DNA of 64,000 nt from Kaistia granuli DSM 23481 (GTDB taxonomy: Bacteria > Pseudomonadota > Alphaproteobacteria > Rhizobiales > Kaistiaceae): positions 186,001 through 250,000 of the forward strand of contig NZ_AQYH01000010.1 in NCBI RefSeq assembly GCF_000380505.1. Reading direction: 5' to 3'. The translations under genes and the position numbers were made by a program. The notes under the pieces were generated by a model. It had not been told where the DNA came from. It ran no database searches and saw only the letters and a program-made list of their open reading frames with translations. Below, piece after piece: positions 1 to 64,000 of this stretch; positions within the stretch are counted from its first letter, which is position 1, and each line of letters opens with the position of its first letter.

Positions 1-1727
1 GCCGCCTGCTCGAAAACGGCGCGAACTCCTCGTTTGTCGCGGTCGTCGGCGACCGGTCGGTGCCGATCGCCAGCCTGCTGGTCCGGCCCGACACGACGCT
101 GGAAGGCGGCGCTCGCGCCCGCAACCGCAACTTGCCCCTGCCGGCGGATCTCTATGGCGAGAGCCGGCGCAACTCGGCCGGGCTCGAATTCGGCCATGCC
201 GCGACTTTGGCGGCGCTGGTCGAGGGCATGAAAGCGGAGGACGGCACGGCGCTGGTCGCCAAGCCGGTGGTGGCGGTGCCGCTCGAAGACGGCCAGCCGC
301 AGCCGGTGCTGAGCCCCGTCGATGGCAGGACGGTGGTTGGTTCGGTCGTTTCCTTGCCGGAGGACGCGGTCGACGCGGTCATGCAGGCGGGGCAGGCAGG
401 TTTTCGCGCCTGGCAAGCGACCCCGGTCGAGGATCGTGCAGCCGCGCTGGAGCGGATGGCGGATCTGCTGGAGGCAAACCGCGACCGGCTGATGAGCCTG
501 CTCGCCCGCGAGGCCGGCAAGACGCTGGCGGACGGCCTGTCGGAAGTACGCGAAGCGACGGATTTCTGCCGTTTCTACGCCGCCGAAGCGCGCCGGCATT
601 TCGGCCAGTCGGTCCGGATGCCGGGCCCGACCGGCGAGCGCAACGAGTTGCAATATCGCGGTCGCGGCGTCTTCGTCGCCATCTCGCCGTGGAACTTCCC
701 GCTCGCGATCTTCCTCGGCCAGGTGACGGCGGCGCTCGCGGCCGGCAATGCGGTCGTCGCCAAGCCGGCCGAGCAGACGCCTGTCATCGCCTTCGAGGCG
801 ATCCGGCTGCTGCACGAGGCGGGCGTGCCCGTCGCCGCCTGCCAGCTCGCCCTCGGGGACGGCCGGATCGGCGCCCGACTTGTTAGCCATCCGTTAACCG
901 CGGGCGTCGCCTTCACCGGCTCGACCGAGACGGCCTGGTCGATCAACCGTTCGCTCGCCGCGAAGCAGGGGCCGATCGTGCCGCTGATCGCCGAGACGGG
1001 TGGTCTGAACGCCATGATCGTCGACGCGACCGCCCTGCCGGAGCAGGTGACCGACGACGTCGTCGCCTCCGCCTTCCGCTCGGCCGGCCAGCGCTGCTCG
1101 GCGCTGCGCATCCTCTATCTGCAGGAAGACGTCGCCGATCGCATGCTGGAGATGATCACTGGCGCCGCTGCCGAACTCAAGGTAGGCGATCCGCGCGATC
1201 CGAAGACCGATCTCGGCCCGGTGATCGATGCCGAGGCGAAGGGCAATCTCGACCGCCACCTCGCCGCGATGCGGAAGACGGAGACGGTTCGCTTCGAGGG
1301 CAGGGTGCCCAACGCCGGCACCTATGTCGCGCCTGCCATCGTCGAGCTCAGGGAGGCAAAGACGCTCGATCGCGAGGTGTTCGGCCCGATCCTGCATGTC
1401 GTGCGCTGGAAGGCGAAGGAGCTCGACACGGTGATCGCTTCCGTCGCCGCGACCGGCTACGGCCTGACGCTCGGCATCCACAGCCGCATCGACGAGACGG
1501 TCGACGCCATCGTCGAGAAGCTCGCCGTCGGCAATGTCTATGTGAACCGCAACGTCATCGGCGCGGTGGTCGGCACCCAGCCCTTCGGCGGCTCCGGCCT
1601 CTCCGGCACCGGCCCGAAGGCGGGCGGCCCCAACTACCTGCTTCGGTTCGCCGAGGAGCAGGTGATTTCGGTCAACACGGCGGCGGCCGGCGGCAACGCC
1701 TCGCTGATGGCGATGGGGGACGGCTAG
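1..1727 (+). CDS. putA: PutA, C-terminal aldehyde dehydrogenase part (5' truncated by window)
   Basis: The open frame is already running at base 3 and ends at TAG 1725-1727, giving about 574 residues. The first residues (RLLENGANSSFVAVVGD) match the linker between the proline dehydrogenase and aldehyde dehydrogenase domains of bifunctional PutA. The rest is the L-glutamate gamma-semialdehyde dehydrogenase domain, which makes glutamate with NAD+ in proline catabolism. Visible motifs are SPWNFPL and AKPAEQTP for the cofactor site, AETGG with the general-base Glu, and GQRCSALR with the catalytic Cys. The end (QPFGGSGLSGTGPKAGG) is also typical. The proline dehydrogenase half lies outside the window. 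A perfect hairpin follows directly after the stop. Confidence 0.95.
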   Translation, partial: RLLENGANSSFVAVVGDRSVPIASLLVRPDTTLEGGARARNRNLPLPADLYGESRRNSAGLEFGHAATLAALVEGMKAEDGTALVAKPVVAVPLEDGQPQPVLSPVDGRTVVGSVVSLPEDAVDAVMQAGQAGFRAWQATPVEDRAAALERMADLLEANRDRLMSLLAREAGKTLADGLSEVREATDFCRFYAAEARRHFGQSVRMPGPTGERNELQYRGRGVFVAISPWNFPLAIFLGQVTAALAAGNAVVAKPAEQTPVIAFEAIRLLHEAGVPVAACQLALGDGRIGARLVSHPLTAGVAFTGSTETAWSINRSLAAKQGPIVPLIAETGGLNAMIVDATALPEQVTDDVVASAFRSAGQRCSALRILYLQEDVADRMLEMITGAAAELKVGDPRDPKTDLGPVIDAEAKGNLDRHLAAMRKTETVRFEGRVPNAGTYVAPAIVELREAKTLDREVFGPILHVVRWKAKELDTVIASVAATGYGLTLGIHSRIDETVDAIVEKLAVGNVYVNRNVIGAVVGTQPFGGSGLSGTGPKAGGPNYLLRFAEEQVISVNTAAAGGNASLMAMGDG

Positions 1728-1749
1728 CCATTCCAGACTGCTGGAATGG
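1728..1749 (+). terminator. Hairpin directly after putA stop
   Basis: A perfect 9-bp inverted repeat (CCATTCCAG / CTGGAATGG) with loop ACTG begins at the base after the putA stop codon. No T-run follows, so it may be a weak terminator or a 3'-end stabiliser rather than a classical intrinsic terminator. Confidence 0.4.
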
Positions 1750-1924
1750 GGCTCTGGCCGTTGCCATGCCGGGGTGTTTTTGCGGATGTGGCGAGGCGGT
1801 GCGGCTGCTATGATTGAGGTGACGTAGGGCGTCCCCTCGTTTCGAGGGGGCGCGTTGTGCCCCGCGTGTCTTCTGCTATAAGCACGCGGCCGCCGGCAGG
1901 TGCGGTGAATGAGATGACCATTTC

Positions 1925-3889
1925 ATGGCTTTGAATGCTCAGGGGTCCGACACCGGGACCGCTCATCCGGGTGCGGACACCGCAGCGCCCGGAACGGCCG
2001 CCGAAGAGAACGGTGGCGGCAACGGCGTACCCCATGTCGGCTTCTTCACGCTCGCCCTCGGTTCGGTCGGTGTCGTCTATGGCGATATCGGCACCAGCGT
2101 CATCTACGCGCTGCGCGAGGCGCTGCACGCGGCCGAGAAGGCCCATGGAACGCTCGCGCGCGAGGAGGTGATCGGCGTCATCTCGCTGATCATCTGGACG
2201 CTGACCATCATCGTCACGCTGAAGTATGTCGTCATCCTGCTGCGCGCCGACAACAATGGCGAGGGCGGCACGCTGTCGCTGATGGCGCTGGCGCTCCGGG
2301 CGACGGGGCGATCCGCGCCGATCATCTTCGTGCTCGGGGTCGCCGGCGCGGCGCTGTTCTACGGCGATGCGGTGATCACGCCGGCGATCTCTGTGCTGTC
2401 GGCGGTGGAGGGCCTGACGCTCGTCACGCCCGCCTTCGACGGCTACGTCATCCCGATTACCATCGTCATCATCGCCGCGCTGTTCCTCGTGCAGCGCTAC
2501 GGCACGGCCAAGGTCGCTGCCTGGTTCGGACCGATTACCGCGCTCTGGTTCGTCGTGATGACGGTCGGCGGCTTCCTGCACATCGCCGACGATCCCGGCA
2601 TCTTCGCCGCCTTCAATCCGTACAACGCGGTCAGCTATGTCGTGACGCACGGCCATACCAGCCTGCTCGTCATCGGCGCCGCCTTCCTGTCGGTGACCGG
2701 CGCCGAGGCGCTCTATGCCGATCTCGGCCATTTCGGCCGTAAGCCGATCCAGGCCACCTGGCTCGCCTTCGTGTTTCCCGCGCTGACCGCCAATTATCTG
2801 GGGCAGGGCGCGCTGGTTCTCGCCAATCCCGAGGCGATCAAGAACCCGTTCTACCTGCTGTTCCCGGAGTGGGCGCTGCTGCCGGTGGTGCTGCTCGCCA
2901 CGCTGGCGACCGTCATCGCCTCGCAGGCCGTCATCACCGGCGCCTTCTCGATGACCCGCCAGGCGATCCAGCTGAAGCTGCTGCCGCGCATGGAGATCGA
3001 ACATACGTCCGAGACGCATGTCGGCCAGATCTACATGCCGCAGGTCAATTCGATCCTAATGGTCGCCGTGCTGCTGCTGGTTATCATGTTCGGCTCGTCC
3101 AGCAAGCTCGCCACCGCCTACGGCATCTCGGTCACCGCTGAAATGGTGATCACGGCCTGCCTGGCCTTCATCGTGGTGTGGCGCTTCTGGCGCTGGCCGC
3201 TCTGGGTTTCGGTCCTGCTGATCGCCCCCTTCCTGCTGATCGACCTGATCTTCCTCGGCGCCAATCTGCTCAAGATCACCGAAGGCGGCTGGCTGCCGAT
3301 CGTCTTCGCGCTCACCATCATGTTCATCATGCGGACCTGGGTGCGGGGCACCAAGATCCTGTTCGAGAAGAGCCGGCGCGCCGACGTGCCGCTCAGCGAT
3401 CTCGTCAAGAATCTCGAGAAGAGCAGCGTGGTGCGTGTTCCCGGCACGGCGGTGTTCCTGACCAGCGATCCGGAGACGGCGCCGTCCTCGCTGCTGCACA
3501 GCCTCAAGCACTATCGCGTCCTGCATCAGAAGAACGTGCTGCTCACGGTCGTCACCAGCAATACGCCGCGTATCGACGAGGCCGACCGCGTGCGGATCGA
3601 GCCGATCAACGACAGCTTCACGCGGATCTTCATGACCTTCGGCTACATGGAGACGCCGAACGTGCCGAAGGCGCTCGGCCTCTGCCGCAAGCAGGGCTGG
3701 AAGTATGACATCATGTCGACGTCGTTCTTCCTGTCGCGCCGCTCGATCAAGCCGGCGAGCCACCATTTGTTCGCCCGCATGCAGGACAAGCTGTTCATCA
3801 AGCTGGCGATCAACGCGAGCGACGCGACGGAGTATTTCCATATTCCGACTGGCCGCGTCGTCGAGATCGGCACGCAGATGTCGATCTGA
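1925..3889 (+). CDS. kup: KUP-family low-affinity potassium transporter
   Basis: A 654-residue inner-membrane K+ uptake permease, probably K+/H+ symport. The N-terminal ~45 residues are hydrophilic, then the first membrane helix carries the family signature [10 protein letters not shown] (about residues 46-55). Here it is followed by VIYALREAL rather than the more usual P(L/I)YALRE. About 12 hydrophobic segments follow, with [15 protein letters not shown] near residue 150. The C-terminal ~180 residues form the hydrophilic K_trans domain, ending [15 protein letters not shown] 1925 is the first start before the conserved core. The gene stands alone and ends in a strong intrinsic terminator. Its last 31 codons are duplicated at 4661-4753. 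Confidence 0.96.
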
Positions 3890-3914
3890 CGCTGCCAAAT
3901 CCGAGTATAGACAG

Positions 3915-3947
3915 CGCCCGCCCCGAAAGAGGCGGGCGTTGTTGTTT
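3915..3947 (+). terminator. Intrinsic terminator of kup
   Basis: An 8-bp perfect GC stem (CGCCCGCC / GGCGGGCG) with an 8-nt loop is followed by TTGTTGTTT, 26 bases after the kup stop codon. Confidence 0.85.
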
Positions 3948-4011
3948 GGGGACGCATTCCCGGCAACCAAGGACTTTGTCGCACTAGCCTCCTGAAGCAT
4001 CGGCTGAATAG

Positions 4012-4043
4012 ATCCCGGATCTCCGCTTCGCCGCGTCCGGGAT
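4012..4043. repeat. REP-like palindrome
   Basis: ATCCCGGA is inverted as TCCGGGAT around a 16-nt spacer. The same 8-bp arms recur at 29200-29220, and a close variant lies at 21303-21321. All are intergenic, so this looks like a dispersed extragenic palindrome rather than a gene-specific terminator. Confidence 0.55.
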
Positions 4044-4142
4044 GATGGCGAGGGATAGGGCGAGGCCGACGGGAGGGTTGCCGGAGATCGCTCCCTCGGC
4101 TAGAGCCCGTCGCCTAGGATCTGGCTAGTTGGATGGGGCCCC

Positions 4143-4625
4143 ATGGCAACGCTTCACTTGATGGTGGGCCTTCCGGGCAGCGGCAAGACGACCTTGGCGC
4201 GCAAGCTCGAGGTCGAGCACTCGGCGCTTCGCCTCACTGTCGATGAATGGCACGTTCGGCTGTTCGGAATGGACGTCCACGACGACAGCGACGATGCCGA
4301 ATTCGCGGAGCACAACGCCCGGCATGCGACCGTCGAAGCGCTTCTGTGGGAGACGGCGGCGCGCGTCCTGACGCTGGGCGTCGATGTGATCCTGGATTTC
4401 GGTTTCTGGAGCCGAAGCGAGCGGGACGAGTTTCGAGCGAAAGCTAGCGACCTCGGCGCGGGCTTCCGGATTCACTATGGCGATGCGTCGCAAGAGGTGC
4501 TGCTGGAGCGCATCCGGGCCAGGAATGCCGAGCTTCCGCCCGGCACGTTTCATATCCCCGAGAATCGGTTCGTGGAGTGGATGCGTCTGTTCGAGCCGCC
4601 GAGCCCGGACGAGTTCACGCCCTAG
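4143..4625 (+). CDS. P-loop kinase-like ATP-binding protein (AAA_33 type)
   Basis: A 160-residue protein with a Walker A motif GLPGSGKTT at residues 9-17. It shows the small-kinase layout of the AAA_33/zeta-toxin-like group, including a middle segment VILDFGFWSRSERDEFRAKA that resembles the Walker B/lid region. These proteins phosphorylate small molecules or RNA; the substrate cannot be told from sequence. No antitoxin-like gene lies beside it, so a toxin role is not supported. ATG 4143 lies 6 nt before the start of the P-loop strand and is the natural start. The gene sits between the intact kup and a relic copy of the kup 3' end, so it may have arrived in or with that rearrangement. Confidence 0.8.
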   Translation: MATLHLMVGLPGSGKTTLARKLEVEHSALRLTVDEWHVRLFGMDVHDDSDDAEFAEHNARHATVEALLWETAARVLTLGVDVILDFGFWSRSERDEFRAKASDLGAGFRIHYGDASQEVLLERIRARNAELPPGTFHIPENRFVEWMRLFEPPSPDEFTP

Positions 4626-4660
4626 CGGCTGGATCTGGCATGGTCCAACCCCATCGCGCC

Positions 4661-4753
4661 ATCAGGCTGGCGATCAATTCGAGCGACGCGACGGAGTATT
4701 TCCATTTTCCGACCGGCCGCGTCGTCGAGATCGGCACGCAGATGTCGTTCTGA
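4661..4753 (+). pseudogene. Relic copy of the kup 3' end
   Basis: This 93-bp segment aligns without gaps to the last 93 bp of kup (3797-3889), including the stop codon, with 87 of 93 identical bases by hand alignment. It encodes [20 protein letters not shown] and so on in frame, but nothing upstream of 4661 resembles kup. Like the intact gene it is followed by an intrinsic terminator, at 4799. The two terminators differ in sequence, so this looks like the remnant of a deleted paralogue rather than a very recent tandem duplication. It belongs to the 4626-5007 gap, which holds no other gene. Confidence 0.85.
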
Positions 4754-4798
4754 TCCGACAGGGCTTCGCTTCGAAGTCCCGCTTGTCAGCCATGGAAA

Positions 4799-4834
4799 AG
4801 GCCGCCGCGAGACATTCTCGGGCGGCCTGTTAAT
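4799..4834 (+). terminator. Intrinsic terminator after kup relic
   Basis: AGGCCGCC pairs with GGCGGCCT across a 14-nt loop, followed by GTTAATT. It lies 45 bases after the relic kup stop codon and probably served the lost paralogue. Confidence 0.6.
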
Positions 4835-5007
4835 TGGCTCGGTTGGAGGCGCGGCGTCCGGCATAGCGAATGTCGGACATGGGTGGATTACTGCCTGTCG
4901 GCTCCTGGTTAAGCATCCAACCTCAGTGTCGTAGCCACGGTGTTGCCGCACAGCGCGAATCGGCGCTTAGTGAAGAACAAAACAGAAACGAACTTGGAGA
5001 TTGCGCG

Positions 5008-5424
5008 TTGACCGCTACCAAAGCCGCCATTGCTAGGTTGGAGGGAATCACTGTGCTCGCAGAGGACGTAGCGAAGCTCGCTACCTTCTATCGTGACGCG
5101 CTCGGCCTTCGCGTTGACGTCACGGAGCAGAACTACGTCGCCTTTGGAGGCGAAGGCATCCGCCTTGCCATCTTCTCTAGGATCGGCATGAGCCCCAATA
5201 CGCACGATCACCCTGATTACCGCACGCCGTTCACTGGCCAGGCCTTCGAGCTGAATTTCGAATGTGCATCGACGGACGATGTCAACGAACGGTTTAGCCA
5301 CATCGTGGCGAATGGCGGGCGATCCATCGCCGCCCCCACGAAGAAGCACTGGGGACACTATGCCGGCTTCTTTGCCGATCCGGAGGGCAACATCCACAGC
5401 CTCTTCGCCGTTCTAGCTGAGTAG
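5008..5424 (+). CDS. VOC (glyoxalase/bleomycin-resistance) family protein
   Basis: A roughly 138-residue protein with one vicinal-oxygen-chelate module: ITVLAEDVAKLATFYRDALGL at the start, then strand patterns through FELNFECASTDDVNERF to GHYAGFFADPEGNIHSLF. The final DPEGN(I)H(S)LF pattern is typical of the family, which includes metal-dependent lyases, dioxygenases and drug-binding proteins; the substrate is unknown. I chose TTG 5008 because GGAG lies 8 nt upstream and homology starts just after it. The frame is open back to ATG 4870, but that 46-residue extension looks non-coding. It stands alone between the kup relic and the convergent MFS gene. Confidence 0.8.
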   Translation: MTATKAAIARLEGITVLAEDVAKLATFYRDALGLRVDVTEQNYVAFGGEGIRLAIFSRIGMSPNTHDHPDYRTPFTGQAFELNFECASTDDVNERFSHIVANGGRSIAAPTKKHWGHYAGFFADPEGNIHSLFAVLAE

Positions 5425-5603
5425 GGGTTCGTCCTGCACAGGGTAGCCGTTGCAGCAATGTGTCGAACCGCTCCAGAACAATGACGGCTTTCAAGAAAAG
5501 GCGATGCCACCCCGAAATGTCCGAAAGGGGGTCGTGGGCGGACCTATTGCTTGGCGGCGCCTCCCATGGCCGTCAGAGGTCTCCGACCGGCGGGAACCGA
5601 CGC

Positions 5604-6800
5604 TCAGTCGGCCGGGGCTTCGGCCGCCTGTTTGCGGCTCGGGCGGAGCAGAAAGACCAGCAGCGCCAGGAAGCCGACGGCGACCGAGACCGGCAACGCT
5701 TCCGCGCCGAACAGGTCCATGAGGAAGCCGATCGGCGTCGAGCCGATGACGGAGCCGGCCGAATAGGCCATGGCGAAGCCGGTCGAGACGACGGCGAGCC
5801 GCTGGCCGCGGAAATCCTGGCCGATCAGGACGATGCCGAGCGTATAGAGGCCCGACACGGTGCCGCCGGCGAGGAAGACGACGGGCTCGAGCAGGAACGC
5901 CTGGTTCATCACGAACGGGAAGGCGAGGGTGCTTACCACCGCCAGCACGGCGCAGCCGATCAGCGTCAGCCGCCGGCCATGCCGGTCGGCGAACCAGCCC
6001 AGCGCCACGATCAGCACCGCCTCGCCGAGGCTGAAGATGGCGACCAGGCGCGAGGCGCCGGCGTCGGTCAGCCCGTGCGCCAGGCCGTAGAGCGGCAGCA
6101 GGCTCTGCATCGCCGTCTCGCCGATGCCGGTCAGGAAAGCGGCGGCGATCAGGCTGCCGGCCAGCGTCAGCGACATCCTGAGCGTATGGACGTCGCCGCT
6201 CTCCTCCTCGTCCTCGACGTCACCGACGGCCGAGCGGATCGAGAGCGCCACGGCAACGCCGATGGCGAGCGGGATCATGGCGACGATCAGCGGCAGGCTG
6301 CCGGTCGAGCCGGTGCCGCTCAGCAGCAGGGGACCCATGAACTGGCAGGCGGCGTAAAGCGTGCCGGAGGCGCCGACGATGCGGCCGCGATTGCGGTCGT
6401 CGACGACGCCGTTCAGCCAGATCTCGGTCGTCGTCCACAGCGCCGAGAAGCAGGTGCCCATGACGAAGCGGGCGACGAACCAGACGGCGATGTTGTCGAA
6501 GGCGAAGATGGCGGCGAACGAGGCAAGCGACAGCGCGAACTGCGCCGCCACCAGCAGGCGCAGCCCCATCCGGTCGATGAGCCAGGGCACGAACGGGCCG
6601 AAGATCAGGATGCCGGCGCCGGCGATCGAGGCGTTGAGGCCGATCAGCCAGGTGGCGATGCCCTTCTTTTCGAGCGCGAGCGAGAAGAACGGATAGGAAT
6701 AGCCGAACAGCAACGCCTCGATGCCGATCAGCAGCAAGACGCCCGCGACGCGCCAGTACCGGGTTCGCGCCGCGGTCGGTCTCGTGTCTCTCGATTGCAT
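5604..6800 (-). CDS. MFS transporter
   Basis: A 398-residue inner-membrane protein of the major facilitator superfamily with about 12 hydrophobic helices. The loop after helix 2 reads PWLIDRMGLR, and the second-half equivalent is GWFADRHGRRLT, both matching the MFS loop signature. The N-terminus MQSRDTRPTAARTRYWRVAG is basic and cytosolic. The ATG at 6800 overlaps the stop codon of the upstream SET gene by one base (TGATG), so it is translationally coupled and third in the operon 8150-5604. It is probably an exporter for a product made or modified by the two upstream proteins (inference). The substrate is unknown. Confidence 0.88.
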   Translation of the reverse strand: MQSRDTRPTAARTRYWRVAGVLLLIGIEALLFGYSYPFFSLALEKKGIATWLIGLNASIAGAGILIFGPFVPWLIDRMGLRLLVAAQFALSLASFAAIFAFDNIAVWFVARFVMGTCFSALWTTTEIWLNGVVDDRNRGRIVGASGTLYAACQFMGPLLLSGTGSTGSLPLIVAMIPLAIGVAVALSIRSAVGDVEDEEESGDVHTLRMSLTLAGSLIAAAFLTGIGETAMQSLLPLYGLAHGLTDAGASRLVAIFSLGEAVLIVALGWFADRHGRRLTLIGCAVLAVVSTLAFPFVMNQAFLLEPVVFLAGGTVSGLYTLGIVLIGQDFRGQRLAVVSTGFAMAYSAGSVIGSTPIGFLMDLFGAEALPVSVAVGFLALLVFLLRPSRKQAAEAPAD

Positions 6801-7213
6801 CAGATCTCGCAGAGCGGCTCGGGGCACCAGCAGCGAATGCCCTGGGGAACCAGGTCGAAGGTCCGGTAGTCGGCGGTCAGTTCCTCGCCGACGGCGATAT
6901 CGCGATCGGCAAAGACGTAAAGCTGGTCCTCCACCCGTGTGTTCGGATGGCAGGAATGGTTGAGGAAGTCGATGCCGGCTGGCTCTTCCACCGGCAGCAG
7001 GCAGAGCAGCTTGCGGCCGATCAGCTTCAGATGGACGGACTGCCGCCACCAGTAGTCGTCGAGCTCGCTCTGCTTGTCGAGGTCGATCAGCATCGCCTTG
7101 CCGTCGAAGAAGCCGAGCAGCGTGTCCTTCGGGATGGTGGCCTTGGCATGGATGGTCTGGTGATCGTCGCTGATCGCCCGGACCTCGATGACTTCATCGT
7201 TCGTGTAGCTCAT
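6800..7213 (-). CDS. SET domain-containing protein (putative lysine methyltransferase)
   Basis: A 137-residue protein consisting almost only of a SET domain, the fold of S-adenosylmethionine-dependent lysine methyltransferases. The two core motifs are present: FLNHSCHPN at residues 83-91 and GEELTADY at residues 109-116. A post-SET-like zinc motif C128-x-C130-x4-C135 closes the protein (CWCPEPLC). The usual GxG cofactor motif near the N-terminus is not obvious; FFDGKA at 35-40 may take its place. It is the middle gene of a tight operon: 4 bp separate it from the unknown gene upstream and its stop overlaps the MFS start. Its target could be a protein or an amino-acid-like small molecule. Confidence 0.85.
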   Translation of the reverse strand: MSYTNDEVIEVRAISDDHQTIHAKATIPKDTLLGFFDGKAMLIDLDKQSELDDYWWRQSVHLKLIGRKLLCLLPVEEPAGIDFLNHSCHPNTRVEDQLYVFADRDIAVGEELTADYRTFDLVPQGIRCWCPEPLCEI

Positions 7214-7217
7214 GCGG

Positions 7218-8150
7218 TCACTTCCTGAAGTCGAAAGCTGGGATACCGCCGGACTGTCCGTCACGGCTTGCCTGATAGCGTTGACCGTCGAATAGCGCAG
7301 CGAGCCAGCGCTCGCAAAGGCGGTGAGCATAGACCACCGGCATTTCGTGGTCATGCGGCTCCTTCGCCAGCTCGGCGAAGACCGGGTCGTTGTGGGGCGC
7401 CGTCCAGTATTGCTGGTCGTCGGAGAGATGCACGGAGCGCTCCGCCGTCGCCGACACCTTCTGGTAGCCCTGGATCGTGTTGATCGACATCTTCTGCCAC
7501 GCGGCGGCGCATTTGTGCAGCAGCCGTTCCAGCTCGCGCCGCTCGCGCACCTCGTGCGGGGCGCAGTGGAAGTGACGCTGGCACAGGTCGCGCACCAGCA
7601 TCGCGAAGGCGAAGGCGTCGGAGGTGGTGTTGATCGCGAGGAACGGGGTACTGAGCGCCGGATCGTAGAGCGGATCGGCGACGGCGGCGGCATGGGGGCA
7701 GAAGGCGACGGGGAAGAACTCGTAGATCGTCGGAATGCCGGTGACAGGGCAGACGACGTCGAACGGGATCGCCACCGTCTGGCTGTTGACCAGGGCGCCG
7801 GCGCTGTCGGCATGGCCGGCATCGACCATGATCTGGGCGAGCAGGCGCAGTTCGTCCTCCGAGTTTGAGAAGCTCAACGGGGTGGCGACGATCGCCAGGA
7901 AACCGGTCTTCCGGTACTCCTCGACATCCTGCCGGAAGGTGTTCAGCGCCTCGGAGAACTGGTAGCCGTTGCGGACATGCGCGACCGTATAGCGGCCAAG
8001 CTGAAACTCCCGCTTGCCGGCGGAACAGCGAAGGTCTGCCTGCAACCAGTCGTCAAACTCGTTGTTTGACGGTACTTTGGGATGAAATGGGCAGCCGACG
8101 GCGACCGAAGACGCCATCCCAGCCGAATCATCATCCGGTGGGAAGTTCAT
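7218..8150 (-). CDS. Protein of unknown function, first gene of SET/MFS operon
   Basis: A 310-residue soluble-looking protein that I do not recognise. There is no signal peptide or membrane helix. It is rich in Cys and His in short clusters: C20-P-F-H23, C151-P-H153 and C190-x2-H193-x-H195-C196-x2-H199, which suggests metal binding. The middle (residues ~80-180) alternates hydrophobic strands and acidic loops and could be an enzyme domain. ATG 8150 has a GGGGGC stretch upstream as a possible ribosome site. It is separated by only 4 bp from the SET gene, so the three genes are surely co-transcribed. Upstream DNA is unusually AT-rich for this genome. Confidence 0.8.
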   Translation of the reverse strand: MNFPPDDDSAGMASSVAVGCPFHPKVPSNNEFDDWLQADLRCSAGKREFQLGRYTVAHVRNGYQFSEALNTFRQDVEEYRKTGFLAIVATPLSFSNSEDELRLLAQIMVDAGHADSAGALVNSQTVAIPFDVVCPVTGIPTIYEFFPVAFCPHAAAVADPLYDPALSTPFLAINTTSDAFAFAMLVRDLCQRHFHCAPHEVRERRELERLLHKCAAAWQKMSINTIQGYQKVSATAERSVHLSDDQQYWTAPHNDPVFAELAKEPHDHEMPVVYAHRLCERWLAALFDGQRYQASRDGQSGGIPAFDFRK

Positions 8151-8451
8151 ATTGCCCCCGCAACGCTACCCAGACTTTACTTGGACGTGATTGGTTTGAA
8201 ATTGGAGGCAAATTCGAAGCAAAGTCAACCATATTATAGCTGAGTCTACTGTTCTCTTTCATGCGAAGGCCTCCGTCCGCGCCGGTCGAAAGAGGGCTTC
8301 GAACTGCCGTTTGGAATCGCTCATTCCCAGCTGCCCCTGCTCGGTGCGGTCCGTACCCCAGCTATCACTAAAATCGTCGGGAACCGGTTAAGGCCGCATA
8401 AAAGGCTGATGCGTAGGGTAGCGCGTCGAAGAAAAGAGATGGACACGACGT
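8151..8451. promoter_or_regulatory. Intergenic region with AT-rich divergent promoter zone
   Basis: This 301-bp gap between the minus-strand operon and the plus-strand CHASE4 gene has no gene I can support. On the minus strand a perfect TATAAT lies at 8238-8233 and a TTGACT at 8228-8223, but neither is paired with a good partner at 16-18 nt. The stretch 8190-8260 is clearly AT-richer than its surroundings and is the likely promoter zone for the SET operon. Confidence 0.35.
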
Positions 8452-10665
8452 ATGTCTCACCCAATCGCCGGGCGAATTACATTCAATCTTGTAGCCGGCA
8501 TTGTCGTCACGATCGTGACTGTCATCTCGGGCGTCGCATGGATGGCTTATCGCCAGAACGATCAGGCCGCCGAGCAGACACGCACCATGGTGATGGGTGG
8601 CGTCGACGCGATGCATACGCGGGTCCAGGGCCTGGCCAACGACTATTCCTGGTGGGAAGAGGCCTATGATGCCTACGGCCGGTCCGACAAGGAGTGGATC
8701 GAGGCGAATATCGGCACCGGCATCATCGATACCCAGATCGCCGACTTCCTGGCGATCATCTCGCCCGAGCACGAGTTGATGTATGGCTGGTGGACGCCGG
8801 CCGACGCGCCCAATTCCGAAACGGTGATGTCGCCGAAGCTGATCGAGAAGATCGAGGAGCTGATCCGCACGGCGCCGATCGAGAACAATGCCGCGCGTTC
8901 CTCCTATGTCCAGACCTCGGCGGGGACGCTGCTCTTCGCGGTGTCGCGCATCGCGCCGGTGTCGAAGGTCGATACGGTCGACCCAAAGAACCTGCCCGTC
9001 CTCGTCATGGGCTTCTATCTGAGCAATCAGCGCCTGTCGGAACTCGGTCGCAGCTTCCTCATCAACGACCTACGCCTGGAGCGCGAGGATGCCGCGCATT
9101 CGGCCAAGGACTTCCCCGAGATCCGCGACATTTACGGTAATGTGATCGGCCGCTTCGTCTGGACCCCGCCGACGCCCGGCTTCGCCGTGCTCCGCAACGT
9201 GGTGGCGCCGATCGCCGGCGGCTTGCTGGTGTTCTGCCTGATCGCGATGTGGACCGTGCTGAGGGCCCGCCGGCTCGCCCTGTCGCAGGCGCTGAGCGAG
9301 CATCAGGCCATCACGGCGGCGCGCACCGACAGCCTGACCGGCCTGACCAATCGCTACGGCTTCAACGAGCTCAGCGACAGCGATCAGTTCGGCGAGGCCT
9401 GCGCCAAGGCCGAGGCAGCGATCATCTATCTCGACGTCAACGGCTTCAAGTCGGTCAACGACTCCATCGGCCACCAGGGCGGCGACGAGCTGGTCGGCCT
9501 GCTGGCCGAGCGGCTGTCGATGATCCTGCCGCCGGACGCCCGCTTCGCCCGCGTCGGCGGCGATGAATTTGCCGTGGCGCTGACCGGGCGTTCCGCCCCG
9601 GCGGCGGTGGCCGGCGTCGCTTCGGCGATGGTGCACGCGCTCGACCAGCCCTTCAGCGTCGCCGGCTTCCAGTTCCAGGTGACGGCGGCGGTTGGCTATG
9701 CCGTCTCCGACGGCCAGGACGTCACGCCGGCCGAATTGCTGCGCCGGGCCGACCTTGCCATGTACCAGGCCAAGAACGCGGCCGAGCGCGACGCGGTGCC
9801 CTATCATTCGGGGCTCGAGACCGGCGCCTTGCACCGAAAGCGCCTCGGCATCGCGCTGCGCGGCGCCATCGAGGGCGACGAGCTCTCGGTCGCCTACCAG
9901 CCGATCGTGCGGGCCAGCGATCTTGCCATCGTTTCCGTCGAAGCGCTGGTGCGCTGGGACTCGAAGGAGTTCGGCCGCGTCTCACCGGCCGAGTTCATCC
10001 CGGTCGCCGAGGAGACCGGCGCGATCCATGACATCGGCAAGTTCGTGTTCCAGCGCGCCTGCCAGGACATGATCGAATGGCCCGGCCTGAAGATGTCGAT
10101 CAACGTCTCGCCGGCCCAGCTGCGCGATCCGAGCTTCGCCAATGATCTCGGCGCCATCGCCCGCCGTCATGACGTCGTGCCCAACCGCTTCAAGCTCGAG
10201 CTGACCGAGGGGCTGCTGGTCCGCAACCCGACCATCGCCAAGCGCAAGCTGGCGCGGCTGAAGTCGATGGGCTTCGGCCTGTCGCTCGACGATTTCGGCA
10301 CCGGCTTCTCGTCGATCGGCTACCTGCGCCAGTTCCCGTTCGACTGGCTGAAGATCGACAAGTCCTTCATCTCGGAACTTGGGACCAATCCGACCGCCAA
10401 CGCGCTGATCCAGTCGATGATCGCGCTTGGCGACGCCATGGACATCGCCGTCGTCGCCGAGGGCATCGAGACGGTCGAGCAACTGCAGCTGTTGCGCCTG
10501 CTGCAGTGCGAGTACGTGCAGGGTTTCCATCTTGCCAAGCCGATGTCGGCGGCCGAGATCACGACGCTGTTGGCCGACCTCGGCGACAGCCGGCGGCTCT
10601 TCCCCGATCTGGCGCCGCCGCCCATGCTGGACAAGGAACGGCTGATCAATCTCGTGCGGACCTGA
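8452..10665 (+). CDS. CHASE4-GGDEF-EAL cyclic-di-GMP signalling protein
   Basis: A 737-residue membrane-bound cyclic-di-GMP enzyme. An N-terminal helix (residues ~9-30) and a second helix (~250-270) bracket a periplasmic CHASE4 sensor domain with its hallmark NDYSWWEEAYDAY at residues ~63-75. The cytoplasmic GGDEF domain keeps GGDEF at ~369-373, so diguanylate cyclase activity is possible. The EAL domain keeps EALVRW at ~497 and the later LDDFGTGFSS and DWLKIDKSFI motifs, so phosphodiesterase activity is likely. ATG 8452 is used; an ATG at 8439 is out of this reading. It is paralogous to the protein at 12038-14215, one gene away. Confidence 0.93.
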   Translation: MSHPIAGRITFNLVAGIVVTIVTVISGVAWMAYRQNDQAAEQTRTMVMGGVDAMHTRVQGLANDYSWWEEAYDAYGRSDKEWIEANIGTGIIDTQIADFLAIISPEHELMYGWWTPADAPNSETVMSPKLIEKIEELIRTAPIENNAARSSYVQTSAGTLLFAVSRIAPVSKVDTVDPKNLPVLVMGFYLSNQRLSELGRSFLINDLRLEREDAAHSAKDFPEIRDIYGNVIGRFVWTPPTPGFAVLRNVVAPIAGGLLVFCLIAMWTVLRARRLALSQALSEHQAITAARTDSLTGLTNRYGFNELSDSDQFGEACAKAEAAIIYLDVNGFKSVNDSIGHQGGDELVGLLAERLSMILPPDARFARVGGDEFAVALTGRSAPAAVAGVASAMVHALDQPFSVAGFQFQVTAAVGYAVSDGQDVTPAELLRRADLAMYQAKNAAERDAVPYHSGLETGALHRKRLGIALRGAIEGDELSVAYQPIVRASDLAIVSVEALVRWDSKEFGRVSPAEFIPVAEETGAIHDIGKFVFQRACQDMIEWPGLKMSINVSPAQLRDPSFANDLGAIARRHDVVPNRFKLELTEGLLVRNPTIAKRKLARLKSMGFGLSLDDFGTGFSSIGYLRQFPFDWLKIDKSFISELGTNPTANALIQSMIALGDAMDIAVVAEGIETVEQLQLLRLLQCEYVQGFHLAKPMSAAEITTLLADLGDSRRLFPDLAPPPMLDKERLINLVRT

Positions 10666-10711
10666 GGCGGCATGACTGGCGTCCGTCGGGACAGCCTGCG
10701 ATAGTCGTCGC

Positions 10712-12001
10712 ATGACAATGCATCAGAGCGCGCTGCAGGGGACACTATCGGCCGAGGAAGCGCGTCGCGTCGCGCTCGCGGCGCAGGGATTTGGCGGCGG
10801 CCGGGACCCGACGCCGTCGCAATGGCGGCGCATCGCCCCCGTCGTGGCGCGCATGGGCCTGCTGCAGATCGATTCCGTCAATGTGCTGGTGCGCTCCCAC
10901 TACCTGCCGGTCTTCAGTCGGCTCGGCGCCTATTCCCGCGCCGCCCTCGACGAGCGAGCCTTCGCCGGTGGCACCAAGCGGGCGCTGTTCGAATACTGGG
11001 CGCACGAGGCCTCGCTGCTGCCGCTGGATTTCCATCCGCTGATGCGGTGGCGGATGAAGCGGGCGGCGGCCGGGATCGGCATCTATGGCGGCATCGTCAA
11101 GTTCGCCGCCGACAACCCCGACTATATCCGCGCGGTGATCGCGGAGATCGGCCGGCGCGGTCCGCTTAGCGCCAGCGAACTGGATGATCCGGGCACTCGC
11201 AGCGGTCCCTGGTGGGGCTGGCACAAGGGCAAGACGGCGCTCGAATATCTGTTCTGGACCGGCGAGGTGACGACGAGCCACCGGCGCGGCTTCGAGCGGG
11301 TCTATGACCTGACGGAGCGCGTCATTCCGGCGGCGATCGGCAGTGTGGCGACGCCCGACGAGGCCGATGCCATCCGCGCCCTGACGCTGGCCGGCGCCCG
11401 CGCCCATGGCGTGGCGACCGAGATCGACATCCGCGACTATTTCCGCCTGCCGGTCGCCGAGACCAAACTCGCGCTCGCCGAACTGGTCGAGGCGGGCGAC
11501 CTCGAGCCCGTGAAGGTCGACGGCTGGAAGCAGCCGGCCTACCTCGCCACCGGCGCCGTGATCCCGAAGCGGCTGGCGCCGACGGCGCTGCTGTCGCCGT
11601 TCGATCCGCTGGTCTGGCATCGCCCCCGCACGGAACGGATTTTCGATTTTCACTACCGGCTGGAGTTCTACACGCCGGAGCCGAAGCGCATCTTCGGTTA
11701 TTTCGTCATGCCGTTCCTGCATCGCGGCCGGCTCGAGGCACGCGTCGACCTGAAGGCGGACCGCGCCGGTGGACGGCTGCGGGTTTTCGGCGTGTTCGCC
11801 GAGGCGGGGCTGCGCCGGACGGACGACATGATCGGCGCCCTGGCGCTGGAGTTGCGGCACCTGGCCGACTGGCTGAAATTGCCCGAGATCCGCGTCGAAG
11901 CCGAGACGTCGCTGGCCGTGGCGCTGCGCGAAATCCTGTGCAGGGTCGAAAACCGTTCAACAACCATGGATATGCTTCATTCGTCCTTAAGGTCGGAGTG
12001 A
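10712..12001 (+). CDS. YcaQ-like winged-helix DNA glycosylase family protein
   Basis: A 429-residue protein of the winged-helix HTH_42 group, whose members include E. coli YcaQ and the AlkZ/AZL glycosylases that unhook DNA crosslinks and remove bulky lesions. Support comes from ARMGLLQIDSVNVLVRSHYLPVFSRLG near residues 47-73, where the Q-x-D (QID) catalytic motif sits. Further support is FEYWAHEASLLP (~95) and the wing-like IDIRDYFRLPVAETKLALAELV (~242). The C-terminal ~100 residues (LSPFDPLVWHRPRTERIFDF) are diagnostic. ATG 10712 is preferred. It lies between two paralogous cyclic-di-GMP genes with short gaps, so it may be co-transcribed with them, although no functional link is known. Confidence 0.88.
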   Translation: MTMHQSALQGTLSAEEARRVALAAQGFGGGRDPTPSQWRRIAPVVARMGLLQIDSVNVLVRSHYLPVFSRLGAYSRAALDERAFAGGTKRALFEYWAHEASLLPLDFHPLMRWRMKRAAAGIGIYGGIVKFAADNPDYIRAVIAEIGRRGPLSASELDDPGTRSGPWWGWHKGKTALEYLFWTGEVTTSHRRGFERVYDLTERVIPAAIGSVATPDEADAIRALTLAGARAHGVATEIDIRDYFRLPVAETKLALAELVEAGDLEPVKVDGWKQPAYLATGAVIPKRLAPTALLSPFDPLVWHRPRTERIFDFHYRLEFYTPEPKRIFGYFVMPFLHRGRLEARVDLKADRAGGRLRVFGVFAEAGLRRTDDMIGALALELRHLADWLKLPEIRVEAETSLAVALREILCRVENRSTTMDMLHSSLRSE

Positions 12002-12037
12002 TTGTATGCCGCTGGGGAAGTTATCTTCAGCGGTGCC

Positions 12038-14215
12038 ATGAGTCTCATTCCGCGCTCGACCTTCAGATTTGCGCTGCGCATCGCCTTGCCGGTCCTTCTC
12101 GTGCTGGCAGGATCGATCGTCTTCATGATCGTCGCGCTGACCGAAATGGCCGGCGAAGTCGACCAGATCGACGCCGTGGCGACCGAGCGCTCCGCCGAGG
12201 CGTCGCTGCAGGCCCTGCTCAAGCGCTTGCGCGATGCCCATGGCGATTATGCCGTCTGGGATGACGCCGCCGTGGCGCTGTACGGCAAGGTCGACACCGA
12301 ATTCGCTACCCGCAATTTCAAGGAATCGACGCGTTCCGCCGTCTTCTTCGACGCCGCCTATCTCCTCGACGAGAACGGCCAGCACCTGTTCGCCTATCGT
12401 CATGGCGGCGTCGCGCCGCGCGGGCCGCTGGAGGAGTTCGGCTCGCCGCTGCAGGTGATGATGACGGCGCTAGCGCGGAACTATACCGAATATGATGCCC
12501 AGGCCGGCATCATGAAGGACCGGTCCGGCGCCATCGCGGCGGTGGCGGTCGGGTCGATCTATCCCACCACGCGCGGCGTTGAGCGCGCCGTCGGCCGGCC
12601 GCGTCTGCTCGTGCTCGCCCACACGCTCGACGACCGGTCGATCCGGCGCATGGGCGCCGATTTCGCCATCGAGGGCATGTCGCTCAGCTTCGATCCGAAC
12701 TTCGACGGCCAGCATGTCCAGCTCGTCGATCCGACCGGCAAGAAGGTCGGGGCGCTGACCTGGCAGTATAACAGCCCCGGCAACGAGGCCTTCCAGCGGG
12801 TCGCCCCAGTCGCCTATGTGACGCTCGGGCTGATCGGCCTGACCATCCTGTTCCTGCTCGGCATCGGCTACGCCAATCTGGTGTCGGCGCGCCGGCGCGA
12901 GCATCAGGCCGTCTATGACGCGCATCACGACAGCCTGACCGGCCTGCCCAACCGGGCGGCCCTGACCAAGGGGCTCGATGTCGCGGTTCGGCGGGGCGGC
13001 ACGGAGGCGCTCGCCGTCGTTTTCCTCGATCTCGACGGCTTCAAGGAGGTCAACGACTCCTATGGCCACGATACCGGTGATCGCCTTTTGGAGCGCGTCG
13101 CCCGCGGGTTCAAGGCGATCTGCGCCCACAAGGGATTGCTGGCGCGCGTCGGCGGCGACGAGTTCGCCCTTGTGCTCGACAGCCCCGACGCTGTCAGCGC
13201 CGCCGAGGAGATCGCCAATCGCCTCGTCCAGTTCCTGCACGCGCCGATCCATCTCGACGGCAGGGTTCTGACCGTCGGTACCAGCGTCGGCATCGCCTTC
13301 GCCGACGAGGGCGGAATCTCGGCCGAGGAACTTTTGCGCCGTGCCGATGTCGCCATGTACCAAGCGAAGGAACTCGGCCGCAGCCGCGTCGCCCTCTATG
13401 ACCGGTCGATCGACGCCGAGAAGCTCGAGCGCCGGCTGCTGGCCGACGATCTCAGAATCGCGCTCAAGGGAAATGCCCTGAAGATCGTCTATCAGCCGAT
13501 CTACGACGCCGCGACCTTGCGACCGGCGCTGGTCGAGGCGCTGCTGCGCTGGCAGCATCCGGTTCGCGGCGCGGTTCCGCCCGATCTCTTCATCTCCGTC
13601 GCCGAGGAAATGGGGCTGATGGACGAGCTCGGCACCTGGGTGCTGCGCCATGCCTGCCTGGACGCCGTGGCGTGGCCGCAGGTTCGCCTCGCGGTCAACG
13701 TCTCGGCCGTGCAGTTCCGCAATCCCGGCTTCGATCGGATCCTGGCCTCGATCCTGTCGGAAACCGGCCTGCCGGCCGCGCGGCTCGAAGTCGAGATGAC
13801 GGAGACGAACCTCGTCTCCTATCCCGATCGCGCGCAGCACATCGTCGCCGTGCTGCGCGTCCTCGGCGTCACCGTGGCGCTCGACGATTTCGGCACCGGC
13901 TATTCCTCGATCGGCTATCTCCGGCGCTTCGCCTTCGACAAGCTGAAGATCGACCGCTCGCTCGTGCATGGCGTGTCGGTCGATCCCGAGACGCGACGCC
14001 TGTGCGAGGCGACGGTGGCGCTCGGTCTGGCGCTCGACCTCGCGGTCACGGCGGAGGGCCTGGAGACGGAGGCCGACGTCGAGATCATGCGCGCCGCCGG
14101 ATGCTCGCATCTCCAGGGCTACTACTTCGCCCGCCCGATGACGGCCGCAGCCGTCACCGAGCTGATCGCCCAAGCGGAAGCGGAGCCGGTGGCCGAAGCC
14201 CTCCAGCCCGCCTGA
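12038..14215 (+). CDS. CHASE4-GGDEF-EAL cyclic-di-GMP signalling protein (second copy)
   Basis: A 725-residue paralogue of the protein at 8452-10665. An N-terminal helix (LPVLLVLAGSIVFMIVAL) leads to a periplasmic CHASE4 domain with DAHGDYAVWDDAAVALYG near residue 67, then a second helix at ~265-285. GGDEF is intact at ~372-376 and the EAL domain has EALLRW at ~500 plus LDDFGTGYSSIGYL and KLKIDRSL. Both halves therefore look catalytically competent. ATG 12038 was chosen because the upstream TTG 12002 extension abuts the YcaQ-like stop codon and adds nothing family-like. Gene order suggests an ancient duplication around the YcaQ-like gene. Confidence 0.93.
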   Translation: MSLIPRSTFRFALRIALPVLLVLAGSIVFMIVALTEMAGEVDQIDAVATERSAEASLQALLKRLRDAHGDYAVWDDAAVALYGKVDTEFATRNFKESTRSAVFFDAAYLLDENGQHLFAYRHGGVAPRGPLEEFGSPLQVMMTALARNYTEYDAQAGIMKDRSGAIAAVAVGSIYPTTRGVERAVGRPRLLVLAHTLDDRSIRRMGADFAIEGMSLSFDPNFDGQHVQLVDPTGKKVGALTWQYNSPGNEAFQRVAPVAYVTLGLIGLTILFLLGIGYANLVSARRREHQAVYDAHHDSLTGLPNRAALTKGLDVAVRRGGTEALAVVFLDLDGFKEVNDSYGHDTGDRLLERVARGFKAICAHKGLLARVGGDEFALVLDSPDAVSAAEEIANRLVQFLHAPIHLDGRVLTVGTSVGIAFADEGGISAEELLRRADVAMYQAKELGRSRVALYDRSIDAEKLERRLLADDLRIALKGNALKIVYQPIYDAATLRPALVEALLRWQHPVRGAVPPDLFISVAEEMGLMDELGTWVLRHACLDAVAWPQVRLAVNVSAVQFRNPGFDRILASILSETGLPAARLEVEMTETNLVSYPDRAQHIVAVLRVLGVTVALDDFGTGYSSIGYLRRFAFDKLKIDRSLVHGVSVDPETRRLCEATVALGLALDLAVTAEGLETEADVEIMRAAGCSHLQGYYFARPMTAAAVTELIAQAEAEPVAEALQPA

Positions 14216-14235
14216 GCCCGACGGCCATCGACGGA

Positions 14236-14880
14236 TCAGGCCAGCGTCTTGACGACGGCAGCGATCGCCTTGCCGAGCGTGACCTGCGCGTCGGGATCCA
14301 AATGGATGCCGTCATAGGCGCTGGAGCGGATGTGCTGCCCGGCGTCCAGGAAGGCCGTGCCGTGTTCCTTGGCGATCGCAGCGTAGAGCGTCGCGAAAGC
14401 CTGCGACTTCGGCAGGCCGCCGGCCAGCATCGGCGTGTATTCCGGCTTCTCGCCGGTGTGGTCGAGCATCGGCGGCGGCGCCACGACGAGGATCTTCGGC
14501 ACGCCCGCATCGTTGCCGGCCTCGGCCTGCTTGATCACCTTGATCAGCTCGCCGACGCCCTTGGCGATATCCTCTGCCGGCACGTTGAAGCGGGCCTTGA
14601 GGTCATTGGTACCCAGCATGATCACCACGACGTCGAGCGGCCGGTGGCTCCTGAGGCAGGGCAGGAGATAGGTCTTGCCGTTCATGTACTCGCCCTCGAC
14701 CGGGTCGGAGTGAACGGTGGTGCGGCCGGGCAGGCCTTCCTCGACCACGTGCCAGCCTGCGCCGAGCTCGGCCTGGGCAACGCCCGGCCAGCGCTCGTCG
14801 CGCCCGTAGCGATCGTCGGGGCGGGGGACCGTCGCGGCGCCCCAGGTGTTGGAATCGCCATAGGCGAGAACTGTCTTCAT
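14236..14880 (-). CDS. SGNH/GDSL hydrolase (MsAcT-like esterase/acyltransferase)
   Basis: A 214-residue serine hydrolase. Block I is AYGDSNTWG with nucleophile Ser10, block III is MLGTNDLK, and block V is AYDGIHLDPDAQ with the Asp-x2-His pair. The layout, including RWPGVAQAELGAGWHVVEEGLPGRTT and LPCLRSHRPLDVVVIMLGTND, closely follows the Mycobacterium smegmatis acyltransferase/arylesterase MsAcT, an oligomeric SGNH enzyme that transfers acyl groups even in water. No signal peptide is seen, so it is cytoplasmic. The start was set at ATG 14880 (MKTVLAYGDS), since the frame upstream of it has no homology. It is divergent from the nitroreductase gene. Confidence 0.9.
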   Translation of the reverse strand: MKTVLAYGDSNTWGAATVPRPDDRYGRDERWPGVAQAELGAGWHVVEEGLPGRTTVHSDPVEGEYMNGKTYLLPCLRSHRPLDVVVIMLGTNDLKARFNVPAEDIAKGVGELIKVIKQAEAGNDAGVPKILVVAPPPMLDHTGEKPEYTPMLAGGLPKSQAFATLYAAIAKEHGTAFLDAGQHIRSSAYDGIHLDPDAQVTLGKAIAAVVKTLA

Positions 14881-15053
14881 CGAATGCTGCTCCTCCCGGC
14901 GAATCTGCCTCGCCGCTGCGGCATCGATCAAACATCATGGCCCGCATTTCTCAAGCAGGGGGCTTACGCGCGCGCTCCGCCCCTCTACGATCGGCTCGCG
15001 TCGGCGGCGCGACTCTCGCCGCGGGACGCGCTGCGTGCCGATGGAGATGATGA

Positions 15054-15638
15054 ATGCGGAAGACCGCCGAGACCGATGTGCCGATCCTGCCGGTGATTGC
15101 CGAGCGCTGGAGCCCGCGCGCCTTCGATCCCGAGAAGACCCTGACCGAGGCCGATCTGAAGCCGCTGTTCGAGGCCGCGCGCTGGGCGCCGTCCTCTTCC
15201 AACAGCCAGCCCTGGCGCTTCGTCTATGCCTTCCGTGGCGAACCCTTCTTCGACGCGCTGGTCGAATGCGCCGCCGAGGGCAACCAGCCCTGGGTGCGGC
15301 GCTGCTCGGTGCTGGGCTATGCGATCGCGAAGACGCATTCCGACAGCGGCCGGGCGCTCTGGCACAATCGCCACGACACCGGCATCGCGCTTGGCTACCT
15401 GCTGCTGCAGGCGACCGCCAACGGCCTCGCCGTGCATCCCTTCGGCGGCTTCGACAGCGACAAGGTGATCGCCGCCGCCCATGTGCCCAAGGGCTTCGAG
15501 CCCTGCACCGGTATCGGCATCGGCTTCCCCGGCGATCCCGATGTGCTACCGGAGCGCGACCGGGAACGCGAGCTGGGTGGGCGCACGCGCCGTGCCGTGC
15601 CGGACTTCGCGTTTCACGGCCCGTGGCCGGAGGGTTGA
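15054..15638 (+). CDS. Nitroreductase family flavoprotein
   Basis: A 194-residue FMN-dependent oxidoreductase of the nitroreductase fold. The FMN-binding N-terminal block is clear: RWSPRAFDPEKTLTEADLKP at ~17-36, then FEAARWAPSSSNSQPWRFVY. The middle (HDTGIALGYLLLQATANGLAVHPFGGFD) is the dimer-interface helix and loop. The C-terminal segment GIGIGFPGDP is also family-typical. Such enzymes reduce quinones, nitroaromatics or other electrophiles with NAD(P)H; the physiological substrate is unknown. ATG 15054 overlaps the run TGATGAATG, and no strong Shine-Dalgarno is visible. Confidence 0.9.
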   Translation: MRKTAETDVPILPVIAERWSPRAFDPEKTLTEADLKPLFEAARWAPSSSNSQPWRFVYAFRGEPFFDALVECAAEGNQPWVRRCSVLGYAIAKTHSDSGRALWHNRHDTGIALGYLLLQATANGLAVHPFGGFDSDKVIAAAHVPKGFEPCTGIGIGFPGDPDVLPERDRERELGGRTRRAVPDFAFHGPWPEG

Positions 15639-15788
15639 CGGGTCCCGTCGCTATCCTGCGGGGCAAACCCGGTACTGGACATCGTATAATATTATTCAAA
15701 TATATCACTGCGTTTCAGCCCTGTGCATGGCGTCCCGCAAGTAGGCTGAGAGGTGGCGGACAGTTTTGAGGTGCGTACCCGGAATGTG

Positions 15789-15818
15789 TTGACATTCGCT
15801 CCGGGCCGGATCCCTAAT
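15789..15818 (+). promoter_or_regulatory. Candidate sigma-70-type promoter of the sugar ABC operon
   Basis: A perfect TTGACA (15789-15794) is followed after 18 nt by CCTAAT (15813-15818, 4 of 6 to TATAAT). It lies ~110 bp upstream of the substrate-binding protein start in the otherwise empty gap 15639-15929. A second AT-rich patch with TATAAT at 15685-15690 lacks a matching -35. Confidence 0.35.
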
Positions 15819-15929
15819 GACGCCCAAGACACGCTGGAGGACATGACTGTCGGGCGACGGAGGAGGGCAGCCGAAGGGCTGTTCCGACGCTACGACAACT
15901 AAAAATTGTGTGTCGTTGGGAGGAATGAA

Positions 15930-17210
15930 ATGAGTGACGTGCCGTTTCGCGCGACGAGTCGTCGTACGCTCCTGAAATCTCTCATGGCTGGTGTCGGCGC
16001 CGTCGCGATTGGCGGCGGCATGGGCCCGGCCTTTGCCGAGGATCGCACCCTCGTCATCAACACCAATATCGGCGGCGAGGGCCAGCGCAAGCTGATGGCC
16101 CAGTTCATCGAGGAGTTCACCAAGGAGACCGGCATCAAGGTCCAGCAGAACGCGATGGACCATGAGGGTTACAAGACCGCGATCCGCAACTTCCTGGTCG
16201 CCAATCCGCCGGATGTCTGCCTGTGGTTCTCGGGCGACCGCATGCGCGCCTTCGTCAATCGCGGCCTGTTCGACGACATTTCCGACCTCTGGGCCAAGGA
16301 GGGCTGGGCCGACAAGGTCGGCGCGCTGACCACGACCGTCACGGTCGACGGCAAGCAGTATGGCGTGCCGACGGGCGCCAGCTTCTGGGGCATCTGGGCG
16401 CGCAAGGACCATCTCGACAAATATGCCGGCGGCAAGGCGCCCGAGACCTGGGAAGAGCTGATCGTCTTCGGCGACAAGATGGTGGCGGACGGCATCTCGC
16501 CCTTCGCGATCGGCACCAAGGATCTGTGGCCGACGGCGGCGTGGTTCGACTATCTGAACCTCCGGATCAATGGCTACGATTTCCACATGCAGCTGATGGC
16601 GGGCGAGGCGTCCTACGAGGATCCGAAGCTCGATGCCGTCTTCGACAAGTGGCAGGAGCTGATCGACAAGAAGTTCTTCATTCCGAACCACACCTCCTAT
16701 GACTGGCAGGGCGCGGTGCCGTTCCTGCTGCAGGGCAAGGCCGGCATGTATCTGATGGGCCAGTTCCTGACCCGCAACATCCCGCCGGCCGACCTCGACA
16801 AATACACCTATCTGCAGTTCCCGGTGATCGACGCGGCGGTGCCGACCGCCGAGGAATTCCCGGTCGATTCCATGCACATTCCGTCGGGCGCCAAGAACAA
16901 GGACCTGGCGCGCCAGTTCCTCACCTTCTTCTACCAGCCCGAGCGGCTGGCGCTCTGGGTCGAGCCGGAAGGCAACATCCCGACGCGTTCCGACGTGCCG
17001 GCGCTGAAGAAGGACTGGCTGCTCGAGAAGGGCCAGGCGATCCTGAAATCGGCGAAGTCGGCCTCGCAGTACTACGACCGCGACACCGATCCCGACATGG
17101 CGCAGATCGGCATGAACGGCTTCCAGCAATTCATGTCCGATCCCTCCAGCCGTAAGCAGGTGCAGGCGCGGCTCGAGCAGGCGCGCAAGCGCATTTACAA
17201 GAAGAGCTGA
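15930..17210 (+). CDS. Carbohydrate ABC transporter substrate-binding protein (Tat signal)
   Basis: A 426-residue periplasmic binding protein of the extracellular solute-binding family 1 (sugar type). The N-terminus carries SRRTLLKSLMAGVGAVAIGG with a twin-arginine motif, followed by an AFA cleavage site near residue 31-33, so export is probably by Tat. The mature part starts RTLVINTNIGGEGQRKLM, and TGIKVQQNAMDHEGYKTAIR is typical of lobe I. ATG 15930 was chosen because GGGAGGA sits 5 nt upstream. It heads the operon for the two permeases and the fused oxidoreductase, which suggests uptake of a sugar or sugar derivative that is then oxidised and reduced. The exact ligand is unknown. Confidence 0.93.
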   Translation: MSDVPFRATSRRTLLKSLMAGVGAVAIGGGMGPAFAEDRTLVINTNIGGEGQRKLMAQFIEEFTKETGIKVQQNAMDHEGYKTAIRNFLVANPPDVCLWFSGDRMRAFVNRGLFDDISDLWAKEGWADKVGALTTTVTVDGKQYGVPTGASFWGIWARKDHLDKYAGGKAPETWEELIVFGDKMVADGISPFAIGTKDLWPTAAWFDYLNLRINGYDFHMQLMAGEASYEDPKLDAVFDKWQELIDKKFFIPNHTSYDWQGAVPFLLQGKAGMYLMGQFLTRNIPPADLDKYTYLQFPVIDAAVPTAEEFPVDSMHIPSGAKNKDLARQFLTFFYQPERLALWVEPEGNIPTRSDVPALKKDWLLEKGQAILKSAKSASQYYDRDTDPDMAQIGMNGFQQFMSDPSSRKQVQARLEQARKRIYKKS

Positions 17211-17222
17211 GACGAATGGCCG

Positions 17223-17250
17223 GCCGGCGCGGCCTTCGGGTCGCGCCGGC
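17223..17250 (+). other. Stable intercistronic hairpin after binding-protein gene
   Basis: GCCGGCGCG and CGCGCCGGC form a perfect 9-bp stem, extended by GCC/GGT, capped by a UUCG tetraloop, 13 bases after the binding-protein stop. No T-run follows. In ABC operons such hairpins often protect the upstream message so that binding protein outnumbers the permease; that role here is inference. Confidence 0.65.
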
Positions 17251-17338
17251 TTCGCGCCGCGCAGGGTGGACGGACAGGGCCAGTTGCCCGCCCTCCGCTG
17301 CTGCCTGGCGGTGACAGTACCGAGTGGACAGAGCCTTG

Positions 17339-18277
17339 ATGTCAGACGTCTTGCGAGCTTCCAGCGGCCGAACCCGGGACAGGCGGTTGCCGTCCTCCTG
17401 GTGGCGACGGCACCGGGAGTGGATCACACCGGCGCTGCTGCTCGCCCCCGGGCTGATCCTGTTCCTGCTGATCATCGTCATCCCGACCCTGCAGAGCTTC
17501 CGCATCAGTCTCTACGACTGGGACGGCATGGGGCCGATGAGCTGGGTCGGGCTCGGCAATTACCGCGAGCTGATCGTCGATCCGCAGTTCCTCACCAGCC
17601 TGCGCAACAACGTCATCTGGCTGGTGCTGTTCCTGATCGCGCCGGTCGGCGGGCTGGCGCTGGCGCTGCTGGTCAACCAGAAGATCCGCGGCATCCGCCT
17701 CGCCAAATCGCTGTTCTTCATGCCCCTGGTGCTGGCGCCGGTGACGGTCGGCGTCGTCTACAGCTGGTTCTACGATCCGACCTTCGGCATGATGGCGCTG
17801 ATCTTCCAGGCTTTCGGTGCGACCGCGCCGGCGATCCTTTCTGATCCTGAGCTCGTCACCTTCGGCATCGTCGCGGCGGCGCTCTGGCCGCAGGTTGCCT
17901 TCTGCATGGTGCTGTTCCTGGCCGGGCTCAACAATCTCGACGAGGACGTGCTCGGCGCTGGTCGCGTCGATGGCGCGCGTGGCTTCCTGATGTTCTGGCA
18001 TGTCGTGCTGCCGCAGCTGCGCGCCGCCAGCTTCATCGCGCTCACCGTGACGGTGATCGGCGCGCTCCGCAGCTTCGACCTGATCGCGATCATGACCCAG
18101 GGCGGTCCCTACGGGTCGTCGTCGGTGCTCGCCTATCAGATGTACGAGCAGGCGATCTTCTCCTACCGCATGGGCTATGCGGCGGCGATCGCGACCGTCC
18201 TGTTCGCCGTCATGGCGGTGTTCATCACCTGGTATCTCTCCCGCGTCGTGCGCGCCGAGCGGAGGCGCGACCGATGA
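17339..18277 (+). CDS. Sugar ABC transporter permease (MalF/UgpA type)
   Basis: A 312-residue inner-membrane permease with six main helices, starting ITPALLLAPGLILFLLIIVIP. The EAA loop that contacts the ATPase appears as EDVLGAGRVDGARGFLMFWHVVLPQL (~residues 200-225), close to the MalF-type consensus. ATG 17339 is preferred; GTG 17324 is an in-frame alternative five codons earlier. The stop overlaps the next permease start by four bases (ATGA), implying coupled translation. With the following gene it forms the membrane heterodimer. No ATPase gene is present in the operon, so it must share one encoded elsewhere. Confidence 0.93.
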   Translation: MSDVLRASSGRTRDRRLPSSWWRRHREWITPALLLAPGLILFLLIIVIPTLQSFRISLYDWDGMGPMSWVGLGNYRELIVDPQFLTSLRNNVIWLVLFLIAPVGGLALALLVNQKIRGIRLAKSLFFMPLVLAPVTVGVVYSWFYDPTFGMMALIFQAFGATAPAILSDPELVTFGIVAAALWPQVAFCMVLFLAGLNNLDEDVLGAGRVDGARGFLMFWHVVLPQLRAASFIALTVTVIGALRSFDLIAIMTQGGPYGSSSVLAYQMYEQAIFSYRMGYAAAIATVLFAVMAVFITWYLSRVVRAERRRDR

Positions 18278-19128
18278 GCTATCCGTTCCCCGTCCAGCAG
18301 GCGCGCCCGGCGATCCGCGCGCTCTATCCCGTCGCCATCATCGTGGTGCTCACCCTCTGGCTGCTGCCGCTCTTCGCCATTTCCCTGACCTCGATCCGGA
18401 CGTCCGAGGATCTGATGGTCGGCAATTACTGGGGCTGGCCGAAGAGCTTCAACCTTCTTGAGAACTACCAGGCCGTGTTCACCCAGACGGCGATGGCGCG
18501 CTTCTTCTTCAATTCGCTCGTCATCACGCTGCCGACCGTGTTCTTCGTCATGATCCTGTCGACCATGATGGGCTTCGTGCTGGCGCGCTATCGCTTCCGC
18601 GGCAACATGCTCCTGTTCGCGCTCCTGATCGGCGGCAATTTCATCCCGCACCAGATCCTGATGATCCCGGTGCGCGACTTCATGCTGAAGGTCGGCCTCT
18701 ACGACACGCCCTATGCGCTGATCCTGTTCCACACCGTGTTCCAGACCGGCTTCGCGACGCTGTTCATGCGCAATTTCATCGCCGAACTGCCGGGCGAACT
18801 GTTCGAGGCGGCGAAGGTCGAGGGCACCTCGCCCTGGCAGGTGCTCTGGCACATCGTGACGCCGCTGGTGCGGCCGGCGCTCGCCGCGCTCGGCGTGCTG
18901 ATCTTCACCTTCGTCTGGAACGACTATTTCTGGGCGCTGGTGCTGACCCAGGCCGACACGGTCCGCCCCGTCACCGCCGGCCTCGCCACGCTGCGCGGTC
19001 AGTACGTCACCGCCTGGAACATCATCGCCGCCGCGACGGTACTTGTCGCCATTCCCCCGGTCGTGATGTTCTTCCTGATGCAACGCCATTTCGTCGCCGG
19101 ACTGACGATGGGCGCGGTCAAGGGCTAG
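18274..19128 (+). CDS. Sugar ABC transporter permease (MalG/UgpE type)
   Basis: A 284-residue partner permease. It starts MSYPFPVQQARPAIRALYPV and has six membrane segments. The EAA loop is present as ELPGELFEAAKVEGTSPWQVLWHIVTPLVRPAL (~residues 170-202), nearly the textbook form. ATG 18274 overlaps the preceding stop. The gene ends in FVAGLTMGAVKG, a C-terminus shared by many MalG-type permeases. It is followed after 73 bp by the fused oxidoreductase gene, probably in the same transcript. Confidence 0.94.
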   Translation: MSYPFPVQQARPAIRALYPVAIIVVLTLWLLPLFAISLTSIRTSEDLMVGNYWGWPKSFNLLENYQAVFTQTAMARFFFNSLVITLPTVFFVMILSTMMGFVLARYRFRGNMLLFALLIGGNFIPHQILMIPVRDFMLKVGLYDTPYALILFHTVFQTGFATLFMRNFIAELPGELFEAAKVEGTSPWQVLWHIVTPLVRPALAALGVLIFTFVWNDYFWALVLTQADTVRPVTAGLATLRGQYVTAWNIIAAATVLVAIPPVVMFFLMQRHFVAGLTMGAVKG

Positions 19129-19201
19129 GCGACCGATACCCGATCTGCAAACCTTCCGCCGGTGAATGAGCGCCGGACGATGTTCAACGAGAGAGACTGA
19201 T

Positions 19202-21223
19202 ATGACGACTGAGGGCAAAAGCCAGGATCCGGTTCGCTGGGGCATCATCGGGCCCGGCGGCATCGCCAAGGCGTTTCGCGACGGCCTGACCCATTCGAAG
19301 ACGGGGCGGCTCGTCGCGATCGGTACGCGCAATCCGGCCAAGCCCGGCCTCGCCGAAGATTTCCCCGGCGCCCGCATCCATGACGGCTACCAGGCGCTGC
19401 TCGACGATGCCGAGGTCGAGGCCGTCTACATCGCGACGCCGCATCCCGGCCACGCCGAATGGGCGATCAAGGCGGCCGAGGCCGGCAAGCATGTGTTGGT
19501 CGAGAAGCCGCTCGGCCTGACCGCCTACGAGGCCGAGGCGATCTTCCATGCCCACAGGAAGGCTGGCACCTTCGCCGGCGAAGCCTTCATGTACCGGCTC
19601 CATCCGCAGACCAAGCGGCTCTACGACCTCGTCGCCGAGGGCGCGATCGGCGAGGTGCGCGCCATCAAGTCGAGTTTCGGCTTCGCCATGCCGAAATTCG
19701 ATCCCGAGCACCGTCTCTACGCCAATGACCTCGCCGGCGGCGGCATCATGGATGTCGGCTGCTATCCGGTCTCGATGACGCGGCTGATCGCTGGCGCGGC
19801 TTCCGGCAAGCCGTTCCTCGATCCGGTCCAGGTCCAGGGCTCGGCGCATCTCGGCCAGTCCGGCGTCGACGAGTGGGCGGCGGCGATCCTCACCTTCCCG
19901 AATGACATCATCGCCGAAGTCTCCTGCAGCGTGTCGCTGGCGCAGGACAACATGCTGCGCATCCTCGGCACCAAGGGGCGCATCGAGGTCTCCGACTTCT
20001 GGTTCGCCGGCGGCAAGCAGGGCGGCACCGGCACGATCCGCATCGTACGCCCGGACGGCAGTGTCGAGGCGATCGAGGTGGTCGAGCCCGGCTGGCTCTA
20101 TTCCTTCGAAGTCGACGCGGCGGGCGAGGCGATCCGCGCCGGCAAGCAGGAGCTGGCGTCGCCGGGCATGAGCTGGGCCGACACGCTCGGCAATCTCCGG
20201 ACGCTCGACAAGTGGCGCGCCAATGTCGGCCTCGTCTTCGGCATCGAGACGGCGGCGCGCAAGACCAACACCATCAAGGGCGCCAAGCTCTCGCGCGGCG
20301 CTAAGTCGATCCCGAAGCGCCAGCTTCCGGGCGTCAGCCAGCCGACCTCGGTGGCCGCACTCGGCTTCGAGTTCTTTCCGGATTTCGCCAGCGCCTCGGT
20401 ATTGCTCGATGCCTTCCACGAGGCGGGCGGCAATCTGTTCGACACCGCCTACATCTATGCCGGCGGCAAGACGGAGAAGATCCTCGGGGACTGGCTGACC
20501 AGCCGCGGCGTGCGCGACGAATCCGTCGTCATCGGCAAGGGCGCGCATTCGCCGCTCGTCTATCCCGATGTCATCGGCAAGCAGCTGACCGAGACGCTCG
20601 ACCGGCTCAAGACTGACCATGTCGACATCTACTTCATGCACCGCGACAATCCGGACGTTCCGGTCGGGGAGTTTGTCGATGCGATGGATGCCGAGGTGAA
20701 GGCCGGCCGCATCCGGGGTCCGTTTGGCGGCTCGAACTGGACGCGCGAGCGCATGGACGCGGCGATCGCCTATGCCGAGGCGAACGGCAAGCAGAAGCCG
20801 GGCGCGCTCTCCAACAACTTCTCGCTCGCCGAGATGCTCGATCCGATCTGGGCTGGCTGCGTCGCCGCCTCGGACGATCCGTGGAAGGCGTGGCTGAACG
20901 AGCGCCAGATCCCGAACTTCGCCTGGTCGAGCCAGGGCCGGGGCTTCTTCACCGACCGCGCCGGTCGCGACAAGCATGATGACGAGGAGATCGTGCGCGT
21001 CTGGTATTCGGAGAAGAACTTCGGTCGTCGCGACCGGGCGATCGAACTCGCCAAGAAGCTCGGCCGCGACCCGATCCACATAGCGCTCGCCTATGTGCTG
21101 GCGCAGCCCTTCCCGGTAGTGCCGCTGATCGGCCCGCGCACGCTGGCCGAACTCGAGGACAGCCTCTCGGCGCTCGACATCAACCTGACGCCCGAGCAGG
21201 TCGCCTGGCTCGACAAGGGCTGA
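19202..21223 (+). CDS. Fused Gfo/Idh/MocA oxidoreductase - aldo/keto reductase
   Basis: A 673-residue two-domain enzyme. Residues ~10-350 are a Gfo/Idh/MocA dehydrogenase: the Rossmann motif GIIGPGGIAKAF, the sugar-binding EKPLG near 100, and GGGIMDVGCYPV in the C-terminal sheet. Residues ~380-673 are an aldo/keto reductase. Its tetrad is visible as Asp and Tyr in FDTAYIYAGG, Lys in VVIGKGAHS and His in IYFMHRDNPD, with the cofactor loop LIGPRTLAELEDS near the end. ATG 19202 follows GAGAGAC. It lies directly after a sugar ABC importer. One polypeptide could oxidise and then reduce a sugar, recycling NAD(P) internally (inference). No stop or frameshift separates the halves. Confidence 0.9.
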   Translation: MTTEGKSQDPVRWGIIGPGGIAKAFRDGLTHSKTGRLVAIGTRNPAKPGLAEDFPGARIHDGYQALLDDAEVEAVYIATPHPGHAEWAIKAAEAGKHVLVEKPLGLTAYEAEAIFHAHRKAGTFAGEAFMYRLHPQTKRLYDLVAEGAIGEVRAIKSSFGFAMPKFDPEHRLYANDLAGGGIMDVGCYPVSMTRLIAGAASGKPFLDPVQVQGSAHLGQSGVDEWAAAILTFPNDIIAEVSCSVSLAQDNMLRILGTKGRIEVSDFWFAGGKQGGTGTIRIVRPDGSVEAIEVVEPGWLYSFEVDAAGEAIRAGKQELASPGMSWADTLGNLRTLDKWRANVGLVFGIETAARKTNTIKGAKLSRGAKSIPKRQLPGVSQPTSVAALGFEFFPDFASASVLLDAFHEAGGNLFDTAYIYAGGKTEKILGDWLTSRGVRDESVVIGKGAHSPLVYPDVIGKQLTETLDRLKTDHVDIYFMHRDNPDVPVGEFVDAMDAEVKAGRIRGPFGGSNWTRERMDAAIAYAEANGKQKPGALSNNFSLAEMLDPIWAGCVAASDDPWKAWLNERQIPNFAWSSQGRGFFTDRAGRDKHDDEEIVRVWYSEKNFGRRDRAIELAKKLGRDPIHIALAYVLAQPFPVVPLIGPRTLAELEDSLSALDINLTPEQVAWLDKG

Positions 21224-21239
21224 GCGGATCGACTCCGGG

Positions 21240-21400
21240 CCTCATCCCGACCCTCTCCCGCAAGCGGGAGGGGGAGATCGCCGGGGCCCCCACTTGCCGT
21301 CGTCCCGGGCTCGACCCGGGATCCATCCAGCCGGGATGACGGCCGCGCGAAACTCCCGGATGCGCGGCTGCATGGATCCCCCCTTCGCGGGATGACGGGG
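21240..21400. repeat. Dispersed palindromic repeat region
   Basis: Just after the fused oxidoreductase gene lies a block of short palindromes. TCCCGGG/CCCGGGA at 21303-21321 is followed by GGATCCATCCAG and, further on, CATGGATCC and a closing GGGATGACGGGG. The same bipartite layout (palindrome, GGATCCATTCAGCC, later GGAATGACGGG) is seen at 29195-29300. Such blocks are common between genes in Hyphomicrobiales. No gene is seen from 21224 to 21514. Confidence 0.5.
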
Positions 21401-21514
21401 TACGCGGGAATTCGGTTGCAGCTCTGCAGACGGCAGGCGCGTTCGACGCCTTGCCTCGCATTCACCACCTGCTCGTGGCGAGCCGAGCGTGCCTTCGCTA
21501 TCGAAGCCCGCGCT

Positions 21515-21694
21515 CTATTCCATTTCCGCGTCGCGCGACGAGGTCGTCGACATCGTCATCTGCGTCGAGGACGCGGGACGGGCGTGCAGCACGGCGGCGG
21601 CGAGCCAGCGGTTGAGCGCCTTGTACTGGCTGCGCAGCGCCTCTTCGCGCAGTGCCGCAGCGCTGGGGCGCGGGGTCTTGGCTCGGCTGGACAT
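21515..21694 (-). CDS. Small hypothetical protein, 59 aa
   Basis: A short reading frame starting MSSRAKTPRPSAAALREEAL, followed by a helix-prone amphipathic middle with LNRWLAAAVLHAR. It has a strong ribosome site on the minus strand (GAGGAGAAG just before TCGAAATG), which is the main reason to believe it. It lies 29 bp downstream of a second small frame on the same strand, and both are divergent from the LysR-type gene. I do not recognise the family. The tail is Thr/Ser-rich and could be frame-shifted or poorly conserved. Confidence 0.45.
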   Translation of the reverse strand: MSSRAKTPRPSAAALREEALRSQYKALNRWLAAAVLHARPASSTQMTMSTTSSRDAEME

Positions 21695-21723
21695 TTCGAC
21701 TTCTCCTCTACCCGCCGCCGCGC

Positions 21724-21918
21724 TCAGGCGCAGCGGTCACGTCTTTCCGGTATCTCGTCCGGGGCGCCAGTCGGCTCCGGGCCGAGCGGCAGATCCGCCA
21801 GTTCACGCAGGTTTCGTGTCCAGAGTGTGGACTCCGAAGAATCATTTTCATTGCCGGCGACCGGGACCGGTTCGGCCGCCCAGTCGACGATGGCTTTGAT
21901 GAGCCCCTGGATCGTCAT
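21724..21918 (-). CDS. Small hypothetical protein, 64 aa, divergent from LysR gene
   Basis: A 64-residue frame starting MTIQGLIKAIVDWAAEPVPV, with a good Shine-Dalgarno (GAGGAG 7 nt before ATG 21918). The middle contains LRELADLPLGP, loosely like the LxxL(S/A)D core of the short DUF1127 proteins often found divergent from GcvA-like LysR genes, but the match is too weak to name it. It starts 92 bp from the LysR start, so both promoters share that gap. Confidence 0.5.
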   Translation of the reverse strand: MTIQGLIKAIVDWAAEPVPVAGNENDSSESTLWTRNLRELADLPLGPEPTGAPDEIPERRDRCA

Positions 21919-22010
21919 GGTTCATCTCCTCGGCTGACGTCGAGGCAGCATGGTCCTAAACCGATCGCGGCGGTATCGACATGATCTCGGTCACACTTTA
22001 GAAAATCTAT

Positions 22011-22901
22011 ATGGCCGATCCGTTCAAAGTTCCGCTCAACGCCCTGCGGGCTATAGAAATCGTCGCGCGCGGCGGCACGCTTTCGGTCGCCGCCGCCGAG
22101 CTCGGCGTGACGCCGGGCGCGGTCAGCCAGCACATTCGCCGCGCCGAGGCGCGATTGGGCGTGGTGCTGTTCGAGCGGACGCCGCGCGGCCTGACGCCGA
22201 CGCCGGCGCTCGATGCGGCATTGCCGCTGCTGTCGGCCGGGTTCCGGCAGGTGGCGGAGGCAGTCTCGGTGATCGAGGGCGACCGGCGCGGCATGCTGAC
22301 CATCACCACGGCGCCGACCTTCGCGGCGCGCTGGCTGGTGCAGCGCCTCGGCCGCTTCACGCGCCAGAACCCCGATATCGAGATCCGCTTCGTCGCGACG
22401 ACCGACGTGGTCGACCTGGCGCGCAGCGATGTCGACTGCGCCATCCGGCTCGGGCGGGGCAACTGGGCCGGCATCGTCGCCGAGAAACTGTTGCCGCAGC
22501 CTTTCTTTCCGGTCTGCGCGCCGAACTGGCGCGACGCGCTGAAGACGCCCGCCGATCTCGGCCACGTCCCTGTCGTCATCGACGAGGGCACGATGGTCGA
22601 CTGGCCGGCGTGGTTCCGCGCGGCCAACGCGCCGATGCCGAAGCTCGCAGGCCCGGCCTTCACCGATCCGGTGCTGGCGCTCGAGGCGGCGCTGTCGGGG
22701 CAGGGGGTGATGCTGGCCTGGCAGATGGTGGTGCAGGACGCGCTCGACGCCGGCCGCCTCGTCCGGCCCTTCGCGGCGGAGGCGAAGACGGATCTCGCCT
22801 ATTGGTTCGTGACGACCGAGGCGAAAAGGAGGAGCCGCAAGGTGCGGCTCTTCCATGACTGGCTCACGCGCGAGATGGCATTGCCACCGGGCTCAGCCTG
22901 A
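22011..22901 (+). CDS. LysR-family transcriptional regulator (GcvA-like)
   Basis: A 296-residue LysR-type regulator. The N-terminal winged helix is clear: [49 protein letters not shown] at residues ~7-55. The segment [13 protein letters not shown] is typical of the GcvA/AmpR subgroup. The effector domain follows from ~90 ([22 protein letters not shown]). ATG 22011 is preceded by a run of A/T and no clear Shine-Dalgarno. It likely autoregulates and controls the divergent small genes at 21515-21918. It is convergent with the VOC gene, with a 9-bp overlap of the 3' ends. Confidence 0.93.
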
Positions 22902-23324
22902 GGCGGGCAGGGCGCTTTCCGCATATGCCGTCGCATAGTCGGCGCTGGGCGGGATCGGCTTGATCACGTCGATCAGCACGCCGTTCGGATCGGCGGTGAT
23001 GAAATGGCGCTGGCCGAACGCCTCGTCGCGAAGCTCCAGCAGCATGGGCAGGCCGGCCCCCTTGAGGCGGGCATGCTCGGCGTCGACATCCTCGACCTCG
23101 AAATTGAGCAGCAGGCCGGAGACCGTGCCACGCCCGATTGCCGGGATCGTCTCGTGCGACCCGTCGAGGACAGCGAGATTGACGCTGGCGTCGTTCATCG
23201 ATTGCAGGTGCACGTACCAGTCGGTTTCGAACAAAACGGCGAAGCCGAAATGCGCCTGATAGAAGGCCGCCGTGCCGGCGACGTCGCGCGTCATGATGAC
23301 GGGATAGTAGCTGGTGATCTTCAT
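22893..23324 (-). CDS. VOC family protein under TetR control
   Basis: A 143-residue vicinal-oxygen-chelate protein: [23 protein letters not shown] at the N-terminus, [20 protein letters not shown] in the middle, and [17 protein letters not shown] at the end. The His expected in the first strand is replaced by Pro (SYYPV), so a classical glyoxalase metal site is unlikely and a binding or resistance role is possible. ATG 23324 was chosen for its GGAG at 6 nt; ATG 23336 is an in-frame alternative. It is divergent from the tetR gene, and two matching palindromes lie in the shared gap. It is the likely repression target. Confidence 0.88.
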
Positions 23325-23359
23325 CGGGGTCTCCATGGCTTTCCGGGCTTCCTGAATTG

Positions 23360-23376
23360 ACATACAGTCTGCATGT
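23360..23376. promoter_or_regulatory. Putative TetR operator O1
   Basis: ACATACAG-T-CTGCATGT is a 17-bp palindrome with one mismatch, differing at two positions (the centre and one arm base) from the perfect site at 23389-23405. The two centres are 29 bp apart, near three helical turns. It lies 36 bp upstream of the VOC gene start, where a bound repressor would block transcription. Confidence 0.7.
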
Positions 23377-23388
23377 TTCCTTTCATTA

Positions 23389-23405
23389 ACATACAGGCTG
23401 TATGT
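23389..23405. promoter_or_regulatory. Putative TetR operator O2 (perfect palindrome)
   Basis: ACATACAG-G-CTGTATGT is a perfect 17-bp inverted repeat with a single central base. It ends immediately before the tetR start codon at 23406, so binding here would repress the regulator's own gene. Confidence 0.75.
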
Positions 23406-23972
23406 ATGCAATCGCCGCGCAGCAACCAGGACCGCACCGAGAAGACCCGCGCCGCGTTGATCGCGGCGGCGCGGGCGCTGTTCGTCGACAAGGGCTATGC
23501 CGAGACGGCGACGCCGGAGATCGTGACCGCCGCCGGCATCACGCGCGGCGCGCTCTATCACCATTTTCGCGACAAGCGGGACCTGTTCCGGGCGGTGGCG
23601 GAGGCGGAGGCGAGGGCGGTGGCCGAGGATATCGAGCGTGGAGCGGAAGCCAGAGACGATCCGGTCGAGGCGCTTCTCGCCGGCAGTCGCGCCTATCTCG
23701 ACGCGATGGCGGCGCCCGGCCGGACGCGGCTGTTGCTGATCGAGGCGCCGGCCGTGCTCGGTCTTGCCGAGACGCGCGCGCTCGACGAGGCGCATGCCGC
23801 GCGCACCCTGCGGGAAGGACTCGCCGAGGCCGGCATCGCGGAGGGGGCCGAGGCCCTGGGCGACCTCGTCTCGGCCGCCTTCGACCGTGCGGCGCTGGCG
23901 ATCGACGCCGGCGGCGGCCGGGCCGTCTATGAAGCGTCGCTTTCGCTTCTTATAAGGCGACTGGTGTCGTGA
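23406..23972 (+). CDS. TetR/AcrR-family transcriptional repressor
   Basis: A 188-residue repressor. The N-terminal DNA-binding domain is unmistakable: [21 protein letters not shown], then [26 protein letters not shown] at residues ~30-56. The C-terminal ligand-binding domain (~60-188) is Ala/Glu-rich and helical. ATG 23406 was taken as the start; ATG 23402 is in another frame and the longer in-frame upstream start at 23373 would run through both operators. It is divergent from the VOC gene and probably represses both genes through the two palindromes in between. The inducer is unknown. Confidence 0.93.
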
Positions 23973-24027
23973 TGCGCTCGGCCCGGCGGGCCGGCATCGA
24001 CGGGCTGACAGGCAGGAAAGAACTCAC

Positions 24028-24618
24028 ATGACCGATTGGAAGGACCGGGTCCGGGAGCGCGAGCGTGTGCTGCTCTCCGACAATTGGGGCCGGCTGCACA
24101 AGAACGTCTTCGATTACCGCCGCTCCGACGGCACCTGGCAGGAACAGGTCCGCGAGACCTATGACCGGGGCGACGGCGCGGCTGTGCTGCCCTACGATCC
24201 GGATCGCGGCACGATCCTGCTGATCCGCCAGTTCCGCTATCCGGCTTTTGTCCGGGGGCATGTCGAGCCCCTGATCGAAGCCTGCGCCGGCCTGCTCGAT
24301 GCCGACGATCCCGTCACCTGCATCAGGAAGGAAGCGGAGGAGGAACTCGGCGTCACGCTCGAGGCGCCGCGCCGCATCATGGTCTCGTTCATGTCGCCCG
24401 GCAGCGTCGTCGAGCAGCTGCACCTCTTCGTCGCGCGCTACCAGCCCGGCGATCGCACCGGCGATGGCGGCGGCCACGAGCATGAAGGCGAGGATATCGA
24501 GGTGTTGGAGCTTCCGTTCGACGAGGCGCTGGCCATGGTCGATGACGGCCGCATCTGCGACGCCAAGACGATCATGCTGATCCAGTACGTCGCGCTGAAG
24601 GGCCTGCTCGACACCTGA
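24028..24618 (+). CDS. Nudix hydrolase, NudK/ADP-sugar pyrophosphatase type
   Basis: A 196-residue Nudix protein that resembles E. coli NudK (GDP-mannose pyrophosphatase). Markers are LSDNWGRLHKNVFDYRRSDG, LLIRQFRYPAFVRG and the Nudix box AGLLDADDPVTCIRKEAEEELGV. In the box the first acidic position is Asp rather than Glu, while the key REUxEE core reads RKEAEEELG. FMSPGSVVEQLHLFVARY follows, as in NudK. The likely reaction is hydrolysis of a nucleoside-diphosphate sugar with Mg2+. ATG 24028 has an A/G-rich leader. It lies 55 bp after tetR on the same strand and may be co-transcribed. Confidence 0.9.
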   Translation: MTDWKDRVRERERVLLSDNWGRLHKNVFDYRRSDGTWQEQVRETYDRGDGAAVLPYDPDRGTILLIRQFRYPAFVRGHVEPLIEACAGLLDADDPVTCIRKEAEEELGVTLEAPRRIMVSFMSPGSVVEQLHLFVARYQPGDRTGDGGGHEHEGEDIEVLELPFDEALAMVDDGRICDAKTIMLIQYVALKGLLDT

Positions 24619-24686
24619 CTTCGATTAAGCCGACGGTGTCGTTGGCCCGATAGCCGGCGCCGCCCAGCGCGTCCCGGCGTCGTCGC

Positions 24687-25142
24687 TCAGCCGTCGCGGC
24701 CGGCGTCATAGCTCCGGCGGGAGGCGCGGATCGCGTCGTGATGCGCGCTCGCCCAGCCGGTCAGCACCTTCATCGGCTCGGCCAGCGAACGGCCGAGATC
24801 GGTCAGCGCATATTCGACCTGCGGCGGCGTGGTCGGGAACACCTCGCGGCTGACCAGGCCGTCGCGCTCCAAGCTGCGCAGCGTCACCGTCAGCATGCGC
24901 TGCGAGATGCCGGTGACCGCGCGCTTCAGAGCATTGAAGCGCTGCGGTCCCGTCGTCAGCTGCAGCACCGTCAGATAGCTCCAGGCATCGCCCAGCCGGT
25001 CCAGCACGTCGCGGACGGGACACGCTTCGGCGGGAAGCACGGTCATGCCGGCGAACGGTCCGTTCACCAGCGGCGTTCCAATCGTCTTTTCCGCCGCTGG
25101 CGACGCAGCGATGAAATCACGCGTTTCTGCCATTTCGTTCAT
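24687..25142 (-). CDS. HxlR-family transcriptional regulator
   Basis: A 151-residue winged-helix regulator of the HxlR family. The conserved N-terminal Cys sits in [22 protein letters not shown] (about residues 41-62), followed by [33 protein letters not shown] and the wing [15 protein letters not shown]. In related regulators (YodB, QorR, HypR) this Cys senses quinones or oxidants. ATG 25142 ([10 protein letters not shown]) was chosen; the frame is open further upstream but lacks homology. It is divergent from an NAD(P)-binding oxidoreductase gene, the usual arrangement for HxlR regulators of quinone or aldehyde detoxification. Confidence 0.92.
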
Positions 25143-25233
25143 GTTTCGGCTCCGTCCTGGCCGCGAGGTGGTTCCCTCGCAGTGCCCTGGTGCCGCGCAG
25201 ATGCGTCCTTCCCGCATTCAAGTCAAGCGCTTA

Positions 25234-25248
25234 GTTACCGATCGTAAC
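25234..25248. promoter_or_regulatory. Candidate HxlR operator
   Basis: GTTAC-CGATC-GTAAC, an inverted repeat with 5-bp arms and a 5-bp spacer, lies in the 170-bp gap between the hxlR-type gene and its divergent oxidoreductase. HxlR-family sites are typically short palindromes of this kind. Only one copy is seen. Confidence 0.4.
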
Positions 25249-25312
25249 CGCGATGGATGCGGCGTGAGGCAGCGGAACGCACGCCTTGCATAAGTGGAAA
25301 AGGATCGAAACG

Positions 25313-25957
25313 ATGAAGATCGCAGTCATTGGCGCGACGGGCTTTGTGGGCGCGACGGTCGTCGCGGAGGCGCTGGCGCGCGGCCATGCGGTCGGGGCGA
25401 TCGCCCGCCATCCGGAAAAGCTCGCCGATGCGCCGGGCCTCACCAGGATCGCCGGCGACGTGCTCGACGCCGACCGGGTCGCGGCGCTGGTCGCCGGCTA
25501 CGACTATGTCGTCAGCGCCTACAATCCCGGCTGGACCAATCCCGACATCTATAATGAGTACCGCAAGGGCGCGGCGGCCATCGTCGCCGGCGTCAAGAAG
25601 GCGGGCCTGCCGCTGCTGGTCGTCGGCGGCTTCGGCAGCCTCGAAGTAGCGCCGGGCGTGCAGGCGGTCGACCTGCCGGAATTCCCGGAGGCCTGGAAGC
25701 CGGGCGCGCTGGCGGCGCGCGACGGCCTGAACGAGATCCGCAAGGAGACGGAGCTCGACTGGACCTTTGTGTCGCCCGCCGCCATCCTCGAACATGACAC
25801 GCCGCGCACGGGCCATTATCGCCTCGGCCTCGACAATCCGGTCGTCGATCCGGCGACGGGCACGGCCCATATCTCGGTCGGGGATCTCGCCGTCGCCATT
25901 CTCGACGAGGCGGAGAGCCGCAAGCATACGCGCCGGCGCTTCACGGTCGGCGCCTGA
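25313..25957 (+). CDS. NAD(P)-binding oxidoreductase, NmrA/atypical SDR type
   Basis: A 214-residue Rossmann-fold protein starting MKIAVIGATGFVGATVVAEAL, with the GATGFVG dinucleotide motif at residues 7-13. The middle has VSAYNPGWTNPDIYNEYRKG and LLVVGGFGSLEVAPG. DWTFVSPAAILEHDTPRTGHYRLG near 150-170 is typical of the YwnB/atypical SDR group. The classical YxxxK pair is absent, as usual for this group. ATG 25313 follows AAAAGGATCG. It is probably controlled by the divergent HxlR regulator and may reduce quinones or aldehydes (inference). Confidence 0.9.
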   Translation: MKIAVIGATGFVGATVVAEALARGHAVGAIARHPEKLADAPGLTRIAGDVLDADRVAALVAGYDYVVSAYNPGWTNPDIYNEYRKGAAAIVAGVKKAGLPLLVVGGFGSLEVAPGVQAVDLPEFPEAWKPGALAARDGLNEIRKETELDWTFVSPAAILEHDTPRTGHYRLGLDNPVVDPATGTAHISVGDLAVAILDEAESRKHTRRRFTVGA

Positions 25958-25968
25958 TCCGGCCCGAA

Positions 25969-26002
25969 CAAGAAAACGCCGCCCGGATCGCTCCGGGCGG
26001 CG
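25969..26002 (-). terminator. Intrinsic terminator of mrp
   Basis: On the minus strand an 11-bp perfect stem (CGCCGCCCGGA / TCCGGGCGGCG, loop GCGA) is followed by TTTTCTTG. It lies 37 bases past the mrp stop. On the plus strand the tail is not T-rich, so it mainly serves mrp but could also stop the converging oxidoreductase transcript. Confidence 0.85.
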
Positions 26003-26038
26003 CCTTCGACAATGTCGTCCGCGGTTGGCGGCGCCAGC

Positions 26039-27208
26039 CTATTCGATGACGATGCTCGGCGCGGGCCGCGCGCCGGCGCCGCCGCGGACATTGGCCCAGA
26101 CCTTCGTCGCGATCTCCTTGTAGATGCGGGCATGCGGGCCGTCGGGCGCCGTCGCGACCACCGGCTTGCCGCTGTCCGAGGTCTCGCGGATCACCATTTC
26201 CAGCGGCACCTCGCCGAGGAACGGCACGCCGAGCCGTTCCGCCTCGCGCCTGGCTCCGCCATGGCCGAAGATATCGTAGCGGGTGCCGGTATCGGGAGCG
26301 ATGAAATAGCTCATGTTTTCGACGATGCCGAGGACGGGCACGTCGACCTTGTTGAACATGGCGAGCCCCTTGCGCGCATCGATCAGCGCCAGGTCCTGCG
26401 GCGTCGAGACGATGACGGCGCCGGCGAGCGGCACCTGCTGCGCCATGGTCAGCTGCGCGTCGCCGGTGCCGGGCGGCATGTCGACGACCAGCACGTCGAG
26501 CGGCGCCCAGGCCACCTCGCGCAGGAGCTGGGTGATCGCCGACATCACCATCGGCCCGCGCCAGATCATCGGCGTCTCTTCCTCGACCAGGAAGCCCATC
26601 GACATGGTCTTCAGGCCATAGGCCTCCATCGGCTTCAGGATCCGCCCCTCGACGGCCTCGGGGCGGCCGGAAAGGCCGAGCAGGCGCGGCACGGAGGGGC
26701 CATAGATATCGGCGTCGAGCAGACCGACCTTCAATCCATTGGCGAGAAGCCCGAGCGCCAGGTTGACCGCCGTCGTCGACTTGCCGACGCCGCCCTTGCC
26801 GGAAGCGACGGCGATAATCGCGCCGACGCCGGGAATGCCGGGCTTCGCCGATGAGGCTGGACGTGCCCCGGCGGGACGCGGCGGATGGGCGGCCGGGGAG
26901 GAATGCGCGCGCGCCGGAGCCGGGCGGGCCGGCGGCGCCGCGGCCATGCCGCCGCCCTTGCGCTCGGCCGTCAGGATGACCAGCGTGCTCTCGACGCCTT
27001 CCAGTTCGCGCACGGCGGCGGCGGCCTTCTCGCGCAGGGGCTCGAGCGCATGGGCGCGCGCCGCGTCGACGGTGATCGAGAACATCACCTTGCCGCCATG
27101 GATCAGAATGTCCGAGACGAGGCCGAGGCTGACGATGTCCCCGTTGCCGTCCGGACCTTCGACCGAGCGCAGCCGCTCGAGAATGGCGTTTCTGTCGAGG
27201 GCGGTCAT
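26039..27208 (-). CDS. mrp: Mrp/ApbC/NBP35-family iron-sulfur carrier ATPase
   Basis: A 389-residue cytoplasmic protein. Residues ~1-85 are a DUF59/MIP18 domain (ILERLRSVEGPDGNGDIVSLGLV). A Pro/Ala-rich linker at ~90-125 leads to the deviant Walker A ATPase with GKGGVGKSTTAVNLALGL near 136-153 and LDADIYGPSVPRLLG. The family loads Fe-S clusters onto apo-proteins. The region that normally holds the cluster-bridging CxxC, after VENMSYF, reads IAPDTGTRYDIFG and contains no Cys. That is notable, though it recurs in alphaproteobacterial homologues as far as I recall. ATG 27208 is used. Confidence 0.93.
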   Translation of the reverse strand: MTALDRNAILERLRSVEGPDGNGDIVSLGLVSDILIHGGKVMFSITVDAARAHALEPLREKAAAAVRELEGVESTLVILTAERKGGGMAAAPPARPAPARAHSSPAAHPPRPAGARPASSAKPGIPGVGAIIAVASGKGGVGKSTTAVNLALGLLANGLKVGLLDADIYGPSVPRLLGLSGRPEAVEGRILKPMEAYGLKTMSMGFLVEEETPMIWRGPMVMSAITQLLREVAWAPLDVLVVDMPPGTGDAQLTMAQQVPLAGAVIVSTPQDLALIDARKGLAMFNKVDVPVLGIVENMSYFIAPDTGTRYDIFGHGGARREAERLGVPFLGEVPLEMVIRETSDSGKPVVATAPDGPHARIYKEIATKVWANVRGGAGARPAPSIVIE

Positions 27209-27784
27209 GGCAGGCGATCTTCCTTGTCGTTGCGGTGTCGGGCGACCTTAAAGCATCGGGCGCGGGAGTGGGTACCGGTTTCAAGATGAATCCGTTGCGC
27301 GAAACGGCGCAGCCCCGCCGCAAAGCGGTCGCCGGAATCGGGCGCGAATCTGGCGCTCCAATGGCGTCCCGCCGGCACGATCGGGTGCGGCAATGTCCGG
27401 CTACGCGCATCGCGTGCAGCCGGAATCCGAGGGTCGACGCGAAAGAATGCAAGGAATCGCAACGACTTGCGAGTTCGCGGCCGCTCTATTCGTTACCGAG
27501 AACTTAACCACAAGCGTCACACGGAAGACACTTGGTGTGTCATTTCTGTCATAGCGCCCGATCACGCTTTCGCTATGATCTGAGACACGGAATCACGAGA
27601 TGAGATTCCGGCTTCATCTGCCGGCCACCCTGGGGTGGGGGTCAATAAAAAGTAGATGGGGCTGAACGGGGATTAGGACGGACTTCGTACGGGCTGACGA
27701 GAAGGGGTGATCCTGCGGGGTCTACTCGGCGGCGACGAGAAGAATGAAATACTCTCCTGGTTTTACCTTTTTGGAGGTCAGGAT
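27209..27784. promoter_or_regulatory. Long gap with porin promoter and leader
   Basis: This 576-bp gap between mrp and the porin has no convincing gene. At 27251-27303 it carries GTGGGTACCGGTTTC-like sequence related to the repeat at 33197-33304. Around 27500-27600 the DNA becomes AT-richer (CGTTACCGAGAACTTAACC, then TTTCGCTATGATCTGAGACAC), a plausible promoter zone. Downstream are two small hairpins: CCGGC/GCCGG at 27608-27624 and CCACC/GGTGG at 27625-27638, the latter followed by GTCAATAAAAA. The ribosome site GGAGGT sits 5 nt before the porin ATG. A long leader is usual for abundant porins. Confidence 0.4.
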
Positions 27785-29038
27785 ATGAACTTTAAGACCC
27801 TTCTCCTCGGCTCTGCAGCAGCCATGCTGATGGCTGGTGGCGCTCAGGCGGCGGATCTCACGGTCGCCGAGCCGGTTGACTACGTGAAGGTCTGCGACGC
27901 TTTCGGCACGGGCTTCTTCTATTCGCCGGGCACGGACACCTGCATCAAGATCGGCGGCTACGTCAAGTTCGGCACCTCCTTCGGTGATCGTTCGGACCTC
28001 CCGAACACGGTCTTCAACGGCCTGTATCCGGACAGCAGCTGGGGCAACTTCTTCACGGAAGTCTCGATCCAGGCAACCGCTTCGTCGGTCACCGAATACG
28101 GTAACCTGACCGGCTTCATCGACATGCGCGCTGCCACGAGCAACTCGCCGGGCACCAGCGGCGAGACGGTCTCGCAGTACCTGAACAACACGACGAAGTC
28201 GGCTTACGTCGACAGCGCCTACCTCGAGCTCGGACCGCTCAAGGCTGGTTACTTCACGTCGCTGTTCGACTTCGGTCGCGGCTACAACGACACCGGCATG
28301 TTCGGTTCGGACTCGACGGTCGACCACATCCAGCTGACCTACGCCGTCAACGGCTTCGGTCTGGCGATCTCGATCGAAGATCAGCGTGACCGTGGCCAGC
28401 TCGCCAATACGATGGATATCCTGCCGGTTCCCGCCGACAACATCGACACGAGCAACGTGCCGGACATCGTCGGTGCTGTGACCTACGCTTCGGGCATCTT
28501 CAGCGCCAAGATCGCTGCTGCCTACGCGAACCAGGCAGTTACCTACGACGCTGTCACGGACACGTTCGACGGTGACTCGGGTTGGGCTGTCGGTGCGGGC
28601 CTCGAAATCGCTCTTGACAGCTTCTCGGCTGGCGATCGCTTCTTCGTTTCGGCTGCCTATGGCGACAACGCCAACTCGTACACCGGCATCGCCGGCGGCA
28701 CGTCGGTGGCTGGCTTCGCCGGCGTCGGCCTGAACAGCGCTTACAGCGTTGCTCCGGGCACCAGCTGGTCGGCCCTCGCTTCGTACAAGCATGTTTGGAC
28801 CCCGCAGCTCTGGTCGTCGCTCTCGGGCGGTTACGCTAACTACGACGGTTCTGACTTCCAGGACGGCATCAACGTTGATGCATGGCGCGTTGGCTTCACG
28901 ACCGCCTATACGCCGGTCAAGGGCCTCGACCTGGTTGGCGACGTGTTCTACACGGACATCAACGTCGACAACGATGACGTCAACACCGTTGACGGCAACG
29001 GCTGGACGTTCAACCTGTTCCTGAAGCGCTCCTGGTAA
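27785..29038 (+). CDS. Outer-membrane porin, Omp2b-like (Hyphomicrobiales porin family)
   Basis: A 417-residue general porin. The Sec signal peptide is MNFKTLLLGSAAAMLMAGGA with cleavage after AQA. The mature N-terminus carries the family hallmark, VDYVKVCDAFGTGFFYSPGTD followed by CIKIGGYVKFG, including the two Cys seen in rhizobial and Brucella porins. The rest alternates short strands and loops consistent with a 16-strand barrel, and the C-terminus ends in FNLFLKRSW with an aromatic last residue as required for BAM assembly. ATG 27785 follows GGAGGT. Codon use is less GC-extreme than its neighbours, as expected for a very highly expressed gene. It is monocistronic, with its own terminator. 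Confidence 0.96.
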   Translation: MNFKTLLLGSAAAMLMAGGAQAADLTVAEPVDYVKVCDAFGTGFFYSPGTDTCIKIGGYVKFGTSFGDRSDLPNTVFNGLYPDSSWGNFFTEVSIQATASSVTEYGNLTGFIDMRAATSNSPGTSGETVSQYLNNTTKSAYVDSAYLELGPLKAGYFTSLFDFGRGYNDTGMFGSDSTVDHIQLTYAVNGFGLAISIEDQRDRGQLANTMDILPVPADNIDTSNVPDIVGAVTYASGIFSAKIAAAYANQAVTYDAVTDTFDGDSGWAVGAGLEIALDSFSAGDRFFVSAAYGDNANSYTGIAGGTSVAGFAGVGLNSAYSVAPGTSWSALASYKHVWTPQLWSSLSGGYANYDGSDFQDGINVDAWRVGFTTAYTPVKGLDLVGDVFYTDINVDNDDVNTVDGNGWTFNLFLKRSW

Positions 29039-29064
29039 TCCCAAGCTCGCTTGAGCTACTGAAG

Positions 29065-29098
29065 GCCCGGCGGAGCAATCCGCCGGGCTTTTCTTTTT
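29065..29098 (+). terminator. Strong intrinsic terminator of porin gene
   Basis: A perfect 10-bp stem (GCCCGGCGGA / TCCGCCGGGC) with a GCAA tetraloop is followed by TTTTCTTTTT, 26 bases after the porin stop. Confidence 0.95.
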
Positions 29099-29194
29099 GG
29101 GACATCCATCATGCCGCCGAGCTCCTGCGTCGGATGCTCTTCCGGCACCTGACCCTCTGTCGGCAGCTGTCCTTCGGCGGCTATCCACACTCCG

Positions 29195-29300
29195 TCGTCA
29201 TCCCGGACTTGATCCGGGATCCATTCAGCCGTGCTGGGTGTCGCGTGAACTACCGATTTTTTCGCCGCGTGGATTCCTGCTTTCGGGGGAATGACGGGCA
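29195..29300. repeat. Bipartite REP-like repeat
   Basis: A palindrome ATCCCGGA-CTTGA-TCCGGGAT (29200-29220) is followed by CCATTCAGCC. About 50 bp later comes GGATTCCTGCTTTCGGGGGA ending in ATGACGGG. The same parts occur in the 21240-21400 block, and the arms also occur at 4012-4043. It fills much of the gap 29099-29399, which has no gene. Confidence 0.55.
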
Positions 29301-29399
29301 GGCGAGAGGTCGGGTAGGGCGCGGGAAGCGGCGCCTATTCCGTCTGCGTGGGAATTCTGCGCGGATGACTGCCTCCGTCACTCCCACTAGAATACGCGC

Positions 29400-30149
29400 A
29401 TGGAATGGACCGATCAGGGCCTGGTATTGGGCGTCCGGCAGCAGGGCGAGACGAGCGTCGTCCTCGAGCTGATGACGGCCGGGCGCGGCCGCCATCTCGG
29501 CCTCGTGCGCGGCGGCCGCTCGCGCCGTCTCGCGCCCGTGCTCCAGCCCGGCAACACCGTGCAGGCGGTGTGGCGGGCCCGGCTCGACGAGCATCTCGGC
29601 ATTTTCACCATCGAGCCGCTGACGAGCCGCGCGGCCCGGCTGATCGGCGATCCCGGAACGATCTTCGCGCTGCAGACGCTGACGGGCCACCTTCGCCTGC
29701 TCGCCGAGCGCGAGCCGCATCCGGCCCTGCACGGCGCCGTCGAGGCGGCGCTCGACGCCGTCGCCAATGCCGACCAGCCGCAATTGCTTGATATCGCGAC
29801 CTTCATCGCCCGTTTTGAGCTGGTTCTTCTGGAGGAGCTCGGCTTCGGATTGGATCTCTCGGCCTGCGCCGCCACCGGCGCGCGCGACGAGCTGCACTAT
29901 GTCTCGCCGAAATCGGGCCGCGCCGTCAGTCGCGCCGGCGCGGTCGGCTATGAGGACCGGCTGCTGCGCCTCGCCCCGTTCATGACCGGTGGTGTCTCGA
30001 ATGGCGGGCCGGACGAGCTGCGCGACGCCTTCCGGCTGACCGGGCACTTCCTGGCGCGTCATATCTACGGCCCGCGCGGCTTGCGCGAACCGACGGCCCG
30101 GACGGAATTGCTGACCCAGATCGACCGGCTGGCGGCGGCGGCCGTCTGA
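29400..30149 (+). CDS. recO: DNA repair protein RecO
   Basis: A 249-residue RecO, the mediator that helps load RecA onto SSB-coated single-stranded DNA in the RecFOR pathway. The N-terminal OB-fold is seen in WTDQGLVLGVRQQGETSVVLELMTAGRGRHLGLVRGGRSRRL (residues ~3-44), and LQPGNTVQAVWRARLDEHLG follows. The helical C-terminal domain has FELVLLEELGFGLDLSACAATG near 138-159. As in many alphaproteobacteria, the four-Cys zinc site of other RecO proteins is not complete. ATG 29400 follows a moderate purine-rich leader. The gene is alone here, without era or rnc. Confidence 0.92.
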   Translation: MEWTDQGLVLGVRQQGETSVVLELMTAGRGRHLGLVRGGRSRRLAPVLQPGNTVQAVWRARLDEHLGIFTIEPLTSRAARLIGDPGTIFALQTLTGHLRLLAEREPHPALHGAVEAALDAVANADQPQLLDIATFIARFELVLLEELGFGLDLSACAATGARDELHYVSPKSGRAVSRAGAVGYEDRLLRLAPFMTGGVSNGGPDELRDAFRLTGHFLARHIYGPRGLREPTARTELLTQIDRLAAAAV

Positions 30150-30247
30150 TCGGCACGGTCGGGCCGGCGAGGGCCGCCTCTACGCGGTCCTCGTCATAGG
30201 CATCGGCCTTCCCTTGGAAGGTAGGCTGGTTACGGCGCCGGGCCGGA

Positions 30248-30568
30248 TCAGCGCGCCACGCAGAATTCGCGCACCTTCGGCGAATAGCGGAACGGGTTGA
30301 GCGCGATGTCCTGGCGGCAGCGATTGCGGATCGCCAGCTGCGTGGTCGGATCGAGCGACGCCTTGAAGGCGGCGAGCGAGGCCGGGTCGCCGGGAACGCT
30401 CGAAAGATCGAAGCCGAACACCTTCCAGTCCGGCAGCGGACCGGAATCAATGCCGCTCGTGGAGAAGTCGTTGGCGCTCGTCGCCGCCGCGGGCGTCGCC
30501 GAGAAAACCGCTGGCGCGGCGAGAAGCGCCAGGGCGGCAATACCGAGGGCGGATTTGGACAGGCTCAT
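30248..30568 (-). CDS. Small secreted protein of unknown function, 106 aa
   Basis: A 106-residue protein with a clear Sec signal (MSLSKSALGIAALALLAAPA, cleavage near AAA-TSA at ~30). The mature 75 residues include a short acidic segment, then LAAFKASLDPTTQLAIRNRC and a C-terminal YSPKVREFCVAR, so two Cys (CRQ and FCV) could form a disulfide. I do not recognise the family. ATG 30568 is preceded by GAGGATGCAAG. It converges with recO and stands alone. Confidence 0.8.
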   Translation of the reverse strand: MSLSKSALGIAALALLAAPAVFSATPAAATSANDFSTSGIDSGPLPDWKVFGFDLSSVPGDPASLAAFKASLDPTTQLAIRNRCRQDIALNPFRYSPKVREFCVAR

Positions 30569-30782
30569 CTTGCATCCTCATTCAATCGAACGACCGTACG
30601 ATCTGCGATATATACGGAATATCGTTGCCGGACTGTGAAATACAACCACGACATGCCTCACGCGACGTTGCGTTGCTGCGCGTTTTTGTGATCGGGCCGG
30701 GGGCGCGCATTGTCTCCGTTCCGCCATGCCCGTCGGGTTAGACTGGCGGTCCGCGATTCGGACGCCAAAAGTCGAGATTATC

Positions 30783-31478
30783 TTGCGCTACGCCATCTAT
30801 GCCACGCCCGCCGCCGACAACCCGCTTTCGCTCGCCGCCGCCCGCTGGCTCGGCCGCGACGCCTTTACGGGGGAGGACCATCCCTTGCCCTGCGTGGACG
30901 GCTTTTCGGGAGGCACGATCGAGGGCTATCTGGCGGATCCCGCCCGCTATGGCTTCCATGGCACGCTGAAGGCGCCGTTTACCCTGGCCGAGGGGCAGAG
31001 CGTCGAGGCGCTGATCGCAACCCTCGACGCCTTCGCGGCCGAGACCGCGCCGGTCACCGTGCCGGAGCTGGTGATCCGGCGTCTCGGGCGCTTCTTCGCG
31101 CTTGTCCCCAACGAGCCGGTTCCGGCGCTGGACGACCTCGCCGGCCGGATCGTCGCCGATTTCGAGCCCTTCCGCGCGCCGCTTTCGGAAGCCGATATCG
31201 CGCGCCGCCGCGTCGCCGGTCTGACGCTCGACGAGGAAACCAACCTGATCCGCTGGGGCTATCCCTACGTCTTCGATGCCTTCCGCTATCACATGTCGCT
31301 GACCGGCCGGGTGCCGAAGGACGACGCCGAGCCGATGGCGACCGAGCTGAAGCGCCGTTTCGCGGATTTCGACGGCCGCCCCTTCGTGCTTGATCGGCTC
31401 GCCGTCTTCGTCGAGCCCGAGCGCGGCGCGCCGTTCCTGGTTCGCCACGTCGCCATGCTGGCCGGAGGCGCCCGCTGA
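30783..31478 (+). CDS. DUF1045 phosphonate-operon protein
   Basis: A 231-residue protein of the DUF1045 family (phosphonate metabolism-associated, 2H-phosphoesterase-like). It shows RYAIYATPAADNPLSLAAARWLG at the start. YGFHGTLKAPF near residue 60 contributes one H-x-T motif, and FRYHMSLTGRV near 167 gives the second H-x-S/T motif of a 2H fold. I chose TTG 30783 because homology begins there; ATG 30726 would add 19 residues of unlikely sequence. The stop overlaps the phnM ATG (TGATG), so the two are translationally coupled. DUF1045 genes commonly accompany C-P lyase operons, but its reaction is unproven as far as I know. Confidence 0.88.
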   Translation: MRYAIYATPAADNPLSLAAARWLGRDAFTGEDHPLPCVDGFSGGTIEGYLADPARYGFHGTLKAPFTLAEGQSVEALIATLDAFAAETAPVTVPELVIRRLGRFFALVPNEPVPALDDLAGRIVADFEPFRAPLSEADIARRRVAGLTLDEETNLIRWGYPYVFDAFRYHMSLTGRVPKDDAEPMATELKRRFADFDGRPFVLDRLAVFVEPERGAPFLVRHVAMLAGGAR

Positions 31479-32614
31479 TGGCCGAGCAGATCTTCACCAA
31501 CGCCAGGATCGTGCTGGACGACGAGATCGTCGAGGGCAGCTTGCTGGTTCGCGACGGCAAGATCGCCGATTTCGACAGCGGCGCGACGCGGCACGGCGAG
31601 GATCTCGGCGGCGATTATCTCGTGCCGGGCTTCGTCGAACTGCATACCGACCATCTCGAAAATCACTATGCACCGCGTCCCGGCGTGCGCTGGAATCCGG
31701 TCGCGGCGGTGCAGTCGCACGATGCGCAGGTCGCCGGCGCCGGCATCACCACCGTGTTCGACGCGCTGCGCGTCGGCATGGACGAGGATGCGCGCACCAC
31801 GACGGCCGAAATGCAGATGCTGGCCGATGCGATCGAGACGGCGAAGCGCGAGGAACGGCTGCGGGCCGACCATCTCCTGCATCTGCGCTGCGAGGTTTCG
31901 GCGCCGGACGTTCTCGATGGACTGGCCGGATTTCTCGACGTTCTGCCGGTGCGCCTTGTCTCGCTGATGGACCATTCTCCCGGCCAGCGCCAGTTCGCCA
32001 GCCTCGACAGCTATCGCGCCTTCTACCAGGGCAAGATGGGCATGTCGGATGCCGCCTATGAAGCCTTCGCGGCCCGGCGCATCGCCCAGGCGGACGAGTT
32101 TTCGGCCCGTCATCGCCGCGAGATCGTTGAACTCAGCCATGCGCGCGGCATCGCCGTCGCCAGCCATGACGACGCGACGGCGGCCCATGTCGAGGAAGCC
32201 GCCGCCGATGGCGTCTCGATCGCCGAGTTCCCGACCACGATCGAGGCGGCGACCGCGTCGCGCGCCGCCGATATCCATGTGCTGATGGGCGCGCCCAATC
32301 TGGTGCGCGGCGGCTCGCATTCCGGCAACGTCTCGGCCGTGGTGCTGGCCGAGGCGGGGCAGCTCGACATCCTGTCGTCGGACTATGTGCCGTTCAGCCT
32401 GATGGTCGCCGTCTTCGCGCTGCCGGGGCTGGTGCCGTCGATCAGCCTGCCGCAGGCGGTGCGCCTGGTGACGCGCGCGCCGGCGGAGGCGGTCGGCCTC
32501 GACGATCGCGGCGCCATCCGTCCGGGATTGCGGGCCGACCTGGTCCGCGTGCGCGCCGGCGAGGGCGTGCCGGTCGTGCGCAGCGTCTGGCGCGAGGGCG
32601 TCCGCGTCTCCTAG
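31478..32614 (+). CDS. phnM: PhnM, ribosyl phosphonate triphosphate diphosphatase
   Basis: A 378-residue amidohydrolase-fold enzyme of the C-P lyase pathway. It cleaves pyrophosphate from alpha-D-ribose 1-methylphosphonate 5-triphosphate. The metal site is seen in PGFVELHTDHLENHYAPRPGV near residues 50-70, with H-x-D-x2-E-x2-H in place of the simpler HxH. ARGIAVASHDDATAAHVEEA near 222 is also typical, as is MGAPNLVRGGSHSGNVSA. ATG 31478 is fixed by the overlap with DUF1045. No phnGHIJKL or phnN lies in the window, so the rest of the pathway must be elsewhere or absent. Confidence 0.94.
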   Translation: MAEQIFTNARIVLDDEIVEGSLLVRDGKIADFDSGATRHGEDLGGDYLVPGFVELHTDHLENHYAPRPGVRWNPVAAVQSHDAQVAGAGITTVFDALRVGMDEDARTTTAEMQMLADAIETAKREERLRADHLLHLRCEVSAPDVLDGLAGFLDVLPVRLVSLMDHSPGQRQFASLDSYRAFYQGKMGMSDAAYEAFAARRIAQADEFSARHRREIVELSHARGIAVASHDDATAAHVEEAAADGVSIAEFPTTIEAATASRAADIHVLMGAPNLVRGGSHSGNVSAVVLAEAGQLDILSSDYVPFSLMVAVFALPGLVPSISLPQAVRLVTRAPAEAVGLDDRGAIRPGLRADLVRVRAGEGVPVVRSVWREGVRVS

Positions 32615-32713
32615 AGGGCGACATCGCGCAGATGTGCGGGGCCGGCGAGGTCCGGCCGTTCTATGCTCCCCGCGCCGGATCGGCAGGATCCGGCTTGTTG
32701 GAGGAGCGGTAGC

Positions 32714-33163
32714 ATGTCCACGCAACAAGGGGCTCACGCGCATCCGGCGATGAGCCCGGTGATCCGTAAGCTCGCCGACGAGATCCAGCCGCTGTTCGAT
32801 TCGCTCGCGGCCTGCATGGATCGCGGCGACGCCCGGGAGGCGGCAACGCATTTTGCCGAGGACGCCAATCTGATCAGCCCGAGCGGCATGGCCGGCTCGG
32901 GCGCCGTCGGCGTCCAGCGCGTGCTGGCATCCGACCTCGCGTCGATCCTGAAGGGCACGCACAGCCAGTTCACCATCGACGCGGTGCGGCCGGTCGGCGA
33001 TGCGGTGTTCGTCGACGCGACGCATGAGATCGTCGGTGCGGAGACCGGCGGCGGCCAGCCGTTCCAGATCCATGTCGTCGCGCTGCTGCGCAAGCAGGGC
33101 GGCGGCTGGAAGCTGATGGAAGCTCGGCCCTATGCCTTCATGACGCCGATGACGACGCATTGA
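32714..33163 (+). CDS. NTF2-like (SnoaL/DUF4440) protein
   Basis: A 149-residue protein of the cone-shaped NTF2/SnoaL fold: FDSLAACMDRGDAREAATHFAEDANLISPSG at ~32-62, then VGDAVFVDATHEIVG and GGGWKLMEARPYAFM at the end. Members include ketosteroid isomerase-like enzymes, polyketide cyclases and stress proteins; the role here is unknown. ATG 32714 was chosen because GGAGGAGCGG lies just upstream. It sits 99 bp after phnM and could be in the same transcript, although no known link to phosphonates exists. Confidence 0.82.
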   Translation: MSTQQGAHAHPAMSPVIRKLADEIQPLFDSLAACMDRGDAREAATHFAEDANLISPSGMAGSGAVGVQRVLASDLASILKGTHSQFTIDAVRPVGDAVFVDATHEIVGAETGGGQPFQIHVVALLRKQGGGWKLMEARPYAFMTPMTTH

Positions 33164-33196
33164 GCCGGCATCGACGCAACGGCGCCGCCGCAGGCG

Positions 33197-33304
33197 GCTA
33201 GAGCGTTTTCGAGCGAAGTGGGTACCGGTTCGCGTGAAGAAAACGCGAATAGACAAGGAGTTAGAGCATTGCGCCGTTTCGGAGAAACGGTGACGTGCTC
33301 TAGC
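33197..33304. repeat. MITE-like palindromic element with 8-bp inverted ends
   Basis: The 108-bp block begins GCTAGAGC and ends GCTCTAGC, a perfect inverted pair. Inside are two stem-loops: GCGTTTTC/GAAAACGC (33203-33246) and CCGTTTC/GAAACGG (33273-33289). The core GTGGGTACCGGTT recurs at 27270-27290. This looks like one of the non-coding palindromic elements dispersed in rhizobial genomes. It fills the gap between the NTF2-like and L,D-transpeptidase genes. Confidence 0.65.
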
Positions 33305-33309
33305 CGGGA

Positions 33310-33783
33310 CTATTTCTCGACGATGATCGCCGTCCGCATCATGCCGATATCGGCGACGGCGCGGAAGAACACCTCGGCGTCCGCCTTGCTGAGGCGGACG
33401 CAGCCATGCGAGGCGGGGCGGCCGAGGTGCTTCGTCTCGCTGGTGGCGTGCACGGCGATGCCGTCATTGAAGAAGACGGAGTAGGGCATCGGCGCGTTCT
33501 CGTATTTCGACGAATAGTGCATCTCGTCGAGATAGTCCGGCCGGAACTGGCCCGGCGGCGTCTCGAAGCCCTTGCGTCCGGTCGAGACCTTCCAGCTGTA
33601 GTTCTCCTTGACGCCGTTGCCGCGGTTGACGACGACATCCATGCGCTGCTTGGCGAGGTTGACCGTGGCGCGGACGCCGGCGGGGCCAGGAAACAGCGAG
33701 TTGGCGGCGGCCATTTGCGGCAGCGCGATCAGGCCGGCGAGGGCGAGCGGGGCAAACAGGCGGCCGAGGGAGCGGGCGGTCAT
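33310..33783 (-). CDS. L,D-transpeptidase (YkuD domain), copy 1
   Basis: A 157-residue exported enzyme. The signal peptide MTARSLGRLFAPLALAGLIA ends near AAA-NSL (residue ~27). The YkuD catalytic block reads [33 protein letters not shown], with the His, the S-H-G-C nucleophile Cys and the Arg of the SHGCxR motif. These enzymes form 3-3 peptidoglycan crosslinks or attach proteins to peptidoglycan. It has no binding domain beyond the catalytic core. ATG 33783 is preferred over an upstream in-frame ATG at 33810. A close paralogue lies 166 bp upstream on the same strand. Confidence 0.92.
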   Translation of the reverse strand: MTARSLGRLFAPLALAGLIALPQMAAANSLFPGPAGVRATVNLAKQRMDVVVNRGNGVKENYSWKVSTGRKGFETPPGQFRPDYLDEMHYSSKYENAPMPYSVFFNDGIAVHATSETKHLGRPASHGCVRLSKADAEVFFRAVADIGMMRTAIIVEK

Positions 33784-33949
33784 GGCGGCGGTTCCGGGAT
33801 GGGCCGGCACCGTTGCGGCGGCGGCGGCCAGGTCATGCGAAGGATGGACGGTCTGGCGCCGGGAGGCGCAACCGTCGGTATGTCTTAGCGCGCGCCCCGG
33901 AGCCTGTCAGTGACCAACCTCACCGAAAGCTGCGCGCGACGCGAATTCG

Positions 33950-34393
33950 TCAGCGTGTGATCACGACGCGCGCATTGCGCATGCCGCGCTCGGCGATCAG
34001 CTGGTAAAGCTTGCGGGCGTTTTCGGGGGCGAGCCGCACGCAGCCATGCGAGGCGGGCCTTCCGAGCGACCGCACATGCGGCGTGCCGTGGATTGCGTAA
34101 CCGCCATGGAAGAAGACCGAATTGGGCATCGGCGCCATGTCGTATTTGCGCGAGTACCACATGCGGTGCATCCGGGTCGGCCGGTAGCTGCCGACCGGCG
34201 TGCGGTAGCCCTTGCGTGCCGTCGAGACGTCCCAACCATAGCGCGCCCGTCCGTCGACATAGACGACCATCTGCTGCGATGACAGGTTGATGCGGGCAAC
34301 GACATCGGCCTTTGCCGCGGGCGGCGGCAGGCCGAACAGGGCCGCGATGCCCAACGTCAGGGACAGGCCGAACAAGCCAAGGGGATGGCGCAT
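33950..34393 (-). CDS. L,D-transpeptidase (YkuD domain), copy 2
   Basis: A 147-residue exported paralogue of the gene at 33310. The signal peptide [20 protein letters not shown] ends near AKA-DVV (~30). The catalytic block is [32 protein letters not shown], including the SHGCVR motif. ATG 34393 has GAGGAG 10 nt upstream; a longer in-frame ATG exists at 34423. The tandem arrangement suggests duplication, and the shared core [12 protein letters not shown] is identical. Acts in the periplasm on peptidoglycan. Confidence 0.92.
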
Positions 34394-34666
34394 GACAGTC
34401 GAGCTCCTCGAAGATCCGATCATCCTGACGCAACGGTATCATCCAAGTCTAAACAACCGGTAATGCCGCTAGTCGGGCCGGAGCCATGCATGGTTGCAGC
34501 AGCCGGGTTGCAGCGACGGAGGACGCTGTCATGCGCGCAACGGTCGAACGACGCGGCAAACCGTGCTAGCTACACCCGGCCGGATGCTCGTGTGGTCCGG
34601 CGAGTGGCGGGCGGATGCGCACGCCGCGATCCGCAGAAAGCGCTTTCGCGTCAAAGGAGAGCATGG

Positions 34667-35485
34667 ATGTCCGTTGTGGCCCAGACCCGCCGTATGACGG
34701 CGATCGACATCAGGAGTCGCAAGGGCGGCACGCCGATCGTCTCGCTGACGGCCTATCACGCCCATACGGCGTCGATCATGGACCAGTATGTCGACTTCAT
34801 GCTGGTCGGCGATTCGCTCGGCATGGTCATGCACGGGCTCGAGAGCACGGTGCCCGTCACGCTCGACATGATGATCCTGCAGGGCCAGGCGGTGATGCGC
34901 GGCTCGAAGCGGGCGCTTGTCGTCGTCGATCTGCCGTTCGGCTCCTACGAAGAGAGCCCGCAGGCGGCCTTCCGTTCGGCGGCGCGGATCATGAAGGAAA
35001 CCGGCTGCGGCGCCGTCAAGATGGAGGGGGGCGTGCACATGGCCGAGACCGTGCGTTTCCTGACCCAGCGCGGCATCCCGGTCATGGGGCATATCGGCCT
35101 GACGCCGCAGTCGATCAACACGATGGGCGGCTTCAAGGTGCAGGGCAAGAGCGACGAAAGCGCCGCGGCGGTGCTCGCCGATGCGCAGGCGATCGCCGAA
35201 GCCGGCGCCTTCGCCATCGTCGTCGAGGGCGTGATCGAGCCGGTGGCACGCGAGATCACCACCAAGGTCGCGGTGCCGACCATCGGCATCGGCGCCTCGG
35301 CGGATTGCGACGGCCAGATCCTGGTGCTCGAGGACATGCTGGGCCTGTCGTCGCGCGTGCCGAAATTCGTCAAGAAATTCGGCAATCTCGGCGGCATGAT
35401 CGAGGAAGCCATCTCCGCCTATGCGGAAGAGGTGAAGTCGCGCGCCTTCCCGTCGCCGGAGCAGGTCTACACCAAGAAGGCTTAG
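34667..35485 (+). CDS. panB: Ketopantoate hydroxymethyltransferase
   Basis: A 272-residue PanB, which makes ketopantoate from alpha-ketoisovalerate and methylene-tetrahydrofolate in pantothenate/CoA synthesis. Signatures are [32 protein letters not shown] (metal-binding Asp), [15 protein letters not shown] with the substrate Lys and Glu, [14 protein letters not shown] and [25 protein letters not shown] 34667 has AAGGAGA at 34654-34660 upstream. ATG 34663 is out of frame. The usual partner panC is not adjacent. Confidence 0.95.
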
Positions 35486-35561
35486 CGAGCCGCCCTCCGG
35501 CGAGTACGTTTGCGGGGGCGTGTCGATCCTGCGTTAGCGCTCCCGAACCCGGCTCTGCGAT

Positions 35562-35589
35562 CCGGCTACCGTCAATTGCCGGGGTTTTT
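35562..35589 (+). terminator. Possible terminator of panB
   Basis: CCGGC pairs with GCCGG across an 11-nt loop and is followed by GGTTTTTA. It lies ~75 bases past the panB stop and just before the accessory pair at 35613. The stem is only 5 bp, so confidence is moderate. Confidence 0.45.
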
Positions 35590-35612
35590 ACTATAACTAC
35601 CTGACGGGTATA

Positions 35613-36443
35613 ATGAAAATTGCTCTTCTAGACTATTCCAACACCGTCAATATCGGCGACAATATCCAGACCCTCGCCGTCGCCCAGCACGTCGACCAGG
35701 CATATGATCTGGTCGATCGTGACTTCCTGCATGCCTATAGTGGCGAGCCGGTTGTCGTGGTCATGAACGGTTGGTTCACCCACGAGCCGCAGAACTGGCC
35801 ACCGTCTCCGGCGATCACGCCGATCTTCTTCGGTTTTCATATGACGCCGGATGCCGCCGAAGCGTACCGGCACTCCAGAGATTATTTCGCGCGCTTTGCG
35901 CCGATCGGCTGCCGCGACAAAGCAACCGCCGAGATCCTGAAATCCTGGGACGTCGATGCCTATGTTAGCGGCTGCGCGACGATGACGTTTCCGACGCGGT
36001 CCGAGGAGCCCAGGCAGCCGAAACTGGTTCTCGTGGACCAACCTTTCAAACACTTCCTGTCCGGCGAGCGGCGTGGGCACGTCAGCATCTCGCACGAAGT
36101 GCCGTCCTACATGTCGAGGGCTACCAAGTTTCAGGTCGCGAAGGACATGCTGGAATTTTACCGTGACCATGCGGGAATGGTCGTCACCAGCCGGATCCAT
36201 TGCGCGATGCCGTGCGCGGCCATGGGAATTCCGACCGTCTACACGGGAATTCAGGAGGGGCGCACGAAGGTGATCGACATGATCGGCATCCCGTCGGCGC
36301 AGACCAAGCGTTTCCCTCGGACGCGTCTAGCCGAGCTATCGGTGAAGGCGCCGAATTTCGAGGACGTGAAGGCGCGGGTCATCGCCGACTTGCAGGCGCG
36401 TCTCGGGGCGCACGGCATCCGGACACGTCGCGCGGTGACCTGA
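35613..36443 (+). CDS. Polysaccharide pyruvyl transferase-like protein
   Basis: A 276-residue protein that starts MKIALLDYSNTVNIGDNIQT, the G-D-N-I-Q-T opening typical of the polysaccharide pyruvyl transferase family. It continues with FGFHMTPDAAEAYRHSRDYFARFAPIGCRDKAT and closes with VVTSRIHCAMPCAAMGIPTVY near 190-210, the conserved SRIH block of the nucleotide-binding half. The family adds pyruvate ketals to sugars or acts in related transfers. There is little leader: TATAAC at 35592-35597 may be a -10 box, making the message nearly leaderless. Base use is a little less GC-rich than neighbours. It is 65 bp upstream of the PP-loop gene and probably co-transcribed. Confidence 0.82.
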   Translation: MKIALLDYSNTVNIGDNIQTLAVAQHVDQAYDLVDRDFLHAYSGEPVVVVMNGWFTHEPQNWPPSPAITPIFFGFHMTPDAAEAYRHSRDYFARFAPIGCRDKATAEILKSWDVDAYVSGCATMTFPTRSEEPRQPKLVLVDQPFKHFLSGERRGHVSISHEVPSYMSRATKFQVAKDMLEFYRDHAGMVVTSRIHCAMPCAAMGIPTVYTGIQEGRTKVIDMIGIPSAQTKRFPRTRLAELSVKAPNFEDVKARVIADLQARLGAHGIRTRRAVT

Positions 36444-36508
36444 TCGCCGGCAAAGCTACACCCGATCATCCGCGTTTCAGAAAATTGATCTCCTTGGGGC
36501 GAGGGGCC

Positions 36509-37663
36509 ATGAAGACTCTGCGACTTGTGCCGACGATCGACGGCACGACGACGACGATCACTGCCAGTCAGGACGGCGAGCCCGAGCGGTCGGTCTTCTA
36601 TCAGTTCGACGGAGCGCTGACGCCCGATGCATCCGGAATCGGCAACGCGGCGCTCGTCGCCTTTCTGCCCTACGCGATGCAGCGCGGACTCGACATCCAA
36701 GTCGAGTCAGAGGTCGATGAAGACCTGCTCGCTCAGCTCGAGGAAGTCCAGGATGCCTGGTCTCGCTGGCATCCTGGGCTGTTTCGCCGCGTCGGCCTGG
36801 ATGTCGCGGGCGTTCGACCCGCGATGCTGCCGGCCACCAGAACGGCGGTCGCCGCCTTCTCGGGTGGTCTCGATTCCATCTTTGCCGTCCATGCTCACAA
36901 GCGGGATCTGCTGGGCTATCGCAAGCTGGATGTACGCTCCGGCGTTCTCATCCAGGGATTCGACCTGCCCCTCGATCAACCCGTTTGGTTTGAGGATGCA
37001 CGGCGCCGCGCCAGCTTGATGTTGACCAGTTATGGGCTGTCCCTGACGACCGTACGAACCAACTGGCGGACGCTGGGTGCTCCGTGGGAGCTCGGATACA
37101 TCTTCGGCGTTGCCTCGGTCCTGCACCAGCTCAAAGGCCGGGTCGGCCAAGCCATCATCGCGAGTGACAATGCCTATGGTGGCGACATGCCGGGTTGGGG
37201 CAGCAACGCTGCTTCGAACCAGATGATGAGCGGTCCCTCTTTTCCGCTGCATTTTACCGGTGGCGGCTGGTCGCGGACCGAAAAGGCTGCGGCGCTCACC
37301 GGCGAGGCAGCGGTCCTGGAAAACCTGCGGGTTTGCTGGGAGCGGCCGGAGAGCCTGGGCAATTGCGGCCGATGCGAGAAGTGCATCCGCACCAAGTTGA
37401 ACTTCATGGCCAATGGCGTCGGCCATGTCCCGGCGCTCGGCATTCCGGTAACCCCGCGATCTATTCGGGGAGTCCTGATCCGAAATGCGCCGGTGCTGGA
37501 GCTCTATCGTGATTTGGCGAGCGAGCCATGGCCAGGTCGGCCTGGCATCAAGGCGGCTCTGGAAAGCCTCGTCAAACGGGGCGTTCGCAGGCAGTCCGGA
37601 TGGGAAAGCAGGCTCCTGAAGTATCAGCGATCCTTGCGGAAACGGGGCCTGTGGCCGCGATAG
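36509..37663 (+). CDS. QueC-like PP-loop ATPase of unknown function
   Basis: A 384-residue protein I cannot name. The N-terminal ~110 residues are a variable domain. SGGLDS at residues 118-123 is the PP-loop that binds ATP for adenylation, as in asparagine synthetase, ExsB/QueC and GuaA. Near the C-terminus C276-x9-C286-x2-C289-x2-C292 resembles the zinc tetracysteine of QueC. The C-terminal ~70 residues are basic. ATG 36509 follows GGGGCGAGGGG. It is too long and divergent for ordinary QueC, and no other queuosine gene is nearby. Pairing with a pyruvyl transferase-like gene suggests modification of a cell-surface glycan or a small molecule (inference). Confidence 0.8.
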   Translation: MKTLRLVPTIDGTTTTITASQDGEPERSVFYQFDGALTPDASGIGNAALVAFLPYAMQRGLDIQVESEVDEDLLAQLEEVQDAWSRWHPGLFRRVGLDVAGVRPAMLPATRTAVAAFSGGLDSIFAVHAHKRDLLGYRKLDVRSGVLIQGFDLPLDQPVWFEDARRRASLMLTSYGLSLTTVRTNWRTLGAPWELGYIFGVASVLHQLKGRVGQAIIASDNAYGGDMPGWGSNAASNQMMSGPSFPLHFTGGGWSRTEKAAALTGEAAVLENLRVCWERPESLGNCGRCEKCIRTKLNFMANGVGHVPALGIPVTPRSIRGVLIRNAPVLELYRDLASEPWPGRPGIKAALESLVKRGVRRQSGWESRLLKYQRSLRKRGLWPR

Positions 37664-37834
37664 CCGCGCCCGGGCCGACCGGAATCCGGCCGTGTCGTGG
37701 GACGCTGAAAACGCAGGTTCTTACACAGGCTCCGGATGGGGTGATATTCTGCAGTCCGGCGACACGCATCGATTTGCCAGCGCAGGGACGCTTCGTTATG
37801 GTGCGCGCCGCTGACCGGAGCCGGAAAGAAGAGA

Positions 37835-38512
37835 ATGACCGATATTTTTCACGAAGTCGAAGACGACCTTCGCCGCGAAAAGGCGAAGCGTCTCTGGGCG
37901 CGCTTCGGACCCTATGTTCTTCTGGTCGCGGTTCTGATCGTCGCCGGCGTCGGCGGATGGCGCGGTTGGGAATACTGGCGCGAGCAGCAGGCAGCCGCCG
38001 AGGGCGACCGTTTCGTCGCGGCGCTGAAGCTCGCCAGCGACAACAAGCATGACGAGGCGATCACGGCGCTGAACGAGATCGCCGCGACGGGAACCGGCGG
38101 CTATCCGGTGCTCGCCGGCTTCCGCGCGGCTTCCGAGCTCGCCGCGACCAAGAAGACCGACGAGGCCGTCAAGGCGTTCGACGCGATCGCCGCCCGGGCG
38201 GATACGCCGGCGCTCCTGAAGGCGATGGCGCGGCTGCGCGCGGCGCTGCTCGTCGTCGACAGCTCCGATCTCGCTGCCATGAAGAGCCGGGTCGGCGATC
38301 TCGCCGAAGTCGGCAATCCGTGGCGACACAGCGCCCGCGAGCTGCTCGGCCTGACAGCCTGGCGCAATGGCGACGCGGAAGCGGCGCGCGGCTATTTCCA
38401 GTCGATCGCCGACGATCCGGAGACGCCGCAGTCGATGCAGAGCCGTACCCAGCTGATGCTTGATCTCATTCGTTCCAAGATCGGCGCGGCCCCGGCTCCA
38501 GCCAAGAGCTGA
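37835..38512 (+). CDS. YfgM-like membrane-anchored TPR protein
   Basis: A 225-residue protein with a short cytoplasmic start (MTDIFHEVEDDLRREKAKRL), one membrane helix (FGPYVLLVAVLIVAGVGGW at ~24-42) and a periplasmic helical repeat region. The repeats read like TPRs (DEAITALNEIAATGTGGYPV, DEAVKAFDAIAARADTPA, EAARGYFQSIADDPETP). This matches YfgM/DUF2133, an ancillary SecYEG-associated protein encoded just before der in many bacteria. ATG 37835 follows GAAGAGA. It is 139 bp upstream of der, without the bamB gene that usually lies between. Confidence 0.87.
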   Translation: MTDIFHEVEDDLRREKAKRLWARFGPYVLLVAVLIVAGVGGWRGWEYWREQQAAAEGDRFVAALKLASDNKHDEAITALNEIAATGTGGYPVLAGFRAASELAATKKTDEAVKAFDAIAARADTPALLKAMARLRAALLVVDSSDLAAMKSRVGDLAEVGNPWRHSARELLGLTAWRNGDAEAARGYFQSIADDPETPQSMQSRTQLMLDLIRSKIGAAPAPAKS

Positions 38513-38651
38513 CGCCGGGCGAGCGCCGACATCCATCGTTTTCGTCGTTCCGGGGCCACGCGGAGCGTATTAGCCGGAACCTCGACGTGGCAGTATTTCG
38601 GGAAGTCGCGGACACCGCGGCTTCCCGACGCCATTTGAGGCCGTATCTATC

Positions 38652-40064
38652 ATGACCTTTACCGTCGCCATCATCGGCCGCCCCAATGTCGGCAAGTCGA
38701 CCCTGTTCAACCGCCTCGTCGGCCAGAAGATCGCGATCGTCGACGACACGCCGGGCGTGACGCGCGACCGTCGGCCGGGCGAAGCCCGCATCGGTGATCT
38801 CTACTTCACCATCATCGATACTGCCGGCCTTGAAAATGCCGATCCGGACAGCCTCGAAGGCCGCATGCGCGCCCAGACCGAGATGGCGATCGAGGAAGCG
38901 GACGTCTCGCTGTTCCTGATCGACGCCCGCGTCGGCGTGACGCCGGTCGACGAGCATTTCGCCGAGCTGCTGCGCCGTGTCGGCAAGCCCGTCGTGCTGG
39001 TCGCCAACAAGGCCGAGGGCAAGCTCGGCGAGAACGGCGTGCTGGAAGCTTATGCGCTCGGCCTCGGCGAGCCGGTGGCGCTCTCGGCCGAGCATGGCGA
39101 GGGCATGGCCGACCTGTTCGCCGCGCTGCTGCCGTTCGAGCGCGAGGAAGAGGAAGGCGACGTCGAGGACGATGATTTCGACGCGCCGTTGCCGATCGAT
39201 CCGGAGACCGGCGAGGAAATCGAAGCGCCGCTCGACCTGACCCGTCCGATCAAGGTGGCGATCGTCGGTCGGCCGAACGCCGGTAAGTCGACGCTGATCA
39301 ACACCATGCTGGGCGAGGACCGTCTGCTCGTCGGCCCCGAGGCCGGCATCACGCGCGATTCGATCTCGGTCGACTGGACCTGGAACGACCGCCGCATCAA
39401 GCTGTTCGACACGGCCGGCATGCGCAAGAAGGCGCGCGTCGAGACCAAGCTCGAGAAGCTCTCGGTCGGCGATTCCCTGCGCGCCATCCGCTTCGCCGAG
39501 GTCGTCGTGCTGATGCTCGACGTCACGATCCCGTTCGAGAAACAGGACCTGCAGATCGCCGATCTGGTCGCCCGCGAGGGCAGGGCGCTGGTGATCGCGT
39601 TCAACAAGTGGGATCTGGTCGAGGACCGCCAGGCCAAGATGGCGGAACTGCGCGAGATGGCCGAGCGGCTGTTGCCGCAGGTGCGTGGCGTGCCGCTGGT
39701 GCCGCTCTCGGGCCTCACCGGCTCGGGCATCGACAAGCTGATGAGTGAACTGCTCAAGGTCTACGCGACGTGGAACCGCCGTATCCCGACCGCGGCGCTG
39801 AACCGCTGGCTGGCGAGCGTGCTCGAACATCATCCGCCGCCGGCCGTCTCCGGCCGCCGCGTCAAGCTCCGCTACATGACGCAGCCCAAGGCGCGGCCGC
39901 CGACCTTCGTCGCCTTCTGCTCGCGGCCCGAGGCGCTGCCGGACGCCTATACGCGCTATCTGCTGAACGGCATCCGCGAAACCTTCAAGCTCAACGCCGT
40001 GCCGCTGCGCCTGCAGCTGCGCAAGGGCGAGAACCCGTTCGAGCACAAGGCGAAGAAGCGCTAG
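38652..40064 (+). CDS. der: Ribosome-assembly GTPase Der (EngA)
   Basis: A 470-residue double-GTPase needed for 50S subunit maturation. G domain 1 has GRPNVGKST at residues 9-17, [15 protein letters not shown] and NKAEG. G domain 2 has GRPNAGKST near 206-214, DTAGMRKK and NKWDL. The C-terminal KH-like domain is seen in [11 protein letters not shown] through [18 protein letters not shown]. An acidic linker ([17 protein letters not shown]) separates the two G domains. ATG 38652 is the only sensible start, four residues before the first beta strand. Confidence 0.97.
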
Positions 40065-40116
40065 CGTCGCGGGGCCGGATACGGCTCCTCGCCCTTCGGA
40101 GCACAGGATCGACGCC

Positions 40117-41121
40117 ATGATCTCGCCCATCCACGTCCTGATGACGGGCGATGATCTGCTGGAGCCGGCAGCCCGTGTCCTGGCGCCGATCGGCGCCACC
40201 ATCGAGACGATGAGCGGGCCGATCGACAAGGCCCGCATGATCGCGACCCTGTCGGCCCGGCGCTTCGACGCCATCCTGGTGCGGGCCAATCCGCCGCTCG
40301 ATGCCGCCGTGCTCGACGCCGCTCCCGATCTCGCCTTGATCTCCAAGATGGGGGCAGGGGTCGACAGCGTCGATCTCGCCGCTGCCACGGCGCGCGACAT
40401 TGCCGTGATGACGGCGGGCGATGCCAATGCCGACGCCACGGCGGAGATGGCGATCGCCCTGATCCTGGCGATCCGGCGCGATGTCGTTCGGCTCGATGCG
40501 CGGCTGAAGGCCGGTATCTGGGATCGTGGTCCCTACCGGGCGACCGAGCTTCGCGGCCAGACGCTGGGCATTGTCGGGCTCGGCCGGATCGGGCGTCGCG
40601 TCGGCGAGATGGCAAAAGCGCTGGGCATGCGGGTCGTCGCCTCGGGCAGGCCGGGGGGCGAAAGCCCGAGCCGGACCGGATTTGCCATCCTGCCGCTGGA
40701 ACAGCTACTGGCCGAAAGCGATATCGTCAGCCTGCACTGCCCGATGGACGCGTCCAACCGCGGCTTTTTCGATCGCCAGGCGATCGCCCGGATGAAGCCC
40801 GGGGCGCTCCTGGTCAACACGGCGCGGGGCGGGCTGCTGAACGAAGCGGATGTGGCCGAGGCACTCGCCACGGGGCGCCTGGGCGGCGCCGCGCTCGATA
40901 CGCTGGCGGTCGAGCCGCCGAATGCCGACAACCCGCTGCTGGTGGCTCCCAACACGATCCTCACGCCGCATATTGCCGCCGAGACGGCGGCGACGATGGA
41001 GCGCATCGCGTTGATGGGCGCGGAGAATGTCGTGAACTGGTTCAGCCGGCGCGAAATCCTCGTCGACCGGCTGGTCAATCGAGCCGTGCTGCCGCGCCTG
41101 CGGAATGTCACGATCCTCTAG
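40117..41121 (+). CDS. D-isomer-specific 2-hydroxyacid dehydrogenase
   Basis: A 334-residue NAD(P)-dependent dehydrogenase. The cofactor motif is GLGRIGRRVGEMAKALGMRV near residues 150-170. Catalytic Arg lies in LLVNTARGGLLNEADV (~242), Glu in LDTLAVEPP and His in ILTPHIAAET (~285), the three residues expected in this family (phosphoglycerate, hydroxypyruvate or lactate dehydrogenase types). The ligand is unknown. ATG 40117 follows GACGCC with little Shine-Dalgarno. It converges with the SDR gene, with a 4-bp overlap of the 3' ends. Confidence 0.92.
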   Translation: MISPIHVLMTGDDLLEPAARVLAPIGATIETMSGPIDKARMIATLSARRFDAILVRANPPLDAAVLDAAPDLALISKMGAGVDSVDLAAATARDIAVMTAGDANADATAEMAIALILAIRRDVVRLDARLKAGIWDRGPYRATELRGQTLGIVGLGRIGRRVGEMAKALGMRVVASGRPGGESPSRTGFAILPLEQLLAESDIVSLHCPMDASNRGFFDRQAIARMKPGALLVNTARGGLLNEADVAEALATGRLGGAALDTLAVEPPNADNPLLVAPNTILTPHIAAETAATMERIALMGAENVVNWFSRREILVDRLVNRAVLPRLRNVTIL

Positions 41122-41891
41122 CGCCGCTGTGCGAGCCCTGCCTTGGGCAGGAAGCGTGTCACGGTCTTGGTCGGGAATTCGTAGCGCGTGCCATTGTCGG
41201 TGAAATCGGGCGCGATCATGCGGACGATATCCGGCGCGACGACGCGCGGATGCTGCAAGGTCTCGGGATCCTCGCCGGGCTTCGCCTTGGCGCGCATCTG
41301 GGTGTGCAGCGGGCCGGGGTCGAGGAGGTTGGTGCGCACCGTGCTCGAATCGATCTCCGCCGCATAGGTCCGCACGATGGCCTCGAGCGCAGCCTTGGAG
41401 GCCGAATAGACGCCCCAATAGGGCCGGCAGTTCACGGCGGCGCCGGAGCTCAGGAACAGCGAGCGGCCGGCGTCCGACTGGCGCAGCAACGGATCGAGCG
41501 AGCGGATCAGGCGGTAATTGGCGGTCACGTTGACCGTCATCACATTGTCCCACTCCTTCTGGTCGAGATGACCGACCGGCGTGATGACGCCGAGCTGGCC
41601 GGCATTGCCGACGAGGCCGTCGAGCTTGCCCCAGCGCTCGTAGATCGAGAAGCCGAGGCGGTCGATGGCGTCGAGATCGCGCAGGTCGAGCGGCACCAGC
41701 GTGGCCGAGCCCCCCTTGGCCTTGATCTCGTCGTCGAGCTCTTCCAGCGCGCCGACCGTGCGGGCGATGGCGATGACATGCGCACCGGCCTCGGCAATCG
41801 CCAGCGCGGCGTTCCAGCCGATGCCGCGCGATGCGCCGGTCACGACAACGGTACGGCCGGAGAGATCGGGAGTGGTCACGGGTGCGTCCAA
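41118..41891 (-). CDS. SDR-family oxidoreductase
   Basis: A 257-residue classical short-chain dehydrogenase. The NAD(P) motif is VVVTGASRGIGWNAALAIA (residues ~14-32), followed by NAGQLGVITP and the active-site block SSGAAVNCRPYWGVYSASKAALEAIV with Ser, Tyr and Lys (YSASK near 157). Substrate unknown. Residues 1-12 are a short extra arm. It lies just downstream of purF on the same strand, ~99 bp away, so it may be read through from purF. Confidence 0.92.
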   Translation of the reverse strand: MDAPVTTPDLSGRTVVVTGASRGIGWNAALAIAEAGAHVIAIARTVGALEELDDEIKAKGGSATLVPLDLRDLDAIDRLGFSIYERWGKLDGLVGNAGQLGVITPVGHLDQKEWDNVMTVNVTANYRLIRSLDPLLRQSDAGRSLFLSSGAAVNCRPYWGVYSASKAALEAIVRTYAAEIDSSTVRTNLLDPGPLHTQMRAKAKPGEDPETLQHPRVVAPDIVRMIAPDFTDNGTRYEFPTKTVTRFLPKAGLAQRR

Positions 41892-41990
41892 TCAAGCTTC
41901 AGGAGAGGGCCCGGTCCGGGCAGAGGGTGGTCCGGCGCCCCAGACGGGACGCGGGAAGGGGTGTGGGAACCAGCGGAGGCGCGTTGCGCC

Positions 41991-43457
41991 TCAGCTTGCC
42001 TCGGCGAGCCGCGTCAGCGGCTGGACCTTGCCGCGATCCTCGAAATCGGCGAGGCGGGTCGGATAGTCGCCGGTGAAGCAGGCGTCGCAGAACTGCGGCG
42101 CGGCATTGTCGCGCTGCGCCTCGCCGACCGCGCGGTAGAGGCCGTCGATCGACACGAAGGCGAGGCTGTCGGCCTTGATGTAATCGGCCATCTCCTGCAC
42201 CGACATGTGCGAGGCAATCAGCTTCGACTTCTCCGGCGTGTTGACGCCGTAGAAGCAGGAATCGGTCGTCGGCGGGCTGGCAATGCGCATGTGCACTTCG
42301 GCAGCCCCTGCCTCGCGCACCATCTGCACGATCTTCATCGAGGTGGTGCCGCGCACGATCGAATCGTCGACCAGGATGACGCGCTTGCCGGCGATGACGC
42401 CCATATTGGCGTTGTGCTTCAGCTTGACGCCCATGTGGCGGATGGCGTCGGTCGGCTCGATGAAGGTGCGGCCGACATAGTGGTTGCGGATGATGCCGAG
42501 ATCGAACGGAATGCCGGCGGCCTCCGCATAGCCGATCGCCGCCGGCACGCCGGAATCCGGCACCGGCACGATCACGTCGGCGGCGACGCCGCTCTCGCGC
42601 GCCAGCTCGGCGCCGATCCGCTTGCGGATCTCGTAGACGCCGCGGCCGTCGACGGAGGAATCCGGACGGGCGAAATAGACATATTCGAACATGCAGAAGC
42701 GCGGGCGCTGGCGCTCGAACGGGAAGAAGCTCTCGATGCCCTCATCGGTGATGATGACGACTTCGCCGGGCTGGATCTCGCGCACATAGGTGGCGCCGAT
42801 GATGTCCAGCGCGCAGGTCTCGGAGGCGAGGATGTGCGCGCCGTCGAGCGCGCCCAGCACCAGCGGGCGCACGCCGAGCGGATCGCGGCAGCCCATCATC
42901 TTCTTTTCGGACAGCGCGACGAGCGAATAGGCGCCCTCGATGCGGCGGATGGCGTCGATGAAACGGTCGAGCAGCTGGCCGTGGATCGACGTGGCGATCA
43001 GATGGATGATCGTCTCGGTGTCGGACGTCGACTGGAACAGCGAGCCGCGACGCTGCAGCTCGCGCTTCAGCGTCATCGCATTGGTGAGATTGCCGTTATG
43101 CGCGACGGCAAAGCCGCCCCCGGCGAATTCCGCGAACATCGGCTGGACGTTGCGCAGGCCCGCGCCGCCCGTCGTGGCGTAGCGATTATGGCCAATTGCG
43201 CGCCGGCCGGGCAGGCGGTCGATGACCGACTTGCGGGTGAAATTGTCGCCGACCAGGCCGATATGGCGCTCGATCGAGAACTGGCGGCCGTCATGGGCGG
43301 CGATGCCGGCGGCCTCCTGGCCGCGATGCTGGAGCGCATGCAGGCCGAGCGCGGTCAGCGCGGCGGCGTCGTCATGCCCGAACACGCCGAAGACGCCGCA
43401 TTCCTCATGGAGGTGGTCATCGTCGGCGAGCATTGGCAGCATCGAAAAATCGTCCAT
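41991..43457 (-). CDS. purF: Amidophosphoribosyltransferase
   Basis: A 488-residue PurF, first enzyme of purine synthesis: PRPP plus glutamine to phosphoribosylamine. The catalytic Cys is Cys20 in EECGVFGVFGHDDAAALTAL, so a 19-residue propeptide would be removed. The glutaminase half has HRGQEAAGIA and GHNRYATTGG; the PRTase half has the PRPP loop VILVDDSIVRGTTSMKIVQM. C-terminal Cys (SPPTTDSCFYGVNTP and QFCDACFTGDYPT) would allow an Fe-S cluster of the B. subtilis type, but this is inference. A GC hairpin (41976-41992) overlaps the stop codon. It is downstream of cvpA, the classical cvpA-purF order. Confidence 0.97.
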   Translation of the reverse strand: MDDFSMLPMLADDDHLHEECGVFGVFGHDDAAALTALGLHALQHRGQEAAGIAAHDGRQFSIERHIGLVGDNFTRKSVIDRLPGRRAIGHNRYATTGGAGLRNVQPMFAEFAGGGFAVAHNGNLTNAMTLKRELQRRGSLFQSTSDTETIIHLIATSIHGQLLDRFIDAIRRIEGAYSLVALSEKKMMGCRDPLGVRPLVLGALDGAHILASETCALDIIGATYVREIQPGEVVIITDEGIESFFPFERQRPRFCMFEYVYFARPDSSVDGRGVYEIRKRIGAELARESGVAADVIVPVPDSGVPAAIGYAEAAGIPFDLGIIRNHYVGRTFIEPTDAIRHMGVKLKHNANMGVIAGKRVILVDDSIVRGTTSMKIVQMVREAGAAEVHMRIASPPTTDSCFYGVNTPEKSKLIASHMSVQEMADYIKADSLAFVSIDGLYRAVGEAQRDNAAPQFCDACFTGDYPTRLADFEDRGKVQPLTRLAEAS

Positions 43458-43540
43458 TTCCGGTCCTCACAACCTGACGGGTACCCTCTCGTCGAGAGTG
43501 CCTCAGGGATTGGTCTTTCCCCCGGTCATTCCGGCGACGG

Positions 43541-44236
43541 CTATGGCTCCGGCCCTTCGGCTGGAGCCTCGCCGCTGTTGTCGAACAGATTGTCGAGGCC
43601 CTGGCGTTCCTCGGATCCGTAGTTCGGCGTCGCTTGCGGTTGCGCGTTGGGCTGCGTCGTCGCCGGCGCTCCGGTCTCCGGCGCATCCTCGACCGGCGCA
43701 TCCGCCGGCGAGGCCGCGTCCTCGCTGCCGCCGTGCAACCGGTCCTGTATTGTCTTCTCGATGTCTTCCGGCAAGGCAGCGACGAGCCTGTCGGCCAGTG
43801 ACTTCAACATAGGCGCGCTTTGCGCATCCGCAACCCATGCCGGCTGCCGGTCCGACAGGATCCAGGACAGGAAGGCGAAGGCGATGACGACCAGCAGCAG
43901 GCCGCGCGCCACGCCGAAGATGAAACCGAGGATGCGGTCTAGGAGGCCGACACGGCTGTCGATGACGAAATCGGAGATCTTCATCGCGATATAGCTCGCG
44001 AGGATCAGCGCGACGAAGAAGATACCGGCGGCCGCCGCGATGATCGCCACGTTGCGATTGGCGATATAGGGCTCCACGAAGGGCAGCAGCGGCTTGTAGA
44101 AGAAGAAGGCGGCCGCCGCCGCCAGCGCCCAGGAGGCGACCGACAGCACTTCACGGACGAAGCCGCGCACCATGGCCAGCATGGCCGAGATGAGCACGAC
44201 GACGAAAACCACACCGTCCAGAATCGTGACCGGCAT
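43541..44236 (-). CDS. cvpA: CvpA family membrane protein
   Basis: A 231-residue inner-membrane protein. The first ~150 residues form four hydrophobic helices with the family pattern ILDGVVFVVVLISAMLAMVRGFVREVLSVASWALA, and FGVARGLLLVVIAF near 110. The remaining ~80 residues are a Pro/Ala/Glu-rich cytoplasmic or periplasmic tail unlike E. coli CvpA. CvpA is linked to colicin V production, purine synthesis and envelope stress; its exact role is unclear. Gene order cvpA-purF is conserved widely. ATG 44236 has a clear upstream gap of 62 bp after radA. Confidence 0.93.
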   Translation of the reverse strand: MPVTILDGVVFVVVLISAMLAMVRGFVREVLSVASWALAAAAAFFFYKPLLPFVEPYIANRNVAIIAAAAGIFFVALILASYIAMKISDFVIDSRVGLLDRILGFIFGVARGLLLVVIAFAFLSWILSDRQPAWVADAQSAPMLKSLADRLVAALPEDIEKTIQDRLHGGSEDAASPADAPVEDAPETGAPATTQPNAQPQATPNYGSEERQGLDNLFDNSGEAPAEGPEP

Positions 44237-44298
44237 TCCTACGATGACCCCTTAAGCCGCGCGCTCTTGCCTCATGGCTGCGGTTTAGCCCGTCGCGC

Positions 44299-45756
44299 TC
44301 ACGAATCCAATGCCTCATCGGCCACAGCCGACCTTCGTCTTTCCGCCTGGTCCGGCACGGCGCGGCGCTCGGGCCGCGTTCCGGACGCCGCGATCGTGGC
44401 GACCAGGGCGGCGAGCTGGTCGATCCCCTGCAGTCCGGGAACGACGCTGGCGTCCTTGTCGATCGATGCGAGGGGCAGGACGGCTCGTGCGAAACCGAGC
44501 TTCTGCGCTTCTTTCAGGCGTTGCGATGCCTGGGAAACCGGCCTGACGGCCCCCGACAGGCTGACCTCGCCGAAATAGACGCAATCGGCCGGCAGGGCAA
44601 TACCGGAGAGCGAGGAGACCAGCGCCGCTGCAACCGCAAGATCGGCCGCCGGCTCAGCAATTTTCAACCCGCCGGCCACGGCGAGATAGACGTCGTTCGG
44701 GCCGAGCTTGATGCCGCAATGCGATTCGAGCACGGCGATCACCATGGCGAGGCGGCCGGAATCCCAGCCGACCACGGCGCGGCGCGGCGTGCCGAGCGGC
44801 GAGGGCGAGACGAGCGCCTGGATCTCGACGAGAACCGGCCGCGTGCCCTCCATGCCGGCGAAGACGGCGGCGCCGGGCGAGGCGGCGTTGCGCTCGCCGA
44901 GGAAAAGCTCCGACGGATTGGGCACTTCGCGCAGGCCGCTGCCGGTCATCTCGAAGACGCCGATCTCGTCGGTGGCGCCGAAGCGGTTCTTCACCGCGCG
45001 CAGGATGCGGAAATGATGGCCGCCTTCGCCCTCGAAATAGAGCACGGCGTCGACCATGTGCTCGACGACGCGCGGGCCGGCGATCTGGCCGTCCTTGGTG
45101 ACATGGCCGACCAGCACGACGGTGGCGCCGGAGTGCTTGGCGTAGCGGATCATCGCCTGCGCCGAGGCGCGCACCTGCGACACCGTGCCCGGCGCCGATT
45201 CCGCCAGCTCCGTCCACAACGTCTGGATCGAGTCGATGATGACAAGCGCCGGCACCGGGCCGGCCTGCAGCGTGGCGAGGATGTCCTCGACGCTGGTTTC
45301 GGCGGCGAGCGCCACCGGCATGTTGGCGACGCCCATGCGCTCGGCCCGCAGGCGGACCTGCGCCACCGCTTCCTCGCCCGAAATGTAGACGACGCGCTGG
45401 CCCTGGGCCGCGAGTGCGGCGGAGGCCTGCAGCAGCAGCGTCGACTTGCCGATGCCGGGGTCGCCGCCGACCAGCAGGGCCGAGCCGCGGACGAAGCCGC
45501 CGCCGGTCACGCGGTCGAGCTCGGCGATGCCGGAGGGAATGCGCGGCGCGTCGGCGCTCCCGCCGGAAAGCGGCTGCAGCTCGACGATGCGGCCGCGCTT
45601 GCCGCCGGCGCTCTTGGCGGGGCCGCCGCCAATGCCACCGGTGGCGCTTTCCTCGACCAGCGTGTTCCACTCGCCGCAGGCCTCGCAGCGACCCTGCCAG
45701 CGCGGGCTGGCGGCGCCGCAGTTCTGGCAGATGAACTGGATCTTGGCTCGCGCCAT
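44299..45756 (-). CDS. radA: DNA repair protein RadA (Sms)
   Basis: A 485-residue RecA-like branch-migration helicase. The N-terminal C4 zinc finger reads FICQNCGAASPRWQGRCEACGEW, then the Walker A motif GGDPGIGKST near 97-106. The RadA-specific KNRFG occurs near 252 (AVKNRFGATDEIG), and the C-terminal Lon protease-like domain follows (SPLGTPRRAVVGWDSGRLAM). ATG 45756 overlaps the alr stop (TGATG) and has GGAGG 6 nt upstream. The GTG at 45759 is an alternative. Coupled translation with alr is likely. Confidence 0.96.
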   Translation of the reverse strand: MARAKIQFICQNCGAASPRWQGRCEACGEWNTLVEESATGGIGGGPAKSAGGKRGRIVELQPLSGGSADAPRIPSGIAELDRVTGGGFVRGSALLVGGDPGIGKSTLLLQASAALAAQGQRVVYISGEEAVAQVRLRAERMGVANMPVALAAETSVEDILATLQAGPVPALVIIDSIQTLWTELAESAPGTVSQVRASAQAMIRYAKHSGATVVLVGHVTKDGQIAGPRVVEHMVDAVLYFEGEGGHHFRILRAVKNRFGATDEIGVFEMTGSGLREVPNPSELFLGERNAASPGAAVFAGMEGTRPVLVEIQALVSPSPLGTPRRAVVGWDSGRLAMVIAVLESHCGIKLGPNDVYLAVAGGLKIAEPAADLAVAAALVSSLSGIALPADCVYFGEVSLSGAVRPVSQASQRLKEAQKLGFARAVLPLASIDKDASVVPGLQGIDQLAALVATIAASGTRPERRAVPDQAERRRSAVADEALDS

Positions 45757-46886
45757 CACGCGCCTCCGATGTAGTGCCGCTGATAGCGGCTGCCGAGGCT
45801 GGTCAGGAGTTCGTAGCTGATCGTGCCGGCCGCTTCGGCGACCTCGGCGACGGGCAGGCTGGCGCCGAACAGCTCGACCCAGTCGCCGCGCTCCGCTTCC
45901 GGTATGTCGGTGACGTCGATCGCCATCAGGTCCATGGAGATGCGGCCGAACAGCGGCGCGCGCCGGCCATGCAGCCAGGTGTCGGCGCCGCGGCGTTGAT
46001 CCGTCGAGCCGGCGCTGCGGTGGTAGCCATCGGCATATCCAGTCGAAAGAATGGCGATCCGGCTCTGGCGACGGGTCGTCGCCAGAGCGCCGTAGCCGAC
46101 CGTCTCGCCGGCCGGCACGTCGCGGATCTGGACAATGCGCGCCTGCGCCGTGACGACGGTTTCCAGCGCCGGCCTGTCGACCCTGTAGGGGCCGCCATAG
46201 AGGCCGATGCCGGGGCGGACGAGATCGAACTGATAGTCGTTGCCGAGCGTGATGCCGGCCGTGTTGGCGAGCGAGACGGCGAGACCCGGAAACAGGCTCC
46301 GCACATCCTGCATCGTCGCGAGCTGGCGGCCGTTGAGCGGATGGTCCGGCGTGTCGGCGCAGGCGAGGTGGCTCATCACCAGGGTCAGGCCGAGACGGTC
46401 GACGGCGGCCTTGTCGGCGGCGAGCTCGCGCGCTTCGGCGAAGGTCAGGCCGAGGCGGTTCATGCCGGTGTCGACATGCAGCGCCGCCTCTCCCGTGCCG
46501 CCTTGCGCGCGGTAGCTGGCCCAGTCCTTCAACTCGCCGATCGAGCCGATGACCGGCCGCAAATGGTTCGCCGCATGCATGCTGGCCAGATCGCTGGCGA
46601 GCCCGTTCAGGACGTAGATGGTCGCTTCGGGTGAGACCGCGCGCATGCGGACGCCCTCGTCCGGCAGGGCGACGAAAAAGGTCCGGCAGCCGGCGGCGGA
46701 CAGGGCACGCACGGCCGGCTCGACGCCGATGCCATAGGCGTTGCCCTTGACGGCGGCGGCGGTCTCGGCGGCGCCGGAGAGCGCGTCGAGCGCGCGCCAG
46801 TTGCGGGCCAGCGCGGCGAGGTCGATCGTCAGCCGGTTGCCGGCTGTGACGGGCGTATCGACGCGATCGGGATCAGAGTGTTCCAT
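45756..46886 (-). CDS. alr: Alanine racemase
   Basis: A 376-residue PLP enzyme that makes D-alanine for peptidoglycan. The PLP lysine lies in AAAVKGNAYGIG near residue 46. HVDTGMNRLGL gives the substrate Arg region, and GYGALATTRRQSRIAILSTGYADGYHRS gives the catalytic Tyr area. FGRISMDLMAIDVTD and SYELLTSLGSRYQRHYIGGA close the protein. ATG 46886 (MEHSDPDRVD) was chosen; the open frame continues upstream with no homology. Its stop overlaps the radA start. Confidence 0.95.
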   Translation of the reverse strand: MEHSDPDRVDTPVTAGNRLTIDLAALARNWRALDALSGAAETAAAVKGNAYGIGVEPAVRALSAAGCRTFFVALPDEGVRMRAVSPEATIYVLNGLASDLASMHAANHLRPVIGSIGELKDWASYRAQGGTGEAALHVDTGMNRLGLTFAEARELAADKAAVDRLGLTLVMSHLACADTPDHPLNGRQLATMQDVRSLFPGLAVSLANTAGITLGNDYQFDLVRPGIGLYGGPYRVDRPALETVVTAQARIVQIRDVPAGETVGYGALATTRRQSRIAILSTGYADGYHRSAGSTDQRRGADTWLHGRRAPLFGRISMDLMAIDVTDIPEAERGDWVELFGASLPVAEVAEAAGTISYELLTSLGSRYQRHYIGGA

Positions 46887-47057
46887 GGCGGGGAGGGTAC
46901 GCGATTCTCGGTCGCCGGCGGACCGGCATGGGCAGTATCTTGGCTGCGCCGGTCTCACCGATTTTCACGGCGATCTCAAGGCGTTTCGCATCCTCGCAGC
47001 TACCGTCCCGGCGCACCCTGCGTCAGTGGCGGCGGGCCAGGCAATCGGGAGCAGGCA

Positions 47058-47468
47058 TTGAGGCAGGAATCGACCGAACACCGCTATCTCGCCGCGCTCG
47101 CGCTCGTCGTGCGTGACTATGACGAGGCGATTGCCTGGTATCGCGACCGGCTCGGCTTCGTCTGCGTCGAGGATACGCCGCTGGAGGCTGGCAAGCGCTG
47201 GGTGCTGATGGCGCCCAACCGATCCGCCGAGACGCGGATCCTGCTGGCCGAGGCGCGCGGCGATGTGCAGCGACAGGCCATCGGCCACCAGTCGGGCGGC
47301 CGGGTGTTCCTGTTCCTGCATACCGACGATTTCAAGCGCGACTACGCGGCCTTCCAGGCGCGCGGCGTCACCTTCCTCGAAGCGCCGCGCCAGGAGCGCT
47401 ACGGCCTCGTGGCGGTGTTCGAGGATCTCTACGGCAACAAATGGGATCTGCTGCAGCCGACGGCGTGA
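47058..47468 (+). CDS. VOC family protein (glyoxalase superfamily)
   Basis: A 136-residue vicinal-oxygen-chelate protein: YLAALALVVRDYDEAIAWYRDRLGF, then DTPLEAGKRWVLMAPNRSAE, RVFLFLHTDDFKRDYAAFQARGV and AVFEDLYGNKWDLLQPTA at the end, with the family's closing (D)LYGN-W-DL pattern. The start was set at TTG 47058 because GGGAGC precedes it and homology begins a few codons later; there is no nearer ATG. It converges with dnaB, with 7 bp between the stops. Substrate unknown. Confidence 0.85.
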   Translation: MRQESTEHRYLAALALVVRDYDEAIAWYRDRLGFVCVEDTPLEAGKRWVLMAPNRSAETRILLAEARGDVQRQAIGHQSGGRVFLFLHTDDFKRDYAAFQARGVTFLEAPRQERYGLVAVFEDLYGNKWDLLQPTA

Positions 47469-47475
47469 GCGCCGG

Positions 47476-48963
47476 CTACTCGAACGATTCGGGCAGGTGG
47501 TCGCGCCTGGCCAGATTGGAGAAGCGGGTGATCTCCGCCTCGAACTGCAGCGGCACGGTGCCGGTCGGGCCGTGGCGCTGCTTGCCGATGATCACTTCGG
47601 CGACGCCGGCGACCTGCTCCATCTCCGCCTGCCACTTGAAGAACTCTTCGGTGCCTTCCTTCGGCATCTTGCCCTTCAGATAATATTCGTCGCGATAGAC
47701 GAACATCACCACGTCGGCGTCCTGCTCGATCGAGCCCGATTCACGCAGATCCGCGAGCTGCGGCCGCTTGTCCTCGCGCGCCTCGACCTGACGCGAGAGC
47801 TGCGACAGCGCGATGACCGGTACGGCAAGTTCCTTGGCGAGCGCCTTCAGGCCGGTAGTGATTTCGGTGATTTCCTGCACGCGGTTCGCCTGACCCTTGC
47901 CGGAGCCCTGCAGCAGCTGGAGATAGTCGATGATCAGGAGGTCGAGGCCACGCTGGCGTTTCAGCCGGCGGGCTCGGGCCGTCAGTTGGGCGATCGAGAG
48001 ACCACCGGACTGGTCGATGAAGAGCGGAATCCGCGCCATTTCGCGCGAGGCCTCGACCACCCTCGCGAACTGGCGCTCGTCGAGCGAACCGCGGCGGATA
48101 TGCGAGGACGAGACGCCGGATTGCTCGGCGACGATACGCGTCGCCAGCTGCTCGGCCGACATTTCCAGCGAGAAGAAGCCGACGATGCCGCCATTGACTG
48201 ACTTGGTCGAACCGTCGGGCTGCACTTCGCCACGATAGGCCTTGGCGATGTTGAAGGCGATGTTGGTGACGAGCGAGGTCTTGCCCATGGCGGGACGACC
48301 GGCCAGCACGATCAGATCGGAAGGCTGCAGGCCGCCCATCTGGCGGTCGAGGTCGTCGAGGCCCGTCGCGATGCCGGACAGATGGCCGTCGCGCTGGTAG
48401 GCGGCGCTGGCCATGTCGATCGCCGCCTTGAGTGCGTCCTCGAAGGACTGGAAGCCGCCGTCGTTGCGGCCGGTCTCGGCAAGGGCGAACAGGCGGCGCT
48501 CGGCGTCCTCGATCTGCGCCTTCGGCGGCATGTCGATCGGCGCGTCGAAGGCAATGTTGACGACGTCCTCGCCGATGCCGATCAGCGAACGGCGCAGCGC
48601 CAGGTCGTAGATCGAGCGGCCATAATCCTCGGCGTTGATGATGGTCGTCGCCTCGGCGGCGAGGCGGGCCAGATATTGCGCCGGATTGAGCTCGCCGATG
48701 GCGAGGTCGGCGGGAAGGAAATTCTTCAGCGTGACCGGGTTGGCGATCTTGTTCTGGCGGATGATCTGCGCGGTGAGCTCGTAGATCTGCTGATGCACCG
48801 GCTCGAAGAAATGGCCCGGCACGAGAAAATCGGAGACGCGGTAGAAGGCCTCGTTGTTGACGAGGATGGCGCCCAGGAGCGCCTGCTCCGCTTCGATATT
48901 GTGCGGCGGCTGCCGGTAGAATTCGGCTGCCTGCGGCTGCACGGCTCGGGCTGGAAGGTTCAT
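47476..48963 (-). CDS. dnaB: Replicative DNA helicase DnaB
   Basis: A 495-residue hexameric helicase. The N-terminal domain starts PPHNIEAEQALLGAILVNNEAFYRVSDFL (residues ~21-49). The RecA-like motor domain has DLIVLAGRPAMGKTSLVTNIAFN with the Walker A (GRPAMGKTS), FFSLEMSAEQLATRIVAEQS, LLIIDYLQLLQGSG as Walker B, and the C-terminal DVVMFVYRDEYY and KQRHGPTGTVPLQFEAEITRF blocks. An extra loop (YRGEVQPDGSTKSVNGG) interrupts the motor region, as is usual in alphaproteobacteria. ATG 48963 was chosen; a TTG lies two codons earlier. Confidence 0.97.
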   Translation of the reverse strand: MNLPARAVQPQAAEFYRQPPHNIEAEQALLGAILVNNEAFYRVSDFLVPGHFFEPVHQQIYELTAQIIRQNKIANPVTLKNFLPADLAIGELNPAQYLARLAAEATTIINAEDYGRSIYDLALRRSLIGIGEDVVNIAFDAPIDMPPKAQIEDAERRLFALAETGRNDGGFQSFEDALKAAIDMASAAYQRDGHLSGIATGLDDLDRQMGGLQPSDLIVLAGRPAMGKTSLVTNIAFNIAKAYRGEVQPDGSTKSVNGGIVGFFSLEMSAEQLATRIVAEQSGVSSSHIRRGSLDERQFARVVEASREMARIPLFIDQSGGLSIAQLTARARRLKRQRGLDLLIIDYLQLLQGSGKGQANRVQEITEITTGLKALAKELAVPVIALSQLSRQVEAREDKRPQLADLRESGSIEQDADVVMFVYRDEYYLKGKMPKEGTEEFFKWQAEMEQVAGVAEVIIGKQRHGPTGTVPLQFEAEITRFSNLARRDHLPESFE

Positions 48964-49179
48964 GGTCAATGTGCTCTCGGTCGCTGAACCTTAGTTAGGC
49001 GCAGCCCGGACCGGGATCCAAACCCTTGCTGGTTTCGTACCCGTTATCCAACGGCCCGCACGGGAGATGCGTTTAACGCTTGCACGTGGCGATTCGGCGG
49101 CGTTGCGCCGAGGATGGCACGATTCGCGGTTGCAGGGGCTGGGCGTCGAACGCGGGGAGGGTGGGGTGACGGAAGGCCG

Positions 49180-50439
49180 TCACCCGCCCGCGATCTTCAG
49201 CGACGGCCGTTGTCCGGCATGGTCGCGGATGCGCAGAGCCTCTTCGGCCTGCCAGATATAGTCCCGCGTCAGCGGCAGCGCGTTCTGGTCCCGGACGATC
49301 TGGATCTGGAAGATCATCATGTCCTGGTAGCGGAACGCCGTCTCCGAAGCGGCGAGATAGAATTCCCACATCCGGCAGAACGCCTCGTCATAGAGCGCCA
49401 CCGCCTCGTCGCGGCGAGCCATGAAGCGCTCGCGCCAGGCCTTGAGCGTTTCGGCATAGTGCAGCCGCAGGATCTCGACATCGGTGACCTTGAGACCCGC
49501 CTTCTCGATGGCCGGGAACACCTCCGACAGCGCCGGGATGTAGCCACCCGGGAAGATGTATTTCTGGATCCAGGAATTGGTCTCGCCGGGCGAATCGAAG
49601 CGGCCGATGGCGTGCAGCACCATGACGCCGTCTTCGGTCAGCAACTGGCGCGCCTTGTCGAAATACTCGCGAAAATGGCCGACGCCGACATGCTCGAACA
49701 TGCCGACCGAGATGATGCGGTCGAACTGCGTCTTCAGCGCGCGATAGTCCTGCAGCAGGAAGCTGGTGCGGTCGGCCAGATTGAGGGCGGAGGCGCGGGC
49801 GTTGGAGACCTTGTGCTGCTCTTCCGAGAGCGTCACGCCGGTGACGTCGACATCCGCGTGGGTGGCGAGATAGAGGCCGAGGCCGCCCCAGCCCGAGCCG
49901 ATGTCGAGCACCTTCTGTCCAGGCGCCAGGGCGAGCTTGGCCGCGAGATGGCGCTTCTTGGCCAGCTGGGCTTCCTCGAGGCTGCTGTCCGGCGTCTCGA
50001 AATAGGCGCAGGAATACTGCTGGTCGCTGTCGAGGAAGAGCGAATAGAGGCGCCCGTCGAGGTCGTAGTGATGGGCGACGTTCTGGCGCGAGCGGAACGG
50101 CGTGTTCCACTGGCGGAAGCGGCGGGTCCAGACGCGCACGCGGTAGAGCGCGTTCATCCACCAGGAGCGTCCGCCGCCGCCGGTATTCTGCAGCACCACT
50201 TCGAGAAAATCGTAGATCGAACCCCGTTCGACGACGAATCCGCCCTGCATGAAGGTCTCGCCGAGTTTCAGCTCGGGGTTCAACATCACCGCTCGTTCGG
50301 CGGCGGGGCTGGTGAACCGGACGCGGACGGGAGTTCCGCTTCCGTCGCCGAAACTGTGAAGGGTTCCCTTCGCGTCGACGATTTCAAGCGATCCGTGCTT
50401 CAGGACGCCTGACAGATAGTTGATGAGCAACCGGTTCAT
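49180..50439 (-). CDS. cfa: Cyclopropane-fatty-acyl-phospholipid synthase family
   Basis: A 419-residue S-adenosylmethionine-dependent enzyme that cyclopropanates or methylates unsaturated phospholipid acyl chains. The SAM motif is GQKVLDIGSGWGGLGLYLA near residues 176-194. VTLSEEQHKVSNARA and the block RIISVGMFEHVGVGHFREYFDKA follow. WIQKYIFPGGYIPALSEV and KAWRERFMARRDE are diagnostic. The N-terminal ~120 residues form the lipid-binding domain. ATG 50439 is used; an in-frame ATG at 50493 exists, and a GGAGGGGG stretch lies ~12 nt upstream of 50439. Confidence 0.93.
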   Translation of the reverse strand: MNRLLINYLSGVLKHGSLEIVDAKGTLHSFGDGSGTPVRVRFTSPAAERAVMLNPELKLGETFMQGGFVVERGSIYDFLEVVLQNTGGGGRSWWMNALYRVRVWTRRFRQWNTPFRSRQNVAHHYDLDGRLYSLFLDSDQQYSCAYFETPDSSLEEAQLAKKRHLAAKLALAPGQKVLDIGSGWGGLGLYLATHADVDVTGVTLSEEQHKVSNARASALNLADRTSFLLQDYRALKTQFDRIISVGMFEHVGVGHFREYFDKARQLLTEDGVMVLHAIGRFDSPGETNSWIQKYIFPGGYIPALSEVFPAIEKAGLKVTDVEILRLHYAETLKAWRERFMARRDEAVALYDEAFCRMWEFYLAASETAFRYQDMMIFQIQIVRDQNALPLTRDYIWQAEEALRIRDHAGQRPSLKIAGG

Positions 50440-50592
50440 GGTGATCCGCTGCCCCCTCCTGAATGTCTTGGTTACCAAGGCAGGTTGCGACATGGCGGTC
50501 GGTGACGTCCGGCCGTCGAGCGATGGTAACTCCGATTTCGTCGCGTTATCAAGCCGGTAAGCGACAATGTGGTGACGTAGGGTTGGCCAAAG

Positions 50593-50622
50593 AAAAAGGG
50601 CGCCGCGGTGACCGCGACGCCC
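50593..50622 (-). terminator. Strong terminator after rplI
   Basis: On the minus strand GGGCGTCGCGG pairs with CCGCGGCGCCC (one G-T wobble, loop TCA) and is followed by TTTTT. It lies 39 bases after the rplI stop and ends the rpsF-rplI operon. Confidence 0.92.
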
Positions 50623-50661
50623 TTCGATAAAATAAGGCTCCCTTGGGGTGCCGGAGATCGA

Positions 50662-51219
50662 TCAGATCTCTTCTTCTTCGTTGGCGAAGCCTTCGCCTTC
50701 CGGCAGCGGCTCGAGCTCGAAATCGTCCTGGACGGCCGACAGGTCTTCGCCCTTCGACTGGCGGGCGGCCTCGTCGACCGAGCGAGCGACGTTGATCGTG
50801 ACGGTCGCTTCGACTTCCGGATGCAGGGCGATGACGACGTCATGCAGGCCGATCGTCTTGATCGGAACTTCGAGAACGACCTGGCTGCGGCCGACCGAGA
50901 AGCCGGCTTCCGTGACCAGCTCGGCAACGTCGCGGCTCGAGACCGAACCGTAGAGCTGGCCGGTCTCGCCAGCCTGGCGGACGACGACGAAGCTCTGGCC
51001 GTTCAGCGCCTCGGCGACCTTCTCGGCATCCGTCTTGCGCTCAAGGTTGCGGGCCTCGAGGTGAACCTTCTCGTTCTCGAAGCGCTTCTTGTTCGCCTCG
51101 TTGGCGCGGAGCGCCTTGCCCTGCGGCAGCAGGTAGTTACGGGCGTAGCCGTCCTTGACGTGCACGATCTCGCCCATCTGGCCGAGCTTGGCGACGCGTT
51201 CCAGCAGAATAACGTCCAT
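50662..51219 (-). CDS. rplI: 50S ribosomal protein bL9
   Basis: A 185-residue bL9. The N-terminal RNA-binding domain [20 protein letters not shown] continues with the signature [22 protein letters not shown], then a long helix and the C-terminal domain ([26 protein letters not shown]). The C-terminal ~40 residues ([20 protein letters not shown] on to EEEEI) form an acidic extension beyond the E. coli protein. ATG 51219 has GGAGTCATTCC as its ribosome site. Last gene of the rpsF-rpsR-DUF2232-rplI operon. Confidence 0.97.
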
Positions 51220-51258
51220 TGGAATGACTCCTTCGAAGTTTAAATACGAAACAATGAC

Positions 51259-52203
51259 TTACGAGACGCCGGACCCTGCCGCGAAGCGGCGGGCCCGGAA
51301 TTGGAGTGCCGTGTCGACCAGTCCGACCACGGCCATGATGCCGAGCGGCAGCAGGAAGACGAAGCTGACGGCATAGACGAGAAAGAGAATGAGCGGCCGG
51401 GCGGCCTTGCCGACCAGCACCGCATGCAGCAGCCCGAAGCCGGTGAGCGCGAAGGCGAAGCCGATTGCGCCGGCGACGGCGCCGGCGACCTGGCCGGGGG
51501 CGCCGGGGATCATCGAGGCGACGAAGGCGATGCCGAACAGCAGCGCCGCCTGCTGCGGCAGCACCACGGTCCAGAGCGGCGCCCATTCGCGCTGCAGGAG
51601 GCCCGACATCTTGGCGATGCGGCCGCCGAGCCAGGTGGCGAGCACGAGGATGCCCAGCGTCAGGCTCGCCGAGGTGAATGGCATCAGGGCGATGTTGAAG
51701 CGCACCAGCGGCTCCATCTCGGCCGCGGTCGGCGTCATGCCGTCGGACGGAGACTGGGCCAACCAGGCCTGCAGCATCTTCACCGTCTCCTGGATCAGCG
51801 TCTCCGGATCGTAGCCGAGCACGAAGCCGGCGATGACGACGGCGACCGCCACGGCGAGCGAGGCGCGGAACAGGACCGAATCGAGCGGAAACCACTGCCG
51901 GCCGGCGGGCGTGCCTTCGACCGGGCGCGACAGGCCGATCAGATGGGCGGCCCAGGCGACGGGCGCGGCGAACAGGATGAGATAGAGGCCGCCGGCAAGC
52001 GGCCCGATCGTGAAGCCGATCAAGGCCGAGGCGACCGCCGCCGCGGCGCTGCCTGCGAACGTACCGAAGCCGAGGCCGGCGATGGCGATGGGAAGCGGCG
52101 ACAGGATGAAGAGGGGGAAGGCGAGCGCGGTTCCGCTGATGAGGCCGGCGAACAGAAGCGCCGTAGCCATTCCGGCGCCGAGGCCGATCAGGATGTTCCG
52201 CAT
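51259..52203 (-). CDS. DUF2232 membrane protein of the rpsF-rplI operon
   Basis: A 314-residue inner-membrane protein with about eight hydrophobic helices (e.g. ILIGLGAGMATALLFAGLIS, AAVASALIGFTIGPLAGGLY). DUF2232 genes sit between rpsR and rplI in many alphaproteobacteria and some other bacteria; the function is unknown. A charged central loop (DPETLIQETVKMLQAWLAQS) lies around 155-175. ATG 52203 is chosen because GCGAGA lies 8 nt upstream; ATG 52209 is a two-codon-longer alternative. Confidence 0.9.
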   Translation of the reverse strand: MRNILIGLGAGMATALLFAGLISGTALAFPLFILSPLPIAIAGLGFGTFAGSAAAAVASALIGFTIGPLAGGLYLILFAAPVAWAAHLIGLSRPVEGTPAGRQWFPLDSVLFRASLAVAVAVVIAGFVLGYDPETLIQETVKMLQAWLAQSPSDGMTPTAAEMEPLVRFNIALMPFTSASLTLGILVLATWLGGRIAKMSGLLQREWAPLWTVVLPQQAALLFGIAFVASMIPGAPGQVAGAVAGAIGFAFALTGFGLLHAVLVGKAARPLILFLVYAVSFVFLLPLGIMAVVGLVDTALQFRARRFAAGSGVS

Positions 52204-52420
52204 CGTCATATCTCGCTGTCCCGCTTCGAGAGCGGTTAGAGGCAGGTCACGGGAAGCCCGGCCGACCCCAACCAAGTCTTCGCCCGAGGGCGATGGAGGA
52301 TCATGGCCCCGAGGGGCCCGGATGGATTTGCCCTCAAGGGCGTGTCGGGCCGGCGCAAGCGTCGGCCCGACGAATTCAACCGGTCGCCTTAGGAGACGAA
52401 AGTCTCCGGCGACCGAAGTC

Positions 52421-52684
52421 TTACTTGATCACGTAGGGGATCAGGCCGAGGAAGCGGGCGCGCTTGATTGCCTGGGCGAGCTCGCGCTGCTTCTTGGCGG
52501 AAACCGCCGTGATGCGGGACGGAACGATCTTGCCGCGCTCGGAAATGTAGCGCTGCAGGAGACGGATGTCCTTGTAGTCGATCTTCGGAGCGTTCGCGCC
52601 CGAGAACGGGCAGGTCTTCCGACGACGGAAGAACGGACGACGCTGGCCGCCGCTCGACGTGCTGGTGGTGCCGATCTCAGCCAT
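52421..52684 (-). CDS. rpsR: 30S ribosomal protein bS18
   Basis: An 87-residue bS18, which binds 16S rRNA as a heterodimer with bS6. The core reads [20 protein letters not shown] then [20 protein letters not shown] and [20 protein letters not shown], with the typical [11 protein letters not shown] end. The Ser/Thr/Gly-rich first 13 residues are variable. ATG 52684 overlaps the rpsF stop codon by one base (TAATG), so translation is coupled. Confidence 0.97.
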
Positions 52685-53178
52685 TATTCAGCCGCTCCTT
52701 CAGACTCTTCCGAGCGCGGACGGCGCTCGCCACGGAAACCGCCGCCGGCGCCGCCTTCACGGTCGCCACGGAAGCCGCCGCCGCCACCGCCGAAGCCGCC
52801 ACGCGGACGGTCACCACGGTCGCCGAAGCGGCCGCCGCGGTCGCCATCGTCACGATCGCGCTTCTGCAGCATGGCAGACTGGCCTTCCTCATGCGCCTCG
52901 ACCTTGAGGGTCAGGATGCGGAGGACGTCCTCGTTCATGCGCTGCTGACGCTCCAGCTCGGCCATGGCCGCAGCCGGGGCTTCGATGTTCATCAGCGTGT
53001 AGTGCGCCTTGCGATTCTTGCGAATGCGGAACGCAACAGACTTCAGGCCCCACTGCTCGATCTTGCCGACCGTGCCGCCATTGGCCTCGATGAGGCCCTT
53101 GAACTGCTCGGTAAGTGCTTCGACCTGCTGTGCGGACACGTCCTGTCGCGACAGAAATACGTGCTCATAAAGCGGCAT
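52684..53178 (-). CDS. rpsF: 30S ribosomal protein bS6 with long RGG-rich tail
   Basis: A 164-residue bS6. Residues 1-95 are the canonical fold: [60 protein letters not shown]. The C-terminal ~60 residues are low-complexity, Gly/Arg/Asp-rich with repeated [11 protein letters not shown] and GGFRGD units, and end in acidic [10 protein letters not shown]. coli bS6 has only a short tail, to which RimK adds Glu. The tail may bind RNA or be modified (inference). ATG 53178 opens the operon rpsF-rpsR-DUF2232-rplI. Confidence 0.96.
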
Positions 53179-53653
53179 GATTGCCCTTCCTTTTCATTTC
53201 CCGGCGCCAAGCCTCACCGAAGCCTTCGAGAAAGGCTGATCGGTACGAACTTCGAGAGCGGAGACACGGGAAGACGGGATCCTTGTGATCCCTACGGCTC
53301 ACGCCGCCTTCCGTTCAACCCCCGGCCGGGTGTCGATACGACGGGCGGTGCATATACGGGAATGGCGGCGAAGGCAAGGTGCGGCAGCAGCGCCTGCTTC
53401 GCGCAGGCACGAGCCGCCGGCCCGGGCAATAGAGAGACGGTCCCGAGAAGCTCTGCCACCAGGGCTCCAGCACCGGCTCCAGCGGCCGCTCTGTGCCTTC
53501 ATCGACTTTATCAAGGCGAACGCCGACCGTGCCTGACCCATCATCGGGGGCCGTCATCGAAGCGTCGTCGAGGCTTCACATCGGCGTCACGCACAGGTCT
53601 TAGCCCCGGAGACGTCGACCGCCTGGCGGTCACTCCAATGCATGAGGCTTCCG
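53179..53653. promoter_or_regulatory. Divergent gap between rpsF and alkaline phosphatase
   Basis: No convincing gene lies in these 475 bp. On the minus strand it must hold the promoter and leader of the ribosomal operon; on the plus strand the phosphatase promoter. I could not find a clear -35/-10 pair or a PHO box (two CTGTCAT-like repeats), so phosphate control of the phosphatase is not supported from sequence. Confidence 0.3.
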
Positions 53654-55408
53654 ATGCGCAAACTGCTGTTCACTCTTGCAGCGACGACGATGCTTGCGGG
53701 CGCGGCTCAGGCGGCGACCGTCTATCCGCTCGACCGCGCGACGATCCTGGCCGGCTCGCCCTTCGACTTCAAGGTCGAGTTCAGCGAGACCGTCAAGCCC
53801 GAGGACGTCAAGGTCACGGTCAACGGTCAGGACTACAAGGCGGCGTTCGGCGCCGAGGCGACCTTCACGGAAAGTGAGCTTGGCAAGGACGAAAAGAAGC
53901 TCGGCTCGGCCCTGATCCTGCGCAAGCTCGTGCTCGCGACGCCCGGCACCTACACGGTCGAAGCCACGGCCGGCGGCGAGACGAAGTCGGTCACCTGGGA
54001 TGTCTACGGCACCGCCGAGCAGCCCAAGGCCAAGAACGTCATCTTCCTGATCGGCGACGGTCTTTCGGTGGCGCATCGCACCGCGGCGCGGATCATGTCC
54101 AAGGGCATGACCGAGGGCAAGGCCGACGGCCGCCTCGCCATGGACGATCTCGACCATATGGCCTTCATCGGCACCTCGTCGACCGAAGCGGTCGCGACCG
54201 ACAGCGCCAACACCATGTCGGCCTACATGACCGGCCACAAGACGGCGGTGAACGCGCTCGGCGTCTATGCTGACCGCACGCCGGCGACGATGGACGATCC
54301 GAAGGTCGAGACGCTGGGCGAGGCTCTGCGTCGCCAGACCAAGAAGTCGATCGGGATTGTCACCAACTCCGAGTTGCAGGACGCGACCCCGGCCGCGGTG
54401 GTCGCCCATACCCGCAAGCGCGCCGACAAGGCCGAGATCACCGGCATGCTGTTCGACGTCCAGCCGGATGTCGTTCTCGGCGGCGGTTCCGCCTATTTCC
54501 TCGGCAAGGAGACGCCCGGCTCCAAGCGCAAGGACGACAAGGACTACATCAAGCAGTTCCAGGAAGCCGGCTACACGCTGGCAACCGACAAGGCTGAGCT
54601 CACCAAGGCCGCCGGCACCAATACCGGCAAAATCCTCGGCCTGTTCCACACCGGCAACTTGGATACGGTGCTGGACCGTGACTTCCTCAAGAAGGGCACG
54701 GTCGGCAAGTTCCCGAACCAGCCCGGCCTCGTCGAGATGACGGAAGCTGCCCTTGGCCAACTCGCCAAGAATCCGGAAGGCTTCTTCCTGATGGTCGAGG
54801 CGGCGAACATCGACAAGATGTCCCACCCGCTCGATTGGGACCGCGCCGTCGTCGAGACGATCGAATTCGACAAGGCCGTCGCCGCCGCCCGCGCCTTCGC
54901 CGAGAAGAACCCGGACACGCTGGTCATCGTCACCGGCGACCATACGCATGGCGTCTCGATCATCGGCACTGTCGATGACGAAAAGCCCGGCGACGAGATG
55001 CGCGCCAAGGTCGGCACCTATGCCGATGCCGGCTTCCCGAACTATGTCGACGCCAACAAGGACGGCTATCCCGACAGCATCGACGTGACGCGTCGCTTGT
55101 TCCTCGCCGCCAATAACGGCCCCGACCACTACGAGACCTTCCGTCCGAAGCTCGACGGCCCGTTCGTGCCGGCCGTGCAGAACGAGAAGAAGGAATATGT
55201 GGCGAACGAAGCCTACAAGGACGTTCCCGGCGCGGTTTTGGTGACCGGCAACATCCCCAGGGATGGCGACTCGGGCGTGCATTCTGTTGATGACGTCGTG
55301 CTGCAGGCCGCCGGCCCGGGCGCCGAAGGCTTCAAGGGCTACATGGAGCAGAGCGACGTCTACCGAGTCATCGTCGACGCGCTGGCGCTCGCGCCCGCCA
55401 AGCCCTGA
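53654..55408 (+). CDS. Secreted alkaline phosphatase (PhoA family)
   Basis: A 584-residue periplasmic phosphomonoesterase. The Sec signal MRKLLFTLAATTMLAGAAQA is followed by a ~110-residue beta-rich N-terminal domain (VYPLDRATILAGSPFDFKVE), not found in E. coli PhoA. The catalytic domain begins AKNVIFLIGDGLSVAHRTAA (metal-binding Asp). The nucleophile Ser lies in TEAVATDSANTMSAYMTGHK, and further metal ligands are in FFLMVEAANIDKMSH and LVIVTGDHTHGVS. The active site uses two Zn2+ and a Mg2+. The start at ATG 53654 has GAGG 6 nt upstream; ATG 53642 is a 4-codon longer alternative. A metal-linked ABC system follows on the same strand. Confidence 0.93.
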   Translation: MRKLLFTLAATTMLAGAAQAATVYPLDRATILAGSPFDFKVEFSETVKPEDVKVTVNGQDYKAAFGAEATFTESELGKDEKKLGSALILRKLVLATPGTYTVEATAGGETKSVTWDVYGTAEQPKAKNVIFLIGDGLSVAHRTAARIMSKGMTEGKADGRLAMDDLDHMAFIGTSSTEAVATDSANTMSAYMTGHKTAVNALGVYADRTPATMDDPKVETLGEALRRQTKKSIGIVTNSELQDATPAAVVAHTRKRADKAEITGMLFDVQPDVVLGGGSAYFLGKETPGSKRKDDKDYIKQFQEAGYTLATDKAELTKAAGTNTGKILGLFHTGNLDTVLDRDFLKKGTVGKFPNQPGLVEMTEAALGQLAKNPEGFFLMVEAANIDKMSHPLDWDRAVVETIEFDKAVAAARAFAEKNPDTLVIVTGDHTHGVSIIGTVDDEKPGDEMRAKVGTYADAGFPNYVDANKDGYPDSIDVTRRLFLAANNGPDHYETFRPKLDGPFVPAVQNEKKEYVANEAYKDVPGAVLVTGNIPRDGDSGVHSVDDVVLQAAGPGAEGFKGYMEQSDVYRVIVDALALAPAKP

Positions 55409-55482
55409 TCCCGGCTTTCGCTTCATCCTGAAAACAGGCTCCGGGCGTTCGCGCCCGAAGCCGCCTGATCGAGGAATGATCG

Positions 55483-55941
55483 ATGTCCGAGGCCCGGATT
55501 TCCCGCCGCGCGATGCTGTCCGGCGGCGTCGCGGCGCTGGTGACGGTGGGCTTGCGGCCCGCGCAGGCCGCCGCCCCTCAGTTGACCTTCGACGATCTCT
55601 ACGGCTCCGTCGGCGTGCTCGGTCTGACCTTCTCGGACAAGGTCAAGCAACTGGCCGGCCAGACGGTGACGATGCGCGGCTTCATGGCGCCGCCGCTCAA
55701 GGCCGAGGCGGCCTTCTTCGTCCTCACCGAAATCCCGATGTCGATCTGCCCGTTCTGCTCGTCGGACTCCGACTGGCCGGACAACATCGTCGTTGTCTAT
55801 CTCGACGCCAAGCAGACCTTCGTGCAGCCGAACACCGTGATCGAGGTGAGCGGGACGCTGGAATATGGTTCCTGGACCGATGCAGAGACCGGCTTCGTCA
55901 GCCTGCTACGCCTGCGCGGCGCCCGCTTCGACGAAGCCTAG
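55483..55941 (+). CDS. Tat-exported Cys-containing protein, DUF3299-like
   Basis: A 152-residue periplasmic protein. The signal MSEARISRRAMLSGGVAALV has the twin-arginine motif SRRAML, with cleavage near AQA-AAP. The mature part resembles the DUF3299 group: VKQLAGQTVTMRGFMAPPLK, then FVLTEIPMSICPFCSSDSDW with a CPFC (C-x2-C) that could bind a metal or do thiol chemistry, and VIEVSGTLEYGSWTDAETGFVS at the end. It starts 74 bp after the phosphatase and ends 3 bp before the ABC ATPase gene, so co-transcription with the latter is very likely. Confidence 0.82.
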   Translation: MSEARISRRAMLSGGVAALVTVGLRPAQAAAPQLTFDDLYGSVGVLGLTFSDKVKQLAGQTVTMRGFMAPPLKAEAAFFVLTEIPMSICPFCSSDSDWPDNIVVVYLDAKQTFVQPNTVIEVSGTLEYGSWTDAETGFVSLLRLRGARFDEA

Positions 55942-55944
55942 ACC

Positions 55945-56631
55945 ATGCTCGGACTGCATATTGAACGCCTCGCCGTCTCGTTCCCCGGGCTGCCGACACC
56001 GGTGCTGTCGATCCCGCAACTCGAGATCCCCCCCGGCGCGCGCGTCGCAGTGACCGGGCCGTCCGGCTCCGGCAAGAGCACGCTGGTCAATATCGTCACC
56101 GGCCTGGAACGCTCGACGCAGGGCGTCGTGCGCTGGCGCGATACCGACATCGCCACGCTGCCCGAATCGAAGCGCGACGCGTGGCGGGCCGAGAATATCG
56201 GGCTGGTGATGCAGGACTTTCACCTCTTCCCGGGCCTTTCGGCGCTGGAGAATGTGTTGCTGCCGGTTCGCCTGCGCGCCCGCAGCGTCGCATCGCATAT
56301 CGGCCGGGCGCGTGAGTTGATGACCCGGGTCGGGCTCGTGCGGCACGACCAGTCGATCACGACCATGTCGCGCGGCGAGATGCAGCGCGTCGCCGTCGCG
56401 CGCGCCCTCCTGCGCAATCCCGGCGTCATCATCGCCGACGAGCCGACCGCCAGCCTCGATCCCGAGAGCGGGGCCGTCGTCGCCGACCTGCTTCTGGAAC
56501 TGGCGGAGGAGGCGGGCGCGACGCTGCTCGTCGTCTCGCATGATGCGCGGCTGGTCGAACGGATGGATCGTCGCATCCGCCTCGTCGCCGGGCGGATCAT
56601 CGCAGAGCCGGCCGGAGACCTCGCCGCATGA
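55945..56631 (+). CDS. ABC transporter ATP-binding protein (LolD/MacB type)
   Basis: A 228-residue ATPase. Walker A is GPSGSGKST near residues 38-46, the signature motif is SRGEMQRVAVARALL near 141-155, Walker B is VIIADEPTASLDPESG, and the H-loop is LLVVSHDARLVERMD. The Q-loop is seen as IGLVMQDFHLFPGLSALENVLLP. The first serine of the LSGGQ equivalent is followed by Arg rather than Gly. ATG 55945 is 3 bp after the upstream stop, and the 3' end overlaps the permease by four bases (ATGA). Confidence 0.94.
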   Translation: MLGLHIERLAVSFPGLPTPVLSIPQLEIPPGARVAVTGPSGSGKSTLVNIVTGLERSTQGVVRWRDTDIATLPESKRDAWRAENIGLVMQDFHLFPGLSALENVLLPVRLRARSVASHIGRARELMTRVGLVRHDQSITTMSRGEMQRVAVARALLRNPGVIIADEPTASLDPESGAVVADLLLELAEEAGATLLVVSHDARLVERMDRRIRLVAGRIIAEPAGDLAA

Positions 56632-57899
56632 TTCGCTTCGTTCTCGCCGATCTCCGCCGCCTCTGGGCGGGATCGCTGGTGGTCGTCCTGCTGGTGGCGC
56701 TGGCCACCGCCCTCGGCGTCGCCGTGACGCTGCAGGAGCGGGCGCTGCGGCTCGGCAGCGCGCGCGCCGCCGACAAGTTCGATCTCGTCGTCGGCGCCGC
56801 CGGCAGCGAGACGCAGCTGGTGCTGTCGTCGATCTTCCTGCAGCCGTCGCCCCTGCCGCTGGTGCCGGGCAAGGTGCTGCACGATTTGGCCGAAGACCCG
56901 CGCGTCGCCTGGGCGGCACCGGTCGGTTTCGGCGATTCCTTCGTCGGCCATCCGATCGTCGGCACCACGACGGCCCTGATCGACGGCGCCGGCGGCGGGC
57001 TGGCCGAGGGCCGGGCCTTCGCCGCGCGACCGGAGGCCGTCATCGGCTCCGCTGTGGCGCTCAAGCTCGGGCAGGACGTGAAGCCGATGCACGGCATGCC
57101 GGGAGAGGGCGGCCATGCCCATGCCGAGATCGCCTATCGCGTCGTCGGCCGCATGGCGTCGACCGGCACGCCCTGGGATCGCGCCATCCTGGTGCCGATC
57201 GAGGCGGTCTGGGGTATCCATGGCATGGAGACGGCGCCCGAGCCCGCCGGCCACGACCACGATCATGACCAGGATCACGAGGCGGGCGCCGATCCCGCGC
57301 AGGAGGAGCACGATCCCGGCGAGGCCCGGCCGTCGGCGATTGGCGGGCCGTGGAGCGGGACAACGCCCGGTGTGCCGGCGATCCTGGTCAAGCCGAAAAC
57401 GTTTGCCGACGCCTACAAGCTGCGCGGCCAGTACCGCGCCGGCGCGACGCTCGCGGTATTTCCCGGCGAGGTGCTGACCAGTCTCTATGCGACGTTGGGC
57501 GACGCCAAGAAGGTGCTGGGCGCGGTGGCGATCGGCGCGCAGGTCCTGGTCGCCGCCGCCATCGCGCTGGTGACGATCGTGCATGTCGGGCAACGTCGCC
57601 GCCAGATCGGCGCCCTGCGGGCGCTGGGCGCGCCGCGCCTGGCGCTGTTCGGCATCGTCTGGACCGAATTGTTCCTGCTGGTCGCCGGAGGCGTCCTGCT
57701 CGGCCTGGCGCTCGGCTATGGCGTTGCGCTGTTCCTGTCGGCACTGTTCACGCGCGAGAACGGTGTCGTGCTGCCAGTGGCCTTCGCGCCGGCGGACTGG
57801 AGGCTCGTGCTGGCGCTGCTCGGCGTCTCGGCGGTGCTGGCGGCCGTTCCTGCGGTCATGGCCTACCGCCAGCCGCCCGCCGCCGCGCTGCGGGCCTGA
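56628..57899 (+). CDS. FtsX/MacB-like ABC permease with His-rich periplasmic loop
   Basis: A 423-residue type VII ABC permease. TM1 is at residues ~15-35, then a large periplasmic domain to ~300, then three C-terminal helices (LVAAAIALVTIVHVG, LFLLVAGGVLLGLALGYGVA, RLVLALLGVSAVLAAVPAVM). The periplasmic domain holds two His-rich places: MHGMPGEGGHAHAE near 155-168, and HDHDHDQDHE at ~209-218 with a further EEHDPGE after it. His-rich loops of this kind are typical of zinc-handling transporters. It pairs with the ATPase just upstream. Systems of this kind (LolD-FtsX plus a DUF3299 protein, e.g. Zrg-type) are linked to zinc, so that is the likely substrate or signal (inference). Confidence 0.9.
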   Translation: MIRFVLADLRRLWAGSLVVVLLVALATALGVAVTLQERALRLGSARAADKFDLVVGAAGSETQLVLSSIFLQPSPLPLVPGKVLHDLAEDPRVAWAAPVGFGDSFVGHPIVGTTTALIDGAGGGLAEGRAFAARPEAVIGSAVALKLGQDVKPMHGMPGEGGHAHAEIAYRVVGRMASTGTPWDRAILVPIEAVWGIHGMETAPEPAGHDHDHDQDHEAGADPAQEEHDPGEARPSAIGGPWSGTTPGVPAILVKPKTFADAYKLRGQYRAGATLAVFPGEVLTSLYATLGDAKKVLGAVAIGAQVLVAAAIALVTIVHVGQRRRQIGALRALGAPRLALFGIVWTELFLLVAGGVLLGLALGYGVALFLSALFTRENGVVLPVAFAPADWRLVLALLGVSAVLAAVPAVMAYRQPPAAALRA

Positions 57900-57907
57900 G
57901 CCCGGGC

Positions 57908-58246
57908 TCAGGCCGTCGCGGCGTTGACGACGATCACCATGCCGATGCCGAAGGCGGTCACCAGCAGACCGGACATGAAGCGGTTCTTGGCGCGGTTGTA
58001 GACCGGGATCTCGAGCGAATGGACCTCGAGCATTTCGGCCAGCGCCTTGATCTGCAGCACGATGCCGATGGTGAGGGCGACGGCGGCGACATAGTCCGAG
58101 AGGATCCAGGGCGAGTCGTCGGTCGCCCATTGCGCCGTGAAACCGAGCGAGAAGCCGAGGATGATACCGATCGCGGTCAGCGAGCCGTTGCGGAAGGCGG
58201 AATCGATTCGCGGCGTCGGCACGGGCAGGTTCGGATCGTGTTCCAT
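57908..58246 (-). CDS. Small membrane protein of unknown function
   Basis: A 112-residue protein with about three hydrophobic segments: SLTAIGIILGFSLGFTAQW, YVAAVALTIGIVLQIKALAEM and FMSGLLVTAFGIGMVIVVNA. It starts at ATG 58246 and has no signal peptide or motif I can name. It converges with the ABC permease, with 8 bp between the stops, and is divergent from the MFS gene. GC and codon use resemble the neighbours. Confidence 0.75.
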   Translation of the reverse strand: MEHDPNLPVPTPRIDSAFRNGSLTAIGIILGFSLGFTAQWATDDSPWILSDYVAAVALTIGIVLQIKALAEMLEVHSLEIPVYNRAKNRFMSGLLVTAFGIGMVIVVNAATA

Positions 58247-58544
58247 CGAAGACGCTCGCAGGGCACGGGATGCAGGTCCGATGATCTCCGCAGCCGTCGC
58301 CGGCGGTCAAGCCCGGAAAGTCGACGCGGTTGACGTCGCTGCGCGGGCTGCGTGACACGCCATGCGCGGGTTGGAACACAGGGTCGGGCGGCGATCCATC
58401 AGCCGTCGTGATGGGAATTATCAATAATTCGACGCTTCCCTTCTCGTAAGGTCGACGTCATAGTGGCATCGTTCCATTGGACCTCCGGAATGGCCCCTTT
58501 TTGGCTCGCCTTCCCCTGGTCATTCTCAACCAAGGACTTTGGAA

Positions 58545-59765
58545 GTGAGCGAGAGCGCGCAAGCCTTGCCGTCGTCGCCGAGCCGCGGCGTCGTCGAACG
58601 GGCATCCCTGGGCATTCTGGTCGCGATCAGCGTTTCGCATATGCTGAACGACCTGATGCAGTCGGTCATTCCGGCGATCTATCCGATCCTCAAGGATGAA
58701 TTCACCCTGAGCTTCGGCCAGATCGGCCTGATCCAGCTGGCCTTCCAGCTGACGGCGTCGATTCTTCAGCCGGTGGTCGGCATCTACACGGACAAGCATC
58801 CGCAGCCCTTCTCGCTGGCTGTCGGCATGGGCGTGACACTATGCGGCCTGCTGATGGTGTCGATTGCGTCGAGCTATCCGATGCTGCTGCTCGCCGTCGG
58901 CCTGATCGGCATGGGTTCGTCGATCTTCCATCCCGAGGCATCCCGCGTCGCCCGCATGGCGTCCGGCGGACGTCACGGCTTCGCGCAGTCGCTGTTCCAG
59001 GTCGGCGGCAATTTCGGCTCGGCGATCGGGCCGCTGCTCGCTGCCGTGATCGTGCTCGCACGCGGGCAGGCCAGCGTCGCCTGGTTCTCGCTCGTCGCGC
59101 TCGCCGGCATGCTGATCCTGACGCGGGTCGGCTTCTGGTATCGCGAGCATCAGCGCGAGCGGGCCAAGAAGGCTGCACCGCCCGTCGTGCAGACGCTGCC
59201 GCATAACGTCGTCGTGCGCTCGATCCTGATCCTTGGCGTGCTGATCTTCTCCAAGTTCTTCTACATGGCCGCGCTGACCAGCTACTACACCTTCTACCTG
59301 ATCGAGACCTTCGACGTGTCGGTAAAGGATTCGCAGCTCTACCTGTTCGTCTTCCTCGCCGCCGTCGCGGCGGGAACCATCGCAGGCGGACCGATCGGCG
59401 ATCGCTTCGGCCGCAAGTTCGTCATGTGGTTTTCGATCCTCGGCGTGCTGCCGTTCACGCTCCTCCTGCCGCACGCCAATCTGTTCTGGACGGCGGCGCT
59501 GTCGGTCGTGATCGGCTTCATCCTGTCGTCGGCCTTCCCGGCGATCATCGTCTATGCGCAGGAGCTGGTGCCCGGAAAGGTCGGGCTGGTGTCCGGCCTG
59601 TTCTTTGGCTTCGCCTTCGGCATGGGCGGCATCGGCGCCGCCGCGCTGGGCGAGCTGGCGGACTGGACCTCGATCACCTTCGTGTTCCAGATCTGCGCCT
59701 TCCTGCCCGTCCTGGGCCTGCTGACGGCCTTCCTGCCGAACATCCGGAAGCCAAGGCACGCCTGA
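58545..59765 (+). CDS. fsr: Fosmidomycin resistance-like MFS exporter
   Basis: A 406-residue MFS pump of the Fsr family. Diagnostic stretches are SVSHMLNDLMQSVIPAIYPI (helix 1), SFGQIGLIQLAFQLTASILQ, MGSSIFHPEASRVARMAS and FGSAIGPLLAAVIVLARGQ. GPIGDRFGRKFVMWFSILG contains the cytoplasmic MFS loop. Fsr exports fosmidomycin and related compounds in E. coli; the substrate here is unproven. The start is set at GTG 58545 because AAGGA lies 8 nt upstream; TTG 58539 is an alternative. About 298 bp of gap upstream show no other gene. Confidence 0.92.
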   Translation: MSESAQALPSSPSRGVVERASLGILVAISVSHMLNDLMQSVIPAIYPILKDEFTLSFGQIGLIQLAFQLTASILQPVVGIYTDKHPQPFSLAVGMGVTLCGLLMVSIASSYPMLLLAVGLIGMGSSIFHPEASRVARMASGGRHGFAQSLFQVGGNFGSAIGPLLAAVIVLARGQASVAWFSLVALAGMLILTRVGFWYREHQRERAKKAAPPVVQTLPHNVVVRSILILGVLIFSKFFYMAALTSYYTFYLIETFDVSVKDSQLYLFVFLAAVAAGTIAGGPIGDRFGRKFVMWFSILGVLPFTLLLPHANLFWTAALSVVIGFILSSAFPAIIVYAQELVPGKVGLVSGLFFGFAFGMGGIGAAALGELADWTSITFVFQICAFLPVLGLLTAFLPNIRKPRHA

Positions 59766-60049
59766 CGAGGCGGCCTCTAGCATCGGCGGTGGACAACAGT
59801 CCGCCGCCGATCTGCTTTTGGGGCACCCAAAATCCTTGCCGCCGCAGCGTCGCGGGCGCGTCGGGCCGGCGTCCCGAGGCGGGTCGTCATGCGATGGTTT
59901 CGGGGCGAAATCGGCCCGTCCGGCCGTGGGATTCGGTCGTTGGCGCGAGGCGAAAATGCCGCGAGACTTGACTCGGCAGCCGTTACAGCGGATTAGCCGC
60001 CGCCGAACACGCGACCATCAGCGCTGAAACAATTCGTGCGGAGCCCGCC

Positions 60050-60988
60050 ATGACCATTGCTCTCACCTTTCCCGGCCAGGGAAGCCAGGCCGTCGGCATG
60101 GGCAAGTCGCTTGCCGATAATTTCGCGGAAGCCCGGGCCGTCTTCGACGAGGTCGATGCGGCGCTCGGCGGGAAGCTCTCGGCCGTCATGTGGGACGGGC
60201 CGATCGAGACGCTGACGCTCACCGCCAATGCCCAGCCCGCCCTGATGGCGGTCAGCCTCGCCGCGCTTCGCGTGCTGGAGGCCCAAGGCTTCGAGGTTTC
60301 CAAGGCCGCTTATGTCGCGGGCCACTCGCTTGGCGAATATTCGGCGCTCGCCGCCGCCGGCAGCCTGTCGATCGGCGACGCCGCCCGGCTGCTGCGCATC
60401 CGCGGTTCCGCCATGCAGGCCGCCGTGCCGGTCGGCGAGGGCGCCATGGCGGCGCTGCTCGGCCTCGATTTTGAGACGGCCAAGGCGGTCGCCGACGAAG
60501 CCGCTCAGGGCGACGTCTGCGAGGCTGCGAACGACAACGGCCCCGGCCAGGTCGTCATCTCCGGCCACAAGGCGGCCGTCGAGCGGGCGCTCGACATCGC
60601 CAAGGCCAAGGGCGCCAAGCGTGCGCTGCTGCTGCCCGTCAGCGCGCCGTTCCATTGCCGCCTGATGCAGCCGGCCGCCGACGTGATGGCCGATGCGCTC
60701 GCCAAGGTGACGATCAACGCGCCCGTCGTGCCGCTGGTCGCCAATGTGCTGGCCGCGCCGATCTCCGATCCCACCGAAATTCGCAACCGTCTCGTCGAGC
60801 AGGTCACCGGCATGGTGCGCTGGCGCGATTCGATCGGCTGGCTCGCCGCCAATGGGGTGGACCTTTTTGCCGAGATTGGCGCCGGAAAGGTGCTTTCGGG
60901 GCTTGCCAAGCGCATCGCACCCGAGGCACAGACGCTGAATGTCGGCACGTCGGACGACGTCGCCGCCGCCGTCGAGCGTCTCGTTTGA
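60050..60988 (+). CDS. fabD: Malonyl-CoA:ACP transacylase
   Basis: A 312-residue FabD, which moves malonyl from CoA to acyl carrier protein. The start is ITIALTFPGQGSQAVGMGK-like (TFPGQGSQ), then the nucleophile Ser in AAYVAGHSLGEYSAL near residue 93. The active-site His lies in LPVSAPFHCRLMQPA near 200. The Arg before the loop MQAAVPVGEGAMAALLG is also typical. ATG 60050 follows GCCCGCC; the 284-bp gap from 59766 holds nothing else I can support. First gene of the fab cluster. Confidence 0.97.
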   Translation: MTIALTFPGQGSQAVGMGKSLADNFAEARAVFDEVDAALGGKLSAVMWDGPIETLTLTANAQPALMAVSLAALRVLEAQGFEVSKAAYVAGHSLGEYSALAAAGSLSIGDAARLLRIRGSAMQAAVPVGEGAMAALLGLDFETAKAVADEAAQGDVCEAANDNGPGQVVISGHKAAVERALDIAKAKGAKRALLLPVSAPFHCRLMQPAADVMADALAKVTINAPVVPLVANVLAAPISDPTEIRNRLVEQVTGMVRWRDSIGWLAANGVDLFAEIGAGKVLSGLAKRIAPEAQTLNVGTSDDVAAAVERLV

Positions 60989-61023
60989 GTGTTCCGGAAC
61001 ACGGTAACCAGAAGGAAGTCGTC

Positions 61024-61761
61024 ATGTTCGATTTGACCGGCAAGCGCGCGCTGGTGACCGGCGCGAGCGGTGGCATCGGTCGGGCGATCGCCCTGGCCCT
61101 GCACAAGCAGGGCGCGACCGTCGCCATCTCGGGCACCCGGCGCGAGGCGCTGGACGCACTGGCGACCGAGCTCGGCACCAACGTGCACGTCCTGCCGTGC
61201 AACTTGTCGGTCGCCGAAGAGGTCGAGGCGCTGGTTCCGCGCGCCGAAGAGGCGCTCGGCGAGCTCGACATCCTGGTCAACAATGCCGGCATCACCCGCG
61301 ACATGCTGTTCGCGCGCCTGTCCGATGAGGCCTGGCAGGAAGTTCTCGACGTCAATCTGACGTCCGCCTTCCGCCTGACCCGCGCGGCGCTGCGCGGCAT
61401 GATGCGTCGCCGCAGCGGCCGCATCATCTCGATGACGTCGATCGTCGCCGTCACCGGCAATGCCGGGCAGGGCAACTACACGGCGTCCAAGGCGGCGCTG
61501 ATCGCGATGTCGAAATCGCTGGCCCAGGAAGTCGCCAGCCGCAACGTCACGGTCAACTGCGTCGCGCCCGGTTTCATCGAAACGGCGATGACGGACGCAT
61601 TGAACGAAAAGATTCGCACCGCACTGCTCGAGCGGGTTCCGGCGAAGCGTCTCGGCTCGCCCGAGGATATCGCCGCCGCGGTGGTCTATCTGGCGTCTGA
61701 AGAAGCGTCCTACGTGACCGGCCAAACCCTGCACGTAAACGGTGGTATGGCTATGATCTAA
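61024..61761 (+). CDS. fabG: 3-oxoacyl-ACP reductase
   Basis: A 245-residue short-chain dehydrogenase that reduces beta-ketoacyl-ACP with NADPH. Cofactor motif TGASGGIGRAIALAL at residues ~12-26, NNAGITRDMLF near 85, SMTSIVAVTGNAGQGNYTASKAAL with Ser, Tyr and Lys (YTASK near 151-155), and GFIETAMTDALNEK. ATG 61024 follows AGAAGGAAG; the longer open frame upstream lies inside fabD and is not used. It lies 35 bp after fabD and is followed by a UUCG-loop terminator. Confidence 0.97.
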   Translation: MFDLTGKRALVTGASGGIGRAIALALHKQGATVAISGTRREALDALATELGTNVHVLPCNLSVAEEVEALVPRAEEALGELDILVNNAGITRDMLFARLSDEAWQEVLDVNLTSAFRLTRAALRGMMRRRSGRIISMTSIVAVTGNAGQGNYTASKAALIAMSKSLAQEVASRNVTVNCVAPGFIETAMTDALNEKIRTALLERVPAKRLGSPEDIAAAVVYLASEEASYVTGQTLHVNGGMAMI

Positions 61762-61764
61762 TTG

Positions 61765-61792
61765 AGGAATTTGCCTTCGGGCAATTCCTTTT
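61765..61792 (+). terminator. Terminator between fabG and acpP
   Basis: AGGAATTTGCC pairs with GGCAATTCCT (one bulged T) around a TTCG tetraloop and is followed by TTTT. It begins 3 bases after the fabG stop, so acpP probably has its own promoter in 61793-62031, where AT-rich stretches (e.g. TTCTTAAACTATGTTAGGAC) lie. Confidence 0.85.
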
Positions 61793-62031
61793 GGAGTGGG
61801 TGGTCACGCCCCTCCGCTGCGGCTGGTCAAGGTTCTTAAACTATGTTAGGACCGCGCAATATCAGTGCCCCGTCTTCGCCGCTTTCGCGGTGGTGCGGGT
61901 GTGGATTGACGATCGCCGAAGACTAGTGACGATATCGCGGTGCGTTTTCGGGGGATTGCCGATACGTCCGGGTTTCCAGCGCGCGAGAAGTCGCGGAAAT
62001 AATAGACAGAGAACAATCGAGGTTTTTAGAC

Positions 62032-62268
62032 ATGAGCGACATCGCTGAGCGGGTTAAGAAGATCGTCATCGAGCATCTCGGCGTCGAAGCCGACAAGGTG
62101 ACCGAAGGCGCCAGCTTTATCGATGATCTCGGCGCGGACAGCCTCGACACGGTCGAGCTGGTCATGGCGTTCGAAGAAGAATTCGGCGTTGAGATCCCCG
62201 ACGATGCAGCCGAGACGATCCTGACGGTCGGCGACGCAGTAAGCTTCCTGGAGAAGAACGCCGGCTGA
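62032..62268 (+). CDS. acpP: Acyl carrier protein
   Basis: A 78-residue ACP. The phosphopantetheine site is Ser37 in [20 protein letters not shown], which is essentially invariant. The protein is very acidic, with N-terminal [20 protein letters not shown] and C-terminal [17 protein letters not shown] 62032 follows a purine-rich, AT-richer leader, as expected for one of the most abundant proteins. It carries acyl chains between FabD, FabG and FabF, whose genes flank it. Confidence 0.98.
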
Positions 62269-62342
62269 TTGCCGATGTTCATTCATCGTAAGCCAATGAC
62301 AAGAACGGCCGGACCCGCTTGGGTCCGGATCGGGGGAATCGT

Positions 62343-63605
62343 ATGAGACGTGTCGTTGTAACCGGGATGGGGATGGTGACGCCGCTCGGTTGCGGCGTCG
62401 ACGCCAACTGGGCCAATATTCTTGCCAGCAAGAGCGGCGCCCAGAAGGTCACGAGCTTCCAGGTCGATGACCTGCCGGCTCAGATCGCCTGTCTCATCCC
62501 GCACGGTGACAAGGCCGACGGCAAGTACAATCCGGACGACTGGATGGAGCCGAAGGATCAGCGCAAGGTCGATGATTTCATCGTCTACGCGATGGCCGCG
62601 GCCGACCAGGCCGTGCACGATTCGGGCTGGCTTCCGACTGCCTATGAGGACCAGATCCGCACCGGCGTGCTGATCGGCTCCGGCATTGGCGGCATCCAGG
62701 GCATTGTCGAGGCCGGCATCACGCTGCGCGACAAGGGCCCCCGCCGCATCAGCCCCTTCTTCATTCCGGGCCGCCTGATCAACCTGGCTTCCGGCCAGGT
62801 CTCGATCCGCTACGGCTTCAAGGGACCGAATCACTCGGTCGTGACGGCCTGCTCGACCGGTTCGCATGCCATCGGCGACGCTGCGCGCCTGATCGCGCTC
62901 GACGATGCCGACGTCATGATCGCCGGCGGCACCGAAGGCTCCGTCTCGCGCATCGCGCTGGCCGGCTTCGCTGCCTGCAAGGCGCTGGCGACCAATTTCA
63001 ACGATCGCCCCGAAGAAGCATCGCGTCCGTATGATCGCGACCGCGACGGCTTCGTCATGGGCGAGGGCTCCGGCATCGTCGTGCTCGAAGAGCGCGAACA
63101 CGCCATCGCCCGCGGCGCCAAGATCTATGGCGAGGTGATCGGCTACGGCATGTCCGGCGACGCCTATCACATCACCGCCCCGTCCGAGGACGGCGACGGC
63201 GCCTATCGCTGCATGGTCGCTGCGCTGAAGCGCGCCGGTCTGCAGCCATCCGATATCGACTACGTCAATGCCCATGGCACGTCGACCATGGCCGACGGCA
63301 TCGAACTGAAGGCCGTGGAGCGCGTTGTCGGCGATGCCGCCTCGACGATCTCCATGTCGTCGACCAAGTCCGCCACGGGCCATCTGCTCGGCGCGGCCGG
63401 CGCGGTCGAGGCGATCTATTCGCTGCTGGCGATCCGCGACAACGTCGCGCCGCCGACGATCAATCTCGACAATCCCTCCGTCGAGACGGCGATCGACCTT
63501 GTCCCCAAGGTGGCTCGCAAGCGGAAGATCGACGTCGCGCTTTCGAATTCCTTCGGTTTCGGCGGCACGAATGCGTCGCTGGTCTTCCGTCGGCACGCGG
63601 ATTGA
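62343..63605 (+). CDS. fabF: 3-oxoacyl-ACP synthase II
   Basis: A 420-residue KAS II that elongates acyl-ACP with malonyl-ACP. The nucleophile Cys170 lies in HSVVTACSTGSHAIGDAARL. The two catalytic His are in YVNAHGTSTMADG and KSATGHLLGAAGAVEAI, and the C-terminal FGFGGTNASLVFR is diagnostic. The start is ATG 62343 (MRRVVVTGMGMVTPLG) with GGGGGA upstream; the open frame continues 8 codons further up. It is 74 bp after acpP. Confidence 0.97.
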   Translation: MRRVVVTGMGMVTPLGCGVDANWANILASKSGAQKVTSFQVDDLPAQIACLIPHGDKADGKYNPDDWMEPKDQRKVDDFIVYAMAAADQAVHDSGWLPTAYEDQIRTGVLIGSGIGGIQGIVEAGITLRDKGPRRISPFFIPGRLINLASGQVSIRYGFKGPNHSVVTACSTGSHAIGDAARLIALDDADVMIAGGTEGSVSRIALAGFAACKALATNFNDRPEEASRPYDRDRDGFVMGEGSGIVVLEEREHAIARGAKIYGEVIGYGMSGDAYHITAPSEDGDGAYRCMVAALKRAGLQPSDIDYVNAHGTSTMADGIELKAVERVVGDAASTISMSSTKSATGHLLGAAGAVEAIYSLLAIRDNVAPPTINLDNPSVETAIDLVPKVARKRKIDVALSNSFGFGGTNASLVFRRHAD

Positions 63606-63606
63606 G

Positions 63607-63626
63607 AGCGCGGCTTCGCGCTTTCG
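63607..63626 (+). terminator. Weak hairpin after fabF
   Basis: AGCGCG/CGCGCT (6 bp, loop GCTT) directly follows the fabF stop, with only TT after the stem. It may attenuate rather than fully stop transcription into mltG. Confidence 0.35.
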
Positions 63627-63701
63627 CCATAATCCTCCATACAGTCGCATCTCGGCATCCGGATCGAGTCCGGGTGTCGTCATGTTGAGAAGTAGGGTGC
63701 G

Positions 63702-64000
63702 ATGAACGACACGAACCAACCGGGCGCCAAGGATAACAAGGCCGGCGAACCCGGCGACGGACGCCCGTCGGAGTTCGGAAATCGCATCAATCCGCGCAGT
63801 CCGGGCGACGCGCTTCGCCCGGAGCGTGTGCCGCCGCCGCCGCCGCGCTCGCAGCAGGCGCGCCACCCCATCGTCATCGTCATGAATTTCGCCATGACCA
63901 TCCTGGTCGTCGGCGTTCTCGGCGCAGCCGGCCTGTTCTTCTTCGGCAAGCTGCGTTTCGAGCAGCAAAGCCATTTCGACCAGCCCCGCACGGTGTCGAT
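63702..64000 (+). CDS. mltG: Endolytic transglycosylase MltG, N-terminal part (truncated by window)
   Basis: The first 99 residues of a protein that continues beyond the window. A hydrophilic, Pro-rich cytoplasmic start (MNDTNQPGAKDNKAGEPGDG on to RPERVPPPPPRSQQA) is followed by one membrane helix, IVIVMNFAMTILVVGVLGAAGLFFFG at ~57-82, then the beginning of a periplasmic region. This topology and its position right after fabF match MltG (YceG-like), which cuts nascent peptidoglycan strands. The catalytic domain is not in view. ATG 63702. Confidence 0.8.
   Translation, partial: MNDTNQPGAKDNKAGEPGDGRPSEFGNRINPRSPGDALRPERVPPPPPRSQQARHPIVIVMNFAMTILVVGVLGAAGLFFFGKLRFEQQSHFDQPRTVS

Follow-up and report, generated by a model that had tools for sequence, protein, structure and literature searches.

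Three closely packed genes on the minus strand of Kaistia granuli DSM 23481 form a real and conserved module, which encodes a 310-aa protein, a 137-aa SET protein, and a 398-aa MFS transporter. They lie in the 64,000-nucleotide stretch of DNA analyzed here (the window), which comes from a 4.77-Mb genome. Our best explanation, to which we give a little under an even chance, is that the module makes and exports a small molecule and consists of an oxygenase-like enzyme, a SET methyltransferase, and an exporter. The preliminary description of this DNA had proposed an enzyme-methyltransferase-exporter unit on general grounds and from Cys/His clusters in the 310-aa protein; the general idea stands, while the Cys/His evidence does not. 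The features of the operon are as follows.

7218..8150, minus strand: gene of the 310-aa protein, defined by its ORF and its homologs and without Pfam or NCBIfam match; proposed oxygenase-like enzyme
6800..7213, minus strand: stand-alone SET-domain methyltransferase, 137 aa, with Pfam SET match, NHSC, ADY, and CxCx4C tail
5604..6800, minus strand: MFS transporter (Pfam MFS_1), 398 aa, proposed product exporter; an MFS gene adjoins the 310-aa relative in 16/16 loci
8025..8027, minus strand: codon of Cys42, which aligns with the one Cys that is invariant in 26 YqcI/YcgG rows (AglA Cys44)
8151..8451, no strand: intergenic region separating the operon from the CHASE4-GGDEF-EAL gene that diverges from it, from ORF coordinates

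A conserved operon with a constant transporter partner

The coordinates confirm the spacing given in the preliminary description. Read from start to end, the 310-aa gene (8150-7218) and the SET gene (7213-6800) leave a 4-bp gap (7214-7217), and base 6800 is common to the stop of the SET gene and the start of the MFS gene (6800-5604), a 1-bp overlap. A putative promoter of the operon likely lies in the intergenic region. The CHASE4-GGDEF-EAL gene beyond it (8452-10665, plus strand) adjoins the operon divergently in 11 of 11 compared genomes, even across families. A second CHASE4-GGDEF-EAL gene is found at positions 12002-14215 of the plus strand, and the two flank an AlkZ-like DNA glycosylase gene (10712-12001, plus strand). 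At the other end of the operon, a glyoxalase/VOC-type gene (4870-5424, plus strand; Pfam Glyoxalase, E = 1.6e-15) is convergent to the MFS gene.

Kaistia is a soil-type bacterium, and searching with the 310-aa protein places Kaistia adipata, K. terrae, and K. defluvii nearest among the named relatives. Against K. adipata, dN/dS is 0.10 for the 310-aa gene, 0.11 for the SET gene, and 0.17 for the MFS gene; all three are under purifying selection. These low values, together with the orthologs in other genomes, indicate that the arrangement is more than chance, and a chance three-gene order was rejected.

Relatives of the 310-aa protein are present in 16 of the 297 sampled genomes of the order, in 4 of 289 in the class sample, among them the own genome, and in 1 of 398 in the phylum sample, which is the own genome. 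In all 16 loci of the order an MFS gene directly adjoins the 310-aa relative. The three-gene neighborhood of the preliminary description recurs as a complete 310-aa-SET-MFS order in seven of them (the own genome, G244, G130, G225, G261, G285, and G063) and in two further loci from outside the 297-genome sample, those of K. adipata and K. terrae. The K. defluvii proteins (L020) are identical to those of G244; this is seemingly one genome and was not counted as extra.

Within the same genus, three genomes (G099, G278, and G293) carry the 310-aa gene and the MFS gene without a match to the own SET protein at E ≤ 0.001, and altogether 9 of the 16 genomes with a 310-aa relative lack such a match. 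The enzyme-methyltransferase-exporter unit is conserved, and this reading still fits best, while the SET protein was rejected as an essential or obligatory part of it. SET relatives of at least 60% identity occur in 8 of the 297 genomes: seven belong to the complete set, and one, in G015, lies by an MFS gene without the 310-aa gene, of which no remnant was found in the G015 stretch at E ≤ 10. From this distribution of loci, the MFS gene is the constant partner, and the 310-aa gene and the SET gene can each be missing. The G015 locus (L053, G015:C13:402000-418000) also holds a second, different SET gene (7431-7823, plus strand; 130 aa; Pfam SET, E = 2.8e-9), which separates the MFS gene from the SET gene and is encoded on the opposite strand.

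In another order, 3 of 3 genomes with a 310-aa relative carry a divergent adjacent MFS gene. The relative in one of these is the same protein as that on Tistrella mobilis plasmid pTM3, the one relative found in plasmid records; none was found in phage records or viral contigs. The MFS ORF beside the 310-aa relative in the Tistrella pTM3 stretch (L076 410-1354, L078 6850-7794) is 314 aa long and may be shortened, as its counterparts in two related genomes have 407 aa.

The 310-aa protein and the YqcI/YcgG heme enzymes

The preliminary description could not assign the 310-aa protein, and the HMM search agrees, with neither a Pfam nor an NCBIfam match. None of 11 aligned members has a credible Pfam match, and PDB searches with the protein or its alignments found nothing. 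An AlphaFold model built from an input of 4 close sequences (pLDDT 39.9) was too poor to use. The invariant Cys and His residues of the family are C42, C134, C151, H253, and H268, conserved in 23 of 23 rows (21 distinct, with two identical pairs; hhalign kept 17). Many acidic and aromatic residues are also common to the 23 rows, and the near-invariant Arg residues are 47, 53, and 277 only. The Cys/His clusters singled out in the preliminary description (C20/H23, C151/H153, and C190-H199) were rejected as family-defining: C20, H23, H153, C190, and H199 are missing from the invariant and near-invariant lists of a 21-row alignment, and the clusters are no guide to function because only C151 of the residues named is invariant.

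By eye, the sequence L-x-C-x-A-G-K/R-R-E around C42 was reminiscent of the F-P-C motif in YqcI/YcgG (PF08892), a family that includes AglA, GntA, ChmN, and DcsA, and this was the starting point for profile comparisons. As judged by these, the N-terminal third of the 310-aa protein has a weak but repeatable similarity to the YqcI/YcgG heme-thiolate N-oxygenases. The hhalign E value against YqcI/YcgG fell from 0.16 with 12 rows to 0.0028 with 18 rows and 1.4e-4 with 26 rows (probability 53%); these rows were 12 from genomes plus 6 of 19 and 8 of 34 plasmid-record matches listed, picked for diversity, their addition ended after the third set, and the hypothesis was drawn from the same sequences that were tested. 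The eight rows added last, which are not of the GntA type, gave E = 0.037 alone. When the alignments were made anew (21 and 26 rows, the sequences being mostly unchanged), E was 1.2e-4. Residues 1-105 alone reached E = 3.5e-5 (probability 72%), a pairwise value that would be inconspicuous if all 24,736 Pfam families were searched blindly. The similarity spans residues 27-103, about 75 residues around the invariant Cys, and persists at E = 0.018 with residues 40-54 removed; after about residue 105, no YqcI/YcgG similarity was found (hhalign, E = 0.46). Aligning the complete proteins globally with hhalign gave no meaningful result and was set aside.

Column shuffles of the 26-row set never reached the observed score of 37.35 (0 of 750; maximum, 29.2), and 2 of 900 shuffles of the 18-row set reached the score observed there. 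In 24 comparisons of both families with 12 other alignments, which came from neighborhood ORF clusters by a home-made gene caller and may include some wrong frames, the score was at most 20.5 versus 37.35. The register of C42 was kept in five of six subset pairings (E = 0.0013, 0.0014, 0.0089, 0.15, and 0.24), which overlap and are not independent, the 26-row set containing the other two; the sixth pairing picks a short CPF match at another site.

In this register C42 aligns with the sole invariant Cys of YqcI/YcgG (26 of 26 rows), and by hhalign it takes the place of the (F/Y)PC-type motif Cys after an N-terminal helix, a likeness and not a membership. The corresponding residue of AglA (PDB 9ubb) is Cys44, with numbering counted along the printed alignment, in which Arg166 is the second Arg of RxxR. 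Cys44 is described as binding the heme iron of AglA, and Arg166, Lys196, and Arg200 as binding the heme carboxylates (PMC12866846). RxxR is invariant in YqcI/YcgG (26 of 26 rows) and at no position invariant in the 23-row alignment of the 310-aa family, so the 310-aa protein was not filed in YqcI/YcgG. The rest of the protein stays unaligned, and the Pfam model misses it: hmmscan gave no PF08892 match in 11 family members at E ≤ 10, nor was one found in the own genome, and the family profile searched against the PDB does not find AglA. KinJ, whose heme family is newly described in connection with N-N bonds (PMC12154649), was also considered and, on this description only, left aside.

On this profile evidence, the N-terminal part of the 310-aa protein probably works like YqcI/YcgG. 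In our proposal it would share descent with the fold of these heme-thiolate N-oxygenases, Cys42 would be the putative axial heme ligand, and the enzyme would oxidize an amino-acid-like substrate. Alternatively, the 310-aa protein may be a metal-dependent enzyme with an unrelated new fold, for which invariant C134, C151, H253, D255, E260, and H268 are possible ligands; the likeness at C42 would then be convergence or chance, and the gene set would still make and export a small molecule. Most invariant residues indeed fall in the C-terminal two thirds, the part that bears no likeness to YqcI/YcgG, and the failure of the protein to match any family library or the PDB is in keeping with a new fold. 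The similarity of residues 27-103 nevertheless exceeds all 750 shuffles and the 24 decoy comparisons, and its register recurs in most of the non-independent subset pairings, which leaves the metal-dependent enzyme possible and rather doubtful.

The pairing of enzyme and exporter has a parallel, since YqcI/YcgG genes too can adjoin an exporter, of the LysE family in two of three Bacillota records. On Priestia and Parageobacillus plasmids (L085 and L091), the YqcI/YcgG gene directly precedes the LysE-family gene, an arrangement not seen in the third record (L092). As to the product, a small secreted metabolite or a modified metal ligand was suggested in the preliminary description; the partial link to YqcI/YcgG is compatible with that suggestion and is no proof of it. 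Chalkophomycin binds copper. The YqcI/YcgG member ChmN is described as acting in chalkophomycin biosynthesis (PMC10849742).

The SET protein, the transporter, and their evolution

SET methyltransferases are best known from animal chromatin. The 137-aa protein matches Pfam SET (PF00856) with 47.8 bits versus a cutoff of 22.4 (E = 2.2e-12), and the motifs read in the preliminary description are all in place: NHSC at 85-88, GEELTADY at 109-116, and the CxCx4C end as C128-W-C130-PEPL-C135. All four Kaistia sequences compared share N85-H86-S87-C88 and the active-site Y116. As with the 310-aa protein, an AlphaFold model from 4 close sequences (pLDDT 34.7) was too poor to use. Among PDB chains, an H3K36 histone methyltransferase matches best (7ea5, E = 1.7e-6), followed by the methionine S-methyltransferase BurB (9l4t, E = 1.9e-5). 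With the former type the protein shares the SET core, NHSC, and a post-SET-like CxCx4C; unlike histone methyltransferases, it leaves in its 137 aa no room for more domains and shares an operon with a transporter. BurB is likewise a small stand-alone bacterial SET protein with HSC, DY, and a Cys-rich tail, but only residues 81-135 align with it, and its gene lies between that of an unclassified enzyme and that of an MFS protein, whereas burB reportedly belongs among malleicyprol genes. BurB is described as methylating free methionine, which it holds via main-chain contacts (PMC12542666), so that the substrate of the SET protein is not readable from its sequence. From the operon setting and by analogy with BurB, we infer that a small molecule is favored as substrate; the SET protein would use SAM to methylate the same small molecule that the 310-aa enzyme oxidizes, as BurB does with methionine.

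The third protein was called an MFS transporter in the preliminary description, and Pfam MFS_1 (PF07690) bears this out with 99.1 bits versus a cutoff of 33.4 (E = 3.2e-28). Its best NCBIfam match is PRK03633 “MFS transporter,” which we take to be YcaD; this is the nearest NCBIfam family, yet the score of 75.2 bits is far under the curated cutoff of 361, and the protein was therefore not filed there. In the proposed module it would export the product, that is, its predicted direction of transport is outward.

Evolutionary rates of the MFS protein were compared with those of the CHASE4-GGDEF-EAL neighbor as control in 11 genomes, on a fixed topology written after the control-gene tree and with 40 bootstrap resamples; G278 and G130 were omitted because their stretches are too short for the control gene. 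The ratio of MFS to control rate is 0.44 (0.30-0.58) when summed over eight tips that have the complete set, 1.47 (0.98-2.02) for the SET-less clade (G293 and G099), and 2.8 (1.99-3.99) for G015, without the 310-aa gene. On two internal branches within complete lineages the ratio is 1.72 and 1.20, and on two further branches of the tree it is close to 1. Sequence identities point the same way: in SET-less genomes of the genus the MFS protein shares 67% of its residues with the own one, and in G225 it shares 82%, although G225 is only a little closer by the control gene (78% versus 73 to 75%). In a tree of MFS alone, the SET-less clade groups with G015 with hardly any support (0.07) and falls outside Kaistia, a placement that differs from that by the control gene. 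The data suggest, from a post hoc analysis of two losses against one control gene, done once these identities had been seen, that the MFS protein changes more quickly in both lineages from which a partner has disappeared.

This result bears on whether the SET protein is instead a protein-lysine methyltransferase, which would act on the 310-aa enzyme, the transporter, or another protein and regulate the module without tailoring a product. The lead of the H3K36 enzyme over BurB among the PDB matches speaks for such a role, and the three same-genus genomes that keep the other two genes without a SET match are conceivable if a regulator was lost. Faster MFS evolution after SET loss fits a change of cargo better, and BurB, as described (PMC12542666), shows that a small SET protein can act on free methionine; neither point is decisive, and we regard methylation of a protein as rather unlikely.

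Distant loci and the role of the module

Beyond the genus, six distant loci of the order (L012 to L017) differ in that the MFS gene is divergently oriented and a more distant relative, and a MarR-type gene lies on the opposite side of the 310-aa relative in six of six (Pfam was run on three of the six MarR proteins). The three MarR-type regulators examined (L059, L060, and L061) end in a Cys-rich tail, CR(L/V)CxLExCPQExC(P/A)VN, and such a Cys-tailed regulator is possibly a metal or thiol sensor. A MarR gene with a divergent MFS gene is a layout frequent in drug- or phenolic-responsive efflux. The placement of the 310-aa relative between the two is what a self-protection module would offer, in which the enzyme oxidizes and the SET protein methylates a toxic compound, external or metabolic, that the MFS protein expels; with no relative of the distant-locus MarR genes in the window (best E = 0.35) and nothing against a biosynthetic role among the neighboring genes annotated, such a function appears improbable for the operon studied here.

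Returning to the make-and-export reading, a more far-reaching form of it would have the 310-aa protein found a new family of thiolate-heme oxygenases, composed of a YqcI/YcgG-like N-terminal part and a new C-terminal domain, and yield, with a small-molecule SET protein and an exporter, an N-oxygenated and methylated amino-acid-type metabolite in Kaistia and its relatives. Taken as a whole, this is a speculation that we think more apt to fail than to hold. No description of the gene set was found in the open-licence PubMed Central papers searched, and likewise none on Kaistia with a SET domain. The make-and-export reading, if true, would extend the recently recognized non-P450 thiolate-heme N-oxygenases to a family undetected by Pfam and NCBIfam, and it would place, besides BurB, another SET domain in small-molecule metabolism. 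Single genes of the module have been lost naturally in some genomes, which makes it readily testable.
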